A stretch of 64,000 bases of DNA. Origin: Verrucomicrobiota bacterium (lineage in GTDB: Bacteria > Verrucomicrobiota > Verrucomicrobiia > Opitutales > Opitutaceae). A model generated the notes under the pieces. It worked only from the letters and a program-made list of their open reading frames with translations. It had not been told where the DNA came from and ran no database searches. The stretch covers positions 1-64,000 of the forward strand of contig JAQGOP010000046.1 in the NCBI GenBank assembly GCA_028293545.1, in the 5' to 3' direction. The translations under genes and the position numbers were made by a program. Shown here piece after piece: positions 1-64,000 of the stretch (its first letter is position 1; the number at the start of each line of letters is the position of its first letter).

Positions 1-600
1 CCGGCTTTTGGCCGGACGTTGGCCCCGCGTTACGGGTCTAACCTCTTACCTCTAAGGTTGCTTTAATTTTGCAGTGGGGTGACGCGTTTTCACGCCGCCC
101 CAATTGAGGAGGTTGACGAGCTTTGCCTGGCTCGCTCACTCCCCGCCGTCTCGTCTCCTTTGCGCGCCCCGCTCGCGTTAGCGAGCCGGGCCTTTTGGCG
201 GAGGTTTATTCCGCCGGGAAACGCGACTGCGTTCTGGTCTGCGCAGTAGCAACCATAACCCTCTGGGTAACTGCGTCGGCGCGTAGATCGAAACTCTCTA
301 CGGGCCTGACTCGGCTCGAGCGCGGTTTCTGATCGCGCCTTGCCGCTCAGCTCCTATTTCGTGTGTGAACTGACCGGACACGACTCCGGCCAGAGGAGCT
401 GGTGATATCTGCCTATCAACACCGCTAACGCGGCATTGCAGGGGCCGGCAGCACCAGCTGCCACCGACCATTCCCCGGTCGCCCGGGATTATCCCAGTCG
501 TGCTTTCGGCGGGTTTTTCAGGCCGCCGCGCTGCGACTGTTCTATCAAGGAACGCCGCCCAAACTGTGGCGCCAGTTCCCGAAATAAAGGCTTTGTTCTG
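1..600 (-). ncRNA. candidate large structured non-coding RNA (unidentified, truncated at window edge)
   Basis: No convincing CDS; about 17 consecutive hairpins, e.g. 1-15, 40-59, 76-101 (GAAA loop on minus strand), 171-186 (gctcgc-gtta-gcgagc), 197-215, 282-302, 310-320, 320-338, 422-433, 447-462, 465-481, 485-495, 507-528, plus enclosing stems 348-354/395-401, 242-247/270-275 and 495-500/534-539. Confidence 0.4.
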
Positions 601-796
601 CTCAACTTATTCACTCGTAAAAATGGTGAATAACTTGGGAGTAATCTGACTCACCGGTTGTTCACAGTGGGTTTATCCGCGCATGGACCCCGAATTCCTA
701 AATTCAGCCTGCAGCGCGGACGGCCGCCTGCGTTCCTTTGTGCCGGTGGTCCCTCGATCGGAAATTCGTGGTTGGAAGTTGGCGCGAGCCCGTTCG

Positions 797-3439
797 ATGT
801 TCACCGAACGACTGATGCCTGCTCCTCGCGAACTTCCCATTTACGAACTCGAATCGGCGGTGGTTTCGGCCCTCCGCGCCAGCGGACGATTGATCGTCCA
901 GGCGCCGACCGGGTCCGGAAAATCGACGCAGATCCCGCAGATGCTCCTGCGGCACGGGGTCCTCGGCGATCGCGGCGAAGTGGTTGTGCTCCAGCCGCGC
1001 CGACTGGCTACGCGGATGCTGGCGAAACGCGTCGCTGAGGAGGTCGGGACGCGCCTGGGCGAGATCGTCGGCTACCAGATCCGGCTCGAATCCCGCGTGA
1101 GCGAGCTGACGCGGATCCGGTTCGTGACCGAGGGGATTCTTCTGCGACAAATGTCCTTCGACGCCGAGCTCCGCGGCGTGAAGGCGATTATCTTCGACGA
1201 GTTTCATGAGCGCCATCTCTACGGCGATATCTCGCTCGCGCGGGCGGTGCAGCTGCAGCACACCACGCGGCCCGACCTGAAGGTGATTGTAATGTCCGCG
1301 ACCCTCGACGCCGGTGCGCTCAAAGCCTACCTCGCGCCGTGTGAGGTGCTGGTTTCACAGGGACGGAGCTTCCCCGTCCGCATCGAATATCTCCCGAAGG
1401 CGGTCAACTTCGAACACGAACCGGCGTGGGAAATCGCGGCGCGTGAATGCGAACGCGTCGCGGGCGAGACGACCGGCGACATGCTCGTCTTCATGCCGGG
1501 CGCATACGAAATCAGCCGCACGATGCAGGCGATCCAAGGCGTGAGGACGCTCCGGGATTTCGTGACGTTTCCCTTGCACGGCGAACTTCCGCCGGAGCAG
1601 CAGGACCGCGCGGTCGCGCGCTATGAAAACCGGAAGATCATTGTGTCGACCAACGTGGCCGAGACTTCGTTGACGATCGACGGCGTGACCGCGGTGATCG
1701 ACTGCGGTCTCGCCCGCGTGGCGCGCTTCGACCCTCACCGTGGGATAAATACGCTGTTGGTGGAAAAAATCTCCGTTGCCAGCGCCGACCAGCGCGCGGG
1801 TCGGGCAGGCCGCACGGCGCCCGGTGTGTGCGTGCGATTGTGGACCGAACGCGAACACGGCCAGCGCGCGCTCCAGGAATTGCCCGAGGTGAAGCGGCTG
1901 GATCTGTCGGAAGTGGTACTGACCCTGAAGGCGAGCGGCATCGATGACGTGGTGAATTTCCCGTGGCTGGAACGCCCGGAGCCGAGGGCGCTGGAGCGGG
2001 CGGAATTGTTGCTCACGGATTTGGGTGCGCTCGCGACTGAGGGTCGGGAGGGACCGCTGAGCCCGCCTTCAGGTCTGTCCGCGGACAGCGTTATCGGCAC
2101 GCGGGGCGGTCACGCCCCGCCTCGGATCACGGAGATGGGGCGAAAGATGCTGCGGTTCCCGGTGCATCCGCGTTACGCGCGCATGCTGCTGGCGGCGCAG
2201 GACCGCGGCTGCGTGCGGCCGGTGGCGTTGATGGCGGCGTTGACGCAGGGACGGAATTTCCTCCTGCGCGGGGTGCCGCGCGACGTCGAGCAGGCGCGCG
2301 AGGACACGCTGGGCGAGGAGCATGAAAGCGATTTTTTCCTGCTGATGCGCGCTTGGCGCTTCGCGGACAAAGCTGGCTACAGCCTCGATGCCTGCCGCCG
2401 CCTCGGGATCCACGCACAAGGCGCGCGCCAGGTCGGCCCGCTGTTTGAGCAATTCCTCGCGATCGCCGAAAAGGAGGGGCTCGACGTGAGCGAGCGTCGC
2501 ACCGACGGAGCCGAGATCCGGAAATGCGTGCTGGCCGGTTTCTCCGACCAGCTGGCGCGACGGCTCGACGGCGGGACGCTGCGCTGCGAACTGGTGCACA
2601 ATCGTCGCGGCGTGCTGGCGAGGGAGAGCGCGATCGAGAAATCACCGCTCCTGGTCGCGGCGGAAATCAGCGAGATCGAGGGGCGCGGCGGGGAGGTCAA
2701 CGTGCTGCTTTCGCTCGCGACGGCGATTGAGGAAGCGTGGCTGAGGGAAATTTTCCCCGCCGACTACCGCGAAGTGCGCGGCGTGACTTACGACGAAACG
2801 ATCAAACGGGTCGTGTCGCGGCGCGAACGCCGTTTCCGCGACCTGGTGCTCGATGCGAAGGTGAGCAGCGAAGAAGCACCGTTGAACGAAGCGGCGGCGC
2901 TGTTGACGAAGGAGGTCGTCGCCGGGCGCCTGAAACTCGAGGCGTGGGACGACTCGGTCGAGCAGTGGATCATCCGCGTGAACCGACTGGCGGAATGGTT
3001 TCCCGAATTGGAGGTGAACCCGCTGACCGAGGCCGACCGTGCGACACTCATCGAGCAGATCTGCTACGGGGAGCTGGGTTATCGTGACATCAAGGACAAG
3101 CCGGTGATGCCGGTGCTGAAGGACTGGCTGACCGCGGAGCAGCTGGCGGTGCTGGATGACTACGTGCCGGAAAAACTCACGATGGGAAACGGACGTCGTT
3201 CGAAGCTCACGTACGCGAAGGAAGGGCCGCCGGTGTTGAGCGCGCGGATCCAGGAACTTTATGGGATCGAGGGAAAATTCACGATCGGACACGGGCGGGT
3301 GCCGGTGAAGATCGAAGTGCTCGCGCCGAATCATCGACCGATCCAAGTCACCGACGACCTCGGGAATTTCTGGCGCGAGCAATACCCGAAAGTGAAAGCG
3401 GAGCTGTCGCGCCGCTATCCCCGGCACGAGTGGCGGTAG
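797..3439 (+). CDS. hrpB: ATP-dependent DEAH-box RNA helicase, HrpB-like (ORF open from 683; ATG at 797 preferred)
   Basis: APTGSGKSTQIPQ Walker A, FDEFHERH DEAH-like box, SATLD, QRAGRAGR motif VI, HrpB-type C-terminus (GRRSKLTYAKEGPPVLSARIQELYG). Confidence 0.9.
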   Translation: MFTERLMPAPRELPIYELESAVVSALRASGRLIVQAPTGSGKSTQIPQMLLRHGVLGDRGEVVVLQPRRLATRMLAKRVAEEVGTRLGEIVGYQIRLESRVSELTRIRFVTEGILLRQMSFDAELRGVKAIIFDEFHERHLYGDISLARAVQLQHTTRPDLKVIVMSATLDAGALKAYLAPCEVLVSQGRSFPVRIEYLPKAVNFEHEPAWEIAARECERVAGETTGDMLVFMPGAYEISRTMQAIQGVRTLRDFVTFPLHGELPPEQQDRAVARYENRKIIVSTNVAETSLTIDGVTAVIDCGLARVARFDPHRGINTLLVEKISVASADQRAGRAGRTAPGVCVRLWTEREHGQRALQELPEVKRLDLSEVVLTLKASGIDDVVNFPWLERPEPRALERAELLLTDLGALATEGREGPLSPPSGLSADSVIGTRGGHAPPRITEMGRKMLRFPVHPRYARMLLAAQDRGCVRPVALMAALTQGRNFLLRGVPRDVEQAREDTLGEEHESDFFLLMRAWRFADKAGYSLDACRRLGIHAQGARQVGPLFEQFLAIAEKEGLDVSERRTDGAEIRKCVLAGFSDQLARRLDGGTLRCELVHNRRGVLARESAIEKSPLLVAAEISEIEGRGGEVNVLLSLATAIEEAWLREIFPADYREVRGVTYDETIKRVVSRRERRFRDLVLDAKVSSEEAPLNEAAALLTKEVVAGRLKLEAWDDSVEQWIIRVNRLAEWFPELEVNPLTEADRATLIEQICYGELGYRDIKDKPVMPVLKDWLTAEQLAVLDDYVPEKLTMGNGRRSKLTYAKEGPPVLSARIQELYGIEGKFTIGHGRVPVKIEVLAPNHRPIQVTDDLGNFWREQYPKVKAELSRRYPRHEWR

Positions 3440-3486
3440 TCCGAGCGAGTTGCGCACGCAGGGGCGCGAAGGTGCCGGGTTTCCGG

Positions 3487-3637
3487 CGTAGCGCAGGCAT
3501 CCTGCCTGCTTCGCTCAGCCCGCGATACCGTTGGTCCGTGAACCTTAAACTCGGGAAAACAGGTAGGACGTAGTTTCCGGTTGTGGCGGGATTGACGACG
3601 CCGGCGCGGCGTCAGCAGGCAGGATGCCTGCGCTACG
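3487..3637. repeat. inverted-repeat pair A: 24-bp perfect arms (3487-3510 / 3614-3637), 103-nt spacer
   Basis: cgtagcgcaggcatcctgcctgct ... agcaggcaggatgcctgcgctacg, between convergent genes. Confidence 0.9.
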
Positions 3638-3656
3638 GCGATCGAGCCGTGCCTTG

Positions 3657-5042
3657 CTAACGCGCCCCGCGTCCGAAGAGTGCCGCCGGAATCGTGGCGA
3701 GCAGGATCTTGAAATCCAGCCACAGCGACCACTGGTCGATATAGTTGAGGTCGAGGCGAACCCAGTCGGCGAAGTCGGCGATGTCGTTGCGCCCGCTGAT
3801 CTGCCACAGGCACGTCAGCCCGGGCTTCACGCTCAGCCGGCGCCGATGCGTGTCGTGGTCGAAACGTTTCACTTCCTCGATCGGGAGCGGCCGCGGGCCC
3901 ACGAGGCTCATCTCGCCGCGCAGCACGTTCCAAAGCTGGGGCAGTTCATCGAGGCTGTGGCGACGCAGGAGCCGGCCGACGGGCGTGACCCGGGGGTCGT
4001 TGGTGACCTTGAATACCGGCCCGCGCATTTCGTTGCGCTCGGCGAGGCTCGCCTGCTCGAGCTCGGCGTCGCTGCGCATCGAGCGAAATTTCAGCATGAG
4101 AAAAGAGCGGCCATTGAGTCCTGAGCGGACTTGCCGGTAGAGCGCGGCGCCGGGCGAGGTGAGCCGAATCGCGATCGCGATCAGCGCCAACAGCGGCGAC
4201 AGCAGCAACAAAAGCAGCGCGGCCAAAACGTAATCCACGAGCTGCTTGACCAGGAGGTGGCTCAACGGCGCGGACTGCGCACGATAATAGAGCACGGCTT
4301 CGCCGCCAAACTGGTCGATCGTGACGTGCGGCGACGGCAGCGTGGACAAGCCCGGGCGGACCAGCACCTCGACGCCTTCATTGGAACACGCGAGAAGCAC
4401 GGACGTGGCCTGGTCGCGGCCGACGCCCGCCAGGTTGAGGATCACGACATTCACGGCCAGTTCATGCAGCATGCCGACGAGTTCTCCGACCGGCTGGGTC
4501 GCCGGGTTGAATTCGCCGGAGTCGACCAATGTATCGCGCTCGAGGCGCGTGAGCGCGTCGCGCAGCAGCTGGTTTTCGCTCGGCAGCCCGACCCAAAGCG
4601 CGCGACGCCGCAGCTGTTCCTGCGCAAAACGCCGGGAATGCAGCCGCGTCGTGACTTCGTAGCGGATATAAACGAGTCCGCCGCCGATCGTGCCGACGAG
4701 GATGATGACCGAGCGCGCGAGTTGGATGCGGATGATGAAAAGAAAAACAATCAGCCCGAAGACGGTGAACACGCAGCTCCGCAGCATGGCGAAAAGCGCG
4801 TGCAGGCGCTGGCCGGTTCGTGGCGATTCATAAAATCCCTGGCCAGCGAGGACCATGGGCCCGAGAAGCGCGACCACGGGCGCGAGCCAGAGATAATCCT
4901 CGATCGCCTCCAGCTCCTGCCAGCCGAGCCAACCCGCACAGGCCGCGCGCAGGAAATAAGCGGCCAGCAGCGCCGTCACGAAGAGGCAGCCATCCGCCAC
5001 CTGGAACAAGCGCGTGCGGGTGCGTTGGGCGTGGGTGAGCAT
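3657..5042 (-). CDS. exopolysaccharide polyprenyl glycosylphosphotransferase (bacterial sugar transferase)
   Basis: N-terminal TM region; C-terminal KFRSMR...GPVFKVTNDPRVTPVGRLLRRHSLDELPQLWNVLRGEMSLVGPRP...KPGLTCLWQISGRN. Confidence 0.92.
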   Translation of the reverse strand: MLTHAQRTRTRLFQVADGCLFVTALLAAYFLRAACAGWLGWQELEAIEDYLWLAPVVALLGPMVLAGQGFYESPRTGQRLHALFAMLRSCVFTVFGLIVFLFIIRIQLARSVIILVGTIGGGLVYIRYEVTTRLHSRRFAQEQLRRRALWVGLPSENQLLRDALTRLERDTLVDSGEFNPATQPVGELVGMLHELAVNVVILNLAGVGRDQATSVLLACSNEGVEVLVRPGLSTLPSPHVTIDQFGGEAVLYYRAQSAPLSHLLVKQLVDYVLAALLLLLLSPLLALIAIAIRLTSPGAALYRQVRSGLNGRSFLMLKFRSMRSDAELEQASLAERNEMRGPVFKVTNDPRVTPVGRLLRRHSLDELPQLWNVLRGEMSLVGPRPLPIEEVKRFDHDTHRRRLSVKPGLTCLWQISGRNDIADFADWVRLDLNYIDQWSLWLDFKILLATIPAALFGRGAR

Positions 5043-5046
5043 CGAG

Positions 5047-5071
5047 AGGTTTTCGCGCCGCGCGAAAACCT
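5047..5071. repeat. palindrome AGGTTTTCGCG-ccg-CGCGAAAACCT, copy 1
   Basis: 11-bp perfect arms; overlaps the stop of the upstream ORF and lies 5 nt before the sugar-transferase start. Confidence 0.9.
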
Positions 5072-5759
5072 AGAAGTTTTTGACGTACGTCACGCCGTTC
5101 GGATCCGTGAACGTCAGTCCTTCGGTCGATACTTTCGTCAGCCGCAGTCCAAGGGTGTAATCGACCATGTCGTTCAACCGGTAAACCCTGTCGTTCATCA
5201 GGACCTTGCTGCCGGTGGCCGAGGAACGAATGCCGGCGACGCGCAGCGAGTCGATGAACGTCAGCATGCGAATATCCTGTCCGTCGGGAAAGACCTTGGC
5301 TGGGGCGGCTGCGGCACCTGCCTCCGTCGTCGCGGGCGCGGGCGCGGCGGTTCCCGTGGGAGCCGGGGCGGGAGGCGCAACCGCGACAGTCGTGCTCGCG
5401 GCGGGCACCGCGGGAGCCAGCGTGGGAATTTTGATTCCGATGGTCGCGCTCGGGGCGTTCGAATCGGGAGCGCCGACACCGGCCGGGGAATTTGCCGCGA
5501 CCGGTTTAACGGCGACCGGCTTGTTCGCGATGGCGGCGGGTTTCGCGCTGCGGGTCAGGGAAAAAATGGTAAGGCCGAGGGCGACGACCACGACGGCGGC
5601 GGCGCTGCCGATCGCGATCACGATCGATTTGTCCTGCGGGGTCGTGCCGCGATTGACGCTCGGCCGCGAGGATCCGCCGCCCGGCATGGGCGGAAGGTCG
5701 GCTCTGTCGCCGCTGCGTTTGCTCTGCGCTTGTTTGAGGGCGTCGTTGATCAGGCTCAT
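5070..5759 (-). CDS. GspB-like / EPS-locus membrane protein (MSLINDALKQAQ N-terminus, one TM, Ala/Pro-rich linker, C-terminal domain)
   Basis: ORF; MSLINDALK-type N-terminus; adjacent to ExeA-like ATPase. Confidence 0.6.
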   Translation of the reverse strand: MSLINDALKQAQSKRSGDRADLPPMPGGGSSRPSVNRGTTPQDKSIVIAIGSAAAVVVVALGLTIFSLTRSAKPAAIANKPVAVKPVAANSPAGVGAPDSNAPSATIGIKIPTLAPAVPAASTTVAVAPPAPAPTGTAAPAPATTEAGAAAAPAKVFPDGQDIRMLTFIDSLRVAGIRSSATGSKVLMNDRVYRLNDMVDYTLGLRLTKVSTEGLTFTDPNGVTYVKNF

Positions 5760-5768
5760 GGCGGCGGC

Positions 5769-6584
5769 TCAGGAGGTCAGGTTGGCCATGTCCTTCGCGG
5801 CACGGCGGGCATCCCAGAAAGTGACTTCGTCGGAGCCGCGGATGAAGGCCGAAAGCAGCGACTTGTCGCAGAGATTGTTGACGATGCGGGGAATTCCCTT
5901 GCTCGCGTGATGGATCGCACGGACCGCCCATTTCGTGAACGTCGGGCGGCCCATGCTGCCGGCCAGGGTAAGGCGATGCTGGATATAATGCGCGACGTCG
6001 GTGTACGACAGCGGGTGAAGCTCGTAATGGACGAGGATGCGTTGGCGCAGCTGCCGGAGTTCCTCCTTCGCGAGCACGGCCTTCAACTCCGGCTGGCCCA
6101 TCAGGATAATCTGGAGGAGCTTTTGCTTGTCCGTTTCCAGGTTGGAGAGAAGGCGGATTTGCTCGAGCACGTCGAAGGAAAGGTTCTGGGCCTCGTCGAT
6201 GATGAGGACGATGTCCTTCCCGGCATGGATGCGCTCGAGCAGGATCCGGTTCATTTGCGCGACGAGGTCGACCTGGCTGCGCGCGAGCTTGGTTTCACCG
6301 AGATCGGTCAGGATGGCCTTGAGCATCTGCGTCTCGGTGACGCGCGGGTTGAGGATCAGCGCGGTGTCGTACTTCGTCGGGTCGAGCTCGTTGAGGAAGC
6401 AGCGGCACAAGGTGGTTTTCCCGCACCCGACTTCGCCGACGAGCACGATGAAGCCTTTCTTTTCCCTCACGCCATATTTGAGGTGCTGGAGGGCTTCTTG
6501 GTGGGTCGGACTGAGGTAGAGGAACCGCGGGTCCGGGGTGATGTTGAACGGCATCTCCTTGAACCCGTAAAAGCTCTGATACAT
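5769..6584 (-). CDS. ExeA/GspA-like AAA ATPase (secretion/EPS-locus ATPase)
   Basis: MYQSFYGFKEMPFNITPDPRFLYLSPTHQEAL, VGEVGCGKTTLCR Walker A, IIDEAQNL Walker B. Confidence 0.85.
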   Translation of the reverse strand: MYQSFYGFKEMPFNITPDPRFLYLSPTHQEALQHLKYGVREKKGFIVLVGEVGCGKTTLCRCFLNELDPTKYDTALILNPRVTETQMLKAILTDLGETKLARSQVDLVAQMNRILLERIHAGKDIVLIIDEAQNLSFDVLEQIRLLSNLETDKQKLLQIILMGQPELKAVLAKEELRQLRQRILVHYELHPLSYTDVAHYIQHRLTLAGSMGRPTFTKWAVRAIHHASKGIPRIVNNLCDKSLLSAFIRGSDEVTFWDARRAAKDMANLTS

Positions 6585-6628
6585 GCGACTTCGAGGTAGG
6601 GGGGCTCCTGGGAAAACGCACGCAAAAA

Positions 6629-6651
6629 GGTTTTTGCGCGGCGCGAAAACC
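6629..6651. repeat. palindrome GGTTTTTGCGC-g-GCGCGAAAACC, copy 2 (one mismatch)
   Basis: same core as 5047-5071. Confidence 0.8.
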
Positions 6652-6727
6652 GAATTTTTGACGAGCGCAGGCGCGGTGGCTTTCTGCGCAACGAATCCGG
6701 GCCGGAACTTGCCAGGGTCCTCAACCT

Positions 6728-6752
6728 AGGTTTTCGCGTTGCGCGAAAACCT
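6728..6752. repeat. palindrome AGGTTTTCGCG-ttg-CGCGAAAACCT, copy 3
   Basis: arms identical to copy 1. Confidence 0.9.
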
Positions 6753-6764
6753 GGGCCTGTTGAT

Positions 6765-7064
6765 TTGGGGCCAAACTCATCCGTGAACCTGCGTCGCCTC
6801 ATCATCAGCGTCTACCTCCTGCTGTTCGTCGGCGTCGGCACCGCTTCGGCGCTGTTTTTTTGGCAGGCCCGGGCCGAGTATACGCAGCTCCGGCAGCAGG
6901 AGGCGGCGAGTCGGCGGCGTCTGGTGGAGATCGAGGCGAAACTGAAGGAGCAGGATAAAATCATCGAACGCCTGCGCACCGACCCGGTCTACGTCGAGAA
7001 GGTCATTCGCCGGAAGCTGCATTATGCCAAGCCTGACGAATTCATCTTCCGGTTCGAGGAATGA
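6765..7064 (+). CDS. FtsB/DivIC-type septum formation initiator (start may be GTG at 6783)
   Basis: short protein, N-terminal TM, coiled coil, ...YVEKVIRRKLHYAKPDEFIFRF C-terminus. Confidence 0.75.
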   Translation: MGPNSSVNLRRLIISVYLLLFVGVGTASALFFWQARAEYTQLRQQEAASRRRLVEIEAKLKEQDKIIERLRTDPVYVEKVIRRKLHYAKPDEFIFRFEE

Positions 7065-7083
7065 CCCTTTTCATTTACGCAAC

Positions 7084-8520
7084 ATGGCTTCGCACGCTCT
7101 GATCGAAAAATTCCAACAAGCCGGCCAAGGCCACGTCTTCGCCTTCCACGATGAACTCTCGCATGAAGCGCAGCGCCATCTCGTCAACGAGGCTTCGGAA
7201 ATCGACCTGGCCGAAGTTGCGCGCCTGACGGGTTCGCTCCTTGGCAAGGAAGGCGCCGCGGGCCTGAACCTCGACGGATTGGCGCCCGCGCCTTTCGAGC
7301 CACTGCCGGCCAACGGCGGCGATGCGGAGGCGTGGGCGCGCGCCAAACAGGCGGGCGAAGAGGCGCTGCGCGCGGGGCGCGTCGCGGCGTTCACCGTCGC
7401 GGGCGGGCAGGGGACCCGCCTCGGTTTCGACGGGCCCAAGGGCACGTTCCCGGTGACACCGCTCAAGCAGAAATCCCTCTTCCAGGTCTTCGCGGAAAAA
7501 ATCCACGCCGCAGGCGTGCGGTACAAGCGTCCGCTGCACTGGTTCATCATGACGAGCCACCAGAACCACGCGGCGACCGTGGCGTTCTTCGAAGAGAATT
7601 CCTATTTCGGCCTCGACAAGGGACGCGTGCATTTTTTCCGGCAGGGACGCATGCCGGCGGTGGATTTCAATGGGAAGATCCTCATGGAATCCAAGGGCAC
7701 GATCGCGCTCTCGCCCGACGGCCATGGCGGTTCATTGCGGGCGTTGGAGCGCAGCGGCGCGCTCGACCTGATGCAGCGCGAGGGGATCGACACGCTGAGT
7801 TATTTCCAGGTCGACAACCCGCTGGTGCGCGCCATCGACCCGGCATTCCTCGGCTGGCACCTCATTCACGGCTCCCAGATGTCCAGCAAGATGGTGCCGA
7901 AGGCATACGCCGAGGAAAAGCTCGGGCACTTCTGCGTGCAGGACGGCCACTCGGTCGTGGTCGAGTATTCGGATCTGCCCATGGCGATGCAGCGGGAGAA
8001 AACACCCGACGGCCAGCTCCGCTACCGGGCCGGGAGCATCGCGATCCACGTGCTCGATCGCGAATTCATCCGCAAGATGGCGAAGTCCGGTGAAAATCCG
8101 GGCGCGGGGGTTTCGCTGCCGTTTCACCGGGCGGACAAAAAAATCCCGACGATCGATGCCGCCGGCCACGCGGTGAAACCGGGGCAGGCCAACGGCGTGA
8201 AGTTCGAGATGTTCGTCTTCGACGCGCTGCCGTTTGCCCGGAACCCGCTCGTGATCGAGACCAGCCGCGCGGACGATTTCTCCCCGGTGAAAAACGCGGA
8301 CGGCGTGGACTCCCCACAGACGGCGCGCGAGGACCAGCTGCGCCAGTTTGCGCGCTGGCTGAACGCGAACGGTGCGAGGATCCAGACCGACGCGAGCGGC
8401 CTGCCCGCAATGTCGGTGGAGGTGTCGCCGATGTTTGGTTACGACGAGGATTCGTTTGCCGAGTCGTGGCGGAAGCTCTCGCTCGCGCCCGAAGTCACCG
8501 AAGGCCTTTATCTTTCCTGA
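7084..8520 (+). CDS. UTP--sugar-1-phosphate uridylyltransferase, UAP/UDP-GlcNAc pyrophosphorylase family
   Basis: VAGGQGTRLGFDGPKGTFPV, FFRQGRMPAVD, SPDGHGGSLRAL. Confidence 0.9.
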   Translation: MASHALIEKFQQAGQGHVFAFHDELSHEAQRHLVNEASEIDLAEVARLTGSLLGKEGAAGLNLDGLAPAPFEPLPANGGDAEAWARAKQAGEEALRAGRVAAFTVAGGQGTRLGFDGPKGTFPVTPLKQKSLFQVFAEKIHAAGVRYKRPLHWFIMTSHQNHAATVAFFEENSYFGLDKGRVHFFRQGRMPAVDFNGKILMESKGTIALSPDGHGGSLRALERSGALDLMQREGIDTLSYFQVDNPLVRAIDPAFLGWHLIHGSQMSSKMVPKAYAEEKLGHFCVQDGHSVVVEYSDLPMAMQREKTPDGQLRYRAGSIAIHVLDREFIRKMAKSGENPGAGVSLPFHRADKKIPTIDAAGHAVKPGQANGVKFEMFVFDALPFARNPLVIETSRADDFSPVKNADGVDSPQTAREDQLRQFARWLNANGARIQTDASGLPAMSVEVSPMFGYDEDSFAESWRKLSLAPEVTEGLYLS

Positions 8521-8526
8521 ATCCCC

Positions 8527-10473
8527 ATGACCACGTCGGAGAAAATCAACAACGCGGCCGCGGCGGGCAAGCTGATGCCCGGCGCTGTCGAGAACCTTAA
8601 CGCTTTTCTCCACGCGAACCTGCCCGCTTGGGCCTCCGCCAGCATCCAGGAACTCGCCGACCAGGAAGCGTGGCCGGAGCTCAACGACCGGTTTTATCGC
8701 TACCTTGAATTCGGTACCGGCGGCATGCGCGGACGCACCATCGGGGTGGTCAACGCCAGGTCGGAAACGGGAAAACTCAGCGCGATCGGCACCCCGGAGC
8801 ACGCGGCGATCGGCAGTAATATGCTCAACGACTTCACGCTCGTCCGCGCGGTGGTCGGGCTTTTCCGCTACACGCGGAAATACCTGGAATCGAATGCGCG
8901 CACGGAGCGCCCGAAGCTCGTGATCGCGCACGACGTGCGGCATTTTTCGCGGCATTTCTGTGAGCTCGCGGCCTCGACGTGGACCCAGCTCGGGGGTGAG
9001 GCGTTTATCTTCGACGGCCCGCGCCCGACGCCGCAGCTGAGCTTCAGCGTGCGCTGGCTGAAGGCGCACACGGGCATCGTGATCACCGCGAGCCACAACC
9101 CACCGCACGACAACGGATTTAAGGCGTACTTCGACGACGGTGCGCAGGTGATCCCGCCGCACGACACGGGGATCGTGAACGAAGTGAACGCAGTACCGCT
9201 CGGCGAGCTGGCGGCGTTTCTCAAGGAGGACATCTCCAAGGTCACGACGCTGGGTCGCGACGCCGATGACGCCTATCGCGCGGCGGCCGCGACGGCCCTG
9301 CTCGATCCGGCAGTCTTGAAAAAGACGAAGCTCAAAGTCGTCTACACCAACATCCATGGGACAGGCGCGGTCCACACCGTGCCGCTCCTGGAAACAGCCG
9401 GCTGCGAGGTGCAGACTGTCCCCGAGCAGCTGAAGGGAGACGCGCGTTTCCCGACGGTGAAATCTCCCAACCCGGAGAATCCAGAGGCGCTGGCCATGGC
9501 GGTGAGCCTCGCGGAAAAAACGGGGAGCGACGTGGTGCTCGCCACGGATCCGGATGCGGATCGCATGGCCTGCGCGGTGCGGAATCGCGCGGGAAAGATG
9601 GAGTTGATCACCGGGAACCAGATCGGCGCGCTGCTGGCCGACTACCGCCTGATGAAATACAAGGAGCTCGGGCTGATCCCGCGCGAAGGTTCGGCGCGCG
9701 CATGCATCATCAACACGGTCGTCACCACCCAGCTCCAGGACGCCATCGGCCGCGGCCATGGCGTGAAGGTCATCAAGACGCTGACGGGCTTCAAGTGGAT
9801 CGCGGCCAAGATCCGCGGCTACGAGGAGCAGCTCAAGAAAGCGATGGGCCCGGGTTTCAATTACGAGGCCACGCCTTTCGCTGAGCGCGCAAGGCTGCTG
9901 GAGAAGCACAGTACGTTCTACGTATTCGGCACCGAGGAGAGCTACGGCTACCTCGCGAACGACTACATGCGGGACAAGGATGGCAATTCCGCGTGCCTGA
10001 TGTTTGCCGAGCTGGCGGCGTGGGTGAAGGACCGCGGGTTGACCGTGCCGGAATACCTCGACGAGATTTTTCTTCGCTACGGTTTCTACCTCGAGGGCGT
10101 GATCAACATTTACTACGAAGGCGCCACGGGATCCGCGAAGATCAAGAAAATCCTCGAGACCTACCGTGCGAATCCGCCGAAGGCATTCGGCGACGTGAAG
10201 GTGACGAAGTTCCAGGACTATGGTCGCGAGAAGATTGTCGACGCCGACGGCGAAGCGTTGCCGTCGCAGGACCTGTACATCGTGACGCTCTCGAACGGGT
10301 ACACCTTTGCGGCGCGCGGGAGCGGGACGGAACCGAAGATGAAATTCTATCTGTTTGCCAGCGACCGCGTGGCGAACGCGAGCGAGCTGCCGGCCGTGAA
10401 AGCGAAGACGAAGGCGACGCTCGACGCGCTGAACAAACTCATCGAAACGGACGCGAAGCAGCGCGCGGAGTAA
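8527..10473 (+). CDS. phosphoglucomutase/phosphomannomutase (alpha-D-phosphohexomutase)
   Basis: FGTGGMRG, TASHNPPHDNGFKAY, DPDADRMACAV, GTEESYGY, RGSGTEPKMKFY. Confidence 0.93.
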   Translation: MTTSEKINNAAAAGKLMPGAVENLNAFLHANLPAWASASIQELADQEAWPELNDRFYRYLEFGTGGMRGRTIGVVNARSETGKLSAIGTPEHAAIGSNMLNDFTLVRAVVGLFRYTRKYLESNARTERPKLVIAHDVRHFSRHFCELAASTWTQLGGEAFIFDGPRPTPQLSFSVRWLKAHTGIVITASHNPPHDNGFKAYFDDGAQVIPPHDTGIVNEVNAVPLGELAAFLKEDISKVTTLGRDADDAYRAAAATALLDPAVLKKTKLKVVYTNIHGTGAVHTVPLLETAGCEVQTVPEQLKGDARFPTVKSPNPENPEALAMAVSLAEKTGSDVVLATDPDADRMACAVRNRAGKMELITGNQIGALLADYRLMKYKELGLIPREGSARACIINTVVTTQLQDAIGRGHGVKVIKTLTGFKWIAAKIRGYEEQLKKAMGPGFNYEATPFAERARLLEKHSTFYVFGTEESYGYLANDYMRDKDGNSACLMFAELAAWVKDRGLTVPEYLDEIFLRYGFYLEGVINIYYEGATGSAKIKKILETYRANPPKAFGDVKVTKFQDYGREKIVDADGEALPSQDLYIVTLSNGYTFAARGSGTEPKMKFYLFASDRVANASELPAVKAKTKATLDALNKLIETDAKQRAE

Positions 10474-10564
10474 CGTTTGGAACAACGCGTTCCACCCGCA
10501 CGGCACTTGAGTGCCATGATCGAAAAAACTGGAGTCCACGGAAAGAGGACGCAGCAATCTTCGG

Positions 10565-11848
10565 ATGGTACCTCCCCAGCGTCTTCGGCTTGCGGCGATC
10601 GGTTGCGGCAGCCGCACGTTCATCTACTTCGAATTGGCGGCCAAGCAGCCTGACCTTTACGAAATCGTCGCGGCGGCGGACCACAGCCCGGCGCGCCTGG
10701 CGAAAGCGCGCGCTCTCTCGCAGAACCCGGCGTTTCGGGAGTTCCACGACGATGGCGCGATCCTCGCGGAGCCGAAGCTCGCGGACCTCATGATCATCGC
10801 GACACAAGACGCCTTTCACTTCGCGCACGCATCGGCCGCGTTGCGCCGCGGCTACGATTTGCTGCTAGAGAAACCGATTTCCACCAACCTACGCGATGTC
10901 CTCGCGCTGGAGAAACTCGCGGCCGAACTTGGGCGCCGCGTGCTCGTCTGCCACGTGCTGCGCTACACGCCTTTCTACCGGAAGGTGAAGGCGATCGTGG
11001 CGAGCGGCGTGCTCGGGCAGATCGTTTCCTTTGAAGCCACCGAGGGCGTGGAGCCGTGGCACCAGGCGCATTCGTTCGTGCGCGGGCACTGGGCGGTAAC
11101 GGAGAAAGCGACGCCGATGATCATCGCGAAGTCCTGCCACGACACGGACATCCTTTCGTGGCTGATTGATTCCCGTTGCGTCTCGCTCAGCAGTTTCGGC
11201 GGCATCCTGCATTTCCGCGCGGAGCAGGCGCCGGCCGGCGCGCCGGCGCGATGCACCGACGGATGTCCGGTCGGCGACACCTGTCTGTACAACGCGCTGC
11301 GCTACGTCGGGGACCGCAAGGGCTGGCTCGATATTATCTTCGATCGGGCGAAAACGGCGACCGACGCCGAAATCATCGCCTGGCTGGCGAAGAGCCCGTG
11401 GGGCCGCTGCGTTTATCGCTGCGACAATACCGCGGTCGATCACCAGACGTTGAACATGGTGTTTGCGAGCGGCGCGACGGGCACGTTCACGATGACGGCC
11501 TTCAGCGAGGGGCGGGATCTTGCGATCTTCGGGACCAAGGCACGGCTGCTCGCAGGCGAACGCGTGAAGCGCACCGCGGGCTGCGACATCATCGTCGAGG
11601 ACCACGCGACGCACGCCTTGGACCGCATCAAGATCGATTTCGACAAGGACGGCTGGCACGGCGGGGGCGATGCCGGACTCATTCGCATGCTGCACGGCGA
11701 AATGGGCAAGCCGCGCGCGGAAGACATGGAATCGTCGCTGCAGCGATCAGTCGAAAGCCACCTGATCGGATTCGCCGCCGAGGAAGCGCGGCAGACCGGG
11801 ATGACGCTCAACCTCGCGGAAGTTCGCGCACGCTTGAGTTCGCCGTAG
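10565..11848 (+). CDS. Gfo/Idh/MocA family oxidoreductase
   Basis: N-terminal Rossmann fold, LLLEKPISTNLRDVLALEK. Confidence 0.85.
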   Translation: MVPPQRLRLAAIGCGSRTFIYFELAAKQPDLYEIVAAADHSPARLAKARALSQNPAFREFHDDGAILAEPKLADLMIIATQDAFHFAHASAALRRGYDLLLEKPISTNLRDVLALEKLAAELGRRVLVCHVLRYTPFYRKVKAIVASGVLGQIVSFEATEGVEPWHQAHSFVRGHWAVTEKATPMIIAKSCHDTDILSWLIDSRCVSLSSFGGILHFRAEQAPAGAPARCTDGCPVGDTCLYNALRYVGDRKGWLDIIFDRAKTATDAEIIAWLAKSPWGRCVYRCDNTAVDHQTLNMVFASGATGTFTMTAFSEGRDLAIFGTKARLLAGERVKRTAGCDIIVEDHATHALDRIKIDFDKDGWHGGGDAGLIRMLHGEMGKPRAEDMESSLQRSVESHLIGFAAEEARQTGMTLNLAEVRARLSSP

Positions 11849-11895
11849 GACGCGGTCTTCGACTGGCTCGGTGGGCGTTTCCGATTCCATCAGAA

Positions 11896-12056
11896 TTTGA
11901 ACAGAAGGGAACGAAGGTAACGAAGCGGTTTTGGTTCGCGCGACCAATCGTGCCATTGACGGCCGGGGGATCGGGATTTCCTGGAACCTCGTGAAGGGCT
12001 ACGAGCGATTCCGCTGACTAGCACCTCTTCGTTACCTTCGTTGCCTTCTGTTCAAA
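11896..12056. repeat. inverted-repeat pair B: 30-bp arms with 1 mismatch (11896-11925 / 12027-12056), 101-nt spacer
   Basis: tttgaacagaagggaacgaaggtaacgaag ... cttcgttaccttcgttgccttctgttcaaa. Confidence 0.9.
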
Positions 12057-12119
12057 TGGATTGGGTTGCTCGTCGGTCGCTCCGACATGCTCGCTACACG
12101 TTACGCGGTACTTCGAAAA

Positions 12120-12141
12120 GTAGGCGGGCCGCCTGCGGTAC
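12120..12141. repeat. single palindromic repeat gtaggcgggccgcctgcggtac related to family A
   Basis: reverse complement gtaccgcaggcggcccgcctac resembles gtagcgcaggcggcccgcctgct at 55684. Confidence 0.6.
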
Positions 12142-12164
12142 TTCCGGAATTACACGCGCGCGGG

Positions 12165-13190
12165 CTATGGGGCGCGGCGTTCGAAACCGAATTTTCGCAG
12201 GAGCTTGCGGAAGGGGCCGACGGCGACGCGGCGGAACTCGGCGGGAATCTGGTCGGCGAGACCGCGGTTGGCCAGGATTCGACGGACGGTGACACCCTCG
12301 TAATTCCGGGCGTCGAGCAGCTCAGCCCTCAAGAGTTTTGGCGGCACCTGGTCGAGATGTCCCTCCAACGCCACGGCGTGCATCGGCGTGTCGCCGTTGT
12401 CGTTTCGCGTCAGGAGCAATTCGACGCTCAGGCTTTCGGCGGGGATCCGGTTGAGCTGTCCCGTGGCGGCGGCCGCGTGAATCGCGGTGAATCCGCTGTT
12501 GCTCGGGACGACGAGGTTGCCGCGGGTGAGGAACTCCGCCGGGATCTGGCTGAGGTGACCGGAAATCGCCGCCGCGTGCAGCACCGTGTCGCCGGCGGTG
12601 GTTTTCTCCATCAGTGCCGGCGCGGCCAGAAATTCGCGCGGGACCTGGTCGAGGTGGCCGTTGAACACCGCCACGTGGAGGACAGATTCCCCGGCGAGAT
12701 TTCGCGCCGACAGGTTTTGCGCGGTCATGAATCCCGCAGGCAGGCGGCCGAGCATCCCGGTTTCTGCGGCTTCATGCAGCACGGTGTTGCCGAGGTAAGT
12801 CTTGGCCGCGGCGAGCGCGGGCGTGATCAATTCCGCGGGCAATTGGTTCAGGTGACCCTGCGCGGCCGCGATGTGAAAAACGGTGAAGCCCGAGTTGCTG
12901 TGATAGTAGAGCAGGCGGCTGATGAGCAATTCGCGCGGCACTTCATCCAGGTGCCCGCCGAGCGCGGCATGGTGCAGCGGGGTGTACCCGGCGTCGTTGC
13001 GGAGCGTGAGGTTGGCCTCGGTCAGCAATTCCGCAGGCAGCAGGCGGAGCCCGCCGTACTTGGCCATGGCGTGCAGGGGGGTGTTGCCGGAGGCGTTGCG
13101 TGCCGTGACGCGTTCACGAACCAGCGCCGCCGGCGGAAGGCGGTTGAGCTGGCCCGAGCGTGCTGCTTCCTGCAGGTCGTACTTGTCCAT
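12165..13190 (-). CDS. ankyrin-repeat protein with LPAEL/VPREF-type repeats
   Basis: multiple GxTxLHxAAxxGHLxQxPxEfL units. Confidence 0.85.
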   Translation of the reverse strand: MDKYDLQEAARSGQLNRLPPAALVRERVTARNASGNTPLHAMAKYGGLRLLPAELLTEANLTLRNDAGYTPLHHAALGGHLDEVPRELLISRLLYYHSNSGFTVFHIAAAQGHLNQLPAELITPALAAAKTYLGNTVLHEAAETGMLGRLPAGFMTAQNLSARNLAGESVLHVAVFNGHLDQVPREFLAAPALMEKTTAGDTVLHAAAISGHLSQIPAEFLTRGNLVVPSNSGFTAIHAAAATGQLNRIPAESLSVELLLTRNDNGDTPMHAVALEGHLDQVPPKLLRAELLDARNYEGVTVRRILANRGLADQIPAEFRRVAVGPFRKLLRKFGFERRAP

Positions 13191-13299
13191 GGCGCCGGCG
13201 AGGGAAGTTTTGGCGGGCGAGACTAGCAAACCAAAAGCCCGGCAACCGGCGCCTGATTTCGGTTTGCCAACCCGGACCCGCGATCCACGCTCGCGCGAA

Positions 13300-13737
13300 A
13301 TGAGCGCTGTGGATCCCGTGCCGTCGTCGGCTGCCAAGAATGATTCGATCCTGATCGTCGACGACGAGCCGAGCCTGCTGGCCGCGCTTTCGGCCGCACT
13401 CTCGCCGCATTTCGAGGTGAGCACGGCGGAATCGGCGCGCGAAGCGGAACTGATCCTCCGCCAGCAGACTTTCAAGGTCGTCGTGGCCGATCACCTGATG
13501 CCCGGCGGCAACGGCATGAATTTCCTCGTGCGCGCACGGGAGGAATTTCCCCATATGCAGCGCATACTCGTGACGGGGTACATGAAGCCCGAGATGCTGC
13601 TACGCAGCGTGAATGAAGCGGCGTTGTTTCGCTACCTGCTGAAGCCGGTGGCGCTGGATGACCTGATCCAAGTCGTCCGCGAGGCGGGGAAGGCCCATGA
13701 CGCGAGCCTGACGGCGCCGGAACCCAGCGCCTCGTGA
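13300..13737 (+). CDS. stand-alone response regulator receiver protein
   Basis: ILIVDDEPSLL..VVVADHLMPGGNGMNFL..ILVTGYM..LLKPV. Confidence 0.9.
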   Translation: MSAVDPVPSSAAKNDSILIVDDEPSLLAALSAALSPHFEVSTAESAREAELILRQQTFKVVVADHLMPGGNGMNFLVRAREEFPHMQRILVTGYMKPEMLLRSVNEAALFRYLLKPVALDDLIQVVREAGKAHDASLTAPEPSAS

Positions 13738-15191
13738 AGAAACCCACCGGCGCGGAGGCGCCCACGGATTGGCGGCCGCGCTTTCATTTCACCGCGCCCA
13801 CGGGCTGGATCAATGATCCCAACGGCTTGGTGCGCGTCGACGATTCCTGGCACCTTCACTACCAATACGAATGGCCGCGCCAATGGGGCCATGCCACGAG
13901 CCGCGATTTGTTCGCGTGGAAACATGAGGCCGTTGCGCTGCAGCCCGACAAGCACGGCGACTGCTGGTCTGGCGGCACGGTCGACGATCGCCGCAATACG
14001 TCGGGGATTTTTTCCCGGGGAACCGGGGGATTGGTTTCGATCTATACCTCGCAGGACGAAGCGAACGGCCAGCGCCTGAGCCTCGCGAGCAGCGCGGATG
14101 GCGGCGGGACATGGGTCAAATTTCCCGGGAATCCCATCCTGCGTCGGTCGACTCGCGAGTGTCGCGACCCGAAGGTATTCCGGGACGAGGCGCGTGACCG
14201 CTGGGTCATGGTCCTGACGGAGAGCCGGTTCGTGACCTTCCTGGTTTCGATGAATCTGCGGGATTGGCGCGAAACCGGCCGGTTCACGCCGCAATTGACC
14301 GCGGGAGCGGCCGGCGTCGAGTGCCCGGACCTCTTTCAATTGCCGGTGGAAAATCGCCCCGGCGCATCGAAGTGGGTCCTCGTGATGAGTTACCTAGGCG
14401 GCGAGAACTTTGCCGGGAATTTCGGCTTCGGGGTGTGTGCGCAGCGGTATTTTGTAGGCGAGTTCGACGGAGACACGTTCACGGCGGAACAAGGCGCGGA
14501 TGCACTGCTGCCATTCGGATCCGGGCCCGACGAATACGCCGCGATCGTGTGGCCGCGCGAAGCGGCTGAGCCGCGGCGAACCGTGGCGATCGGTTGGATG
14601 AATCATTGGGGCTACTCGAAACAGATTCCGACCGCACCTTGGCAGGGCTGCCTGACTCTGCCGCGCGAACTTACCCTGCACCAGGTCGCGGAGGAAAAAT
14701 GGGAGATTCGCCAGGTCCCGGCGCGCGAACTGTGGGCGAAGCTCCCGCGCCGGGAGAAATTCGCGACGGGCGCGCTGTGGGGCAGCGACGCGATCAAGCC
14801 CCTGGGAAAATTGCGGTCCGGGGCGATTCGCGCGCACCTCTCGCCCAGTCCAGGCTCGGTGCTTGAGTTCGAATTATTCGCCGACCAGCTCCATCGCACC
14901 GTCGTCGGCTACGACGCCGCGCGCGAGCTGCTCTATTTTGACCGCCGGGATTCCGGGAGCCCGGACTTCCACCCGAATTTCCCGGCGCGCCATGAAGTGA
15001 AGCTCCCGCTGCGGGGCGGCTCCCGCCTGGAAATCATGATCGTCATCGACGTTTCAAGCGTCGAAGTCTTCGCGTCCGACGGCGCGGTCTACCTGAGCGG
15101 CCTGACGTTTCCGCGGCCCGAAGCCGCCGCGGCAAACCTCAAGGTATGCGGCGGCCGGGTGATGATCGAGGAGCTCGAAGTGTTGAGCTGA
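13734..15191 (+). CDS. glycoside hydrolase family 32 (levanase/fructan hydrolase)
   Basis: GWINDPNGL, WSGGTVDD, RDPKVF, ECPDLFQLP. Confidence 0.92.
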   Translation: MKKPTGAEAPTDWRPRFHFTAPTGWINDPNGLVRVDDSWHLHYQYEWPRQWGHATSRDLFAWKHEAVALQPDKHGDCWSGGTVDDRRNTSGIFSRGTGGLVSIYTSQDEANGQRLSLASSADGGGTWVKFPGNPILRRSTRECRDPKVFRDEARDRWVMVLTESRFVTFLVSMNLRDWRETGRFTPQLTAGAAGVECPDLFQLPVENRPGASKWVLVMSYLGGENFAGNFGFGVCAQRYFVGEFDGDTFTAEQGADALLPFGSGPDEYAAIVWPREAAEPRRTVAIGWMNHWGYSKQIPTAPWQGCLTLPRELTLHQVAEEKWEIRQVPARELWAKLPRREKFATGALWGSDAIKPLGKLRSGAIRAHLSPSPGSVLEFELFADQLHRTVVGYDAARELLYFDRRDSGSPDFHPNFPARHEVKLPLRGGSRLEIMIVIDVSSVEVFASDGAVYLSGLTFPRPEAAAANLKVCGGRVMIEELEVLS

Positions 15192-15303
15192 GGCTGAGGG
15201 ATACCGGATTTCGGATACCGGATACCGGAAAGTTTCGCGGCGGGATCCGAGCCACGACGGCGTGCTTGACGGCCGAGTCGATTCCGCTGGCCGGAGATCG
15301 GTT

Positions 15304-18300
15304 CTACGCGCGGGGAAATTTTCGCCGAAGGTAAGGGGCCGTTGGGCTGCGCTTGGTCCTCAGGAGGCCGGCGAGATTTCCCTGGTACATCATTTCGCCG
15401 CCGTCCGGTCCGCCCACCGGCCCGAGTTCGATCACGTAATCGGCTTCGGCGAGGAGATCGAGATGGTGCTCGATCACGACGACGGTGTGGCCTTGGTCGA
15501 CGAGCGAATGCAGCACCCGGATCAACTTTTCGCAGTCGCTGAGGTGCAAGCCGATCGTCGGCTCCTCGAGCAGGTAGAGATTGCGCGGCAGCGTTCCCCG
15601 GCTGCGTTCGCGATAGGTGGCCAAGCCGGAGGACAATTCGGTGACGAGCTTGAGGCGCTGGGCCTCGCCGCCGGAAAGGCTCGGCGAGCTCTGGCCAAGC
15701 GTGAGGTAGCCGAGGCCGCAATCGACCATGAGCTGGCAGACTTGGGAAAGTTTGGAGTGAAAATCAAAGAACACCGCGGCTTCCTCGAACGTGAGCTGGA
15801 GGACCTGCCCGATGGATTTTCCCTTCCACGTGAGGTCGGACAACTCCGCGCTATAACGCAGCCCGCGGCAGTCGTCGCAGGGCAGGTAGGTGTCGGGCAT
15901 GAACGCCATCTCGAGCTTCACGCGACCGGCGCCTTCGCAAGTCGGGCAGCGTCCGCCCGTGGTATTGAACGAAAAACGCGAAGCGGCGTATCCGCGGATC
16001 TTCGACTCCGGCAGCGAGGCGAAAAACTGCCGGATCAAATCGAAGATGCCGAGATAGGTGGCGGGCGTGGAGCGCGGCGTTTTCCCGATGGGCGACTGGT
16101 CCACTTCGATCACGGATCGGAAGGCATTGGCCCCGGTCAATGCACCGAACACCGGCGCATCGCCAGCGAAGCCGGTCGCTTTCATGAATTCCTTGCCGGT
16201 TAATTTTCCGGTGCGGGCCTTGATCGCATGCGCGACCGCGGGATGAAGGAGATCGCGGAAGAGCGTCGACTTCCCGGCGCCGCTGGGTCCGGCCACCATC
16301 ACGAGGCGACCGGGCGGGATCTGAAGATCAAAGCCCTTCAGGTTCCTAAAACGCACGTCGGTCAGCTCGAGCCAGGGCTCCTTCGAGCGCGGCGCCTCGA
16401 TCTTCCGATATTCGCCGCGCTGCGGGTGCTTGATTCCGTTTTCGAGGAAAAGCCCGGTGAGCGACCGCGCGTTCTGGCGAATTTCGGCGGGCGTGCCGTT
16501 GGCGAGGACTTCGCCGCCGTGAATGCCGGCGCCCGGGCCGAGGTCGATGATGCGGTCCGCGCGAGCCATCAATTCGTCGTCGTGCTCGACGACCAGCAGC
16601 GTGTTTCCCTTTTCGCGCAGGGTTTCGAGCGTTTCGATCAGCCGGTCGTTGTCCCGCGCATGCAGGCCGATGCTCGGTTCGTCGAGCACATAGAGGACGC
16701 CGGACAGGTTGGAACCAAGCTGGGCCGCGAGCCGGATGCGCTGGGCCTCGCCGCCGGAAAGGGTTTCCGTGGGCCGATCCAGCGAAAGGTAACCGAGGCC
16801 GACGTGGTCGAGGAATTTCAGGCGTTCCCGGATCTGGGGCACGATGTCCTGCGTGATGAGTTTGCCGCGCGCGTCGAGCTCGAGGGACTTGAGCGTGGCG
16901 AGCAATCGATCCGGCGTTTCCGCCAGCAGCGCCGGCAGCGAGATCGGTGGCTGCTTGCCGCGGAGGTGGAGTTTTACGGACCGGCCGATGCGATTGAGGC
17001 GCGCGCCGTGGCACTCGGGGCAGGGCACGCCGTCGACGGCGAGGTCGTCGCTGGAATCCAGTCCAAGCTGACGCAGGCGTTCCAGGTTCGCATCCGTTTC
17101 GTCGTCGTCGTCGGCCTCGAGCATCCATGGAAGAATCCGGCCGTGCCCGCGGCAGGCCGGACACCAGCCGCGTGGCGAGTTGAAGGAGAAATTCTTCGGG
17201 TCGAGCTCGGGGAACGACTCACCTGAGTCGATGTCGGTCCGCGTCGTCGAAAACCAGGAAAGGACTTCGCCCTGCGGCGTGATCAGGAAGCACGCGCCCT
17301 TGCCCAGCTTCAGCGCGCGGTCGAGGGCGGATGACGCGGTCGGCCGGAGGCTCGAGGCCTTGGGCGCGGAACGAGCGGCTTTCGGCTTCGTTTTGGCGCC
17401 CGCGGATTTTGGCTGGGCGCCAGGCGAACCCAGGTTCTTCAAGTCGGCGACGACAACTTCGATGTCGTGCTCCTTGTAGCGGTCGAGTTTTTGGAAAGCG
17501 TCGACGCGAGTGAGCTGCCCGTCGGCGCGCATCAACTCGTAACCCTGGTTTGCGATCCACGTCGCGATGGGCTGGTGGTGGCCTTTCCGTCCGCGGATCA
17601 AGGGCGCACAGAGGTACAGATGCCGGGCCCGGCGCGCTTTTGGCGTCGCGAGCACGCGGGTGAGGAGATTCTTGAGCGCACCCGGCGAGAGCGGTTCGAC
17701 GGCTTTGCCGGTGTCGGGGTGATGCTGCACGCCGAGCCGCGCGTAGAGCAGCCGGAGATATTGCGCCACCTCCGTGATCGTCGCGACGGTCGACTTGCGC
17801 GAACCGCGGGTCACGCGCTGCTCGATGGCTACCGTGGGAGGAATGCCGGTGAGCCGGTCCACGTCGGGACGAGGGAGTTGCTCGACGAATTGCCGCGCGT
17901 ACGGCGACATCGACTCCATGAATCGCCGCTGTCCCTCGGCAAACACGATGTCGAAGGCGAGCGTGGATTTGCCGGAGCCCGAGACTCCGGTGACGACCGT
18001 GAGCAGCCGGTGCGGGATCGAGAGCGAGAGATTTTTGAGATTATTTTCGCGCGCCCCGATGATGTGAAGGTCGCCCGATGCCAGCGGCAGTGGCTGCTGT
18101 TCCTTGCCGTCATCCTCGGCGGCGATCGAGTAGCGATCCCCGGCTTCCAGCGCGGCACGAAGGAAAGGCGAAGTGGGTGTGTCGGCGACCGCCACGGTTT
18201 CGGGCGGACCTTCGGCGACAATCCGGCCACCGCGACTGCCGGCATCGGGCCCGACTTCGAGGATCCAATCCGCGGATTTCAACACGTCCAAATTGTGCTC

Positions 18301-21018
18301 GATCACCACGATGCTGTGGCCGCGATCCACGAGCGCCTGCAGGACGGCGAGGAGGCGTTTCACGTCATGGCGGTGCAGGCCGGTGGTCGGTTCGTCCAAC
18401 AGGAGCAGCGCGCCCGACGGAGTGGCGCCGGCGCCCGCGCGAGCTTTGGACTTTTCCCCGCCGGTGAAACCCGAGAGGTAGCTCACGAGTTTGAGCCGTT
18501 GGGATTCGCCGCCGCTGAGCGTGTTCAGGGGCTGGCCGAGCGTGAGGTAGCCGAGGCCAACCGATTCCAGCGTGGAGAGGCGACTCCGGATCGAGGGGTG
18601 TTCGGCGAAGAGCGGCAGCGCGTCCGAGACGCTCGTCGCGAGCAGGTCGGCGACGGACTTGCCGTTCCACTGGATGGCGAGGACTTCGGGTTTGAAACGG
18701 CGGCCTTCGCACACGGGGCAGGGGACGAAGACATCGGAGAGAAATTGCATCTCGACGCGCTCGTAGCCGAGGCCCTGGCAATGGTCGCAACGGCCCTCGC
18801 CGCTGTTGAAGGAAAACGACGAGGCGCTGAAACCCGCTTCGCGTGCGGCTTCCGTGGTCGCGTAGAGTTCGCGGATCAGGTCCCACGCTTCGGTGTACAG
18901 GGCGGGGTTCGAGCGCGGAGTGCGGGAGAGCGGGGATTGGTCGACGAGCACGACTTCACTGAACAGTGCGTCGCTGCGAATTGCTTCGATGGTTGCGGCG
19001 TCCTCCGTCAGCTGGAGCCGCTGCATCATCAATCCCTGGTGAATGACATGGTCGAGCAGCGTCGATTTTCCCGAGCCGGAAACACCGCTCAGGCAGACGA
19101 AGCGATGCAGCGGCACGCGGAAGGAAAGATCGCGCACGTTGTGCTTGGACGCCTTCGTGAAATGCAGCGAAGGATGATCGCCCGGCACCGGGCGCCGCGT
19201 CGCGGGGGCGTCGAGAGTCTCGCGGCCCGAGAAATAGGCGCCGGTGATGCTCTGCGGCGAATGGAGGAGCGCGGGAATCGTGCCCTCGAACACAATGTGG
19301 CCGCCGCGTCCGCCGGGTTCCGGGCCGACTTCGATCACGTGGTCGGCCGCGCGAATCATCGCTTCGTCGTGCTCGACGACGACGACGGTGTTCCCGGTGT
19401 CCGTCAGCGAACGGATGATCGCGATCAGGCGGTCGATATCGCGCGGGTGCAGACCGACGCTGGGCTCATCGAGCACGAACAGGGTGTCGACGAGCGAGGT
19501 GCCGAGGCAGCTGGTGAGGTTGACGCGCTGGACTTCACCGCCGGAAAGGGTTTTCGACTGGCGGTCGAGTGTGAGGTAACCGAGTCCCACCTGCTCGAGG
19601 TAGCGCAGGCGCGTGACGATCGAATCGTAGGCCAGCTCGGATTGATGTTCGCTCGGCTTGGGGCGGGCGTCGGCGAGCGTGACCAGCAGGTCGCTGACCG
19701 GCAGCTGGTAAAGTTCAGGCAGCGTTCGGTTGCGCCATTTCCAGCACAACGCTTCCGGTTGAAGCCGCTGCCCGCCGCACGCGGGGCAGGGATTGTAGGT
19801 GCGATAGCGCGCGAGGAAAACCCGCACGTGCATCTTGTAGGTGTTCTTCTCGAGCCAGCGAAAAAATCCCTTCACGCCGTACCAGTACTTGGGCCACGGC
19901 TTGCCGTTTTCTTCGCCGTAGCCGGGCTCGCCGTCGATGATGAAGTCCTGCTGCTCGCGCGTCAGCGAGGCGAACGGGACATTCGTGGGGATTCTCCTTT
20001 TCCGGGTGAAAACCAAGAGGTCCTTCTTCGACTCGCCGTAAATTTCGCTCTCCCAGCATTTGATCGCGCCGTCGTCGATCGAGAGCGACTGGTCCGGGAC
20101 GGCGAGGCGGAAGTCGATGTCGATGACCCGGCCGAAACCGCGGCATTTGGGACAGGCGCCAAGCGGCGAATTGAACGAGAAAAGGGCGGGGGTCGCGGCG
20201 CGAAACGTGCGACCGGTCTTCGGCGAATGCAGCCCGCGGGAAAAATGCCCGATCTCTGCGAACTGCGGCGTCGAAAAGATCCGCACCTGGCCCTGGCCAA
20301 AGTGCATGGACGTTTCGACCGATTCGAAAAAGCGCGACTTTTCCTCGAGGCCCAGCGCCACGCGGTCCTGCGCGACGAACAGGTGCGACGCGCCCGTGAG
20401 CGGCTTGAAATCGTTGAGCAGGTCGTCGACGCGATGCGCCGTGAGCGCCGGCCCTTCGCCGGGAACGAGGACGCGCACGTAGGACTGGCCCTTGAGGTTC
20501 TGGAGGATCTCCGGCCAGGTGAGGTTCTCGGGTTTCGAAACCTTGAAGCCGACGACGACGGTCTGGCCGATGCAGGCGGGGAAAATCTTATCCCAGATCC
20601 CGGCGGGCGTGTGGTCCTCCACCTTTTCGCCGGTTGTCGGGTCGAAGCACTCGGCGGCGTGGCTGAACCACACTTTGAAGAAGTCAGTCAGCTCGGTCAT
20701 CGTCCCGACCGTCGAGCGCGAGGTTTTGACCGTGTTGGTCTGCTCGATCGCGATGGAGGGCCGGATGTTTTCGATCGAGTCGACCTTGGGTTTGTCGAGC
20801 AGGTCGAGGAACTGGCGGGTATAGGCGCTGAAGGTTTCGACGTACCGGCGCTGGCCTTCGGCGTGGAGGGTGTCGAAGACGAGCGAGGATTTTCCCGCGC
20901 CGCTCAATCCGGTCACGACAACGTACTTGCCCAGGGGAAGATCGAGATCGAAACCCTTGAGATTATTTTGGCGCACGCCGCGAAGGCGGATGGATTCTGC
21001 GGGACTGGTTTTGGCCAC
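15304..21018 (-). CDS. uvrA: double-length UvrA (1904 aa), excinuclease ABC subunit A family, four ABC ATPase cores
   Basis: four Walker A motifs ([36 protein letters not shown]), repeated LSGGE(V/S/A)QR signatures and CxxC zinc-finger motifs; two UvrA-like halves. Confidence 0.93.
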
Positions 21019-21173
21019 GGAAAGGGGGACACAGATGAAGCGAAGTCAGCGAAACTCAACCGCGAGGTGCAAATTCCCGGGGGAGCGCCGGTTTCCGGCG
21101 GGCTCAGGCGGCGCCGCCGGCAAAACCGGCCCGTGTATATACAGTGAGCCAGGCAAGCGGTCCGAAACCGGTG

Positions 21174-21938
21174 CTACTTGGCCAAGGTCAGCTTCGCGCC
21201 GGCGGTGTTGATCGCGCGGGCGACAGCGGTCGTGGGGCGCGTGTCGGTCACGATCGTAAAGCGCGCGTCGAACGGAGTCGTGAGGCTGAGCGCCTTGCGG
21301 CCGAATTTGGAATTATCCAGCGCGAAGATCGTGCGCTCCGAGGCGGTGATCATCTTTCTCTGCGCCGCGACGATCAGGGCGTTGTGGTTCCAGATCCCAT
21401 TTTCCGTGATGCCGGCGCCGCCGAGGATCGCGAGGTCGGCATGCACCTGGCCGAATGATTCCTCGCACATCGGGCCGAGCAGGACGCCCAAGCGGCTGTA
21501 AATGCTCCCGCCCGTCACGATGGTTTCCGCGCTGCCCACTTCGCTGAACAGGCTGGCGATGGGAAGGGAGTTCGTGATGACCTGGAGGCGTTTGTCCGCG
21601 AGCAGGCGCGCGACCGCGTACGTCGTGCTGCCGCCGTCGAGGATGACGGTCATCCCGGGCTGGACCTGCGCGGCGACAAGGCCCGCGATGGCGAATTTTT
21701 CGTCGGGGTGACGCTGGTTGCGGGCGATGAAATCATATTCCTGCGCCACGGCGTCGGTTTCCACGAGCGATGCGCCCCCATGATGACGACGCACCACGCC
21801 GCGTTCCTCCAGCTGGTCGAGGGCGCGTCGCACCGTGGAGAGCGAGCCGCCGAACCGCGAAGCCAGCGTGTGGAGGTCGGCGTAGTTGTGCTCGCGTATG
21901 AACCGTTCGATCGAATCGGTGCGCTGTTTGCTGGTCAT
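21174..21938 (-). CDS. DeoR/GlpR-family transcriptional regulator
   Basis: N-terminal HTH (ADLHTLASRFGGSLSTVRRALDQLEERGVVRRHHGGA), C-terminal sugar-phosphate sensor domain. Confidence 0.9.
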   Translation of the reverse strand: MTSKQRTDSIERFIREHNYADLHTLASRFGGSLSTVRRALDQLEERGVVRRHHGGASLVETDAVAQEYDFIARNQRHPDEKFAIAGLVAAQVQPGMTVILDGGSTTYAVARLLADKRLQVITNSLPIASLFSEVGSAETIVTGGSIYSRLGVLLGPMCEESFGQVHADLAILGGAGITENGIWNHNALIVAAQRKMITASERTIFALDNSKFGRKALSLTTPFDARFTIVTDTRPTTAVARAINTAGAKLTLAK

Positions 21939-23029
21939 GGCTTCGAGGCAGGCTGGGCCAGCCGCGCAAAGAGGTCGAGATAGGCTTGGAACTGGCGCGC
22001 CGCATCAAAATTACGCCGCGCGTACTCGCGGGCCGGGGCGGCGCACGCCTGCCGCAACGCCGGGTCGGCGAGCAGGGGCGCGAGCCGGGCGAGGAAGCCG
22101 GCGCGGTCACCCTGCGGCACGATCCAGCCGGTCTTGTCGGGGATAAAACATTCGCCGATGCCCTGGGCATCGTAAACGACGGCCGGCAATCCGGCGGCCT
22201 GGGCCTCGATCAGGAAATTGGAAAGCGATTCGCTGGTCGACGCGTGGACCGCGATGTCGGCGGCGCGGTACAGGGGCGAGGGATCGCGGTGAAAACCGAG
22301 GAATTTCACCCGCGCCCCCAGGTCGTGGTCGGCGACGAGGTATTCGCAGGCCGCGCGGCTTGGGCCATCGCCGGCGAGCCAGAGCTGCCAGTCGGCCTCG
22401 CGGGGCAGGGCGGCGGCGATCTCGACCAGCTCGCGCTGGTTTTTTTCGGGGCGAAACATCGCGACGCAGAGCAGGACCACGGTGGCGGCGGTTGCTCCCT
22501 GGGCCTGGCGCAAGGCGTCGTTTCGCACGGCGGACAAATCCGGCGGAAAAACCAGCGAGTTATGAATCACCGAGATCTTGTCCGCGCTGACGTCGTGCTG
22601 CTCGACCAGGTTCCTCCGGGCCTCGCGGCTGTTCGCGACGACATGCCGGACCCTTTGGAGCGAACGGCGAAAGAGCGCGGGGAGAGGTTTCCCCGTGCGC
22701 ATGGTGGCGATGACGGCGGTGGCCGGGAGCGCGTGCTGGAGCGCGCCCGCGCGGCTGTTCGCTATTCTTCCCATGCACAATACGATGTCCGGTTTGAGGC
22801 GGCGAGCGGTGCGCACGAGATCGGGTGCGAACCAATCGAGCCCGACGTCGAAGGGTTGAACCGCGCGCAGGTCGACGTTTTTTTCCACGGTGCCGGCGAG
22901 GGCGCCGCCGGGGCGGAAGGTCAGCAGGGTGGTCGCATGGCCAGCGTGGGCCATGGCGTTGGCGAGGAGGACGGATTGGCGCTCGGTCCCGCCGCTGCGC
23001 AGGTAGTCTTGGACGATGAGGATTTTCAT
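21935..23029 (-). CDS. glycosyltransferase family 4/1
   Basis: MKILIVQDYLRSGGTERQS, FRPEKNQRELVEIA, ESLSNFLIEAQAAGLPAVVYDAQGIGE. Confidence 0.9.
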   Translation of the reverse strand: MKILIVQDYLRSGGTERQSVLLANAMAHAGHATTLLTFRPGGALAGTVEKNVDLRAVQPFDVGLDWFAPDLVRTARRLKPDIVLCMGRIANSRAGALQHALPATAVIATMRTGKPLPALFRRSLQRVRHVVANSREARRNLVEQHDVSADKISVIHNSLVFPPDLSAVRNDALRQAQGATAATVVLLCVAMFRPEKNQRELVEIAAALPREADWQLWLAGDGPSRAACEYLVADHDLGARVKFLGFHRDPSPLYRAADIAVHASTSESLSNFLIEAQAAGLPAVVYDAQGIGECFIPDKTGWIVPQGDRAGFLARLAPLLADPALRQACAAPAREYARRNFDAARQFQAYLDLFARLAQPASKP

Positions 23030-23085
23030 TGCTCGCGCCGGGTGGGCATCGAAGGTTGCGAGGTCACGAACCTTCGATCCTCATC

Positions 23086-23484
23086 ATGCGCTTACTCATC
23101 CGCTGGCTGGTGCTGGCAATTGGTGTGACTCTCGCCACGAAACTGGTGCCGGGGATCAAATGCGCCGACGGCACGACGCTGTTCGCAGTGGTGGTGCTGC
23201 TGAGCCTGTTCAATGTCATCCTCAAGCCGCTGCTGCTGTTGTTCACGCTCCCGTTCATCATCCTGACCATGGGACTCGGGGTGGTGCTGATCAATGCCTT
23301 GTTGATTTATTGGGTCGGCAAGTTGGTCGACGGTTTCCAAGTCGCGAGCTTCTGGGCCGCGGTCTGGGGCGCAATCATCGTGAGCATCACGAGCCTCATC
23401 GCAAATGCCCTGATCCGCAGCCCGGCGAAAACGACTGCCACACCGCCGAGGAAGAAGGCTGACCGGGACGTGATCGATATTTAG
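23086..23484 (+). CDS. phage holin family 4 TM membrane protein (PF04020-like)
   Basis: hydrophobic, LLSLFNVILKPLLLLFTLPFIILTMGLGVVLINALLIYWVGKL. Confidence 0.85.
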   Translation: MRLLIRWLVLAIGVTLATKLVPGIKCADGTTLFAVVVLLSLFNVILKPLLLLFTLPFIILTMGLGVVLINALLIYWVGKLVDGFQVASFWAAVWGAIIVSITSLIANALIRSPAKTTATPPRKKADRDVIDI

Positions 23485-23627
23485 CGGCGGGCGTTCGCGA
23501 CCGGCGTTCCTGGTTAAAAAGAGAGTTTGTTGAGGATCGGGAAGCAACGAGCGGGCGACGTTTTAGAATCCGTTTGACGGTCGGGACGGCGAGGGCGACG
23601 GTCTGGGCCAAACCACCTTATTTCACC

Positions 23628-25025
23628 ATGGCTGAATCCCTTGAATACGACCTGATTGTAATTGGCGGCGGACCTGCGGGATACGCCGGGGCGATCCGCG
23701 CGGGCCAGCTCGGCAAGCGCGTCGCCTGCGTTGAAATGGAGCGCGCCGGCGGCACCTGCCTGAACTGGGGCTGCATTCCCACGAAGGCGCTGCTGAAGAG
23801 CGCGGAGCTTTACCAGAAGATCAAGAAATCAGAGACGTTCGGCATTTCGGTGAAGGATGTTTCGTTCGATTTCGCGAAGGTGATGGAACGCTCGCGGGGC
23901 GTGGCGGCGCAGATGGCGAAGGGCGTCGAGTTTCTCTTCAAGAAGAACAAGGTCGATTACTTCGTCGGCCGCGGGCAGGTCACGGTTCCCGGCATGGTTG
24001 AAATCACGGAGGGCGAGCACAAAGGGAAATTTCTCCGCGCGAAGAACATCATGATCGCGACCGGCTGCAAAATGCGCCGGATCCCGGATCTCGCGGTGGA
24101 CGGGGTGCGCGTCATGACCTCGCGCGAGGCCCTGGCAACGAAGACACTGCCAAAATCAATCGTGATCGTCGGCGCCGGTGCGATCGGCGTCGAGTTCGCT
24201 TACTTTTTCAACGCGTTTGGCGCGAAGGTGACGCTCGTCGAAATGCTGCCGCAGATTTTGCCGGTGGAGGATGAGGAGGTGGCGAAGACGCTGCATCGTT
24301 CATTCGAGAAGCAGGGCATCGCGATCCATGTAGCGACGAAGTGTGAGAATTTCCGCGTCGAGAAAAACTCGGTGAAACTGAACCTGGTGAAGGACGGCAA
24401 GACCGAGGAGATCGAGGCCGAGACGGTGCTGTCCGCGATTGGCGTGGTGGCGAACCTCGAAGGCGTGCTTTCGCCAAAGGTGAAGCTCGAGCTCGACCGC
24501 AATTACGTGAAGGTCGGCGACGATTACCAATCGAGCGTGAAGGGAATCTACGCCGCGGGTGACATCATCGGGCCGCCGTGGCTGGCGCACGTGGCGACGT
24601 TTGAGGCGGTCAACGCGGTTAACGGCATGTTCGGCCACAGCAAGCCCCATCGGGTGAAAAATTTCCCCGGCTGCACTTATTGCCAGCCGCAGGTTTCAAG
24701 CACGGGCTTGACCGAGAAAGCGGCGAAGGAAAAGGGGCTCGCCTACAAGGTCGGCAAATTTCCCTTCACGGCCTCGGGCAAGGCGGTCGCCTCGGCGGAA
24801 TCGGAAGGCTTTGTCAAAGTGATCAGCGATGCGAAAACCGGCGAAATTTACGGCGCACACATCATCGGCTCGGAAGCGACCGAGCTGATCGCGGAGTATG
24901 GGTTGGCGATGGACCTGGAGGCGACAATCGAAGACGTCCACCACACGATCCACGCTCATCCGACGTTGAGCGAAGCGGTGATGGAAGCCGCGGCGGCGAC
25001 GACGGGCGAAGCGATTCATATCTGA
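23628..25025 (+). CDS. lpdA: dihydrolipoyl dehydrogenase
   Basis: IGGGPAGYAGAIRAGQLGKRVACVE, GGTCLNWGCIPTK, C-terminal HxHPTLSE. Confidence 0.93.
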   Translation: MAESLEYDLIVIGGGPAGYAGAIRAGQLGKRVACVEMERAGGTCLNWGCIPTKALLKSAELYQKIKKSETFGISVKDVSFDFAKVMERSRGVAAQMAKGVEFLFKKNKVDYFVGRGQVTVPGMVEITEGEHKGKFLRAKNIMIATGCKMRRIPDLAVDGVRVMTSREALATKTLPKSIVIVGAGAIGVEFAYFFNAFGAKVTLVEMLPQILPVEDEEVAKTLHRSFEKQGIAIHVATKCENFRVEKNSVKLNLVKDGKTEEIEAETVLSAIGVVANLEGVLSPKVKLELDRNYVKVGDDYQSSVKGIYAAGDIIGPPWLAHVATFEAVNAVNGMFGHSKPHRVKNFPGCTYCQPQVSSTGLTEKAAKEKGLAYKVGKFPFTASGKAVASAESEGFVKVISDAKTGEIYGAHIIGSEATELIAEYGLAMDLEATIEDVHHTIHAHPTLSEAVMEAAAATTGEAIHI

Positions 25026-25091
25026 CCGCGCCGGTCGCGGCAGTCTTTGCACTCGACAGTCGCGGCGTCGGCATGGATTTTCCGGCGTCAT

Positions 25092-25166
25092 TGCGAGCGT
25101 AGCACAATGGATAGTGTAGTGGCCTCCGAAGCCATTGATCTGGGTTCGATTCCCAGCGCTCGCACC
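25092..25166 (+). tRNA. tRNA-Arg (anticodon CCG), encoded CCA
   Basis: GCGAGCG/CGCTCGC acceptor stem, gtggc-ctCCGaa-gccat anticodon arm, GGGTTCGATTCCC T-arm. Confidence 0.92.
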
Positions 25167-25505
25167 ACCTTGGAGAAAGTACGAACAGATCCGCTCAGAT
25201 CGGACGTTTTTTCTAGGTGATTCGGGATCAGGCACTTCGAAAATGAAGGCCTCCGATCTGAAGCCGAGGTTTTTGTATTAGTCGAACTTCGTTCCGCGTA
25301 TTTTACGCGATGAACGTCTGGTCGAACACTCGAGATCGGATGCCGGAGCGGCGCATCCGCTTGCGATTCGGCGCGGCAAAATCACCGTTCCGCTACGCGA
25401 AAATAACCTGGGTCGAGGCCTCTTGGATCGCCCTCCGAAACCAACGGAGCCCTCCATGTCCGAAGCCAACCCATCTCTCTCCAAGCCCCGCCCGGGTCAA
25501 TCCCG

Positions 25506-25754
25506 GTCGCCATTTACACCCGCGTTTCCACCCAGGGCCAAGTGGGCGGACGCTTTGATTCCTGCGACAGCCAAGCCGCAATCTGCCGAGACTTCATTGC
25601 CAAGCGCGCCCAGCTGGGCTGGCACGAAATCGCCTGCTACCGCGACGAAGCCTTTTCCGGCAGCACCATGAAGTTCCTCCGGCAAAAGCACCCCACGGCC
25701 GCCGGGGAAATTTTGAGCCCCTTCCGGGCAAACGTCGCGGCAATCAAGTCATAG
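25506..25754 (+). pseudogene. truncated serine recombinase (resolvase/invertase N-terminal domain)
   Basis: VAIYTRVSTQGQVGGRFDSCDSQAAICRDFIAKRAQLGWHEIACYRDEAFSGSTM, then unrelated residues and a stop. Confidence 0.75.
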
Positions 25755-25915
25755 CTCATGAACTTCGCCCGCTGCAAAAGCAGCACGTCCCGGTACGGCC
25801 CCAGGATCCCGCCCGTGTGCTCGGCGGGGTCGTAACGCGTAGCGTCGTCCATCAGCCGCCGGTGCATCTCCGCCGCGGAAGTGCTGGCTGACTTTCCGAA
25901 TCCGAAAAGCGACAC
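25637..25915 (-). CDS. small HTH-like hypothetical protein, probable remnant of an integrated element
   Basis: YRDVLLLQRAKFMSYDLIAATFARKGLKISPAAVGCFCRRNF; 3' end runs antisense into the recombinase fragment. Confidence 0.5.
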   Translation of the reverse strand: MSLFGFGKSASTSAAEMHRRLMDDATRYDPAEHTGGILGPYRDVLLLQRAKFMSYDLIAATFARKGLKISPAAVGCFCRRNFMVLPEKASSR

Positions 25916-26080
25916 GCCGCTCGCTCAGCTCCTCCGGAGCGTGTGTGAGGTCTTTCCCCGCAACCCCATCGTCCTCTCGCGCGGGCGAGTTGGAGGCTGC
26001 TGCGCCGGCACGTAATTCCACTGGCCGCGGCGCTCGCGCGCCATCTCTCCCACCCAGACCGCGAAAAACGTCCCTGAACC

Positions 26081-26938
26081 TCAACCGAGCTTTTTCAAGG
26101 CCTCGATCGCCTGCGCAAAACTCGGGTTGACCTTCAGCGCCGCCCGGTAGGCGGCCCGCGCGGCGTCCTTGTCGCCCTTTCGTTCCCAGAGCAGCCCGAG
26201 GCGCCACTGCGCCGCGTCGTGACCGGGCGACCCGGCAGGCGGTGTTTGTGTGAGACACCTCTGAAGGGCCGCGATGCCGGCGTCGACTCGCTCCCCGCTC
26301 AAGGCCGCGATGCGTCCGAGTTGAAAGAGCGCGGGGTAATAGTTCGGCGAGTCCTGCAGGACCGCGTCCACGTGTTCGAAGGCCGCGGGATATTTTTTAT
26401 CCGCGACGAGGAGGATCGCCCGCGCGACCTGCCCGCGCAGGGCGTCGATTTCCGTGATCGCGGCGGCCTGCGCGAGCGCCTTATCCATGCCTCCGCCCAT
26501 TATCGCCGGCGCCATCTGGTAGAAGCTCATCAGGCTGCTGCGCGCGGCGAGGTCACGAGGATTGAGCGCAACGGCCCGCTCGTACGCCGCCAGCGCCTTC
26601 TTCCCCAGGCTCATTTTGGACAGCATCCCGGCCGCCTGCGCAGCCGCACCATACGCATCGCCGAGCTGGCGTTGATAGTCGCCGCTCGTCGGGGCGAGCC
26701 TCACCGCGGCTTCGAGCGCCTCGACGGCGCCGTCGGTGTTTCCCTGCGCCAGGAGCACGCTTGCGAGCAACGCCCGGGCCTCGGCGTCGTTCGGCTGCGC
26801 GGCCGCGATTTCCTTCGCCGCGGACTCGGCGGCGGCGAGCTTCTTCGCGCCCATGAGCTCGCGAATGGCCGCCGACTTTTCGGGCGCGACCGCGGCGCCC
26901 GCCACGACCGTGGCGAACAGGAAAAAAACCGTGCGCAT
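26081..26938 (-). CDS. tetratricopeptide-repeat protein (signal-peptide bearing)
   Basis: TPR-like repeats; MRTVFFLFATVVAGAAVA leader. Confidence 0.8.
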   Translation of the reverse strand: MRTVFFLFATVVAGAAVAPEKSAAIRELMGAKKLAAAESAAKEIAAAQPNDAEARALLASVLLAQGNTDGAVEALEAAVRLAPTSGDYQRQLGDAYGAAAQAAGMLSKMSLGKKALAAYERAVALNPRDLAARSSLMSFYQMAPAIMGGGMDKALAQAAAITEIDALRGQVARAILLVADKKYPAAFEHVDAVLQDSPNYYPALFQLGRIAALSGERVDAGIAALQRCLTQTPPAGSPGHDAAQWRLGLLWERKGDKDAARAAYRAALKVNPSFAQAIEALKKLG

Positions 26939-26948
26939 GGGATTCGGG

Positions 26949-29603
26949 TTATTCAGCACGCAGGGCCTGCATGGCATCGACCTTGCCGGCACGCCGCGCG
27001 GGCAACCAGCAGGCGAGGAGCGCGATCGCGATGAGGAGCAGCGTGGCCCCGACGATCGTCGGCGCACTGTTGAAACGCATCGTGGGAAAGGCCGCGATGA
27101 TGAGCTGGGAAATTCCGATCGCGCCGACCAAACCCACGGTGGAGCCGACGAGCGCCAGTTTTGCGCCCGAAGTCAGGACCAGCCGCGTGATGTCCCGCAC
27201 GCATGCACCGAGCGCAACCCGGATGGCGAACTCTCCCGAGCGCTGCGCCATCGTCCGGGTGATCACTCCGTAGATGCCGAGGGAGGCCAGCGAGAGTCCG
27301 AGCAGGGCGAACGTCCCGAGGAGGTCGCGGAGCACGGCCAGCTGGTAATTGGCGCGCACAATGGAGGCACCGGCGGTCTGCAGGCTGCGCACCGGGAGGT
27401 CCGGATCGAGCGCCGTCAGGGCGGCCCGCACGCTTTCGAGCACCGCAGCGGGCGCCACGCCCGCCGTCCGCACCGCGATCTCGACGCGCGGGTTCGCTTC
27501 CTGCGCCATCGGCTGGTAGAGCTGGCTTTTCACCACGTTGCTGTCGTCCACGGCGGCTTTCACATCGGCGGCGACGCCAATGATCTCCCCCCAAGCCAGC
27601 TCGTCGGTGCCGCTACGGGCGAGGCGGTGGCCGATCGGGTTTTCCTTCCCGAACCAAGCGGTCGCCGTGGTTTGGCTGACGATGAAGACCTTTGTGGACG
27701 TGGCCGTGTCGCGCTCGTTGAAACTCCGGCCGGAAACGATGCGCGTCCCCACCGTCGCGAAATACTCCGCGCTCACCCGATTGACGACGGCCGCGGGTTC
27801 CCGCCCGCGCGGCGGCGCCGTGCGGTTTTGGATCACGTACTTCCGGACATCGAACCACTGGAAGAACGGCGTGTACGTCGAGACGCTGGCGGACGCCACC
27901 CCGGGGAGAGACTGGAGCCGTTCGAGGGCCAGCCGGTGAAATCCATTGATCCGATCCGCGTCCGGATAGGCCGCAGTCGGGAGCACGACCGAGCCGGTGA
28001 TGAGGTGTTCGGAATCCCAGCCCGCGCGGCGGGAATTCAACTCGTCGAGTCCGCGGACAAACAACGCGGCGCCGGCGAGCAGCACCAGCGCGAGCGCGAA
28101 CTGGCCCACGATCAGGATCTGCCGGAACCGCTGGTGCCCCCGCCCGCCGGTCGCACCGCGCGCGCCGGACTTCAAGGTGTTGTTCACGTTCAGCCGCAGC
28201 GCGAAGAGTGCCGGCGCCAAGCCAAAGGTCATCGCGGTGACCAGCGAGGCGGCGAACGCCCACGCCAGCACGCGGCCATCGAGCGAGATCAGCATCTTGG
28301 CGCCGTTGTCGTCCGTCGTGCGCTGGGTCAGGTAATCCATTGCCCACCACGCGAGCAGCATGGCGCAGGCGCCACCCGCGAGCGCGAGGACCAGGGATTC
28401 GGTGATCAACGGCCGCAGGAGCTGGAGGCGCGAGGCGCCGAGCGCGGACCGCAACGCGAATTCGCGCGCGCGCGTGATCGTCCGGGCTAGCAGGAGGTTC
28501 GCGAGATTCGAGCAGGCGATCAAAAGAACGAAGCCGGAGAGCGCGATGAGCATGGACATCATGACGCGACCGTTCTCGTCGATGACGGTGCGGTTGAGCG
28601 GCACGGTGCGCCAGGTGCTGCCGGCATTGACCTCGGGAAATTCCTGCGCGAGCCCTGCGCCCAAAGTAGCGATGAACGCGGAGGCTTCAGTCGGCGAAAT
28701 GTTCGGCGCCCGGCGGCCCAGGACGCGGAGGGACGTGCTCCGACGATCGGCGGCCTTCGCGTGATCGAACGCCAGCGGGCGGAAAAGTTCGAGCGGACCA
28801 AGATGGCGGCCATCGTTGAAGGATGCAGGCAGGACGCCGATGATCTCGTGCGACTCGCCATCGATCCGCACCCGATGCCCGACGATGTCGGCGCGCCCCC
28901 CGAAACGATTCAGCCAGCAGAGCCGGCTGATGATCACGACGCGGTCCCTGCCCGGCACGTCCTCCCCGGCGCGAAAATCACGGCCTTGGGCGAGGGGGAC
29001 GCGCAGCATCGCGAAGAAATTCGGGCTGATGCGACTGGCCCGGGCGAACTCCGCCGGCTGGCCGGGGTCGGCGAGACTCGTGTCGACGACCCAGTACGCG
29101 GCCAGTTCGCCGTAGCGGTCGGCGTTGCGCTGCAGTTCCAGCCAGTCCGCGGGCGAGAAGCGCGCCTGCGGATTTTGCGAGGTCACGCGGTCGATCCGGT
29201 CGAGCTGGCCGCTGTCGGGATAGGGCAGCGGCTTGAACATGATCGCGTTCACGATGCTGAACGTCGCCGTGTTGGCGCCGATGCCCAGGCCGAGCGTCAG
29301 GACGGAGAGAAACGTGAAGCCGGGTGACCGGGCCAGTTGGCGGATGGCGAGGTGCACATCCTTGCCCAGGCGTTCGAGCCAACCCCAACCCCACGCATCG
29401 CGCGCCTGTTCCTGCAGCGCGCCCGCGTTGCCGAACCGGCGGCGGGCGGCCTGCCGCGCCTCGGCGGCCGAGAGGCCGTCTCCGGCATAATCGGCGGCGC
29501 GCTGCTCGAGGTGAAACTTCATTTCCTCGGCCATCTCCGCCTCGGCGCGGCGGCGGCGGGTCAGTTTTCCGAGGTAATGGGCCAGGCGATGGAACAGGTT
29601 CAT
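26949..29603 (-). CDS. ADOP-family (MacB-like FtsX) ABC transporter permease
   Basis: ARQAARRRFGN...ARDAWGWGWLERLGKDVHLAIRQLARSPGFTFLSVLTLGLGIGANTATFSIVNAI; FtsX-like segments. Confidence 0.93.
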   Translation of the reverse strand: MNLFHRLAHYLGKLTRRRRAEAEMAEEMKFHLEQRAADYAGDGLSAAEARQAARRRFGNAGALQEQARDAWGWGWLERLGKDVHLAIRQLARSPGFTFLSVLTLGLGIGANTATFSIVNAIMFKPLPYPDSGQLDRIDRVTSQNPQARFSPADWLELQRNADRYGELAAYWVVDTSLADPGQPAEFARASRISPNFFAMLRVPLAQGRDFRAGEDVPGRDRVVIISRLCWLNRFGGRADIVGHRVRIDGESHEIIGVLPASFNDGRHLGPLELFRPLAFDHAKAADRRSTSLRVLGRRAPNISPTEASAFIATLGAGLAQEFPEVNAGSTWRTVPLNRTVIDENGRVMMSMLIALSGFVLLIACSNLANLLLARTITRAREFALRSALGASRLQLLRPLITESLVLALAGGACAMLLAWWAMDYLTQRTTDDNGAKMLISLDGRVLAWAFAASLVTAMTFGLAPALFALRLNVNNTLKSGARGATGGRGHQRFRQILIVGQFALALVLLAGAALFVRGLDELNSRRAGWDSEHLITGSVVLPTAAYPDADRINGFHRLALERLQSLPGVASASVSTYTPFFQWFDVRKYVIQNRTAPPRGREPAAVVNRVSAEYFATVGTRIVSGRSFNERDTATSTKVFIVSQTTATAWFGKENPIGHRLARSGTDELAWGEIIGVAADVKAAVDDSNVVKSQLYQPMAQEANPRVEIAVRTAGVAPAAVLESVRAALTALDPDLPVRSLQTAGASIVRANYQLAVLRDLLGTFALLGLSLASLGIYGVITRTMAQRSGEFAIRVALGACVRDITRLVLTSGAKLALVGSTVGLVGAIGISQLIIAAFPTMRFNSAPTIVGATLLLIAIALLACWLPARRAGKVDAMQALRAE

Positions 29604-29633
29604 GGGGTGCGGGGTTTTTCGGAGTGGGGTTTC

Positions 29634-29963
29634 TCAGGCGGAATCCAGCACCATCGCCATGATCGCGCTGGTCCGGTCCCAAAGTTTCTGCTCGGTCTCG
29701 AGCTGCTTCCGCCCGGTGCGCGTCAACGTATAGTATTTCGCCCGGCGGTTGTTCTCGGTCTGCTTCCACGCGGCCTCGATCCAGCCCTTGGCCTCCATTC
29801 GATACAGGGCCGGGTAGAGCGAGCCTTCGTCGACCTGCAGCGCTTTCTTCGAAAGTTGCTCGAGCCGGTTGGTAATCCCCCAGCCGTGAAGCTCGCCCCG
29901 ATTCAGGACACGGAGCACGAGCAGATCGAGGGTGCCGGAGAGCAGTTCAAGTTTTTCGGCCAT
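29634..29963 (-). CDS. PadR-family transcriptional regulator
   Basis: LLSGTLDLLVLRVLNRGELHGWGITNRLEQLSKKALQVDEGSLYPALYRMEAKGWIEAAW. Confidence 0.93.
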   Translation of the reverse strand: MAEKLELLSGTLDLLVLRVLNRGELHGWGITNRLEQLSKKALQVDEGSLYPALYRMEAKGWIEAAWKQTENNRRAKYYTLTRTGRKQLETEQKLWDRTSAIMAMVLDSA

Positions 29964-29972
29964 GGCTACTCA

Positions 29973-30024
29973 CTTAGATAATCTAAGGGAGGTACGTCAA
30001 TGCTTGCCTTAGATTATCTAAAGG
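29973..30024. promoter_or_regulatory. candidate PadR operators: TTAGATAATCTAA twice, in opposite orientation, 35 bp apart
   Basis: cttagataatctaag (29973-29987) and ccttagattatctaaagg (30007-30024) directly upstream of padR. Confidence 0.7.
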
Positions 30025-30530
30025 AGACGCGCAAAGGGCGGGTCAGCCGCGGCATGGACATCTTTTTTTCGGCCTCCGTGGGTTAATGGCCGCCCCAACT
30101 TGTTCGTTCACGTCGTCGGCGCGAAATTTCGGCGAGGTGCCAACCGACATCCGTGGTTCTTCTGGCGGCCTGCGGAGAAGCCGAAATTCTTCCTTTCGCC
30201 GGCCGCGCGCAATCGCTTGGTCGGCGGATCTCTTTCCGGGGAGGGCGAGGGTGGAAGTTTGCGGCCGGCCAAGCGGCCGTCCCGCCTCCGATGAAACTTC
30301 GCCGGTTTCTTTAATTCACCGCGCGCCGCTTCGTCGGTGAGTGAAATGAGCGAAATGGATTCTGAAAACGGCAGATTTCTCGCGCACTAGTCGGATCACT
30401 TCCCAATTCACTCCCGAAGCCTCGGCAATTCCCTCGACGAAGTGTCGAAAATAAAAGTATTACGCTCACTTAATTCGCGTTCCAATCCAGCCGAGGGCAC
30501 CAAGCTCGACGCTCTCCGCGTTGGCTGGCC

Positions 30531-31157
30531 TTACTCCGCTTTCTTCCGCGTGAAGCGGTGGACGAAAAAGTAGTAGATTGCTCCCAGGACGATGAGGGCA
30601 GCGATGGCCCAGATGGTGACTTGGCGGAGTTCTCCCCGCATAAGTGCATCGTTTTTGCCGGCTTGGATGCCGAGGTGGCACAGCACGTAGCACCACAGCG
30701 CAGACCCAAGGAGCGTGAACAGGGAGAACTTGAAGTAATTCATCCGCACGATGCCCGCCGGAATCCCGATCAGATGGCGGACAACCGGAAGCAGTCGGGA
30801 GAAAAAGATGCCAAGGCTGCCAAACTGGGCGGCCCAGCGCTCCGCCTGCTCTACTTTCGCCGGGGAAATGAAGAAGAATTTGCCATAGCGAATGACCAAA
30901 GGACGCCCCGCCCAGCGGGAAATCCAGTACATCGCTGTCGCCCCAATCCAAGATCCGAACGCCCCCGCGATGACGATGCCCGTCAACGTCATGTTGCCGG
31001 ACTTTTGGGCAGCGATGATCGCGGGCGGAATGATTAACTCGCTGGGTAGTGGGACGATCGAACTTTCGATCGCCATCAACAATATGATGAGGAGATAGCC
31101 GCCCGAATCCAGCGACTGGAGATACCAATCAATCAGGCCTTTGAACATGTCATGCAT
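30531..31157 (-). CDS. DedA-family membrane protein
   Basis: GGYLLIILLMAIESSIVPLPSELIIPPA, FFSRLLPVVRHLIGIPAGIVRMNYFKF. Confidence 0.92.
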   Translation of the reverse strand: MHDMFKGLIDWYLQSLDSGGYLLIILLMAIESSIVPLPSELIIPPAIIAAQKSGNMTLTGIVIAGAFGSWIGATAMYWISRWAGRPLVIRYGKFFFISPAKVEQAERWAAQFGSLGIFFSRLLPVVRHLIGIPAGIVRMNYFKFSLFTLLGSALWCYVLCHLGIQAGKNDALMRGELRQVTIWAIAALIVLGAIYYFFVHRFTRKKAE

Positions 31158-31162
31158 AGGCG

Positions 31163-31194
31163 AAAAAAAGGCAGGCAGCGGAGGGCTGCCTGCC
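31163..31194 (-). terminator. intrinsic terminator downstream of the small basic protein gene
   Basis: minus strand GGCAGGCAGC-cctcc-GCTGCCTGCC followed by TTTTTTT. Confidence 0.85.
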
Positions 31195-31214
31195 AGAGAG
31201 GGGTGAGACGCGGT

Positions 31215-31370
31215 TTAGACGTCGGGCTTGGTCTTGCGGAGACCTTGAACGCGATCGCCAGCCTTCCATTGACCACGCTTCTTCAGGAGGTCAACGCGCT
31301 CGAAGCGCTTGAGGACGTTACGTTTAACAACGAGGCCAGAGGCGCCCTGGAGACTTTTGTGCTGTGACAT
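31215..31370 (-). CDS. Chlamydia/Verrucomicrobia small basic protein (51 aa), absent from the supplied ORF track
   Basis: MSQHKSLQGASGLVVKRNVLKRFERVDLLKKRGQWKAGDRVQGLRKTKPDV. Confidence 0.88.
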   Translation of the reverse strand: MSQHKSLQGASGLVVKRNVLKRFERVDLLKKRGQWKAGDRVQGLRKTKPDV

Positions 31371-31397
31371 GGTAGTAAATGGAGGAGTTGCGACTCG

Positions 31398-31718
31398 CTA
31401 AAGGGTTAAGTTGGTAGGGCTCGCGCTAGCCCATGACAAGTATTTTTCTCCGACTTGGTCCGCCTTTATCGCGATCCATTCGGGAGTGTCGTAGGGGTGC
31501 TGCGAAAGCACGTGTTTTTCGAGGTGAGGAAGCTTATCTGGCAACAACTTAAACATGATTCGATACTCCTCTGTGCGTTCTTGGCTCCCTTGCCAGCGGT
31601 AATGGGAGATGATGGGTCCTTCCACCTGCGCACATACGGCCAAACCGCGCGCGATGGTGTCTGACGCCAATTGTTCGGCTTCGGCCTTCGTTGGCAACGT
31701 GGTCCACGCGATGAACAT
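31398..31718 (-). CDS. cutA: divalent-cation tolerance protein CutA
   Basis: LASDTIARGLAVCAQVEGPIISHYRWQG..EEYRIMFKLLPDKLPHLEKHVLSQHPYDTPEWIAI. Confidence 0.9.
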   Translation of the reverse strand: MFIAWTTLPTKAEAEQLASDTIARGLAVCAQVEGPIISHYRWQGSQERTEEYRIMFKLLPDKLPHLEKHVLSQHPYDTPEWIAIKADQVGEKYLSWASASPTNLTL

Positions 31719-31833
31719 GATGCAGCCTTTTCGCAGGCGAAGGCGGGGGTGCAATGAGGAAATTGACCCTTGACGCATCCTTACCGACTCCTACTTGTGA
31801 ACCCTTTTTTAATTCAGACAACCCGCCTACGAC

Positions 31834-32034
31834 ATGAGAGAAGACTACCTCAAGGACGCGCTCAAAATTATCACCGACCCGAACATGCTGATCAACGTGG
31901 TGTCCCGCCGCGTGAAGCAGCTTCGCCGTGGCAATCGTCCGCTCGTCGAGTCGCTCGAGAAGCTTTCCGCCGAAGACACCGCGCTGCGCGAGATCAGCGA
32001 GGGCAAGATCAGCTTCGAGCTGAGCGAGGCCTGA
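31834..32034 (+). CDS. rpoZ: RNA polymerase omega subunit-like
   Basis: 66 aa; NMLINVVSRRVKQLRRGNRPLV..DTALREISEGKI. Confidence 0.8.
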   Translation: MREDYLKDALKIITDPNMLINVVSRRVKQLRRGNRPLVESLEKLSAEDTALREISEGKISFELSEA

Positions 32035-32125
32035 TCGGCGGAGGATTCGACATTTTCAGGCGGCGCGGTATTGCTGAGCAGCAAGCCGAAGCCGCCTTTT
32101 TCATGCACCGATATTCCGATTTTCC

Positions 32126-32599
32126 ATGAGCGCGCAGAAAAAAGATTCCAAACGCTATACCGAGCTCCGGAATTCCAAGGCGCTGCGCGACTATTTCGTG
32201 GATGAACGCTTCGAAGCCGGTATCGCGCTCAAGGGCACCGAGGTGAAATCCATCCGCGCGGGCAAGGCGCAGATCAGCGATTCCTTTGGCAAGGTCGAGA
32301 AGGGTGAGTTGTGGATGCACAACGCGCACATCGAACAATACGCCTTTGGGAACATCAACAACCACGACGCCCGCCGCACGCGAAAGCTCCTGCTGCACGC
32401 GCACCAGATTCGGAAAATCGAGCTCGCCCTCGACACTGGCGGCCGGGCGCTCATTCCGCTGCGGATGTATTTCAAGGAAGCCCTGGTGAAGGTGGAAGTG
32501 GGGCTTTGCACCGGGAAAAAACTTTTCGACAAACGCGAGACGCTGAAAAAGAAAGCGGTCATGCGTGATGAGGATAAGAGCGTGAAGTTCCGCCGTTGA
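32126..32599 (+). CDS. smpB: SsrA-binding protein SmpB
   Basis: LRDYFVDERFEAGIALKGTEVKSIRAGKAQISDSF..RTRKLLLH..LIPLRMYFK..GLCTGKKLFDKRETLKKK. Confidence 0.96.
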   Translation: MSAQKKDSKRYTELRNSKALRDYFVDERFEAGIALKGTEVKSIRAGKAQISDSFGKVEKGELWMHNAHIEQYAFGNINNHDARRTRKLLLHAHQIRKIELALDTGGRALIPLRMYFKEALVKVEVGLCTGKKLFDKRETLKKKAVMRDEDKSVKFRR

Positions 32600-33504
32600 T
32601 GAGCGCCCGCGATACCGTCACTGTCCGCGTTCCCGGCAGCACCTCGAACTGTGGGGCCGGTTTCGATACCCTTGGCCTCGGCCTCTCCATTTATAACCGC
32701 GTCACGCTCAAGCGGACTGTCGGCCCCGCCGCCGTGGCGCAGCGTCCCGAGGACAAGCGCGCGCAGGCGATGGTCGATGAAACCGCCGCCCTTTTCTTTG
32801 CCCGCACCGGTCGCACTCCGTCGGGATTTCTGTACCGGATCGAAGGGGAGGTGCCGCCGGCGCGCGGGTTGGGTTCGAGCGTCACGGTGATCGCGGGAAT
32901 CCTGGCGGGACTTGACGCGCTCCACGGCACCGCGCTCACGCGGCATCAGCTCGTGTCCGCGGCGACCAGATTGGAAGGGCACCCCGACAACGCCAGCGCG
33001 GGGATCCTCGGCGGCTTTTGTGTTTCGCGCTGCGATCCGGCGACCGGCGATTACGTCGACACGGTGCGGATTTCGGTGCCCTCGGAATTGGTTTTCGTCG
33101 TGGCTTCCCCGAGCGGGGAGACGCTCACGAAGGAATCGCGCGGCGTCCTTCCGCCGCAGCTGCCGTATTTCGACGCGGTCAAGAGCATCAACAGCGCGGC
33201 GTACTTCACTGCGGCGCTTGCGACCGGCGATTTCGAAAAACTGCGGCACGCCGTGGGGGATTTCATGCACGAACCTTATCGGCTGCCCAAGATCGCTGGG
33301 GCCGCCGCCTCGATCGCGGCGGGCATCAAGGCTGGCGCGTACACCGGCTGGTTGAGCGGAAGCGGTTCGAGCGTGCTGTGCGTCTCGGCGCAGAAGCACT
33401 CGGAAGCGGTGATGTCGGCCATGCGCGACGCGTTCTGCCGCGGAGCGAGCGGATGCGAAGTGCGCATCCTGACCGCGGACAATAACGGGCTGCGCCTAGA
33501 TTGA
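32599..33504 (+). CDS. thrB: homoserine kinase
   Basis: VTVRVPGSTSNCGAGFDTLGLGLSIYN, ARGLGSSVTVIAGIL, HPDNASAGILGGF; overlaps the smpB stop (TGATG). Confidence 0.92.
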   Translation: MSARDTVTVRVPGSTSNCGAGFDTLGLGLSIYNRVTLKRTVGPAAVAQRPEDKRAQAMVDETAALFFARTGRTPSGFLYRIEGEVPPARGLGSSVTVIAGILAGLDALHGTALTRHQLVSAATRLEGHPDNASAGILGGFCVSRCDPATGDYVDTVRISVPSELVFVVASPSGETLTKESRGVLPPQLPYFDAVKSINSAAYFTAALATGDFEKLRHAVGDFMHEPYRLPKIAGAAASIAAGIKAGAYTGWLSGSGSSVLCVSAQKHSEAVMSAMRDAFCRGASGCEVRILTADNNGLRLD

Positions 33505-33924
33505 CGCCGGGTGCGATTCGCTGCGCAGCAGGGTCACGTCGGGCTCCGGCCAGAGCCGCACGATTTCGTCGCCCAGCTGCTGCCAGGCAAACGGCTTCAG
33601 CAGCACGGCTTTTAGCGGCGTAATCTTCGCGAGATCGTCGCGACTGAGCATTCCCGCGGTATGGCCGGTCACCAGGATGAACGGAATACCGGGCGCGATT
33701 TTCGACGCGCGATGGATGAATTCGACCCCGTTCATCTGCGGCATCCGGTAGTCGGTGATGATCACTCCCGGTTCGATGTCGGGCAGGGCGGCGAGCGCAT
33801 CCAATGGGCGGATAAAAGGCACGATCCGACATTCAAAATGGTCGGAGAGCAGCTGCGTCATCAGGCTGGTGTAGGTCTGTTCGTCATCGAGGATGACTAC
33901 CGACTTGCGAGGTGAAGTGTGCAC
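33496..33924 (-). CDS. stand-alone response regulator receiver protein
   Basis: SVVILDDEQTYTSLMTQLL..GVIITDYRMPQMNGVEFI..ILVTGHT..VLLKPF. Confidence 0.9.
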   Translation of the reverse strand: MHTSPRKSVVILDDEQTYTSLMTQLLSDHFECRIVPFIRPLDALAALPDIEPGVIITDYRMPQMNGVEFIHRASKIAPGIPFILVTGHTAGMLSRDDLAKITPLKAVLLKPFAWQQLGDEIVRLWPEPDVTLLRSESHPASI

Positions 33925-34011
33925 GGAAAGGTGGCGAAAGGTGAGGGGGAAAAACCCGAATGCAACGCGTCCGACGCTTGATTCGTAGACTTACGTAGAA
34001 ACGATGGGCGC

Positions 34012-34491
34012 ATGCTGCACCTCGTGCTTTTCCAGCCGGAAATCGCGCCCAACACGGGCAATGTCGGGAGGATGTGCGCTCTGACTCGATCGCGCCTGCA
34101 CCTGATTCATCCGCTCGGTTTTGAAATCACGGACAAGAACCTCAAGCGCGCGGGCATGGACTATTGGAAGTCGCTCGATGTGCATGAGCACGCGGACTGG
34201 AAGGCCTTTCGCGCCAGTGCGTCGGCGCCGAAACGTCTCTGGCTTTTTACGACCAAAACGACGCAGAGTTTTTGGGATGCGCACTACGCCGATGACGACG
34301 GCTTGGTCTTTGGCAACGAAGGCTCAGGCGCGCCGGAATGGCTGCACCAGGAAATCGGGGAGTCGCAACGCGTGACCATCGACCAGGCGAATCCGACCCT
34401 GCGTTCCCTCAATCTCAGCACGGCGGCAGGCATCGCCTGCTACGAGGCGCTGAGGCAACTGCGGACGCCGTTCGAAGCTAAACCCCGATGA
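34012..34491 (+). CDS. trmL: tRNA (cytidine(34)-2'-O)-methyltransferase
   Basis: MLHLVLFQPEIAPNTGNVGRMCALTRSRLHLIHPLGF, LVFGNEGSGAPEW, LNLSTAAGIACYEALRQL. Confidence 0.95.
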   Translation: MLHLVLFQPEIAPNTGNVGRMCALTRSRLHLIHPLGFEITDKNLKRAGMDYWKSLDVHEHADWKAFRASASAPKRLWLFTTKTTQSFWDAHYADDDGLVFGNEGSGAPEWLHQEIGESQRVTIDQANPTLRSLNLSTAAGIACYEALRQLRTPFEAKPR

Positions 34492-34626
34492 AAACTGATG
34501 CCCATTCTCGGACGGGTGGGAACCGGCGAAGATGAGTGGTCGCCGATTAGAGGGTCTGGCTGGTGCAGCGTATAGCCCCAACGCACCGTCTGGCTGCTTC
34601 ACCGCGTTCTATCGGGCCAACCCATG

Positions 34627-35610
34627 TCAGATTTCCTTGATCCTGATGCACGCCACCTCGCGCCCGGGCGTGTCGGGAATCAACGGGGGAACGACCGCCT
34701 TGCACTTTTCCTGGGCATACGGGCAACGCGGGTGAAAGGCGCAGCCCACCGGCGGATTGATGGGGGAAGGCGGATCGCCGGGGAGGACGATGCGCTGGCG
34801 ATTCCGCTCGAGGTCGGGGTCCGGCGTGGGAATCGCGCTGACCAGCGCGCGCGTGTAGGGATGGCGCGGACGCTCAATCACGTCCGCGGCGGGCCCGAGT
34901 TCGACGATCTTGCCGAGGTACATCACGGCGACGCGGTCGGAGATGTGTTTCACCACCGACAAGTCGTGCGCGATGAAAATGAGCGAGAGATTCATCTCCC
35001 GGCAGAGCTGCGACAGGAGATTCAGGATTTGGGCCTGGATCGAGACGTCGAGCGCCGAAACGGGCTCGTCCGCGATGATCATTTTCGGCTGCAACGCCAG
35101 GGCCCGCGCGATGGCGATGCGCTGACGCTGCCCGCCGGAAAATTCATGCGGATATTTCTGCATGAAGCGCGGCGCGAGCCCCACCAGGCGCATCAGCTCA
35201 GCGACGCGGGCGTTGACCTCGGCGGGCGGACAAACGCGGTGTGCGATCAACGGTTCCGCCAACGTGGAATAGACGGTGAGCCGCGGATTGAGCGAGGCAT
35301 ACGGATCCTGGAAAACCATCTGGAGGTCGCGTCGGGCCACGAGCAGTTCCTTCGCCGAGCAATCGGACAGGTTCTTGCCGTTCAACACGACCGTGCCGGC
35401 CGTCGTCGGCACCAGTTGCATGATGGTGCGCGCGAGCGTGGACTTCCCACAGCCGGATTCGCCGACCAGTCCGAGGACTTCGCCGCGACCGACGGACAGC
35501 GTCACCCCATCCACCGCCTTGACGGTTCCGGTTTGCCGACGGCGCACGAACCCCGACACCACCGGGAAGTGGGTTTTGACGTCGGTGAGCTCGAGGATGG
35601 AGTCGGTCAT
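34627..35610 (-). CDS. oppF: oligopeptide/dipeptide ABC transporter ATP-binding protein (OppF-type)
   Basis: [47 protein letters not shown]-terminal [14 protein letters not shown]. Confidence 0.93.
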
Positions 35611-35622
35611 GGTCGCGCGGAG

Positions 35623-36597
<975 letters not shown>

Positions 36598-36638
36598 GGG
36601 TCGGAGAAGTGGCGCGGTGGCCGGCCAGGGTGCAACGA

Positions 36639-38540
36639 CTAAGTCGCGAAAACCGGCGCGGCCGCGTTCTCGGACATCGCGGCCAGCACATCCGCCGGCT
36701 TCAGCTCGGCAAGCGGTGCACCGCCGGTTGGCGGGCAGCCGGCAGGTTGGAGAATTTTCACCGGGGCGTCGAACACCGGTCCCGTGCGAATCGGATTGGT
36801 GGGCCCAAAAAGGCCGATCACGGAAACGCCCAGCGCGTTCGCCAGGTGCATTCCGCCCGTGTCGTTGGTCACGAGCAGCCGGCAAGCCTGCAATCGCGCG
36901 CAGTACTCGGGCAACGAGGTGCGGCCGGCGATATCCTCCACCCGGTCGCCGAATCCCGCGGCGATGGCGGCGGTGATCGGGCGATCATTCGCGGTGCCGA
37001 AAAGCACGAAATGTCCGCCCGGCCGCGCTGCGATCAACGCGCGCCAATGTTCCACGGGCCAGCGTTTCGACGGATTATTCTCCGAACCCGCAATCAGCCC
37101 GATTGCGGAGGCGGGAATTTCACCCGCGGGTGGTTGCGGATGACGGTCCGGAGCGACGTTAAGCCCGAAGTGGCGGAGGAAGTTTTCCCAGAGTTCCAAC
37201 TGGTGATGCGTCCGTTCGTCGAAATCGGCCGGCACGCGGTAGGAATGCGACAGCAGCGGACGGCGTTTGCCGGGCCGGATGATTCCGAAGCGCTGGCGCG
37301 AACCGCCGAGCCAGGCTTCCAGGTCGCCGCGAAATGAATTCGTGAACAGCAGCCAGGTGTCCGGGTAGGCCGCGCGCAATTTCCAGAAGTGAAGGAAATA
37401 GCCGAGTCCGCGTGCCGGCAGCGGATGGAATCGATCGGCGACCTGCCAGCTTTTGAGCAACGCGAGGAATTGCGGCTTCGCAATCAGGGTAATTTCCGCG
37501 TCGGGTCGCGAAACCCGCAGCGCGCGCAGCAAGGGCACCGCCATGACGACGTCGCCGAGCCAATTCGGGAGCCGCACGAAGATCCGCGTCCGCCGCGGCA
37601 ATTCCGCTAATCCGCGCTGGCGGAGATCCGCGGCGATCAGGTCGCGCTTGGCCTCGAGGCGGAATCGGCGCGCCGGCACGTCCTGGTTCCGCCAGCGATT
37701 GTGCGCCCACAGCCAGGAAGCACAGAGGTTTTCATCGCTGGTGAGCTTGCCCTCGAGCCACTGGTTGAGCGCGATCGTGGCGCCGGCGGCAGTCTGGTCG
37801 TTCGCCACCAGGTCGAGGGCGAGCTCGACGCGCCAGAAACCCAGCCGACGCGGATAAATCACTTCGAGCGCGGCGGAAAATTTCTCCACCATCAGGCCCG
37901 GGAGATCGCTCGTGGAGCAGACCCGCCCGAGAAAAGTCGCGAGCCCGCCCTGCATGCCGGCGTTTTGGTCGAACAGGATGCCGGCCACGCCCTGGCGCCG
38001 AAGCACCTTGAGCAATTCGACGAATCCCTCGCGTCGCGAGAGCATGCGAAAACCAAAGCGCTCGCGCCCGCGTTTCACCCACTGGTCGGCCGCGGCGTTG
38101 TCGAGTGGACGGTAGATGATTCCCATCTCGGGAAACGGCTTTGGCAGCACCACGGGCATGCACGGCTGGACTTCCCAGTAGGCCATGTGCGTGGTGACCA
38201 TCACGACCGGGTAGGGCGCCCGCTGGTGGCGGAGCGTCAGGTCGACGAGCCGCGGGGAAGGCCGGATGATTTGGCGCAGGCGCTTCTCAGTGAGGAACGG
38301 GATGGCGAGCGACAGCAGCACCGTTTCGGCAAGGCGCCGGGAGCTGTGGCGGGCGATGCGGCGGTGCCATGACGCCGGGCGCTCGGGAAACGCGTGGTGA
38401 AGGTTCGACCGCGCGACCTGGCGCCGACGCGGGATGGCCCAGAACATCAATTCGCCCAGGATTGTCGCGACTCCGTGCAGCAGCGGCTCCGGCAAATGAG
38501 CCAGGATCCAGCCGGAAGTTTGAAGCAGGAGTTTCTGCAC
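36639..38540 (-). CDS. fusion: LpxL/HtrB-type lysophospholipid acyltransferase + ADP-heptose:LPS heptosyltransferase (GT9)
   Basis: N-terminal acyltransferase with MVTTHMAYWEVQP and FDQNAGMQGGLATFLGR; C-terminal VRLPNWLGDVVMAVPLLRAL and TNDTGGMHLANALGVSVIGLFGPTNP. Confidence 0.88.
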   Translation of the reverse strand: MQKLLLQTSGWILAHLPEPLLHGVATILGELMFWAIPRRRQVARSNLHHAFPERPASWHRRIARHSSRRLAETVLLSLAIPFLTEKRLRQIIRPSPRLVDLTLRHQRAPYPVVMVTTHMAYWEVQPCMPVVLPKPFPEMGIIYRPLDNAAADQWVKRGRERFGFRMLSRREGFVELLKVLRRQGVAGILFDQNAGMQGGLATFLGRVCSTSDLPGLMVEKFSAALEVIYPRRLGFWRVELALDLVANDQTAAGATIALNQWLEGKLTSDENLCASWLWAHNRWRNQDVPARRFRLEAKRDLIAADLRQRGLAELPRRTRIFVRLPNWLGDVVMAVPLLRALRVSRPDAEITLIAKPQFLALLKSWQVADRFHPLPARGLGYFLHFWKLRAAYPDTWLLFTNSFRGDLEAWLGGSRQRFGIIRPGKRRPLLSHSYRVPADFDERTHHQLELWENFLRHFGLNVAPDRHPQPPAGEIPASAIGLIAGSENNPSKRWPVEHWRALIAARPGGHFVLFGTANDRPITAAIAAGFGDRVEDIAGRTSLPEYCARLQACRLLVTNDTGGMHLANALGVSVIGLFGPTNPIRTGPVFDAPVKILQPAGCPPTGGAPLAELKPADVLAAMSENAAAPVFAT

Positions 38541-38635
38541 GCGCGAGTCGGATTAGCGTTTGATTTGAACGTCAATCTGCATCAAACGATGCGGCCCGGC
38601 GGTTAAAAGCAGATTCTGCCCGCACCGTCCGTGCC

Positions 38636-39601
38636 ATGCTCGAACTTCTCATCATCAAACCATCCTCGCTCGGGGACATCGTCCACGGGCTGCAGGTCGC
38701 GACGTCGCTCAAGGCGCAGCGCGAAGGGTTGAGGATTTCATGGGTGGTGCGGGACATCTTCGCGCCGATTGTCCGCGCGTGCGAAGCGATCGACCAGGTT
38801 TATGTCTTTGAGCGTTCGGCCGGGGCGAAGGGCTTCCTCCGCCTGATGCGCGAAATCCGGCAGACGAAATTTGACTATGTGTTCGATTTCCAGGGCCTGC
38901 TGCGCACGGGCCTGATGACCTCGCGCACGCTCGCGAAGAAAAAAATCGGGCGCACCGATGCCCGCGAGTGGTCGGGGATTTTCTACGACGAAAAAGTCCC
39001 GCTCCCGCCCGAGGGCCGGCGCAGCCACGCGGTTGAAATCCTCCTGCAGTTCTGCCCGGTGCTCGGCGCCAAGCCCGAGCTGCGCGGGCACCTCAAGTTC
39101 GGCGAGGCTGGGACATTGAACCTGAGCTTTGCCGAGGGCCGCGGCGGCGCGAAGCCCTACCTGATGTTTCCCGACAGCCGTCGCGCGGAGAAATGCTGGG
39201 GCGGTTTCAAGCAGCTCACGGAAATGATCCTGCGCGAGAACCGCACCCGGAAGGTGATCTGGGCCGGCAACAACCGCGTGCCGGACCGCAATGCGTACCC
39301 GGCGGAGCAATTCCTCAACCTCACCGCCAACACCAGCCTCGTGTCGCTGCCGGCGCTGATCAAACGCGCGGACTGGGTCATCACCAACGACAGCGGCCCG
39401 ATGCACCTCGCGGCGGCGCTGGGGGTGAAGACGCTGGGGATTTTTGGCCCGACGGACCCGCGGTTGTTTGGGCCGTACCCGCTGACGGCGCCGACGAACT
39501 TCGTGGTGCAGGCGCCGGTGGGCGACTTGAAGCTGCTTTCGGCGAAGGATGTCTATGCGCGTTTCCAGCGCGCGCGCGCGCGATTCGAAAAGAACCGCTG
39601 A
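38636..39601 (+). CDS. glycosyltransferase family 9 (heptosyltransferase I-like)
   Basis: LLIIKPSSLGDIVHGLQVATSLK, ITNDSGPMHLAAALGVKTLGIFGPTDP. Confidence 0.9.
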   Translation: MLELLIIKPSSLGDIVHGLQVATSLKAQREGLRISWVVRDIFAPIVRACEAIDQVYVFERSAGAKGFLRLMREIRQTKFDYVFDFQGLLRTGLMTSRTLAKKKIGRTDAREWSGIFYDEKVPLPPEGRRSHAVEILLQFCPVLGAKPELRGHLKFGEAGTLNLSFAEGRGGAKPYLMFPDSRRAEKCWGGFKQLTEMILRENRTRKVIWAGNNRVPDRNAYPAEQFLNLTANTSLVSLPALIKRADWVITNDSGPMHLAAALGVKTLGIFGPTDPRLFGPYPLTAPTNFVVQAPVGDLKLLSAKDVYARFQRARARFEKNR

Positions 39602-39612
39602 CCTATTTTTTC

Positions 39613-40884
39613 ATGCTCGATCCCAAACTGATTCGTGAGTCGCCCGACCTGGTTCGCGCGGCGATTGCCAAGAAACACCTCGAGGTCGACCTCGATGCCG
39701 TCCTGGCGATCGATTCGATGTGGCGCGCCCAGTTGCAGGAGGTCGAGGCGTTGCGCGCGACGCAGAAGGCCGCGAACGCCGCGATGGCGGCGCTGCCCAA
39801 GGGATCGCCGGAATTCATCGCGAAGGTCACGGAGATGAAAGCCGTGTCGGCGCAGGTGAAGGAGAAGGACGCGCAGCTGACCGAGACGCAGGAGAAATTC
39901 CGCCTCGCGATGCTCTCGATTCCCAACCTCCCGCACGCGAGCGTGCCCGAAGGCCGGACCCCGGAGGACAATGTCGTTTTCGCGCTCCACGGTTCGCACA
40001 TGGAGCCGAAGCCCCATGCGCTGCCGCACTGGGAAATCCCGGGGTTCGAGCGGTTGTTTGATTTTGCGCGCGGCGCCAAGGTGACCGGCGCGGGTTTTCC
40101 TTTCTTCATCGGCGACGGCGCGAAGCTCGCCCGGGCCCTGCTCCAGTTCTTCCTCGAGGAAGATGGCAAGGCCGGGTACGTCGAGGTCAGCCCGCCGATC
40201 TTCGTCAACGCCGCGAGCGCGACCGCGACCGGCCAGCTGCCCGACAAGGAGGGCCAGATGTACGAGACGACGCCGGACCGCCTTTATGCGGTGCCGACCG
40301 CCGAGGTGCCGCTGACGAATTTTTTCCGCGACGAGATCCTGGAGGAATCCGCGCTGCCCGTTTATCGTTGCGCCTACACGCCCTGTTTTCGCCGCGAGGC
40401 CGGAAGTTATGGCAAGGACGTGCGGGGACTGAACCGCGTCCATCAATTCGACAAGGTCGAGCTGCTCAAGTGGGTCCATCCGTCGACGAGCTACGACGAA
40501 CTCGACAAGCTTCGCCTCGACGCCGAGGCCCTGCTGCGGAAACTCGACCTGCCTTACCGCGTGCTGCTGATGTGCGGCGGCGACGTCGGTTTCGCGCAGG
40601 CGAAAAAATACGACCTCGAAGTCTGGGGCGCCGGGCAGAAACGGTGGCTGGAAGTTTCGAGCTGTTCAAATTTCGAGGCGTTCCAGGCCCGCCGCGCGCA
40701 GATCCGTTTTCGCTCCAAGGAAACGGGTAAGCCGGAACTGGTGCACACGATCAATGGCTCCGGGCTGGCCGTGCCCCGCGTGCTCGCGGCGATCCTCGAA
40801 AATAATCTCCAGGCCGATGGGCGGGTCAAAATTCCCGAGGCGCTCGTGCCGTATTTCGGCAAGGAGTACCTCAGCTTCAAGTGA
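39613..40884 (+). CDS. serS: seryl-tRNA synthetase
   Basis: N-terminal coiled coil; class II motifs YRCAYTPCFRREAGSYGKDVRGLNRVHQFDKVE and NGSGLAVPRVLAAILEN. Confidence 0.97.
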   Translation: MLDPKLIRESPDLVRAAIAKKHLEVDLDAVLAIDSMWRAQLQEVEALRATQKAANAAMAALPKGSPEFIAKVTEMKAVSAQVKEKDAQLTETQEKFRLAMLSIPNLPHASVPEGRTPEDNVVFALHGSHMEPKPHALPHWEIPGFERLFDFARGAKVTGAGFPFFIGDGAKLARALLQFFLEEDGKAGYVEVSPPIFVNAASATATGQLPDKEGQMYETTPDRLYAVPTAEVPLTNFFRDEILEESALPVYRCAYTPCFRREAGSYGKDVRGLNRVHQFDKVELLKWVHPSTSYDELDKLRLDAEALLRKLDLPYRVLLMCGGDVGFAQAKKYDLEVWGAGQKRWLEVSSCSNFEAFQARRAQIRFRSKETGKPELVHTINGSGLAVPRVLAAILENNLQADGRVKIPEALVPYFGKEYLSFK

Positions 40885-41936
40885 CCCGGTCCTCCGCGCG
40901 CGCCTCGGGCCGGGTTTCGTGGGCGCATTGCGCGTCGAAACTCGCCGAAGCCTTGCCGCGGGCCCGGCTTCATCCCGCGGTCGTCGCCTGGGCGGAAAGC
41001 GCGTCGCCGCGGAAAACCTGGGCGATCGCATTTTCCGGCGGAGCCGACTCGCTCTGCCTGCTGCTGCTGCTCTGGGCGCATTGGCCGACCCGGCGAAGGC
41101 ACCTGTGCGCCCTGCACTTCAATCACCGGTTGCGCGGGGTGGAATCCCGGCGCGATGCCGAATTCTGCCGCAAAGCCTGCCGCGGCTTGGGAATTAAACT
41201 GATCGAGGGCGAGTGGTCGGACGCCCATGCGGGCGCCAGCGAAGCGGAGGCGCGCGCGGCGCGGCATATGTTTTTCGCGCGGCATTCGCGCGCGCTTTGG
41301 AGCGGCCACCAGCAGGACGACATCGCCGAGACTTTTTTCATGCGGCTCGCGCGTGGCAGCGGCACGGGCGGATTGTCGGCGCCGCGGCCGATCCACGCGA
41401 TGCCGGCGGGACGAACCCATGTGCGCCCGCTCCTCACGGTTTCAAAGGCCCAGATCCTCGCCGCGCTGCGAGCCGCCGGAGCGACCTGGCGCGAGGACTC
41501 GACGAACAGCGGGCGCTATTATTTCCGAAATCGAATCAGGCGCGACGTCCTGCCGGCATGGGAACAGGCCGCGCAACGCGATGCGCTCGCCGGTGCCGCC
41601 CGGTCGCGGGAGCTGCTGGAGGACGATGATTCCGCACTCGAGGCCTGGCTCGCGGAAATCGAACCGATGGCCAAGGACGGGTCGCTCAACCTCAAGCGGA
41701 TTCACGGCAAGCCGCGGGCACTCGTGCGCCGCGCGCTTCATCGTTGGCTGCTCGCCCAGCGCCGGACGTTTCATCTTTCGCGCCAGGCGTTCGATTCATT
41801 GCTCGGATCGGTGATGCGCGGAAGCCCGACGCGCCAAAGCCTGGGCGCGGAAAGTTTCGCCGTCATTGAAAAGTCCCGGCTGCGTTTTGTGGCGCGGGGT
41901 AAATATACCCAGGATTTCCACCCTTCGGCCAATTGA
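40881..41936 (+). CDS. tilS: tRNA(Ile)-lysidine synthetase
   Basis: IAFSGGADSLCLLLLL, HFNHRLRG, HQQDDIAETFFMRLARGSG. Confidence 0.93.
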   Translation: MTRSSARASGRVSWAHCASKLAEALPRARLHPAVVAWAESASPRKTWAIAFSGGADSLCLLLLLWAHWPTRRRHLCALHFNHRLRGVESRRDAEFCRKACRGLGIKLIEGEWSDAHAGASEAEARAARHMFFARHSRALWSGHQQDDIAETFFMRLARGSGTGGLSAPRPIHAMPAGRTHVRPLLTVSKAQILAALRAAGATWREDSTNSGRYYFRNRIRRDVLPAWEQAAQRDALAGAARSRELLEDDDSALEAWLAEIEPMAKDGSLNLKRIHGKPRALVRRALHRWLLAQRRTFHLSRQAFDSLLGSVMRGSPTRQSLGAESFAVIEKSRLRFVARGKYTQDFHPSAN

Positions 41937-41982
41937 CTTATACAGGAGGAACATCCACGGTTTGGCCTCAGTCCAACCCCCC

Positions 41983-44001
41983 ATGCCCGATCCCGATAAT
42001 AATAAGAAACGTCGCTCGCTGAAAAACCTGCCTCCTGATCGTTTCCAGCCGAAGATGCTGGTGATCTGGTTGGTCATCGTGCTCGCGGCCATCTCACTGC
42101 TCTTTTTTGCGCCGGGCGGCCTCAAGTCGCCGGCCTCCGTGAAGATCCAAAAGGTCGTTGAGCTTGCCGAACAGGGCAAGGTGCGCGAAGGCGTCATCCG
42201 TCCCGACGCTTCGGGCGGTCGCGACTGGGTCGTCATCACCGGCGAAACCGCCAAGGATGCCGGCCTCGAGGGAGATCGCGGCCCGACCACGCAGTTCCGC
42301 GCCGCCGGTCGCCTGACCGACGCCAACATGGAGCGCCTGCAAAAATCACAGGCCTTCGCCGAACAGCCCGCGACCACGCTGCTGTCCCAGATCGCGGTGA
42401 ACGTGATCCCGTTCCTCCTGATCATTGGGCTCCTTTATTTCCTTTTCATCCGCCAGCTCCGCCAGGCCGGCAAGGGTGCCCTCAGCTTCGGCAAGAGCCG
42501 AGCCAAGCTGCTGACGCGCGATCGCGACAAACTCACGTTTGCCGACGTTGCCGGTTGCGACGAAGCCAAGGAGGAAGTCAGCGAAGTCGTCGAATTCCTG
42601 AAGGACCCGAAAAAATTCACCAAGATGGGTGGCAAGATTCCGAAGGGCATCCTGATGGTCGGGCCTCCCGGCACCGGCAAGACACTCCTCGCGAAGGCCG
42701 TGGCGGGCGAAGCCGACGTTCCTTTCTTCAGCATCTCCGGTTCCGACTTTGTCGAGATGTTCGTGGGCGTCGGCGCGAGCCGCGTGCGCGACATGTTCGA
42801 GCAGGGCCGCAAGAGCGCGCCTTGCATCATCTTCATCGATGAAATCGACGCGGTCGGCCGCCAGCGCGGCGCCGGCCTCGGCGGCGGCAACGATGAACGC
42901 GAGCAGACCTTGAATTCGCTGCTCGTCGAGATGGACGGCTTCGACACCACGGAAGGCGTGATCATCATTGCGGCGACGAATCGCCCGGATGTGCTCGACA
43001 GCGCGCTGCTCCGCCCGGGTCGTTTCGACCGTCAAATCTACGTCGACCTTCCTGACTTGGTTGGCCGCGAGCAAATTCTCCGCGTGCATGCGCGGAAGAT
43101 CAGCCTCTCGGAAAATGTCGACCTCGCTTCCATCGCCCGCGGCACGCCCGGCCTTTCCGGCGCCGAGCTGGCCAACTTGCTCAACGAGTCCGCGTTGCTC
43201 GCGGCCCGTCGCGACAAGAAGAAGGTCGAGATGGTCGATATCGGTGACGCCCGCGACAAGGTCCTGTGGGGCCGCGAACGTCGTCGCGTCATGGACGACA
43301 GCGAAAAACGCGCGATCGCCTGGCACGAAGCCGGCCACGCAGTCGTCCAAGCCGTGCTCGATGACGGCACGGTGCCGGTCCACAAGGTCACGATCATCCC
43401 GCGCGGGCAGAGCCTGGGCAGCACGAGTTTTTTCCCGACGAAGGACATCCTGACCCGGGCCAAGAAAAAGCTGCTCGACCAAATCGCGATGGCGATGGGT
43501 GGACGCATTGCCGAGGAACTCGTGACCGGCGACATCAGCAACGGCGCTTACGGGGACATCAAGCAGGCCACGCGTATCGCACGCTCGATGGTCTGTGACT
43601 ACGGCATGAGCGACTTGGGCCCGATCGCGCTGGGCGAAAACCAGGACACGGTTTTCCTTGGCCGCGATATCACGAGGTCGACGCACATCAGCGAAGACAC
43701 CGCCCGCCGGATCGACGCCGCAGTCGGCGACTTGATCAGCAGCCAGTATACCCGCGCGCAGCAGATCATCGCCGAGCATCGGACCGCGCTGGACAAGATT
43801 GCGATGGCGCTGATCGAACACGAAACCATTGAAGGCAAACACGTCCTTGAGATCCTGAAGCACGGCGACATCCAGTCGCCCGTAATTCGCGAGGCGATGG
43901 GCAAGAGCGATGCCAAGGCCATGGAAAAGCGCGCCGCCGAAAAAGCCGCCGCTCCCGGGCCGATCGACAGCCTGCCGACGCCGTCGCCTTCACCGGCTTG
44001 A
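41983..44001 (+). CDS. ftsH: ATP-dependent zinc metalloprotease FtsH
   Basis: [50 protein letters not shown] zinc site. Confidence 0.98.
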
Positions 44002-44017
44002 GTGATACAACTTCCCT

Positions 44018-44053
44018 GGCCGGCCCGGTTTATTCCGGGCCGGCCTTTTTTTT
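44018..44053 (+). terminator. intrinsic terminator downstream of ftsH
   Basis: GGCCGGCCCGG-tttatt-CCGGGCCGGCC followed by TTTTTTTT. Confidence 0.92.
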
Positions 44054-44116
44054 GGGCGCGCGGATGGAAAATCGTCCTTGGATTTGTCGTTCCAAAACGC
44101 AGGATACGCCCTTCCC

Positions 44117-45475
44117 ATGAAAATTTGCTGTATCGGAGCAGGTTACGTAGGAGGCCCCACTATGGCGATGATCGCCCTGAAGGCTTCCGATATCGAAGTG
44201 AAGGTCGTCGACATGAACGCGACCCGCATTGCCGCCTGGAATTCAGGCACGCTGCCGATCTATGAGCCGGGACTCGACGACGTCGTTAAACAGACACGGG
44301 GCAAGAACCTGCATTTTTCCACCGATGTCATCGGCGCGATCAAGGAAGCCGACATCATCTTCGTGGCCGTCAACACCCCGACGAAGACCTATGGCGTGGG
44401 CGCCGGCCGGGCTGCGGACCTTCGTTTCATCGAGTCGGTCGCGCGCACGATTGCCGACGTTGCGACCGGTCCGAAGATCATCGTCGAGAAATCCACCATC
44501 CCGGTAAAAACGGCCGAGACGATCAAGGACATCCTCAGCGCGAACTCCAAGGGCATTAAGTTTGAAGTGCTTTCCAACCCGGAATTCCTCGCGGAAGGCA
44601 CGGCAGTGGCGGACCTGCAGATGCCGGATCGCGTCCTCATCGGCGGTGAACGCACCCCCGGCGGCGAAAAAGCGATGCAGACGCTGGTCGACGTTTACGC
44701 CCGCTGGGTGCCGCGCGACCGCATCATCACGACCAATCTCTGGTCGTCAGAGCTTTCCAAGCTCGTGGCGAACGCGTTCCTGGCGCAGCGGATTTCCTCG
44801 ATCAATTCCATTTCCGCGCTCTGCGAGGCGACCGGTGCAGACGTCGATGAAGTGGCGAACGCGATCGGCAAGGATTCGCGCATCGGCCCGAAATTCCTGA
44901 AGGCCTCGGTCGGCTTTGGCGGATCCTGTTTCCAAAAGGATATCCTGAATCTCGTCTATCTCTGCGAACACTTCGGCCTGCCGGAGGTCGCGACGTACTG
45001 GGATGGCGTGGTGAAGATGAACGACTGGCAGAAGCACCGTTTCGCGGCCAAGATTGTGCGCTCGCTGTTCAACACCGTCGCCGACAAGAAAATCGCCGTG
45101 CTTGGGTTCGCGTTCAAGAAGGACACCAACGACACGCGCGAGTCGGCGGCCATCGCCGTGTGCCGCGACCTGCTGGCCGAGCAGGCCAAGGTCGTGGTCT
45201 ATGACCCGCAGGTTCCGGCCGACGAAATCCGCGCCGACATCCTTGGAAAAGGAAAGGAAGAGGCCCGGCTCACCGTGGCGAAATCGGCGTACGAAGCCGC
45301 CGACGGCGCGCACGCCATCGCGATTGTGACCGAATGGGACGAGTTCAAGAAACTCGACTACGCGAAGATTCTCGGGGCCATGCACAAGCCGGCGTTTGTT
45401 TTCGACGGCCGCAACATCCTCGACCTCACCAAGCTCGCCGCGATGGGTTTCCGCACTTACGGCATCGGCAAGTAA
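44117..45475 (+). CDS. UDP-glucose 6-dehydrogenase
   Basis: [55 protein letters not shown]. Confidence 0.95.
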
Positions 45476-45575
45476 ACCGCCGCCGCCGGCGAAACCGCGA
45501 CCGGGGGTGAAACGCGTCGCCGACGCCAGGCCGATGGGGTGGTTGGTCCCGCCTGAGCGGGCCAGTCGCGCTCGA

Positions 45576-46829
45576 TCAGACGATGGGCAACGCGCCGAAT
45601 TTTCCGCCCAGCACGGCCTGTGAAGAGCTGTGCATCCAGCCATCCAGCATCGTGGCGTAGACGCTGCGGAAGTCCGTGCTGAACGTCAGGTCCTGGTTCG
45701 CCGCCAACGCGAGCGAAGGCGCGGTGCCGTGGAGGCCGCCTTTGACGCGCGAGCCCATGACAAACAGCGGGGCTGCCGTGCCGTGGTCCGTTCCGCGGCT
45801 TTCGTTCTCGCTTGGCCGGCGGCCGAATTCCGAAAAGGTCATTGTCATGACCTGCCCGTCGAGCCGGTGCTTTTCCAGGTCCTCCTGGAAGGCAGCCAGG
45901 CCCGAGGACAGCCGGGCGAGCAAGTTCGCCTGCTGGTTCGCCTGGTTGCTGTGCGTATCGAAGCCGCTCAGCGAAACAAAATAAACCCGCGTGGGCAGGC
46001 CGGCCGCGATCAGCGCCGCAACGTTGCGCAGCGAAGAGGCGAACGCATTGGAAGGATAGCTCGCGGACGGACGGTAATCGCCGATGACGCGCTGGACTTT
46101 TTTCTCCGTGACGAGCGCATCCATCAACGTGTGCTTGAGGAACGCCGCGTTGTCGTTTTCCGGGGGCTGCTGTTTGACCAGCGACTCGAGCAGCTGGCGG
46201 TTCTCCTCGTTCTCGCGGCGGTTTCCTCCGCCGGGAATCAGGCCAAAGGTCGGATGGTCGTGGTGGCTCTGGAACGACTGGGGCACGCCGTTGCTGATGT
46301 GGATGCCGACCGGATCATGGTCGTCGGCGGGCTGTCCCGTGCACGCGTTGTCCAGGTAGCGCCCGATCCAGCCTTCGGAGAGGAACTCGTTGCTGCCGCT
46401 CGCGGTTTCCCAGATTTCCGTCGAGCGAAAATGGCTCCGGTTGGGATTCGGGTAACCCACGTTTTGGACGACCGCGAGTTTGCCGTCGTGGAAGAGCTCG
46501 TGGAGAGCGCCGCACGAGGGATGAAGGCCGACGGTGTCGCTCAGCTGGAGAACCTTATCCTTGGCCAGGCCAAGCGTGGGACGGAGCCGGTAGTAATTCG
46601 CGTCCTCGAACGGCACGAGCGTGTTCAACCCATCGTTGCCGCCGGCGAGTTGGACCAGCACGAGGATCGGCCGGCCGGTTTCAGGACCGGTCGTGGCGGC
46701 CATCGCGGAATTGACGAGGAACGCCGGGGCAAAATGGCTGAAGGCGAGGAGGCCGATGCCGCGTCCCGACGCTTGCAGGAATTCACGGCGGGTGGTGGGA
46801 AACGCAGCGGTGGAATGGTTGGCGGGCAT
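45576..46829 (-). CDS. DUF1501 domain protein (Tat-type leader)
   Basis: TRREFLQASGRG leader, VLVQLAGGNDGLNTLVPFEDANYYRLRP, SEFGRRPSENESRGTDHGTAAPLFVMG. Confidence 0.92.
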   Translation of the reverse strand: MPANHSTAAFPTTRREFLQASGRGIGLLAFSHFAPAFLVNSAMAATTGPETGRPILVLVQLAGGNDGLNTLVPFEDANYYRLRPTLGLAKDKVLQLSDTVGLHPSCGALHELFHDGKLAVVQNVGYPNPNRSHFRSTEIWETASGSNEFLSEGWIGRYLDNACTGQPADDHDPVGIHISNGVPQSFQSHHDHPTFGLIPGGGNRRENEENRQLLESLVKQQPPENDNAAFLKHTLMDALVTEKKVQRVIGDYRPSASYPSNAFASSLRNVAALIAAGLPTRVYFVSLSGFDTHSNQANQQANLLARLSSGLAAFQEDLEKHRLDGQVMTMTFSEFGRRPSENESRGTDHGTAAPLFVMGSRVKGGLHGTAPSLALAANQDLTFSTDFRSVYATMLDGWMHSSSQAVLGGKFGALPIV

Positions 46830-46835
46830 GGTGGC

Positions 46836-48329
46836 TCAGCAGAGTTGATATTCAGGGGACTGGAGCAGGGTGACCGTGGCGCGTCGCACGCGGCGGAGCC
46901 GCTGGGCCTCGTCGGCGCTGTTGTTGGCGAGGAACTGCCTCACGCTGCCACGAAACTCCGGGGCGCTGCGGAGCGCGAGAAAATTGGCGACGAGTGCGTC
47001 GGCTGCAGCGGTCGGTTCAAGGCGGCTGATCGGCGCCAGCAGCTGGTCGCTGACCGAAAAGGCGCTCCGGCCCGCCGCGCGCGCGGCCATCAGCTCGATC
47101 TGTTCGTCGGCGTTCAGCGTGTCCTCGCGGATCGGCGCAAACAGCGACTCCACGAGTTGCCGCCGCTGGGCGAGGGTGGCGGAGCTGATCCAGGTGCGGC
47201 CTCCAACCCAGCCCCGAACATTCGGCGGCGTGAAAAGCGTCTGGCCCATCTGCCGCAGGGGCACGAGCACCTGGCGCGGCAGCGGCGCGACGTTCAGCTG
47301 AAGGTCCTGCACGAGCCCGAGGTAGAATTGTACCGGGCTCTTGATGAAATCGCCGCGAAATTCCTGGGCGAAAAAAATCCGGCTGCCAAAGAAATTTCGG
47401 GCCAGCGCCCGCAGATCGAAACCGCTCGCGTGCCACGTCTCGCCGAGCGGCTCCAGGTAACCCGGGGGGAGCGCGACGTCCGACAGGTAAAAACTCACCA
47501 TCTCCTTCGGCAGGAAGGTCGCGGCGGCGGGCTGCTGGAATGCGAGGTCGATGACGTCGTCGCCGGAAAACAAACCGGACTGCCCGAAAATCGTTTTCGC
47601 CCTCATGTCATGCTGGCGCGGCGCAAAACGGAAGACCCCATATTGCTGCCGATAGCCGGTGAAAGCGCGGGCAGCTTCCTTGATGTCGGCCTCCGAATAG
47701 TGCCCCTCGCCGAGCAGGAATAATTCGAAGAGCTCGCGGGCAAAATTTTCGTTCGGCGCCTCGCGGCGATTCTGATTCAAGTCGAGGTAGTTGATCATTG
47801 CCGGCGAGCGCGAGACGGCCTTGGCGAGCGCCGGCGCGGGACCGAGGGAATTTCGCGCGATGATGTCGAAGTGCTGCCAGATCAGGGCGGCGTTTTTCAC
47901 TTTTTCCGCGCTGACGACATACACGTCGCTGAGGAATAAAATCCATTTGGCATAGGCCGCGTTTTCCGGCTGCGCGGCAAACTGCAGCCAGCGGATGCTC
48001 ATGTCCTGCAGGGCAAGCTGCGTGCGCTCGCGTGCTTCCCGCTGGACCAGACGTCGCTCGCCGTCGCTCGCGCTGGCGGCGATCTTCCGGGCGAAATCCG
48101 GCGTGTCCTCCTGGAGATTCGCCACCAGGCGCGGCTGCGCAAACACCGGCCCCGTGGAAGGAAACAGGCGGTCCAGCGTTGCCGGCAGGCCCACGGGCAC
48201 GGCGCGGACGACATCCGCGGGCAATGCACTCCAGCCGGCGCGGCGCAGCAGGTGGCGCGCCGCGGCTTCGTTCCACTCCGACGCAGGCAACGGCTGCCAG
48301 GCTTCGGTCGCGGCAAGTTTCAATTGCAT
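46836..48329 (-). CDS. DUF1800 domain protein
   Basis: AARHLLRRAGW, NENFARELFELFLLGEGHYSEADIKEAARAFTG, PPNVRGWVGGRTWISSATL. Confidence 0.92.
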   Translation of the reverse strand: MQLKLAATEAWQPLPASEWNEAAARHLLRRAGWSALPADVVRAVPVGLPATLDRLFPSTGPVFAQPRLVANLQEDTPDFARKIAASASDGERRLVQREARERTQLALQDMSIRWLQFAAQPENAAYAKWILFLSDVYVVSAEKVKNAALIWQHFDIIARNSLGPAPALAKAVSRSPAMINYLDLNQNRREAPNENFARELFELFLLGEGHYSEADIKEAARAFTGYRQQYGVFRFAPRQHDMRAKTIFGQSGLFSGDDVIDLAFQQPAAATFLPKEMVSFYLSDVALPPGYLEPLGETWHASGFDLRALARNFFGSRIFFAQEFRGDFIKSPVQFYLGLVQDLQLNVAPLPRQVLVPLRQMGQTLFTPPNVRGWVGGRTWISSATLAQRRQLVESLFAPIREDTLNADEQIELMAARAAGRSAFSVSDQLLAPISRLEPTAAADALVANFLALRSAPEFRGSVRQFLANNSADEAQRLRRVRRATVTLLQSPEYQLC

Positions 48330-48367
48330 GCGGCTATGACGCCACGCTGACCGGATGGTTTCGGCGA

Positions 48368-49519
48368 TCAGACCCCGAGCGCAGTCCGATAAATCCGCGG
48401 CACCCGCTTCGTCACCGAGCACAAAGTTTCCCAAGGAATGGTGTCCGCCCACTTGCTGAACTCGGTGATGGAAATTTCCCCAGCCTCCTGGCGTCCCACG
48501 AGCACGGCTTCGTCGCCGCATTTCACGTCGGGAATGCCGGTCACGTCGACGATGGTTTGGTCCATGGTGACGCGCCCGAGGATCGGGCAGCGTACGCCGG
48601 CGATAAGCACCTGCCCGCGGTTGCTCGCCGCCCGGGGAATGCCGTCGCCGTAACCCGCGCAGAGCACGGCGACCCGCGAAGCCCGCGCGAGGGTGTGCGT
48701 CCGTCCGTAGCTGATCGTGGTGCCCGCCGGCAGGTCCTTCACGATCCCGACGCGAGTCCGAAAACTAAAAACGGGCTCGGTGCGAACTTGCGCGAGCAAT
48801 GAATGCGGGTGGGGCAGGATGCCGAACTGGAGGAGGCCGACGCGCACGGCGTTGAACGGGCTCGCGCCCGGCATGGTCTCGAGTCCCGAGCTGTTGTCGG
48901 CGTGGACAAAGAGTTCGTTCAACCGAATGCCCGCGCACGAATCGAGCGCCGCGAGGAACCGGCGCCGTTGCTCGTCGGTGAACGCGACGTCGTCGTCCGG
49001 GCTCGCGAAATGCGTGAACACGCCCGCCAGCCGGAGTTGCGGGTGCTCCGTGATTGCCCGGTAAATCTCCCCGGTCTGCTCGTGCCAAACCCCGAGGCGC
49101 CCCATGCCGGTATCGATCTTGAGATGCACCGAAACCGGCCGCCCCGCCGCACGGCCAACGGCCGCGAAGCGCGAGACTTCATCGAACGTCGAAACCGTCG
49201 CGGCGAGATCGTAATCGGCGAGGTAGCGGTCTTCCTCGGGCAACAGCGGGCTCAGCAAGAGGACGGGCCAGCCGGGACCGAGTTCGCGCACCGCGGCCGC
49301 TTCCGACAATGTGGCGACCGCGAAGAGGTCGGCTCCCGAGTGCATCAACCGCGCGGCTGTCTGGTGCAGCCCGTGGCCGTACGCATCGGCTTTCACCACC
49401 GCCACGTAACGGATGTGGGCGGGCAGCGACGCCCGGATCAGGCGGAGATTTCGCTCCAGCGCGGCCAGGTCGATCTCCGCCCAGCATCGGAGCGGCAGCC
49501 GGGAATTGGGTGGGTTCAT
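48368..49519 (-). CDS. alr: alanine racemase
   Basis: WAEIDLAALERNLRLIR, VAVVKADAYGHG, KIDTGMGRLGVW, CPILGRVTMDQTIVDVT. Confidence 0.96.
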   Translation of the reverse strand: MNPPNSRLPLRCWAEIDLAALERNLRLIRASLPAHIRYVAVVKADAYGHGLHQTAARLMHSGADLFAVATLSEAAAVRELGPGWPVLLLSPLLPEEDRYLADYDLAATVSTFDEVSRFAAVGRAAGRPVSVHLKIDTGMGRLGVWHEQTGEIYRAITEHPQLRLAGVFTHFASPDDDVAFTDEQRRRFLAALDSCAGIRLNELFVHADNSSGLETMPGASPFNAVRVGLLQFGILPHPHSLLAQVRTEPVFSFRTRVGIVKDLPAGTTISYGRTHTLARASRVAVLCAGYGDGIPRAASNRGQVLIAGVRCPILGRVTMDQTIVDVTGIPDVKCGDEAVLVGRQEAGEISITEFSKWADTIPWETLCSVTKRVPRIYRTALGV

Positions 49520-50142
49520 GGCGCGCGGTGAATCTGTGGCGTCCACCGCACATAGCTCGGCGCCTCGTGGAGGAAAGCGTCGGGCGCCTCGGTCGCACGA
49601 AACAGATCTTCGTCCATCACCGCGGGCAGGAGTTTTTCGAGCGTGTACGGCGTGGACGCGACCCCGGCGGGCAGGGGAGTCCAATTTCGAAAACCATCGG
49701 GCATGACCAACTCGCCGCTGAGTTCGCTCGTGGGAACTCGCCGCAGCGCGCGATCGGTCCCGACGACGTGCCAGGAATCGCGCCGCGCATCCGCGATGAA
49801 ATGCACGTCCGGCCGACGCAGCGCCGCGGCCACGACGGCCAGGCTGTGATACGCGAACACTGGGCGCAGGGAGAGCACGCACCAGGTCCGGAGCGCAGTC
49901 GCCGCGGTGCGCACGCCGAGCATCGAACCCGGCCCGTCGCAGAAGGCGAAACCCCGGATCGCGGGCAGTTCGACCTGAAGCCGGTCGATGCATTGGAAAA
50001 TGCCGATGCCTGCCTCCGTTTCCGAAGCCGCCCAGCGGGCGGAGCCGTCCGCGGCGAAGACGCCCACCTGGACCCGGGTGGAAGCCGCATCTATCAGCAG
50101 CAGCGGCGCATGCGCGGCCAGGAGTTCGCGGAGATTGGGCAT
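49516..50142 (-). CDS. tsaB: tRNA threonylcarbamoyladenosine biosynthesis protein TsaB
   Basis: LLIDAASTRVQVGVF, FCDGPGSMLGVRTAATALRTW; overlaps alr by 4 nt. Confidence 0.85.
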   Translation of the reverse strand: MPNLRELLAAHAPLLLIDAASTRVQVGVFAADGSARWAASETEAGIGIFQCIDRLQVELPAIRGFAFCDGPGSMLGVRTAATALRTWCVLSLRPVFAYHSLAVVAAALRRPDVHFIADARRDSWHVVGTDRALRRVPTSELSGELVMPDGFRNWTPLPAGVASTPYTLEKLLPAVMDEDLFRATEAPDAFLHEAPSYVRWTPQIHRAP

Positions 50143-50268
50143 CGTCTCGTGGTCACGAAAGGACCGCGGACGATGACGCGCAAGCGCTTAGAATCGGGCA
50201 TTGACCAACAAGTCACCCGGCCTACCGTGACCGATTCTCCGTCTAGAAACCGCCCCGATATTTTTCCT

Positions 50269-51591
50269 GTGAACATCCAACTGAACTCCGTTTCCGATAC
50301 CCGCAAGAGCCTCGTTGTCACGCTCGATCCGAGCGAGGTGGACGCCGAGCACAAGGCCGTCGTCACCGAGGTGGGCCAGCAGGCCCGCATCCCTGGCTTT
50401 CGTCCGGGCAAGGCGCCCGCCGCCATGATCACGAAGCGTTTCAGCAAGGAGATCGCCGAGGAGTTCAAGCAGAAGATCGTGTCCAAGGCGTACCGCAGCG
50501 CGATGGACCAGCAGAAGCTCGACGTCCTCAACATCGTCAATGTCGAGCCCGGTGAAGTTAAACCCGGCCTCTCCGCCGCGGTTACCATCACGGTCGATGT
50601 GCGCCCGGAATTCAAACTTCCGGACTACGTGGGCCTGCCTACCGAGATCGCGTCGACCGAGTCGACCGATGCCGAAGTCGACAGCGTGATCGAAGGCATG
50701 CGCGGCGAACGCGCTGAATTCAAAGCCGCGGACCGCCCCGCCGCCAAAGGCGATTACGTGAAGCTTTCGTACGAGGGCCGCGTCGACGGCCAGCCGATCT
50801 CCGACCTGGCGTCCGACAAGCAGATTTACGCCAAGGTCCCGCAGACGTGGGAAGAAGTCGAAGGCGCCAACGACGGCGTGATCCCGGGCTTGGGCAAGCA
50901 CCTTTCCGGTCTCAAGGCCGGCGACAAGAAGGACGTTGGGATCAGTTTCCCGGCGGACTTCGCACCGGTCCCCGCGCTCGCGGGCAAGGATGCAACCTAC
51001 GCGATCGAGGTCCTCGAAGTCCGCGAGCGTTCGCTTCCGCCGCTCGACGAGGCCTTCTTCAAGGCCAACCAGGCCGACAATCTCGACGCGCTGAAGAGCA
51101 GCGTCCGCAACAACCTCAAGGCGCAGAAGGAATATCAGAACCGCTCCGAGCAGCGCCGCCAGGTGACCGAGGTGCTCGCCTCGAAAGTGGAATTCTCCGT
51201 GCCGGATTCGCTCGTGGAAAACGAAACCCAGGGCGTGCTTCGGCAGTTCATCGAGGAGAACATGCGCCGCGGTGTGCCGCAGGAGCAGTTCGAGAAGGAC
51301 AAGAAGGAGCTCTTCGACAACGCCCGCAAGGCCGCCACCAAGCGCGTGAAGGTCCAGCTCCTCCTCGCGAAGATCGCGGAAGAGGAGAAGCTCCAGGTCA
51401 GCGAGGCCGACATCGACAATTTCATCTATCGCGAGGCGATGCGCACGCAACAGAAGCCGGAGAAGCTCGTGAAGGCGCTCAGCGCCGACCGCGACCAGCT
51501 TCGCGCGGTGCAGCAGTCGATCATTTTCGACAAGGCGGTTGATTTTCTCGTGTCCAAGGCTAAGGTGGAGACTATTCCACCAAAGGCTTGA
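50269..51591 (+). CDS. tig: trigger factor
   Basis: [19 protein letters not shown] domain with [15 protein letters not shown], tig-clpP-clpX gene order. Confidence 0.95.
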
Positions 51592-51616
51592 ACAACCCTA
51601 CCATTCAAAAAATCAC

Positions 51617-52234
51617 GTGAGCTACGACGTTACTGTTTGGGACAATAATGGACGCGAAACGCGGCCGATGAGCGTGTACTCACGCCTGCTGAAGGATCGC
51701 ATTCTCTTCATCGGGACCCCGATTGACGACAACGTCGCCAATCTGGTCATCGCCCAATTGCTTTACCTGCAAATGGAGGATTCCAAGAAGGACATCCACC
51801 TTTACATCAATTCTCCCGGCGGCGTGGTGAGCGGTGGCATGGCCATCTATGACACCATGAATTTGGTGCAGTGTGACATCGTCACCTACTGCGTGGGCAT
51901 GGCTGCGAGCATGAGCACGGTGCTCCTGGCGGCCGGCACCAAGGGCAAGCGCTTCGCTCTTCCGAACAGCCGCGTGATGATCCACCAGCCGAGCGGCGGG
52001 GCGGGCGGGCAGACGGCCGACATTGCGATCGCCGCCAAAGAAATCCTCCGCTGGCGCAAAACGCTTAACGAGACGCTCGCCAAGCACACGGGTCGATCCG
52101 CCGAGCAGATTGAAAAAGATTCTGATCGCGACTACTACATGACCGCCGAGGAGGCAAAAGCCTACGGCCTCGTCGATCATGTTCACCAGTCGGCACGCGA
52201 CGTGTTGCCGGTGCCGACCCAAAGCGCCGCTTGA
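51617..52234 (+). CDS. clpP: ATP-dependent Clp protease proteolytic subunit (GTG start)
   Basis: [61 protein letters not shown]. Confidence 0.97.
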
Positions 52235-52295
52235 AGAGCGCTTCAGGACAAACAGTTCTCTCGACACGCGAGTAATTCGCGCGCCAACCTTTTCC

Positions 52296-53591
52296 ATGGC
52301 CAAGTCCTCCCGCATGACCCTCTGTTCCTTTTGCGGAAAGTCGCAGGCAGAGGTGAAGAAAATCATCGCCGGCCCAGGAGTCTATATCTGCGACTCCTGT
52401 GTCAACGTCTGCAAGACGATCATTGACCGGGAGGTCAAGGCGCCGACCGCGGAAGCCAAGCCGGCCTTTCGCCTGGTGAAGCCGTCGGAAATCAAGAAGA
52501 CGCTCGACGACTTCGTCATCGGCCAGGACCACGCCAAGAAAGTCCTGGCGGTGGCCGTTTATAATCATTTCAAGCGCCTCAATTTCAACGCGGGCGATAC
52601 GGCCAAGGATCCCGTCGCCCTGTCGCCGGAATTCGACGGCGTCGAAGTCGAGAAGAGCAATATCCTGCTGGTGGGTCCGACGGGTTCCGGCAAGACGTTG
52701 CTCGCGCGGACGCTGGCGAAGATTCTCGATGTGCCGTTCGCAATTTCCGACGCGACCACGCTGACGGAAGCGGGCTACGTCGGCGAAGACGTCGAAAACG
52801 TCGTCCTCCGTCTCCTCCAGAACGCGAACTACGACGTCAAGCGCGCGGAGTGTGGCATCATCTACATCGACGAAATCGACAAGATCGGCCGCAAGACCGA
52901 AAACGTTTCTATCACTCGCGACGTGTCCGGCGAAGGTGTGCAGCAGGCGCTGCTCAAGATCCTTGAAGGCACGACCTGTAACGTTCCTCCCCAGGGCGGC
53001 CGCAAGCACCCGAACCAGGAGTACGTACAGATCAACACGTCGAACATCCTCTTTATCTGCGGCGGCGCTTTCGTCGGCCTCGATGCCCTCGTACAGCGGC
53101 GGCAGGGCACGCGCAGCCTTGGGTTTTCATCGATCTCGGCCCAGCAGGAACACGCCCTCGCGCCGGAACAGATGATGAAGTCACTCGCGCCCGAGGACCT
53201 CATTCGCTTCGGCATGATTCCCGAATTCATCGGGCGTTTGCCGGTGATTTCGGTGCTCGACCAGCTGAAGGTCGCCGACCTCGAAAAGATTCTCCTGCGC
53301 ACGAAGAATGCGACGGTGAAGCAGTATTCGAAGCTTTTCGCGATGGACGGCGTGCGGCTCCGTTTCACCCCGGACGCGGTGCGGGCGATTGCGCAGAAGG
53401 CGATCGAGTTGAAGACCGGCGCGCGTGCGCTGCGGTCGATCATGGAAAATCTTATGCTCGAGGTCATGTATGAGCTCCCACAGCGCGACGACGTCACCGA
53501 AGTGGTGATCGACTCCGCAGTGGTGGCTGGTCGCCGCAAGCCGTCGCTTCGCCGCGCCGGCAAAAATGAGCAAAAGCAGAACGCGGCCTGA
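52296..53591 (+). CDS. clpX: ATP-dependent Clp protease ATP-binding subunit ClpX
   Basis: zinc-binding [62 protein letters not shown]. Confidence 0.98.
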
Positions 53592-53632
53592 CGCCGGGTT
53601 CCGACCGGTTCGGTCACGCCTGTGTCGCGGGT

Positions 53633-53802
53633 CGTAGGGCGCGGTCTCTGACCCGCCTCCGAAAAACGTAGCGCCAGCCTTCGACTTGGGCTGTTACGTG
53701 TTCACTCACGACAGCCTCGCAGGTTTGTAGTTGGGCTGTAACGAGCCGGTCGGAGACCGGCGCTACGTTTTTCCGGAGGCGGGTCAGAGACCGCGCCCTA
53801 CG
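53633..53802. repeat. inverted-repeat pair C: 43/44-bp arms with one indel (53633-53675 / 53759-53802), 83-nt spacer
   Basis: cgtagggcgcggtctctgacccgcctccgaaaaacgtagcgcc ... ggcgctacgtttttccggaggcgggtcagagaccgcgccctacg. Confidence 0.93.
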
Positions 53803-54870
53803 TCACCAATGCGCGTAGTCGCCCTTTTCAAGGCCCTTCGCGAACTCGACCAGCAGTTTGACGCAGCGCTCCACATCCTCGAGGTCAACCACCTCACTCG
53901 GGGTGTGCATGTAACGAAGGGGAATTGAAACCAAGCCCGTCGCCACGCCGCCGCGTCCCATTTGGATCGCGCGGGCATCCGTGCCGGTCGGACGCGGGTC
54001 CGCTTCGACTTGATACGGGATCTTCGCCTTCTTCGCCGCGGCCAGGAGCCGTTGGAAAACCTTGGGATTGATGTTCGCTCCCCGGCAAAGGATCGGGCCG
54101 GCGCCAAGCTTCGTCTCGCCGTATTTCCGGTTGTCACAATCGGGATGATCCGTCGCGTGGCCGACGTCGATCGCGACCGCAAGGTGCGGATTGACCGCGT
54201 AGACCGCCGTGGTCGCGCCGCGGACGCCGATCTCTTCCTGGGACGTGCCCACGCTCACGACCCGGGCCGCGAGTTTCTTTTTTTCCTTCGCCAGCCGGAT
54301 CAGGGTTTCGCCGACGACATACGCACCGACTTTGTTGTCGAAGGCGCGGGCCGCGCCGATGCTCCCATGGAAGAGTTCGAACTCGTGGTCGTAGGTGGCC
54401 ACGTCGCCGATCGCCACGCGTTCAAGCGCCTCTTTTTTGGAACGCGCGCCAATATCGATCCAGATCTCGTGAATCTCGGGGACTTTCTTCCGGTCACCTT
54501 CGTCCATGAGATGAATCGCGCGTTTGCCCGTGACTCCCTTGATCGGGCCGTTCTCGGATTGGATGATCACGCGACGCCCTGAGATCACGGTGCGATCATG
54601 GCCGCCGATCGTGTCGAAATAAATAAAGCCGTCCTTGTTGATGTAGGTGATAATCAGCCCGAGTTCATCCAGGTGACCGGCGAGCATCAGGACCGGGTCG
54701 CCATCGGGGTTGAGCGTCGCGATGCGATTTCCGAGGGCGTCGTTCGCGTAGGTATCGGCGGCGGGCTTAACGTAGTGGTCGAACACGGCGTGAGCTTCGG
54801 ATTCGTAACCGGAAGGGGAACGGGCATGGAGCAGGTCGACCAGAAATTGCGGGGCGTGATAGGCGGGCAT
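53803..54870 (-). CDS. M42-family glutamyl aminopeptidase/endoglucanase-type metallopeptidase
   Basis: LMLAGHLDELGLIITYINKDGFIYFDTIGG, SVGTSQEEIGVRGA, DVGHATDHP, RPTGTDARAIQMGRGGVATGLVSIPLRYMHTPSEVVDLEDVE. Confidence 0.93.
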   Translation of the reverse strand: MPAYHAPQFLVDLLHARSPSGYESEAHAVFDHYVKPAADTYANDALGNRIATLNPDGDPVLMLAGHLDELGLIITYINKDGFIYFDTIGGHDRTVISGRRVIIQSENGPIKGVTGKRAIHLMDEGDRKKVPEIHEIWIDIGARSKKEALERVAIGDVATYDHEFELFHGSIGAARAFDNKVGAYVVGETLIRLAKEKKKLAARVVSVGTSQEEIGVRGATTAVYAVNPHLAVAIDVGHATDHPDCDNRKYGETKLGAGPILCRGANINPKVFQRLLAAAKKAKIPYQVEADPRPTGTDARAIQMGRGGVATGLVSIPLRYMHTPSEVVDLEDVERCVKLLVEFAKGLEKGDYAHW

Positions 54871-54955
54871 GGGTCCACGCTCGCCCAAGTGGCCCGGGGC
54901 GCAAAGAAAATTTCTCTTTGCCTCCGGGTGCCTTTGCGTGAGTCCTTGGGGATTC

Positions 54956-55687
54956 ATGACGATTTATCCGGCCATCGATATCAAAGGCGGGCGCTGCGTG
55001 CGGCTGACGCAAGGGCGCGCCGACCAGGAAACGGTCTACGCCGAGAACCCGGCGGACGTGGCGGCGGAATTCAAGGCGGCCGGCGCGGAATGGATCCACG
55101 TCGTGGACCTCGACGGTGCCTTTGCTGGCGAACCCCAGAACCTCGCGGTGGTGCAACGCATCGCCGCGCTTGGGATGAAGGTGCAGCTGGGCGGGGGCCT
55201 GCGCGCGCGGGCGAGCGTCGATCGCGCGCTCGGGTTTGGCGTGAGCCGGGTCGTGATCGGCACACGCGCGACCGAGAGTGAATCGTTCGTCGCGGAACTG
55301 GTGGCCGCGCATGGTGCGAAAATCGCAGTGGGGATCGATGCGAAGAACGGCCAGGTCGCGGTGAAGGGCTGGGTCGCGTCCGCGGGCGTGACCGCGCTCG
55401 ATCTCGCCGCGCGCATGGATGCAATCGGCGTTTCCACCCTGATTCATACCGACATCGGCACCGATGGCATGCTGACCGGTCCCAATTTGCCCGCGCAGGA
55501 AGCGATGCTCGGGGCGGGCGGCTTTCGCGTCATTGCCAGCGGCGGCGTCAGCCGGCGCGAGGATGTGATTGCCCTGGTCAAGTTAGCGCAGCGCCACCCG
55601 CGTCTCGACGGCGTGATCGTGGGCAAGGCGCTCTACGAAAAACGCGTCGACCTGCGCGACTTGCTGGAGCTGGCGCGCCTGAAGTAG
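54956..55687 (+). CDS. hisA: HisA (ProFAR isomerase)
   Basis: MTIYPAIDIKGGRCVRLTQG, HVVDLDGAFAGEPQN, QLGGGLR, IASGGVSRREDV. Confidence 0.94.
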   Translation: MTIYPAIDIKGGRCVRLTQGRADQETVYAENPADVAAEFKAAGAEWIHVVDLDGAFAGEPQNLAVVQRIAALGMKVQLGGGLRARASVDRALGFGVSRVVIGTRATESESFVAELVAAHGAKIAVGIDAKNGQVAVKGWVASAGVTALDLAARMDAIGVSTLIHTDIGTDGMLTGPNLPAQEAMLGAGGFRVIASGGVSRREDVIALVKLAQRHPRLDGVIVGKALYEKRVDLRDLLELARLK

Positions 55688-55706
55688 CGCAGGCGGCCCG
55701 CCTGCT
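55684..55706. repeat. single family-A-like repeat gtagcgcaggcggcccgcctgct, supplying the hisA TAG stop
   Basis: shares gtagcgcaggc....cctgct with pair-A arms. Confidence 0.75.
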
Positions 55707-55773
55707 CCGAATTTCAGAATCGAGGTGGAAGGCTCGAGGTCCTTGGCCGCGCCTGGCGGGGAAGTCGCTCCAG

Positions 55774-57162
55774 CTATCGTTTGATCTTGTCCGCAATTTC
55801 CTCGAGCGGATAGGTCACGATTTCCGCGAGCGTCGGGTGATACCACGGCGCCCGCAACAGATCGAACACCGTCGCGCGCATCGCGAGCGGGCCCGCGAAG
55901 GCGTGGATCAATTCGCCGGCGTCCTTGCCCACGATTTCAGCGCCGAGGATGCGCCCGCGCTTGGGCTCGGCGATGACCTGCACATAACCGTAGTTCGCGT
56001 CCATCAACATGGATTTTCCGTGGTCGTTGAAAGGGTAGGTGGCGGAAAGATAGGGGGTGCCGGCTTCGTCGAGTTCCTTCGCCAGCATCCCGATCGTCGC
56101 GAGCTGAGGGTCGGTGAACACGACGTTGAGCAGCAGGGCGTGATCGACGGGCTTGATGCCTTTCACGCCCGCTGCATGGCGCGCCGCGATTTCGCCCTGC
56201 TGCACGGCGAGGTGCACGATCTCGTGGGGACCCGCACAGTCGCCGCCCGCGTAGATGTGCGACGCGCTGGTCTGCTGCCACCGGTTCGTGATGACCTGGC
56301 CGTCGGGCCGGGCGCGGACACCGGCCGCGGCGAGGTTAAGCTTCGCGGTGTTGGCTTCGCGGCCCAAGGCGTTGAAAAGATGGGCGGCGCGCCGGACCCG
56401 CTGCTTGCCGTCGTGCTGGAACGCGACAGCGATCCCGCGCGCGTTGCGGGTGATCTTTTCCAGCTTGGTGCCGACAAACAGTTCAATGCCTTCATCGACA
56501 AAAGCCTGCTGGATGACATCGGCGGCATCCTCGGAATGGTCGCGCAGGATATTGGGACTGCGCTGGATCAAGGTCACCCGCGTGCCGATCCGATTGAGGA
56601 ATTGAGCAAGCTCGCAGGCGACGATCCCGCCCCCGAGGACGATCACGCTCTGCGGGATGAAATCCAGGTCGAGCACGTCGTCGCTGGTCCAGAACTGGCT
56701 GTCGAGCAGGCCGGGGATCGGAGGCACGCTCACGGTGGATCCGGTCCCGATCAGGATGAAGCGAGACTTGAGAGTCTGGCCGTTGGAGAGCTCGAGCGTG
56801 TGCGGGTCGAGGAATCGGGCGTAGGCGCGGACCAGGTCGAATTTTCCCGCGTTGAGCGATTTCACCCGATCCGCGGCGAATTCGGCGATGAGGCGTTTCT
56901 TCCGCGCATGCATGGCAGGCATGTCCGCTCGGGCGGATGGGATCTTGAGGCCGAACGTTTTTCCCTTCTGCGCGAGATGCAGGACCTCCGCCATGTACAG
57001 CAGCGATTTCGACGGCATGCAGCCGCGCAGGATGCACAACCCGCCGAGATCCTCGGCGCCGTCGATCACGACGGTCTTGAGCCCGAGACCCGCGGCCACG
57101 CGTGCGGCATTGTAGCCCGCGCTGCCACCGCCGATCACTGCGAAGTCGTACGTTTTCTTCAT
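55774..57162 (-). CDS. class I pyridine nucleotide-disulfide oxidoreductase (dihydrolipoamide dehydrogenase/mercuric reductase-like)
   Basis: FAVIGGGSAGYNAARVAAGLGLKTVVIDG, LCILRGCMPSKSLL, C-terminal dimerisation domain. Confidence 0.88.
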   Translation of the reverse strand: MKKTYDFAVIGGGSAGYNAARVAAGLGLKTVVIDGAEDLGGLCILRGCMPSKSLLYMAEVLHLAQKGKTFGLKIPSARADMPAMHARKKRLIAEFAADRVKSLNAGKFDLVRAYARFLDPHTLELSNGQTLKSRFILIGTGSTVSVPPIPGLLDSQFWTSDDVLDLDFIPQSVIVLGGGIVACELAQFLNRIGTRVTLIQRSPNILRDHSEDAADVIQQAFVDEGIELFVGTKLEKITRNARGIAVAFQHDGKQRVRRAAHLFNALGREANTAKLNLAAAGVRARPDGQVITNRWQQTSASHIYAGGDCAGPHEIVHLAVQQGEIAARHAAGVKGIKPVDHALLLNVVFTDPQLATIGMLAKELDEAGTPYLSATYPFNDHGKSMLMDANYGYVQVIAEPKRGRILGAEIVGKDAGELIHAFAGPLAMRATVFDLLRAPWYHPTLAEIVTYPLEEIADKIKR

Positions 57163-57206
57163 GGTTCGAAGCTAGATTGAACCCGGGGAGTCGCGAGCGC
57201 CAAGCC

Positions 57207-58412
57207 TCAGCTTTGCGCGGTCCATCGGCACGGCAGGTCCACGGGGCCAATCGTGTGAACCGGCGGTCGTCCGGGATAATGGCGCGGGGAAACGAACGCG
57301 AACGACACTGCGTCGACGCGCTGATCGAAATCCTCCGCCTTGTCACCCAGCCACGCGGACAAACTGTAATTCCCGGAATGGAGCGCGAGTTGAGGCACCT
57401 CCCAAGTGCAGGTCCCGGCCCGGCTGTCGGCCAACGGGTCCGTCGGCGGATGCGTGCGCATGCTGCTGCCGAAGATCGGACGGCCATCGGCGGTGGAGAG
57501 CACAAATCCGCCGACGGGCGAGCGAAGAGGCCACGGCGACTGGTAGGTGAGCTTTACCACCAAGTCGCCGGCTTGGAGCCGGGCGCCATCGATCTCGACT
57601 CCCGTGATGCTCGGCTTGTCCGACGCGGGGAAGCGAGCCGACAACTCCGAGTGCTCCAGGTGATAGCGGGCGATCACGTCCTGGATCGGACCGGATGCGG
57701 CCATGACTCCCGATTCCAGCAGCAGCCCCCGCGAGCAGATGCTGCGCAGTGCCTCGAGATTGTGGCTGACGAACAGGACGGTGCGACCGGTGCGAGAAAT
57801 CGCGTCCATGCGGCCGAGGCATTTTTTTTGGAACTCGCCGTCGCCGACCGCGAGCACTTCGTCAACGATGAGAATTTCCGGCTCGAGATGCGCGGCGACG
57901 GAAAACGCGAGGCGCACATACATCCCACTCGAATAATGTTTCACCGGCGTGTCGAGGAACCGTTCGACTTCCGCGAACGCGACGATCTCGTCGAACTTGC
58001 GCCGGATTTCCCGCCGCGACATGCCGAGGATCGCGCCGTTCAGGAAAATGTTCTCGCGGCCGGACAACTCCTGGTGAAACCCGGTGCCGACCTCGAGGAG
58101 GCTCGCCACCCGCCCGCGCAGCGTGATGCGCCCGGTGGTCGGCTCCGTGATCCTCGCGAGCAGCTTGAGCAGGGTGCTTTTACCGGCGCCATTGCGGCCG
58201 ATGATGCCGGTGACTTCGCCGCGCTCGATGGAAAAACTGACGTCTTTCAATGCCCAGAAGTCCTCCGTGACCTTGTTCCCGAGCCCGCTGAAACCCCGCG
58301 CGAATCCCCGGAGGCTTTGAAGGAAAGAGTCGCGGAAGGTGTCGGGACGAGACTCGTGGGCGAGCTGGTAGCGCTTGCCCAGTCCTTCGGCGGTGATGAC
58401 GAGATCGGCCAT
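57207..58412 (-). CDS. polysaccharide ABC transporter ATP-binding protein (Wzt/TagH type)
   Basis: IIGRNGAGKSTLLKLLARI, VKHYSSGMYVRLAFSVAAHLEPEILIVDEVLAVGD, C-terminal Wzt-like domain. Confidence 0.93.
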   Translation of the reverse strand: MADLVITAEGLGKRYQLAHESRPDTFRDSFLQSLRGFARGFSGLGNKVTEDFWALKDVSFSIERGEVTGIIGRNGAGKSTLLKLLARITEPTTGRITLRGRVASLLEVGTGFHQELSGRENIFLNGAILGMSRREIRRKFDEIVAFAEVERFLDTPVKHYSSGMYVRLAFSVAAHLEPEILIVDEVLAVGDGEFQKKCLGRMDAISRTGRTVLFVSHNLEALRSICSRGLLLESGVMAASGPIQDVIARYHLEHSELSARFPASDKPSITGVEIDGARLQAGDLVVKLTYQSPWPLRSPVGGFVLSTADGRPIFGSSMRTHPPTDPLADSRAGTCTWEVPQLALHSGNYSLSAWLGDKAEDFDQRVDAVSFAFVSPRHYPGRPPVHTIGPVDLPCRWTAQS

Positions 58413-58413
58413 G

Positions 58414-59262
58414 TTAGATGACGTCGGCGAAACTGCGCTCGGTTTTTCGGAAGTACATGAGCCCGGTTACCAGCATGATGGCCGTGGCGGCGCACCCGAT
58501 GGCGAGGCTGGGAAACGAAAGCGGCGCCTGGCCGCGAAGGAGGCACCAGCGAAATCCATCGATCACCGCGACCATCGGATTGAACGAAAAGAGCAGGCGC
58601 CAGTTTGGGATGGTGGCCGTGCTGAAGCCGACCGGGGAGAGGAACACGCCGAGCTGGAGCAGGAACGGCACGACGTAACGGAAATCCCGGTAGCGCACCG
58701 TGAGCGCCGTCAGCCAAAGCCCGCCGCCGAGCGCCGCGAGCAAGGCGAGGAGCGTGAACAACGGCAATGCGAGCACGCGCCAGTCCGGCCAATCATTCCA
58801 CCAGGCGCAGAGCGCGAAGTAGAGGACGGCCACGATCGCAAAATCGATGACCGCGACGGCGAGCGCGGACAACGGCACAACGAGGCGCGGAAAATAAATC
58901 TTCGAGATCAGGTGCGTGTTGCCGACCAGGCTGCCGCTGGCGTTGGACAGCGCATTGGCGAAGAGCTGCCACGGAAGCAGGCCAGCCATCACCAGCAGCG
59001 GGTAGGGAACTCCGCCCGAGGGCATCTTGGCCAGCCGGCCGAAGATGAAGGTGAACACGACAAGGGTGACGGCGGGTTGGATCAGGGCCCACGCGGCGCC
59101 GAGGGCGGTCTGCTTGTAGCGAACCTTGATATCGCGCCACGCGAGGAATCCAAGCAGCTCGCGGTACCGCCAGAGGTCGCGCCAGTAGTGCGCTTCGCCG
59201 CGGCCGGCTTCGATCACTAGCTCCGGGGCAGGCACTGGAGCGGGTTCAACGGTTTTCGTCAC
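58414..59262 (-). CDS. polysaccharide/polyol-phosphate ABC transporter permease (Wzm/TagG type)
   Basis: YRELLGFLAWRDIKVRYKQTALGAAWALIQPAVTLVVFTFIFGRLAKMPSGGVPYPLLVMAGLLPWQLFANALSNAS. Confidence 0.94.
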   Translation of the reverse strand: MTKTVEPAPVPAPELVIEAGRGEAHYWRDLWRYRELLGFLAWRDIKVRYKQTALGAAWALIQPAVTLVVFTFIFGRLAKMPSGGVPYPLLVMAGLLPWQLFANALSNASGSLVGNTHLISKIYFPRLVVPLSALAVAVIDFAIVAVLYFALCAWWNDWPDWRVLALPLFTLLALLAALGGGLWLTALTVRYRDFRYVVPFLLQLGVFLSPVGFSTATIPNWRLLFSFNPMVAVIDGFRWCLLRGQAPLSFPSLAIGCAATAIMLVTGLMYFRKTERSFADVI

Positions 59263-59319
59263 GCAGGAAGACGGAAACGCCCAGCCTCCGAGTTGGCAAC
59301 CCCGGTGATGGCCCGGGGT

Positions 59320-59868
59320 TCAGCGGCAGATCGACTCGGCGACCTCGCGCGATTTTCCCGGCGAGAAAAGTTTCTCCACGAGCATGAGGCCGAAGTCCAA
59401 GGCAGTGCCGGCACCGCGCGAGGTAATGAGGTTTCCATCCACCACGACGCGCTCGCCGGGGAGGATCGCGGTCAATTCGGACGCCACGGAAAAATGCGCG
59501 GTGTATCGCCGGCCCTCGAGCAACCCGGCATCGTGCAACACCGTCGGCGCCGCGCAGATCGCCGTGAGCCAGCGGTTCGCGGACGCCTGGCGAAGCACGA
59601 GGTCGCGCACCCGCGAATCGGCGCGGAGGCGCGCAGTGCCCGGTCCGCCGGGCAGGAAGAGGCAATCGACGTCGACCGGTCCCTGGGCGAGCAGCATCGT
59701 CAACGTGGTGTCGGCGTGCAGGGTGATTCCATTCCGGCCGGTCACGTGGATGCCTTCGCCGAGCGCGGCGGTGGTCACCTCGGCCCCGGCGCGGCGCAGC
59801 AGGTCGATCGGGGTCGTTACTTCGATTTCCTCAAAACCGTCCGCGAGGATTGCTAGGACCTTAGGCAT
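59320..59868 (-). CDS. DJ-1/PfpI family protein (YajL-like)
   Basis: VLAILADGFEEIEVTTPIDLLRRAGAEV, LFLPGGPGTARL, AICAAPTVL. Confidence 0.92.
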   Translation of the reverse strand: MPKVLAILADGFEEIEVTTPIDLLRRAGAEVTTAALGEGIHVTGRNGITLHADTTLTMLLAQGPVDVDCLFLPGGPGTARLRADSRVRDLVLRQASANRWLTAICAAPTVLHDAGLLEGRRYTAHFSVASELTAILPGERVVVDGNLITSRGAGTALDFGLMLVEKLFSPGKSREVAESICR

Positions 59869-59886
59869 GGGATTGAGTCAGCTCCT

Positions 59887-60786
59887 ATGGCGGAGGATTC
59901 GCACGAAAATTTTGCGGGAAAGCACCTGGTGATTTTTGGGTGCGGATATGTCGGCGCCGAATTTGGCCGGCAGGGGCTGGCGCGCGGAATGCGGGTGACG
60001 GCGCTCACGCGCAACCCGGAGAAAGCCGCGATCCTGCGCGCTGCGGGTATCGAAACGGTGGTGGCCGATCTCGCGAGCGATGCGTGGCACGAATGGATCG
60101 GCGGCGACGCGGATTTCATTTTGAACGCGGTCAGTTCGGGCGGAGGTGGGTTGGGCGGGTATCGCCGAAGTTATTTAGAGGGGATGCAGTCGGTGCTGGC
60201 GTGGATGCGCGCGCAAGCGTCGGGCGCCACGCTGGCATACACGAGCAGCACCTCGGTTTATCCCCAGGACGGCGGGGTTGCGGTGGATGAAACGTCCCCG
60301 GTCTCGCCCCGCGACGAGCGCTCGGAGGTCCTGATCGAGACGGAGGACCTGTTGCTGCAATCCCCAGTGGGCGCGCTGCGTTGGTTCGTGCTGCGCCTGG
60401 CGGGGATTTATGGGCCGGGTCGTCATCACCTCGTCGAGCAGGTACGCGGCGGGGAGGTGTCGGGCGTGGCGGGCAACCACTTGAACTTGATTCACCAGCA
60501 CGATGTCTGCAGCGCGGCGTGGAGTGTGTTTGAGGCGGAGCCCGCGATGCTGGAGCGGGTGTTCAACGTGGTCGACGACGCGCCGGCGACGAAAGGGGAA
60601 GTGGCGGGGTGGCTCGCGCGCGAGCTGGGCGTGCCCGAGCCGACGTTCACGGGGGCGCCGATGATCGGGCGACGGGCGGTGACGCCGAATCGGGTGATCG
60701 TGAACGCGCGTTTGAAGTCGGCCTTGGGGTGGGTTCCGCGTTACCCGACATTTCGCGAAGGCTACCGAAATTTTTTATCGCGTTAG
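59887..60786 (+). CDS. NAD-dependent epimerase/dehydratase (YeeZ-like SDR)
   Basis: LVIFGCGYVGAEFGRQGLARGMRVTALTR, YTSSTSVYPQDGG, LRLAGIYGPGRH. Confidence 0.88.
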   Translation: MAEDSHENFAGKHLVIFGCGYVGAEFGRQGLARGMRVTALTRNPEKAAILRAAGIETVVADLASDAWHEWIGGDADFILNAVSSGGGGLGGYRRSYLEGMQSVLAWMRAQASGATLAYTSSTSVYPQDGGVAVDETSPVSPRDERSEVLIETEDLLLQSPVGALRWFVLRLAGIYGPGRHHLVEQVRGGEVSGVAGNHLNLIHQHDVCSAAWSVFEAEPAMLERVFNVVDDAPATKGEVAGWLARELGVPEPTFTGAPMIGRRAVTPNRVIVNARLKSALGWVPRYPTFREGYRNFLSR

Positions 60787-60841
60787 CCGCGGGGCGGGCT
60801 CTCAACTTTCAGCTCACTCAACCCTCAACCCACATTTCACC

Positions 60842-61150
60842 ATGGCCGGCGTAGGCACCTTACTCAAACAAGCCCAGAAAATGCAGCGCGGGATCGAAGC
60901 GCTCCAGGCGCAGCTCGAAGCGAAGGAGATCGAAGTCACGTCGGGTGGCGGCGCGGTGAAGCTGAAGGTCAACGGGGCGGGGAAGTTCCTCTCGCTGGCG
61001 CTCGACCCGGAGTTCCTGAAGGAGGATGCGAAAACCGTTTCCGACACGTTGCTCGCCGCGATCCAGGATGGAGCGAAGCAGGCAAAGGCGTACAACGACG
61101 CGGAAATGGAGAAAGTGACGTCAGCCTTCAAGGTGCCAGGAGCGTTCTGA
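60842..61150 (+). CDS. ebfC: YbaB/EbfC family nucleoid-associated protein
   Basis: LLKQAQKMQRGIEALQAQLEAKEIEVTSGGGAVKLKVNGAGKFLSLALDPEFL; next to recR. Confidence 0.95.
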   Translation: MAGVGTLLKQAQKMQRGIEALQAQLEAKEIEVTSGGGAVKLKVNGAGKFLSLALDPEFLKEDAKTVSDTLLAAIQDGAKQAKAYNDAEMEKVTSAFKVPGAF

Positions 61151-61151
61151 C

Positions 61152-61326
61152 AATTTCGGATGGCGGATTTCGAATGGCGGATAGTTTCGAGGCACGAACC
61201 GTTTGGCGCGCTCACTGTCGATTTTCCGGCGGTCCGCGCCGCTGACAAAAACGTCAAACACTGGTCGACCCATGTGCGCGCTTGCGCAGCGTCCAATCCG
61301 CGATCCGAAATCCGCCATCCGAAATT
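61152..61326. repeat. inverted-repeat pair D: 21-bp perfect arms (61152-61172 / 61306-61326), 133-nt spacer
   Basis: aatttcggatggcggatttcg ... cgaaatccgccatccgaaatt between ebfC and recR. Confidence 0.92.
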
Positions 61327-61332
61327 CAAAAA

Positions 61333-61932
61333 ATGACTCCCGCGTTTGAAAAACTGCAGAAGCATTTGAAGCAGCTGCCGGGGCTGGGGTATCGGTCGTC
61401 GGAACGAATTGCGCTCAACCTGCTCGTGGAGAAGCCGGAGCGTTTGCCGGCGTTGGTGGCGGCGTTGGAGGAGGCGGCGCGTTCGGTGCGGCGTTGCACG
61501 CGTTGTGGGAACCTGGCCGAGGGCGAGCTGTGCGCGATCTGTGCGGACGAGCGGCGCGACGGGTCGGTGGTCTGTGTGGTGGAACACGTCCCGGACCTGG
61601 TGGCGCTGGAGCGGAGCGGAGCGTATCGCGGGTCTTACCACGTCTTGCACGGCAAGTTGTCGCCGATCCACGGGGTGGGCCCGACCGATTTGAATTTTAC
61701 GTCGTTGCTGGCGCGGGTGTCAGGCGGGGAGGTGCAGGAGCTGATCCTGGCGCTGTCGAACGACGTCGAAGGCGAGGCGACGTGTCATTATTTAACCGAG
61801 CAACTCGCGGCGACCGGCCAGTCGGTGAAAGTCACGCGCATCGGCTTCGGCCTGCCGAGTGGAGGCGGGGTGCTGTATGCGGACTCGGTGACGTTGAAAA
61901 GTGCGTTGGAGGGGCGTCGAAGTTACAGCTGA
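61333..61932 (+). CDS. recR: recombination protein RecR
   Basis: LKQLPGLGYRSSERIALNLL, CTRCGNLAEGELCAIC, VVEHVPDLVALERSGAYRGSYHVLHGKLSPIHGVGP. Confidence 0.97.
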   Translation: MTPAFEKLQKHLKQLPGLGYRSSERIALNLLVEKPERLPALVAALEEAARSVRRCTRCGNLAEGELCAICADERRDGSVVCVVEHVPDLVALERSGAYRGSYHVLHGKLSPIHGVGPTDLNFTSLLARVSGGEVQELILALSNDVEGEATCHYLTEQLAATGQSVKVTRIGFGLPSGGGVLYADSVTLKSALEGRRSYS

Positions 61933-62059
61933 GGGCGAGGGGAGGTTTTTGCTCCGTGCCGCTGGTTCGGTTGATGCCTTGGCGCTCAGTCCGTCGCGTC
62001 GTTGTCTGCCTTCTTCCTTGCGCCGCCTCGTGTTCCCACTTTTCTTCGGCGGGTTCTTC

Positions 62060-62133
62060 GCGGGCGTAGTATACCGGTATTATGTGTGCTTCCCAAGCAT
62101 GAGAAGCGGGTTCGACTCCCGCCGCCCGCACCA
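62060..62133 (+). tRNA. tRNA-Gly (anticodon CCC), encoded CCA
   Basis: GCGGGCG/CGCCCGC acceptor, tgtgc-ttCCCaa-gcatg anticodon arm, GCGGGTTCGACTCCCGC T-arm. Confidence 0.93.
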
Positions 62134-62403
62134 AGTTCTCTGAAACGCGAACTGCTTTCCGATGATTGGGAAGCAGTTGCATTGAACCCAACTCCACAGG
62201 AAGTCCGGCACGGGCTAGGCACACGCGCTACGGTTTTAGAGGCCCTTGTGCGTGGTAAGTCGTTCAAAAGAGACGGCGTACATTATGCTGGAACAGGTCC
62301 GCGGTACGGCTCGGCCTGACGGAAAACCTGGGCTGCGAGCTTCTCACCGGGCGAAAACGCCGGATTTTGAGAAAGTGTATAATTTTAATTGACAGACCAA
62401 TTC

Positions 62404-62430
62404 GGTATACTCAGTCAATCTTTGTATACC
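62404..62430. promoter_or_regulatory. candidate operator GGTATAC-N13-GTATACC upstream of the TonB receptor
   Basis: perfect 7-bp inverted arms around two GTATAC cores 19 bp apart, about 100 bp upstream of the start codon. Confidence 0.4.
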
Positions 62431-62525
62431 AGATTTCAACCAAGGCTTTGTCTGGGGGCAAGTGAAAAGCACCAGCCGGATCCTTGGGATCGGAATCGCA
62501 CACCCAACCATTGGTCCTCGTTGTT

Positions 62526-64000
62526 ATGCATACATGCAAGAATACCACCCGCGTGATGTTGGCTACGGCCACATTATCGCTGCTCTCCTTGGTGCCTTTG
62601 TCTGCGCAGGTTTCCAATAACGTTCCGGCTACGGCCGCCGAACAGCAAACCGCGCCTGTCCTCCTGTCGCCCTTCCAAGTCTCTTCCGAGGGCGACGAAG
62701 GCTATTCCTCCCGGCAAACTTCGCTCTCGACGCGTTCGGCCAAGAACCTGCTCGAGATTCCCTCGAGCGTGCAAATCGTGAACCGCACGCTGCTCGATGA
62801 CCTCAGCTCCGACCTGCAGACCGCGCTCGATTACGGCGTCTCCGGGGTCAGCGCCAGCCAGAAGATCGTCGAGGATCGCGTGATCCGCGGCTTCCGCTCC
62901 GGCCAGGGCCTGCGCAACGGCGTGGTGAACGACAACTACAAGAAAATGCCCCTTTACGACGTGGACCGCGTTGAGGCCATCAAGGGGCCGCTCAACATGG
63001 TGCTCGCCACCAACTTCATCGGCGGCGGCATCAACACGATCACGAAGCCGACCACCCTGAAATTTGCGGCCACCGCGCAGGTCCTCGTGGGCGACTACTC
63101 CACGGTTGAAGGAACCTACAACCAGTCCGGCCCCCTCTATATCAACGGCGACAAGAAAATCAGCTATCGCGTCACCCTCGGCGGCAAAACGGGGAAAGGC
63201 GAAAAGGAAGCGGTGCACTACGACAACCGGTTTGTCGGCGGCTCGTTGCGCTTCGATCTCGGCGGCGCCCAGAGCCTGGTGATCGACTCCTATTTTTTCG
63301 CCGACAACGACTATGAGACGTGGGAGGACTTCCTCGATCTCTCCGTCACCGAGAAGCGCCACGGTTTCACGGTCGCCAAGCTCAACCCGAATTCCACGCC
63401 AAGCTTCTCGACCAGCCGCAGCCGCGACACCTTCTGGAAAAACAACGACTTCCATACGAACGTCCAATATTTCAACCAGATCTTCGGCGGGAGCCTGCGC
63501 ATCAGCTATACGCTGTCGCACGATCACGACCACGAGAAGTTCGTCCAAAGCGTTTACGTCAATCCCGACAACTACACCGTCACCCGCCGCATCATTCCGG
63601 CGACGGTGGAGTGGCTGAACCACAACCTGCAGGTCGACTATCGCTACGACCTCGACCTCGGGCCGGTCAAGTTGGAGAACATGATCGGCATGGATTACTA
63701 TAAGTCCTACATGCGCTATGGCGACGGCAACACGCCGATGCCCGTCCTCGACACCCGCCCCGGCCATGCCGATGCGATCCTCGACGCCGACAGCGCGTTC
63801 ATCGCCGCCAATATCAAGCAGAACTATCCGCTCGATAACCCGCAGCAGCCGGCGGGTTACGATGACGAGGAACACTATAACTATACTTCCTACTACCTGC
63901 AGGAGAATGTGAAGCTGTTCCAAGAAAAGCTCATCCTCATCGGCGGCCTCCGTTACAACGGCGGCAAGGAAGCGTTCGGCATCTATCGCGACAACGGCGT
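62526..64000 (+). CDS. TonB-dependent outer-membrane receptor (5' part, runs off window)
   Basis: signal peptide, SPFQVSSEGDEGYSSRQTSLSTRSAKNLLEIPSSVQIVNRTLLDDL, VIRGFRSGQGLRNGV, VDRVEAIKGPLNMVLATNFIGGGINTITK. Confidence 0.92.
   Translation, partial: MHTCKNTTRVMLATATLSLLSLVPLSAQVSNNVPATAAEQQTAPVLLSPFQVSSEGDEGYSSRQTSLSTRSAKNLLEIPSSVQIVNRTLLDDLSSDLQTALDYGVSGVSASQKIVEDRVIRGFRSGQGLRNGVVNDNYKKMPLYDVDRVEAIKGPLNMVLATNFIGGGINTITKPTTLKFAATAQVLVGDYSTVEGTYNQSGPLYINGDKKISYRVTLGGKTGKGEKEAVHYDNRFVGGSLRFDLGGAQSLVIDSYFFADNDYETWEDFLDLSVTEKRHGFTVAKLNPNSTPSFSTSRSRDTFWKNNDFHTNVQYFNQIFGGSLRISYTLSHDHDHEKFVQSVYVNPDNYTVTRRIIPATVEWLNHNLQVDYRYDLDLGPVKLENMIGMDYYKSYMRYGDGNTPMPVLDTRPGHADAILDADSAFIAANIKQNYPLDNPQQPAGYDDEEHYNYTSYYLQENVKLFQEKLILIGGLRYNGGKEAFGIYRDNG

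Follow-up and report, generated by a model that had tools for sequence, protein, structure and literature searches.

A large folded RNA at a contig edge in Opitutaceae is very probably a truncated, stand-alone MISL RNA gene

The first 640 nucleotides of a 64,000-nucleotide stretch of Verrucomicrobiota DNA, referred to here as the window, are densely self-complementary. A preliminary description, made from the sequence letters, had read them as a large structured RNA of no recognizable family, encoded on the minus strand divergently from hrpB and continuing to the left of the window. Which RNA is this, and how is its gene built? We propose, with a probability of about 0.9, that the left edge of the window holds a stand-alone MISL RNA gene of Opitutaceae (Verrucomicrobiota), truncated by the contig edge. 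This figure covers the identity of the RNA and the stand-alone layout of its gene; the inferred steps discussed below lie outside it.

Results

A known RNA family at the contig edge

The self-complementarity is genuine and exceeds chance. The minus strand of positions 1-494 folds at -237.2 kcal/mol, compared with -191.5 +/- 6.8 kcal/mol for dinucleotide-shuffled controls (z = -6.72), and none of the 100 shuffles reached so low an energy; the plus strand of positions 1-640 yielded z = -5.68 (20 shuffles). A cmscan search of window positions 1-1500 against Rfam matched RF03079 (MISL RNA) on the minus strand from 494 to 1 with 328.8 bits (E 4.1e-99), well above the covariance model's gathering cut-off of 274.6 bits. 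No other family exceeded its threshold in this search, the matches below threshold being chance ones, and RNase P RNA, tmRNA, SRP and rRNA had thus been rightly ruled out. A structured RNA of more than 600 nt, its assignment to the minus strand and its divergence from hrpB all stand (Table 1). The claim of an unmatched family does not, as the match passes the gathering cut-off; one of the outcomes that the preliminary description had itself set against its proposal, a known Rfam family, is what the search returned.

The match covers positions 1-489 of the 751 in the model. Contig C51 begins with the first base of the window, and because of this the 3′ third of MISL is absent; the truncation is an assembly cut, not an evolutionary one, and the RNA does continue leftwards as had been supposed. 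In the fast whole-genome search a shorter piece of this copy scored 226.4 bits. The window copy matches the Rfam fold together with its conserved unpaired segments. It is an ordinary member of a known RNA family, and the novelty lies in the surrounding anatomy.

Table 1. Features of the MISL locus in window coordinates
Feature	Position	Strand	Basis or remark
MISL RNA RF03079, model positions 1-489 of 751	1..494	-	cmscan 328.8 bits and alignment
Long-range helix, 5′ strand AGAGGUAAGAGG	42..53	-	Rfam consensus structure; partner CCUCACUC past contig end
PK1, 3′ strand GCAACC	56..61	-	pairs with GGUUGC
PK1, 5′ strand GGUUGC	249..254	-	pairs with GCAACC
PK2, 3′ strand CACGA	359..363	-	pairs with UCGUG
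PK2, loop strand UCGUG	379..383	-	pairs with CACGA
P0 5′ hairpin outside the Rfam model, CAGUCG...GGCGG-CCUGAAAAACC-CGCC...CGACUG	495..539	-	homolog comparison
boxA-like element GTTCCTTGATAGAAC, predicted transcript 5′ end	539..553	-	motif conservation across loci
Predicted -10 element CAGTTT (family pattern.A...T)	561..566	-	anchored conservation; inferred for window copy
Predicted -35 element TTTATT (TTG in other clades)	583..588	-	anchored profile; weak in window copy
DnaA-box-like site TTATTCAC	607..614	+	pattern TT[AGC]TTCAC
DnaA-box-like site TTATTCAC (plus-strand reading GTGAATAA)	626..633	-	pattern TT[AGC]TTCAC
DnaA-box-like site TTGTTCAC	658..665	+	pattern TT[AGC]TTCAC
hrpB, divergent neighbour, not part of the RNA	683..3439	+	NCBIfam TIGR01970, 585 bits

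Conserved helices, an added hairpin and pseudoknots

Paired changes were found in many helices of the Rfam model among 120 homologs, as judged by simple shuffles and slid controls, not by R-scape; the sequences are related, so that the counts of double-change cells given below are not independent. The window copy retains the conserved pairings across its aligned part. Most helices that had been picked out by eye belong to the conserved MISL fold in the Rfam alignment, namely those at 1-15, 197-215, 282-302, 320-338, 348-401 with 372-391, 422-433 and 447-462 and the inner one of 76-101, and that at 171-186 is a variable hairpin extension of the window copy. Three others were rejected as native pairs, being local alternatives that compete with conserved ones: 40-59 (aacct/aggtt) with the pseudoknot PK1, 465-481 (cgacc/ggtcg) with the first Rfam hairpin, and 485-495 (ggga/tccc) with P2.

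The helix proposed at 495-539, enclosing 507-528, forms the 5′ hairpin P0. Its outer helix is paired in 91.6% of cases among the 120 homologs, against 14-37% in slid controls and a mean of 62.5% in shuffles, and displays double changes in all five pairs tested; the inner stem is only partly conserved, at 65-89%. In addition, four pseudoknots with covariation (PK1-PK4) are absent from the nested Rfam model as printed. PK1 is 99.0% paired with double changes in six of six pairs (32 cells; slid controls 18-49%), and PK2 is 98.2% paired with 87 double-change cells (slid controls 17-45%). PK3 (CGCCA/UGGCG) and PK4 (CGCC/GGCG, with few changes) lie beyond the end of the window copy and are both 100% paired in the homologs. 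One MISL copy (L089, L229) carries an insertion of ~190 nt between parts of the model.

A boxA-like motif at the predicted 5′ end

The additions to the Rfam record were drawn from ~140 MISL loci. Conservation extends ~60 nt upstream of the Rfam start and takes in P0 and a boxA-like motif, GTTC[CTA]TTGA[TAC]AGAAC. Counting close variants, 131 of 144 distinct MISL loci have this motif upstream, in most cases 59-60 nt ahead of the model start. In 10 of the 11 genomes searched, its strict form GTTCNTTGANAGAAC was found once at each MISL copy and at no other place; in the remaining genome, G372, the motif has diverged.

A promoter pattern lies at a fixed distance from the motif, which places the start point there. 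In a clade of other families with a cysK-like neighbour, the pattern comprises TTG at -35 and TA...T at -13 to -8; it is weaker in Opitutaceae. Position-anchored conservation of the T at -8 amounts to 88% of 73 Opitutaceae loci and 75% of 32 cysK-clade loci. A generic scan upstream of the window copy found no promoter. The anchored pattern suggests that a sigma-70-type promoter probably starts the MISL transcript at the boxA-like motif.

The boxA consensus GYTCTTTAANA is gammaproteobacterial (PMC5725501), and CRISPR arrays make use of boxA too (PMC7862264). The rRNA leaders of the window's own genome and its relatives, read from those 16S 5′ ends that remain at contig ends, carry a boxA-like GYTCTTTGAAA: GCTCTTTGAAA stands upstream of 16S in the own genome (L287), and either GCTCTTTGAAA or GTTCTTTGAAA in the same group. 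Between rRNA GCTCTTTGAAA and MISL GTTCCTTGATA of the own genome, 3 of 11 positions differ; in the distant member G372, MISL GATCTTTGACA and rRNA GCTCTTTGACA differ at one. Compared with boxA, MISL motifs keep G1, C4, T6, T7 and A9 and vary at the consensus N (position 10). Position 5 varies by clade and is C in Opitutaceae, which makes the likeness imperfect.

A serious competitor, though we would not bet on it, is that the 15-nt motif is no boxA, and instead forms a hairpin that protects the 5′ end (GUUC...GAAC) or a palindromic DNA site for a protein. It is a near-perfect inverted repeat at most loci, and the whole palindrome is confined to MISL in 10 of the 11 genomes, the rRNA leader being without the right half. 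For the same reason the palindrome as a whole was rejected as the rRNA boxA itself; the left half alone resembles the rRNA leader. Against a plain hairpin or binding site, however, distant members (GATCTTTGACAGAAG, GTTCTTTGAAAGTAC) retain the left half, G[AT]TC.TTGA.A, but have a decayed right half, and variation falls mainly on position 5 and on the consensus N position. We consider boxA the more likely of the two. As such, the 5′ end would load NusB/S10 and, in the manner of rRNA, let RNA polymerase reach the end of a long untranslated transcript in spite of Rho.

DnaA-box-like sites ahead of the promoter

The pattern TT[AGC]TTCAC occurs one to four times in the 160 nt that precede the motif at 123 of 136 MISL loci, compared with 0.013 per locus expected from shuffles of single bases, and is thus more frequent than chance. 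TTATTCACA is also found upstream of dnaA in many MISL-bearing genomes. The window sites (607-665) stand between hrpB and MISL, and their target could be hrpB instead of MISL; similar sites persist where hrpB is not the neighbour. The sites also suggested oriC, a candidate that was rejected because MISL keeps no fixed distance from dnaA (~155 kb to ~2 Mb or more in complete genomes). Acting on MISL, they would couple its synthesis to DnaA. That the boxA-like 5′ end recruits NusB/S10 antitermination and the DnaA-box-like sites tie synthesis to DnaA has, in our estimate, an even chance of being correct.

A second copy in the same genome

The genome holds a complete second MISL copy at C63:38551-39302 (locus L034 of genome G000), with 500.5 bits and the full 751-position architecture, followed by typA. 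The two copies are ~82% identical. Each lies at or near a contig end. They may be tandem copies, flanked by hrpB and typA, that the assembly has split, or one of them may have been acquired. The window copy might then be a decaying or foreign duplicate, with the C63 copy as the functional gene. Apart from the divergence of the two copies and the cut at the contig end, this reading draws on the MISL tree, where both copies fall outside the MISL clade of their genus, the C63 one alongside G036 and relatives (support 100/97). We nevertheless judge it unlikely: the window copy retains the Rfam fold, the 5′ motif, P0 and both PK1 and PK2, and has hrpB beside it as usual; the genome stays inside its genus in the HrpB tree as well as in the TypA tree; and hrpB (by the window copy) and typA (by the C63 copy) are matched at full identity only once each across the genome.

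Second copies also occur elsewhere. Genome G003 gives a similar picture, open to the same two readings: of its two copies (L128, L143), which share 93% identity, one is cut short by a contig end and the other starts 80 nt into another contig. The second copies L156 (G383:C44) and L158 (G205:C33) lie away from hrpB and typA in a separate clade (89/93), possibly a paralog lineage.

Neighbouring genes and termination

Past the Rfam end, homologs carry a conserved CCACCCCC-type stretch and then an intrinsic terminator. The terminator stem, located beyond the end of the window copy, is 95.1% paired in the homologs with 263 double-change cells. It is likely that one discrete MISL transcript of ~0.86 kb is made and finished by this terminator.

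In Opitutaceae, hrpB lies upstream of MISL at 34 of 41 loci (at 30 of them within 600 nt), typA lies downstream on the same strand at 32, and the order hrpB (divergent), MISL, typA is found at 28; the identities of HrpB and TypA were confirmed with NCBIfam. Neither neighbour is present at any of 11 loci in other families. There, a large clade has a divergent gene and a cysK-like gene beside MISL, and family f118 has rplY-, pth- and ssb-like genes, all named by reading the sequences. Because its neighbours are stable within clades and different between them, MISL is a stand-alone RNA gene. The frequent same-strand typA could instead mark MISL as a cis-acting leader of the downstream gene, which we regard as very unlikely: the intrinsic terminator follows MISL, typA begins only ~0.2 to >4 kb further on with other genes in between, and in other clades cysK or rplY takes the downstream place.

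The MISL region contains no long or conserved open reading frame, the lengths of 120 homologs falling evenly into the three phases (42, 40 and 38 homologs). A degraded protein gene, which had been named as an alternative at the outset, or a mobile-element end would suit the contig-edge position and the two copies in the genome, but has next to no chance in view of the Rfam match, the covariation, the lack of frame conservation among homologs and the usual single copy of MISL per genome in a conserved place.

Occurrence and a hint of expression

At E <= 0.001, MISL was detected in 105 of 200 genomes sampled from the window's family, in 94 of 390 of its class and in 31 of 394 of its phylum, counts that are affected by search filters that lose weak matches; none of 14 control genomes had it. 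The 64 matches that bear a name all come from Verrucomicrobiota MAGs or assemblies, for the most part of Opitutaceae or Opitutae, and outside Opitutaceae MISL is patchy in the phylum. A phage or plasmid origin was rejected, since no phage matched and the sole plasmid match was to the helicase gene.

One contig, IMGVR_UViG_3300034676_001488 (L118:1-2347), joins ~475 nt of MISL directly to a piece of a Leviviricetes genome, with the gene for the maturation protein (Phage_mat-A, E 5.7e-28). As RNA phages pass through no DNA stage, the contig derives from RNA. Most likely it is a cDNA or assembly chimera of two RNAs in one library, which suggests that MISL RNA was present, and hence transcribed, in the sample. 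Fifteen other viral contigs with a loose 3′ pattern had no MISL.

Discussion

The literature examined held no role for MISL. Its product may be trans-acting, a scaffold or ribonucleoprotein RNA of housekeeping type and not a leader of a neighbouring gene, which we hold to be about as probable as its opposite. Going further, we tentatively suggest that MISL is a Verrucomicrobiota housekeeping RNA under rRNA-like rules, whose boxA would recruit the Nus antitermination complex and whose DnaA-box-like sites would couple its synthesis to replication; we put this wider model somewhat below an even chance. If it is true, MISL would be a large folded RNA, neither rRNA nor CRISPR array, with boxA in its own gene. 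The NusB and DnaA hypotheses bear on how bacteria produce long untranslated RNAs outside ribosomal operons, and the defined start and end, the pseudoknots and the candidate control signals provide concrete constructs for structural work on MISL.

With GOLLD, ROOL and OLE (PMC12286853), MISL shares that it is a large, structured bacterial non-coding RNA known from comparative genomics; in contrast to them, it lies on the chromosome, usually as a single copy, and gave no match in the phage collection, and cmscan returned no match to the covariance models of these three in the window segment. The likeness to boxA of rRNA leaders and CRISPR arrays (PMC5725501, PMC7862264) consists in the 11-nt motif, its place at the 5′ end and the long untranslated transcript, and it extends to the boxA-like motif in the rRNA leaders of the same genomes. 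Unlike boxA, the MISL motif lies at the predicted transcription start, continues into a palindrome and is variable at position 5. By Rfam's own threshold the window copy is a member of RF03079, and to that model the homologs add the P0 hairpin, the boxA-like 5′ end, the terminator and four pseudoknots.
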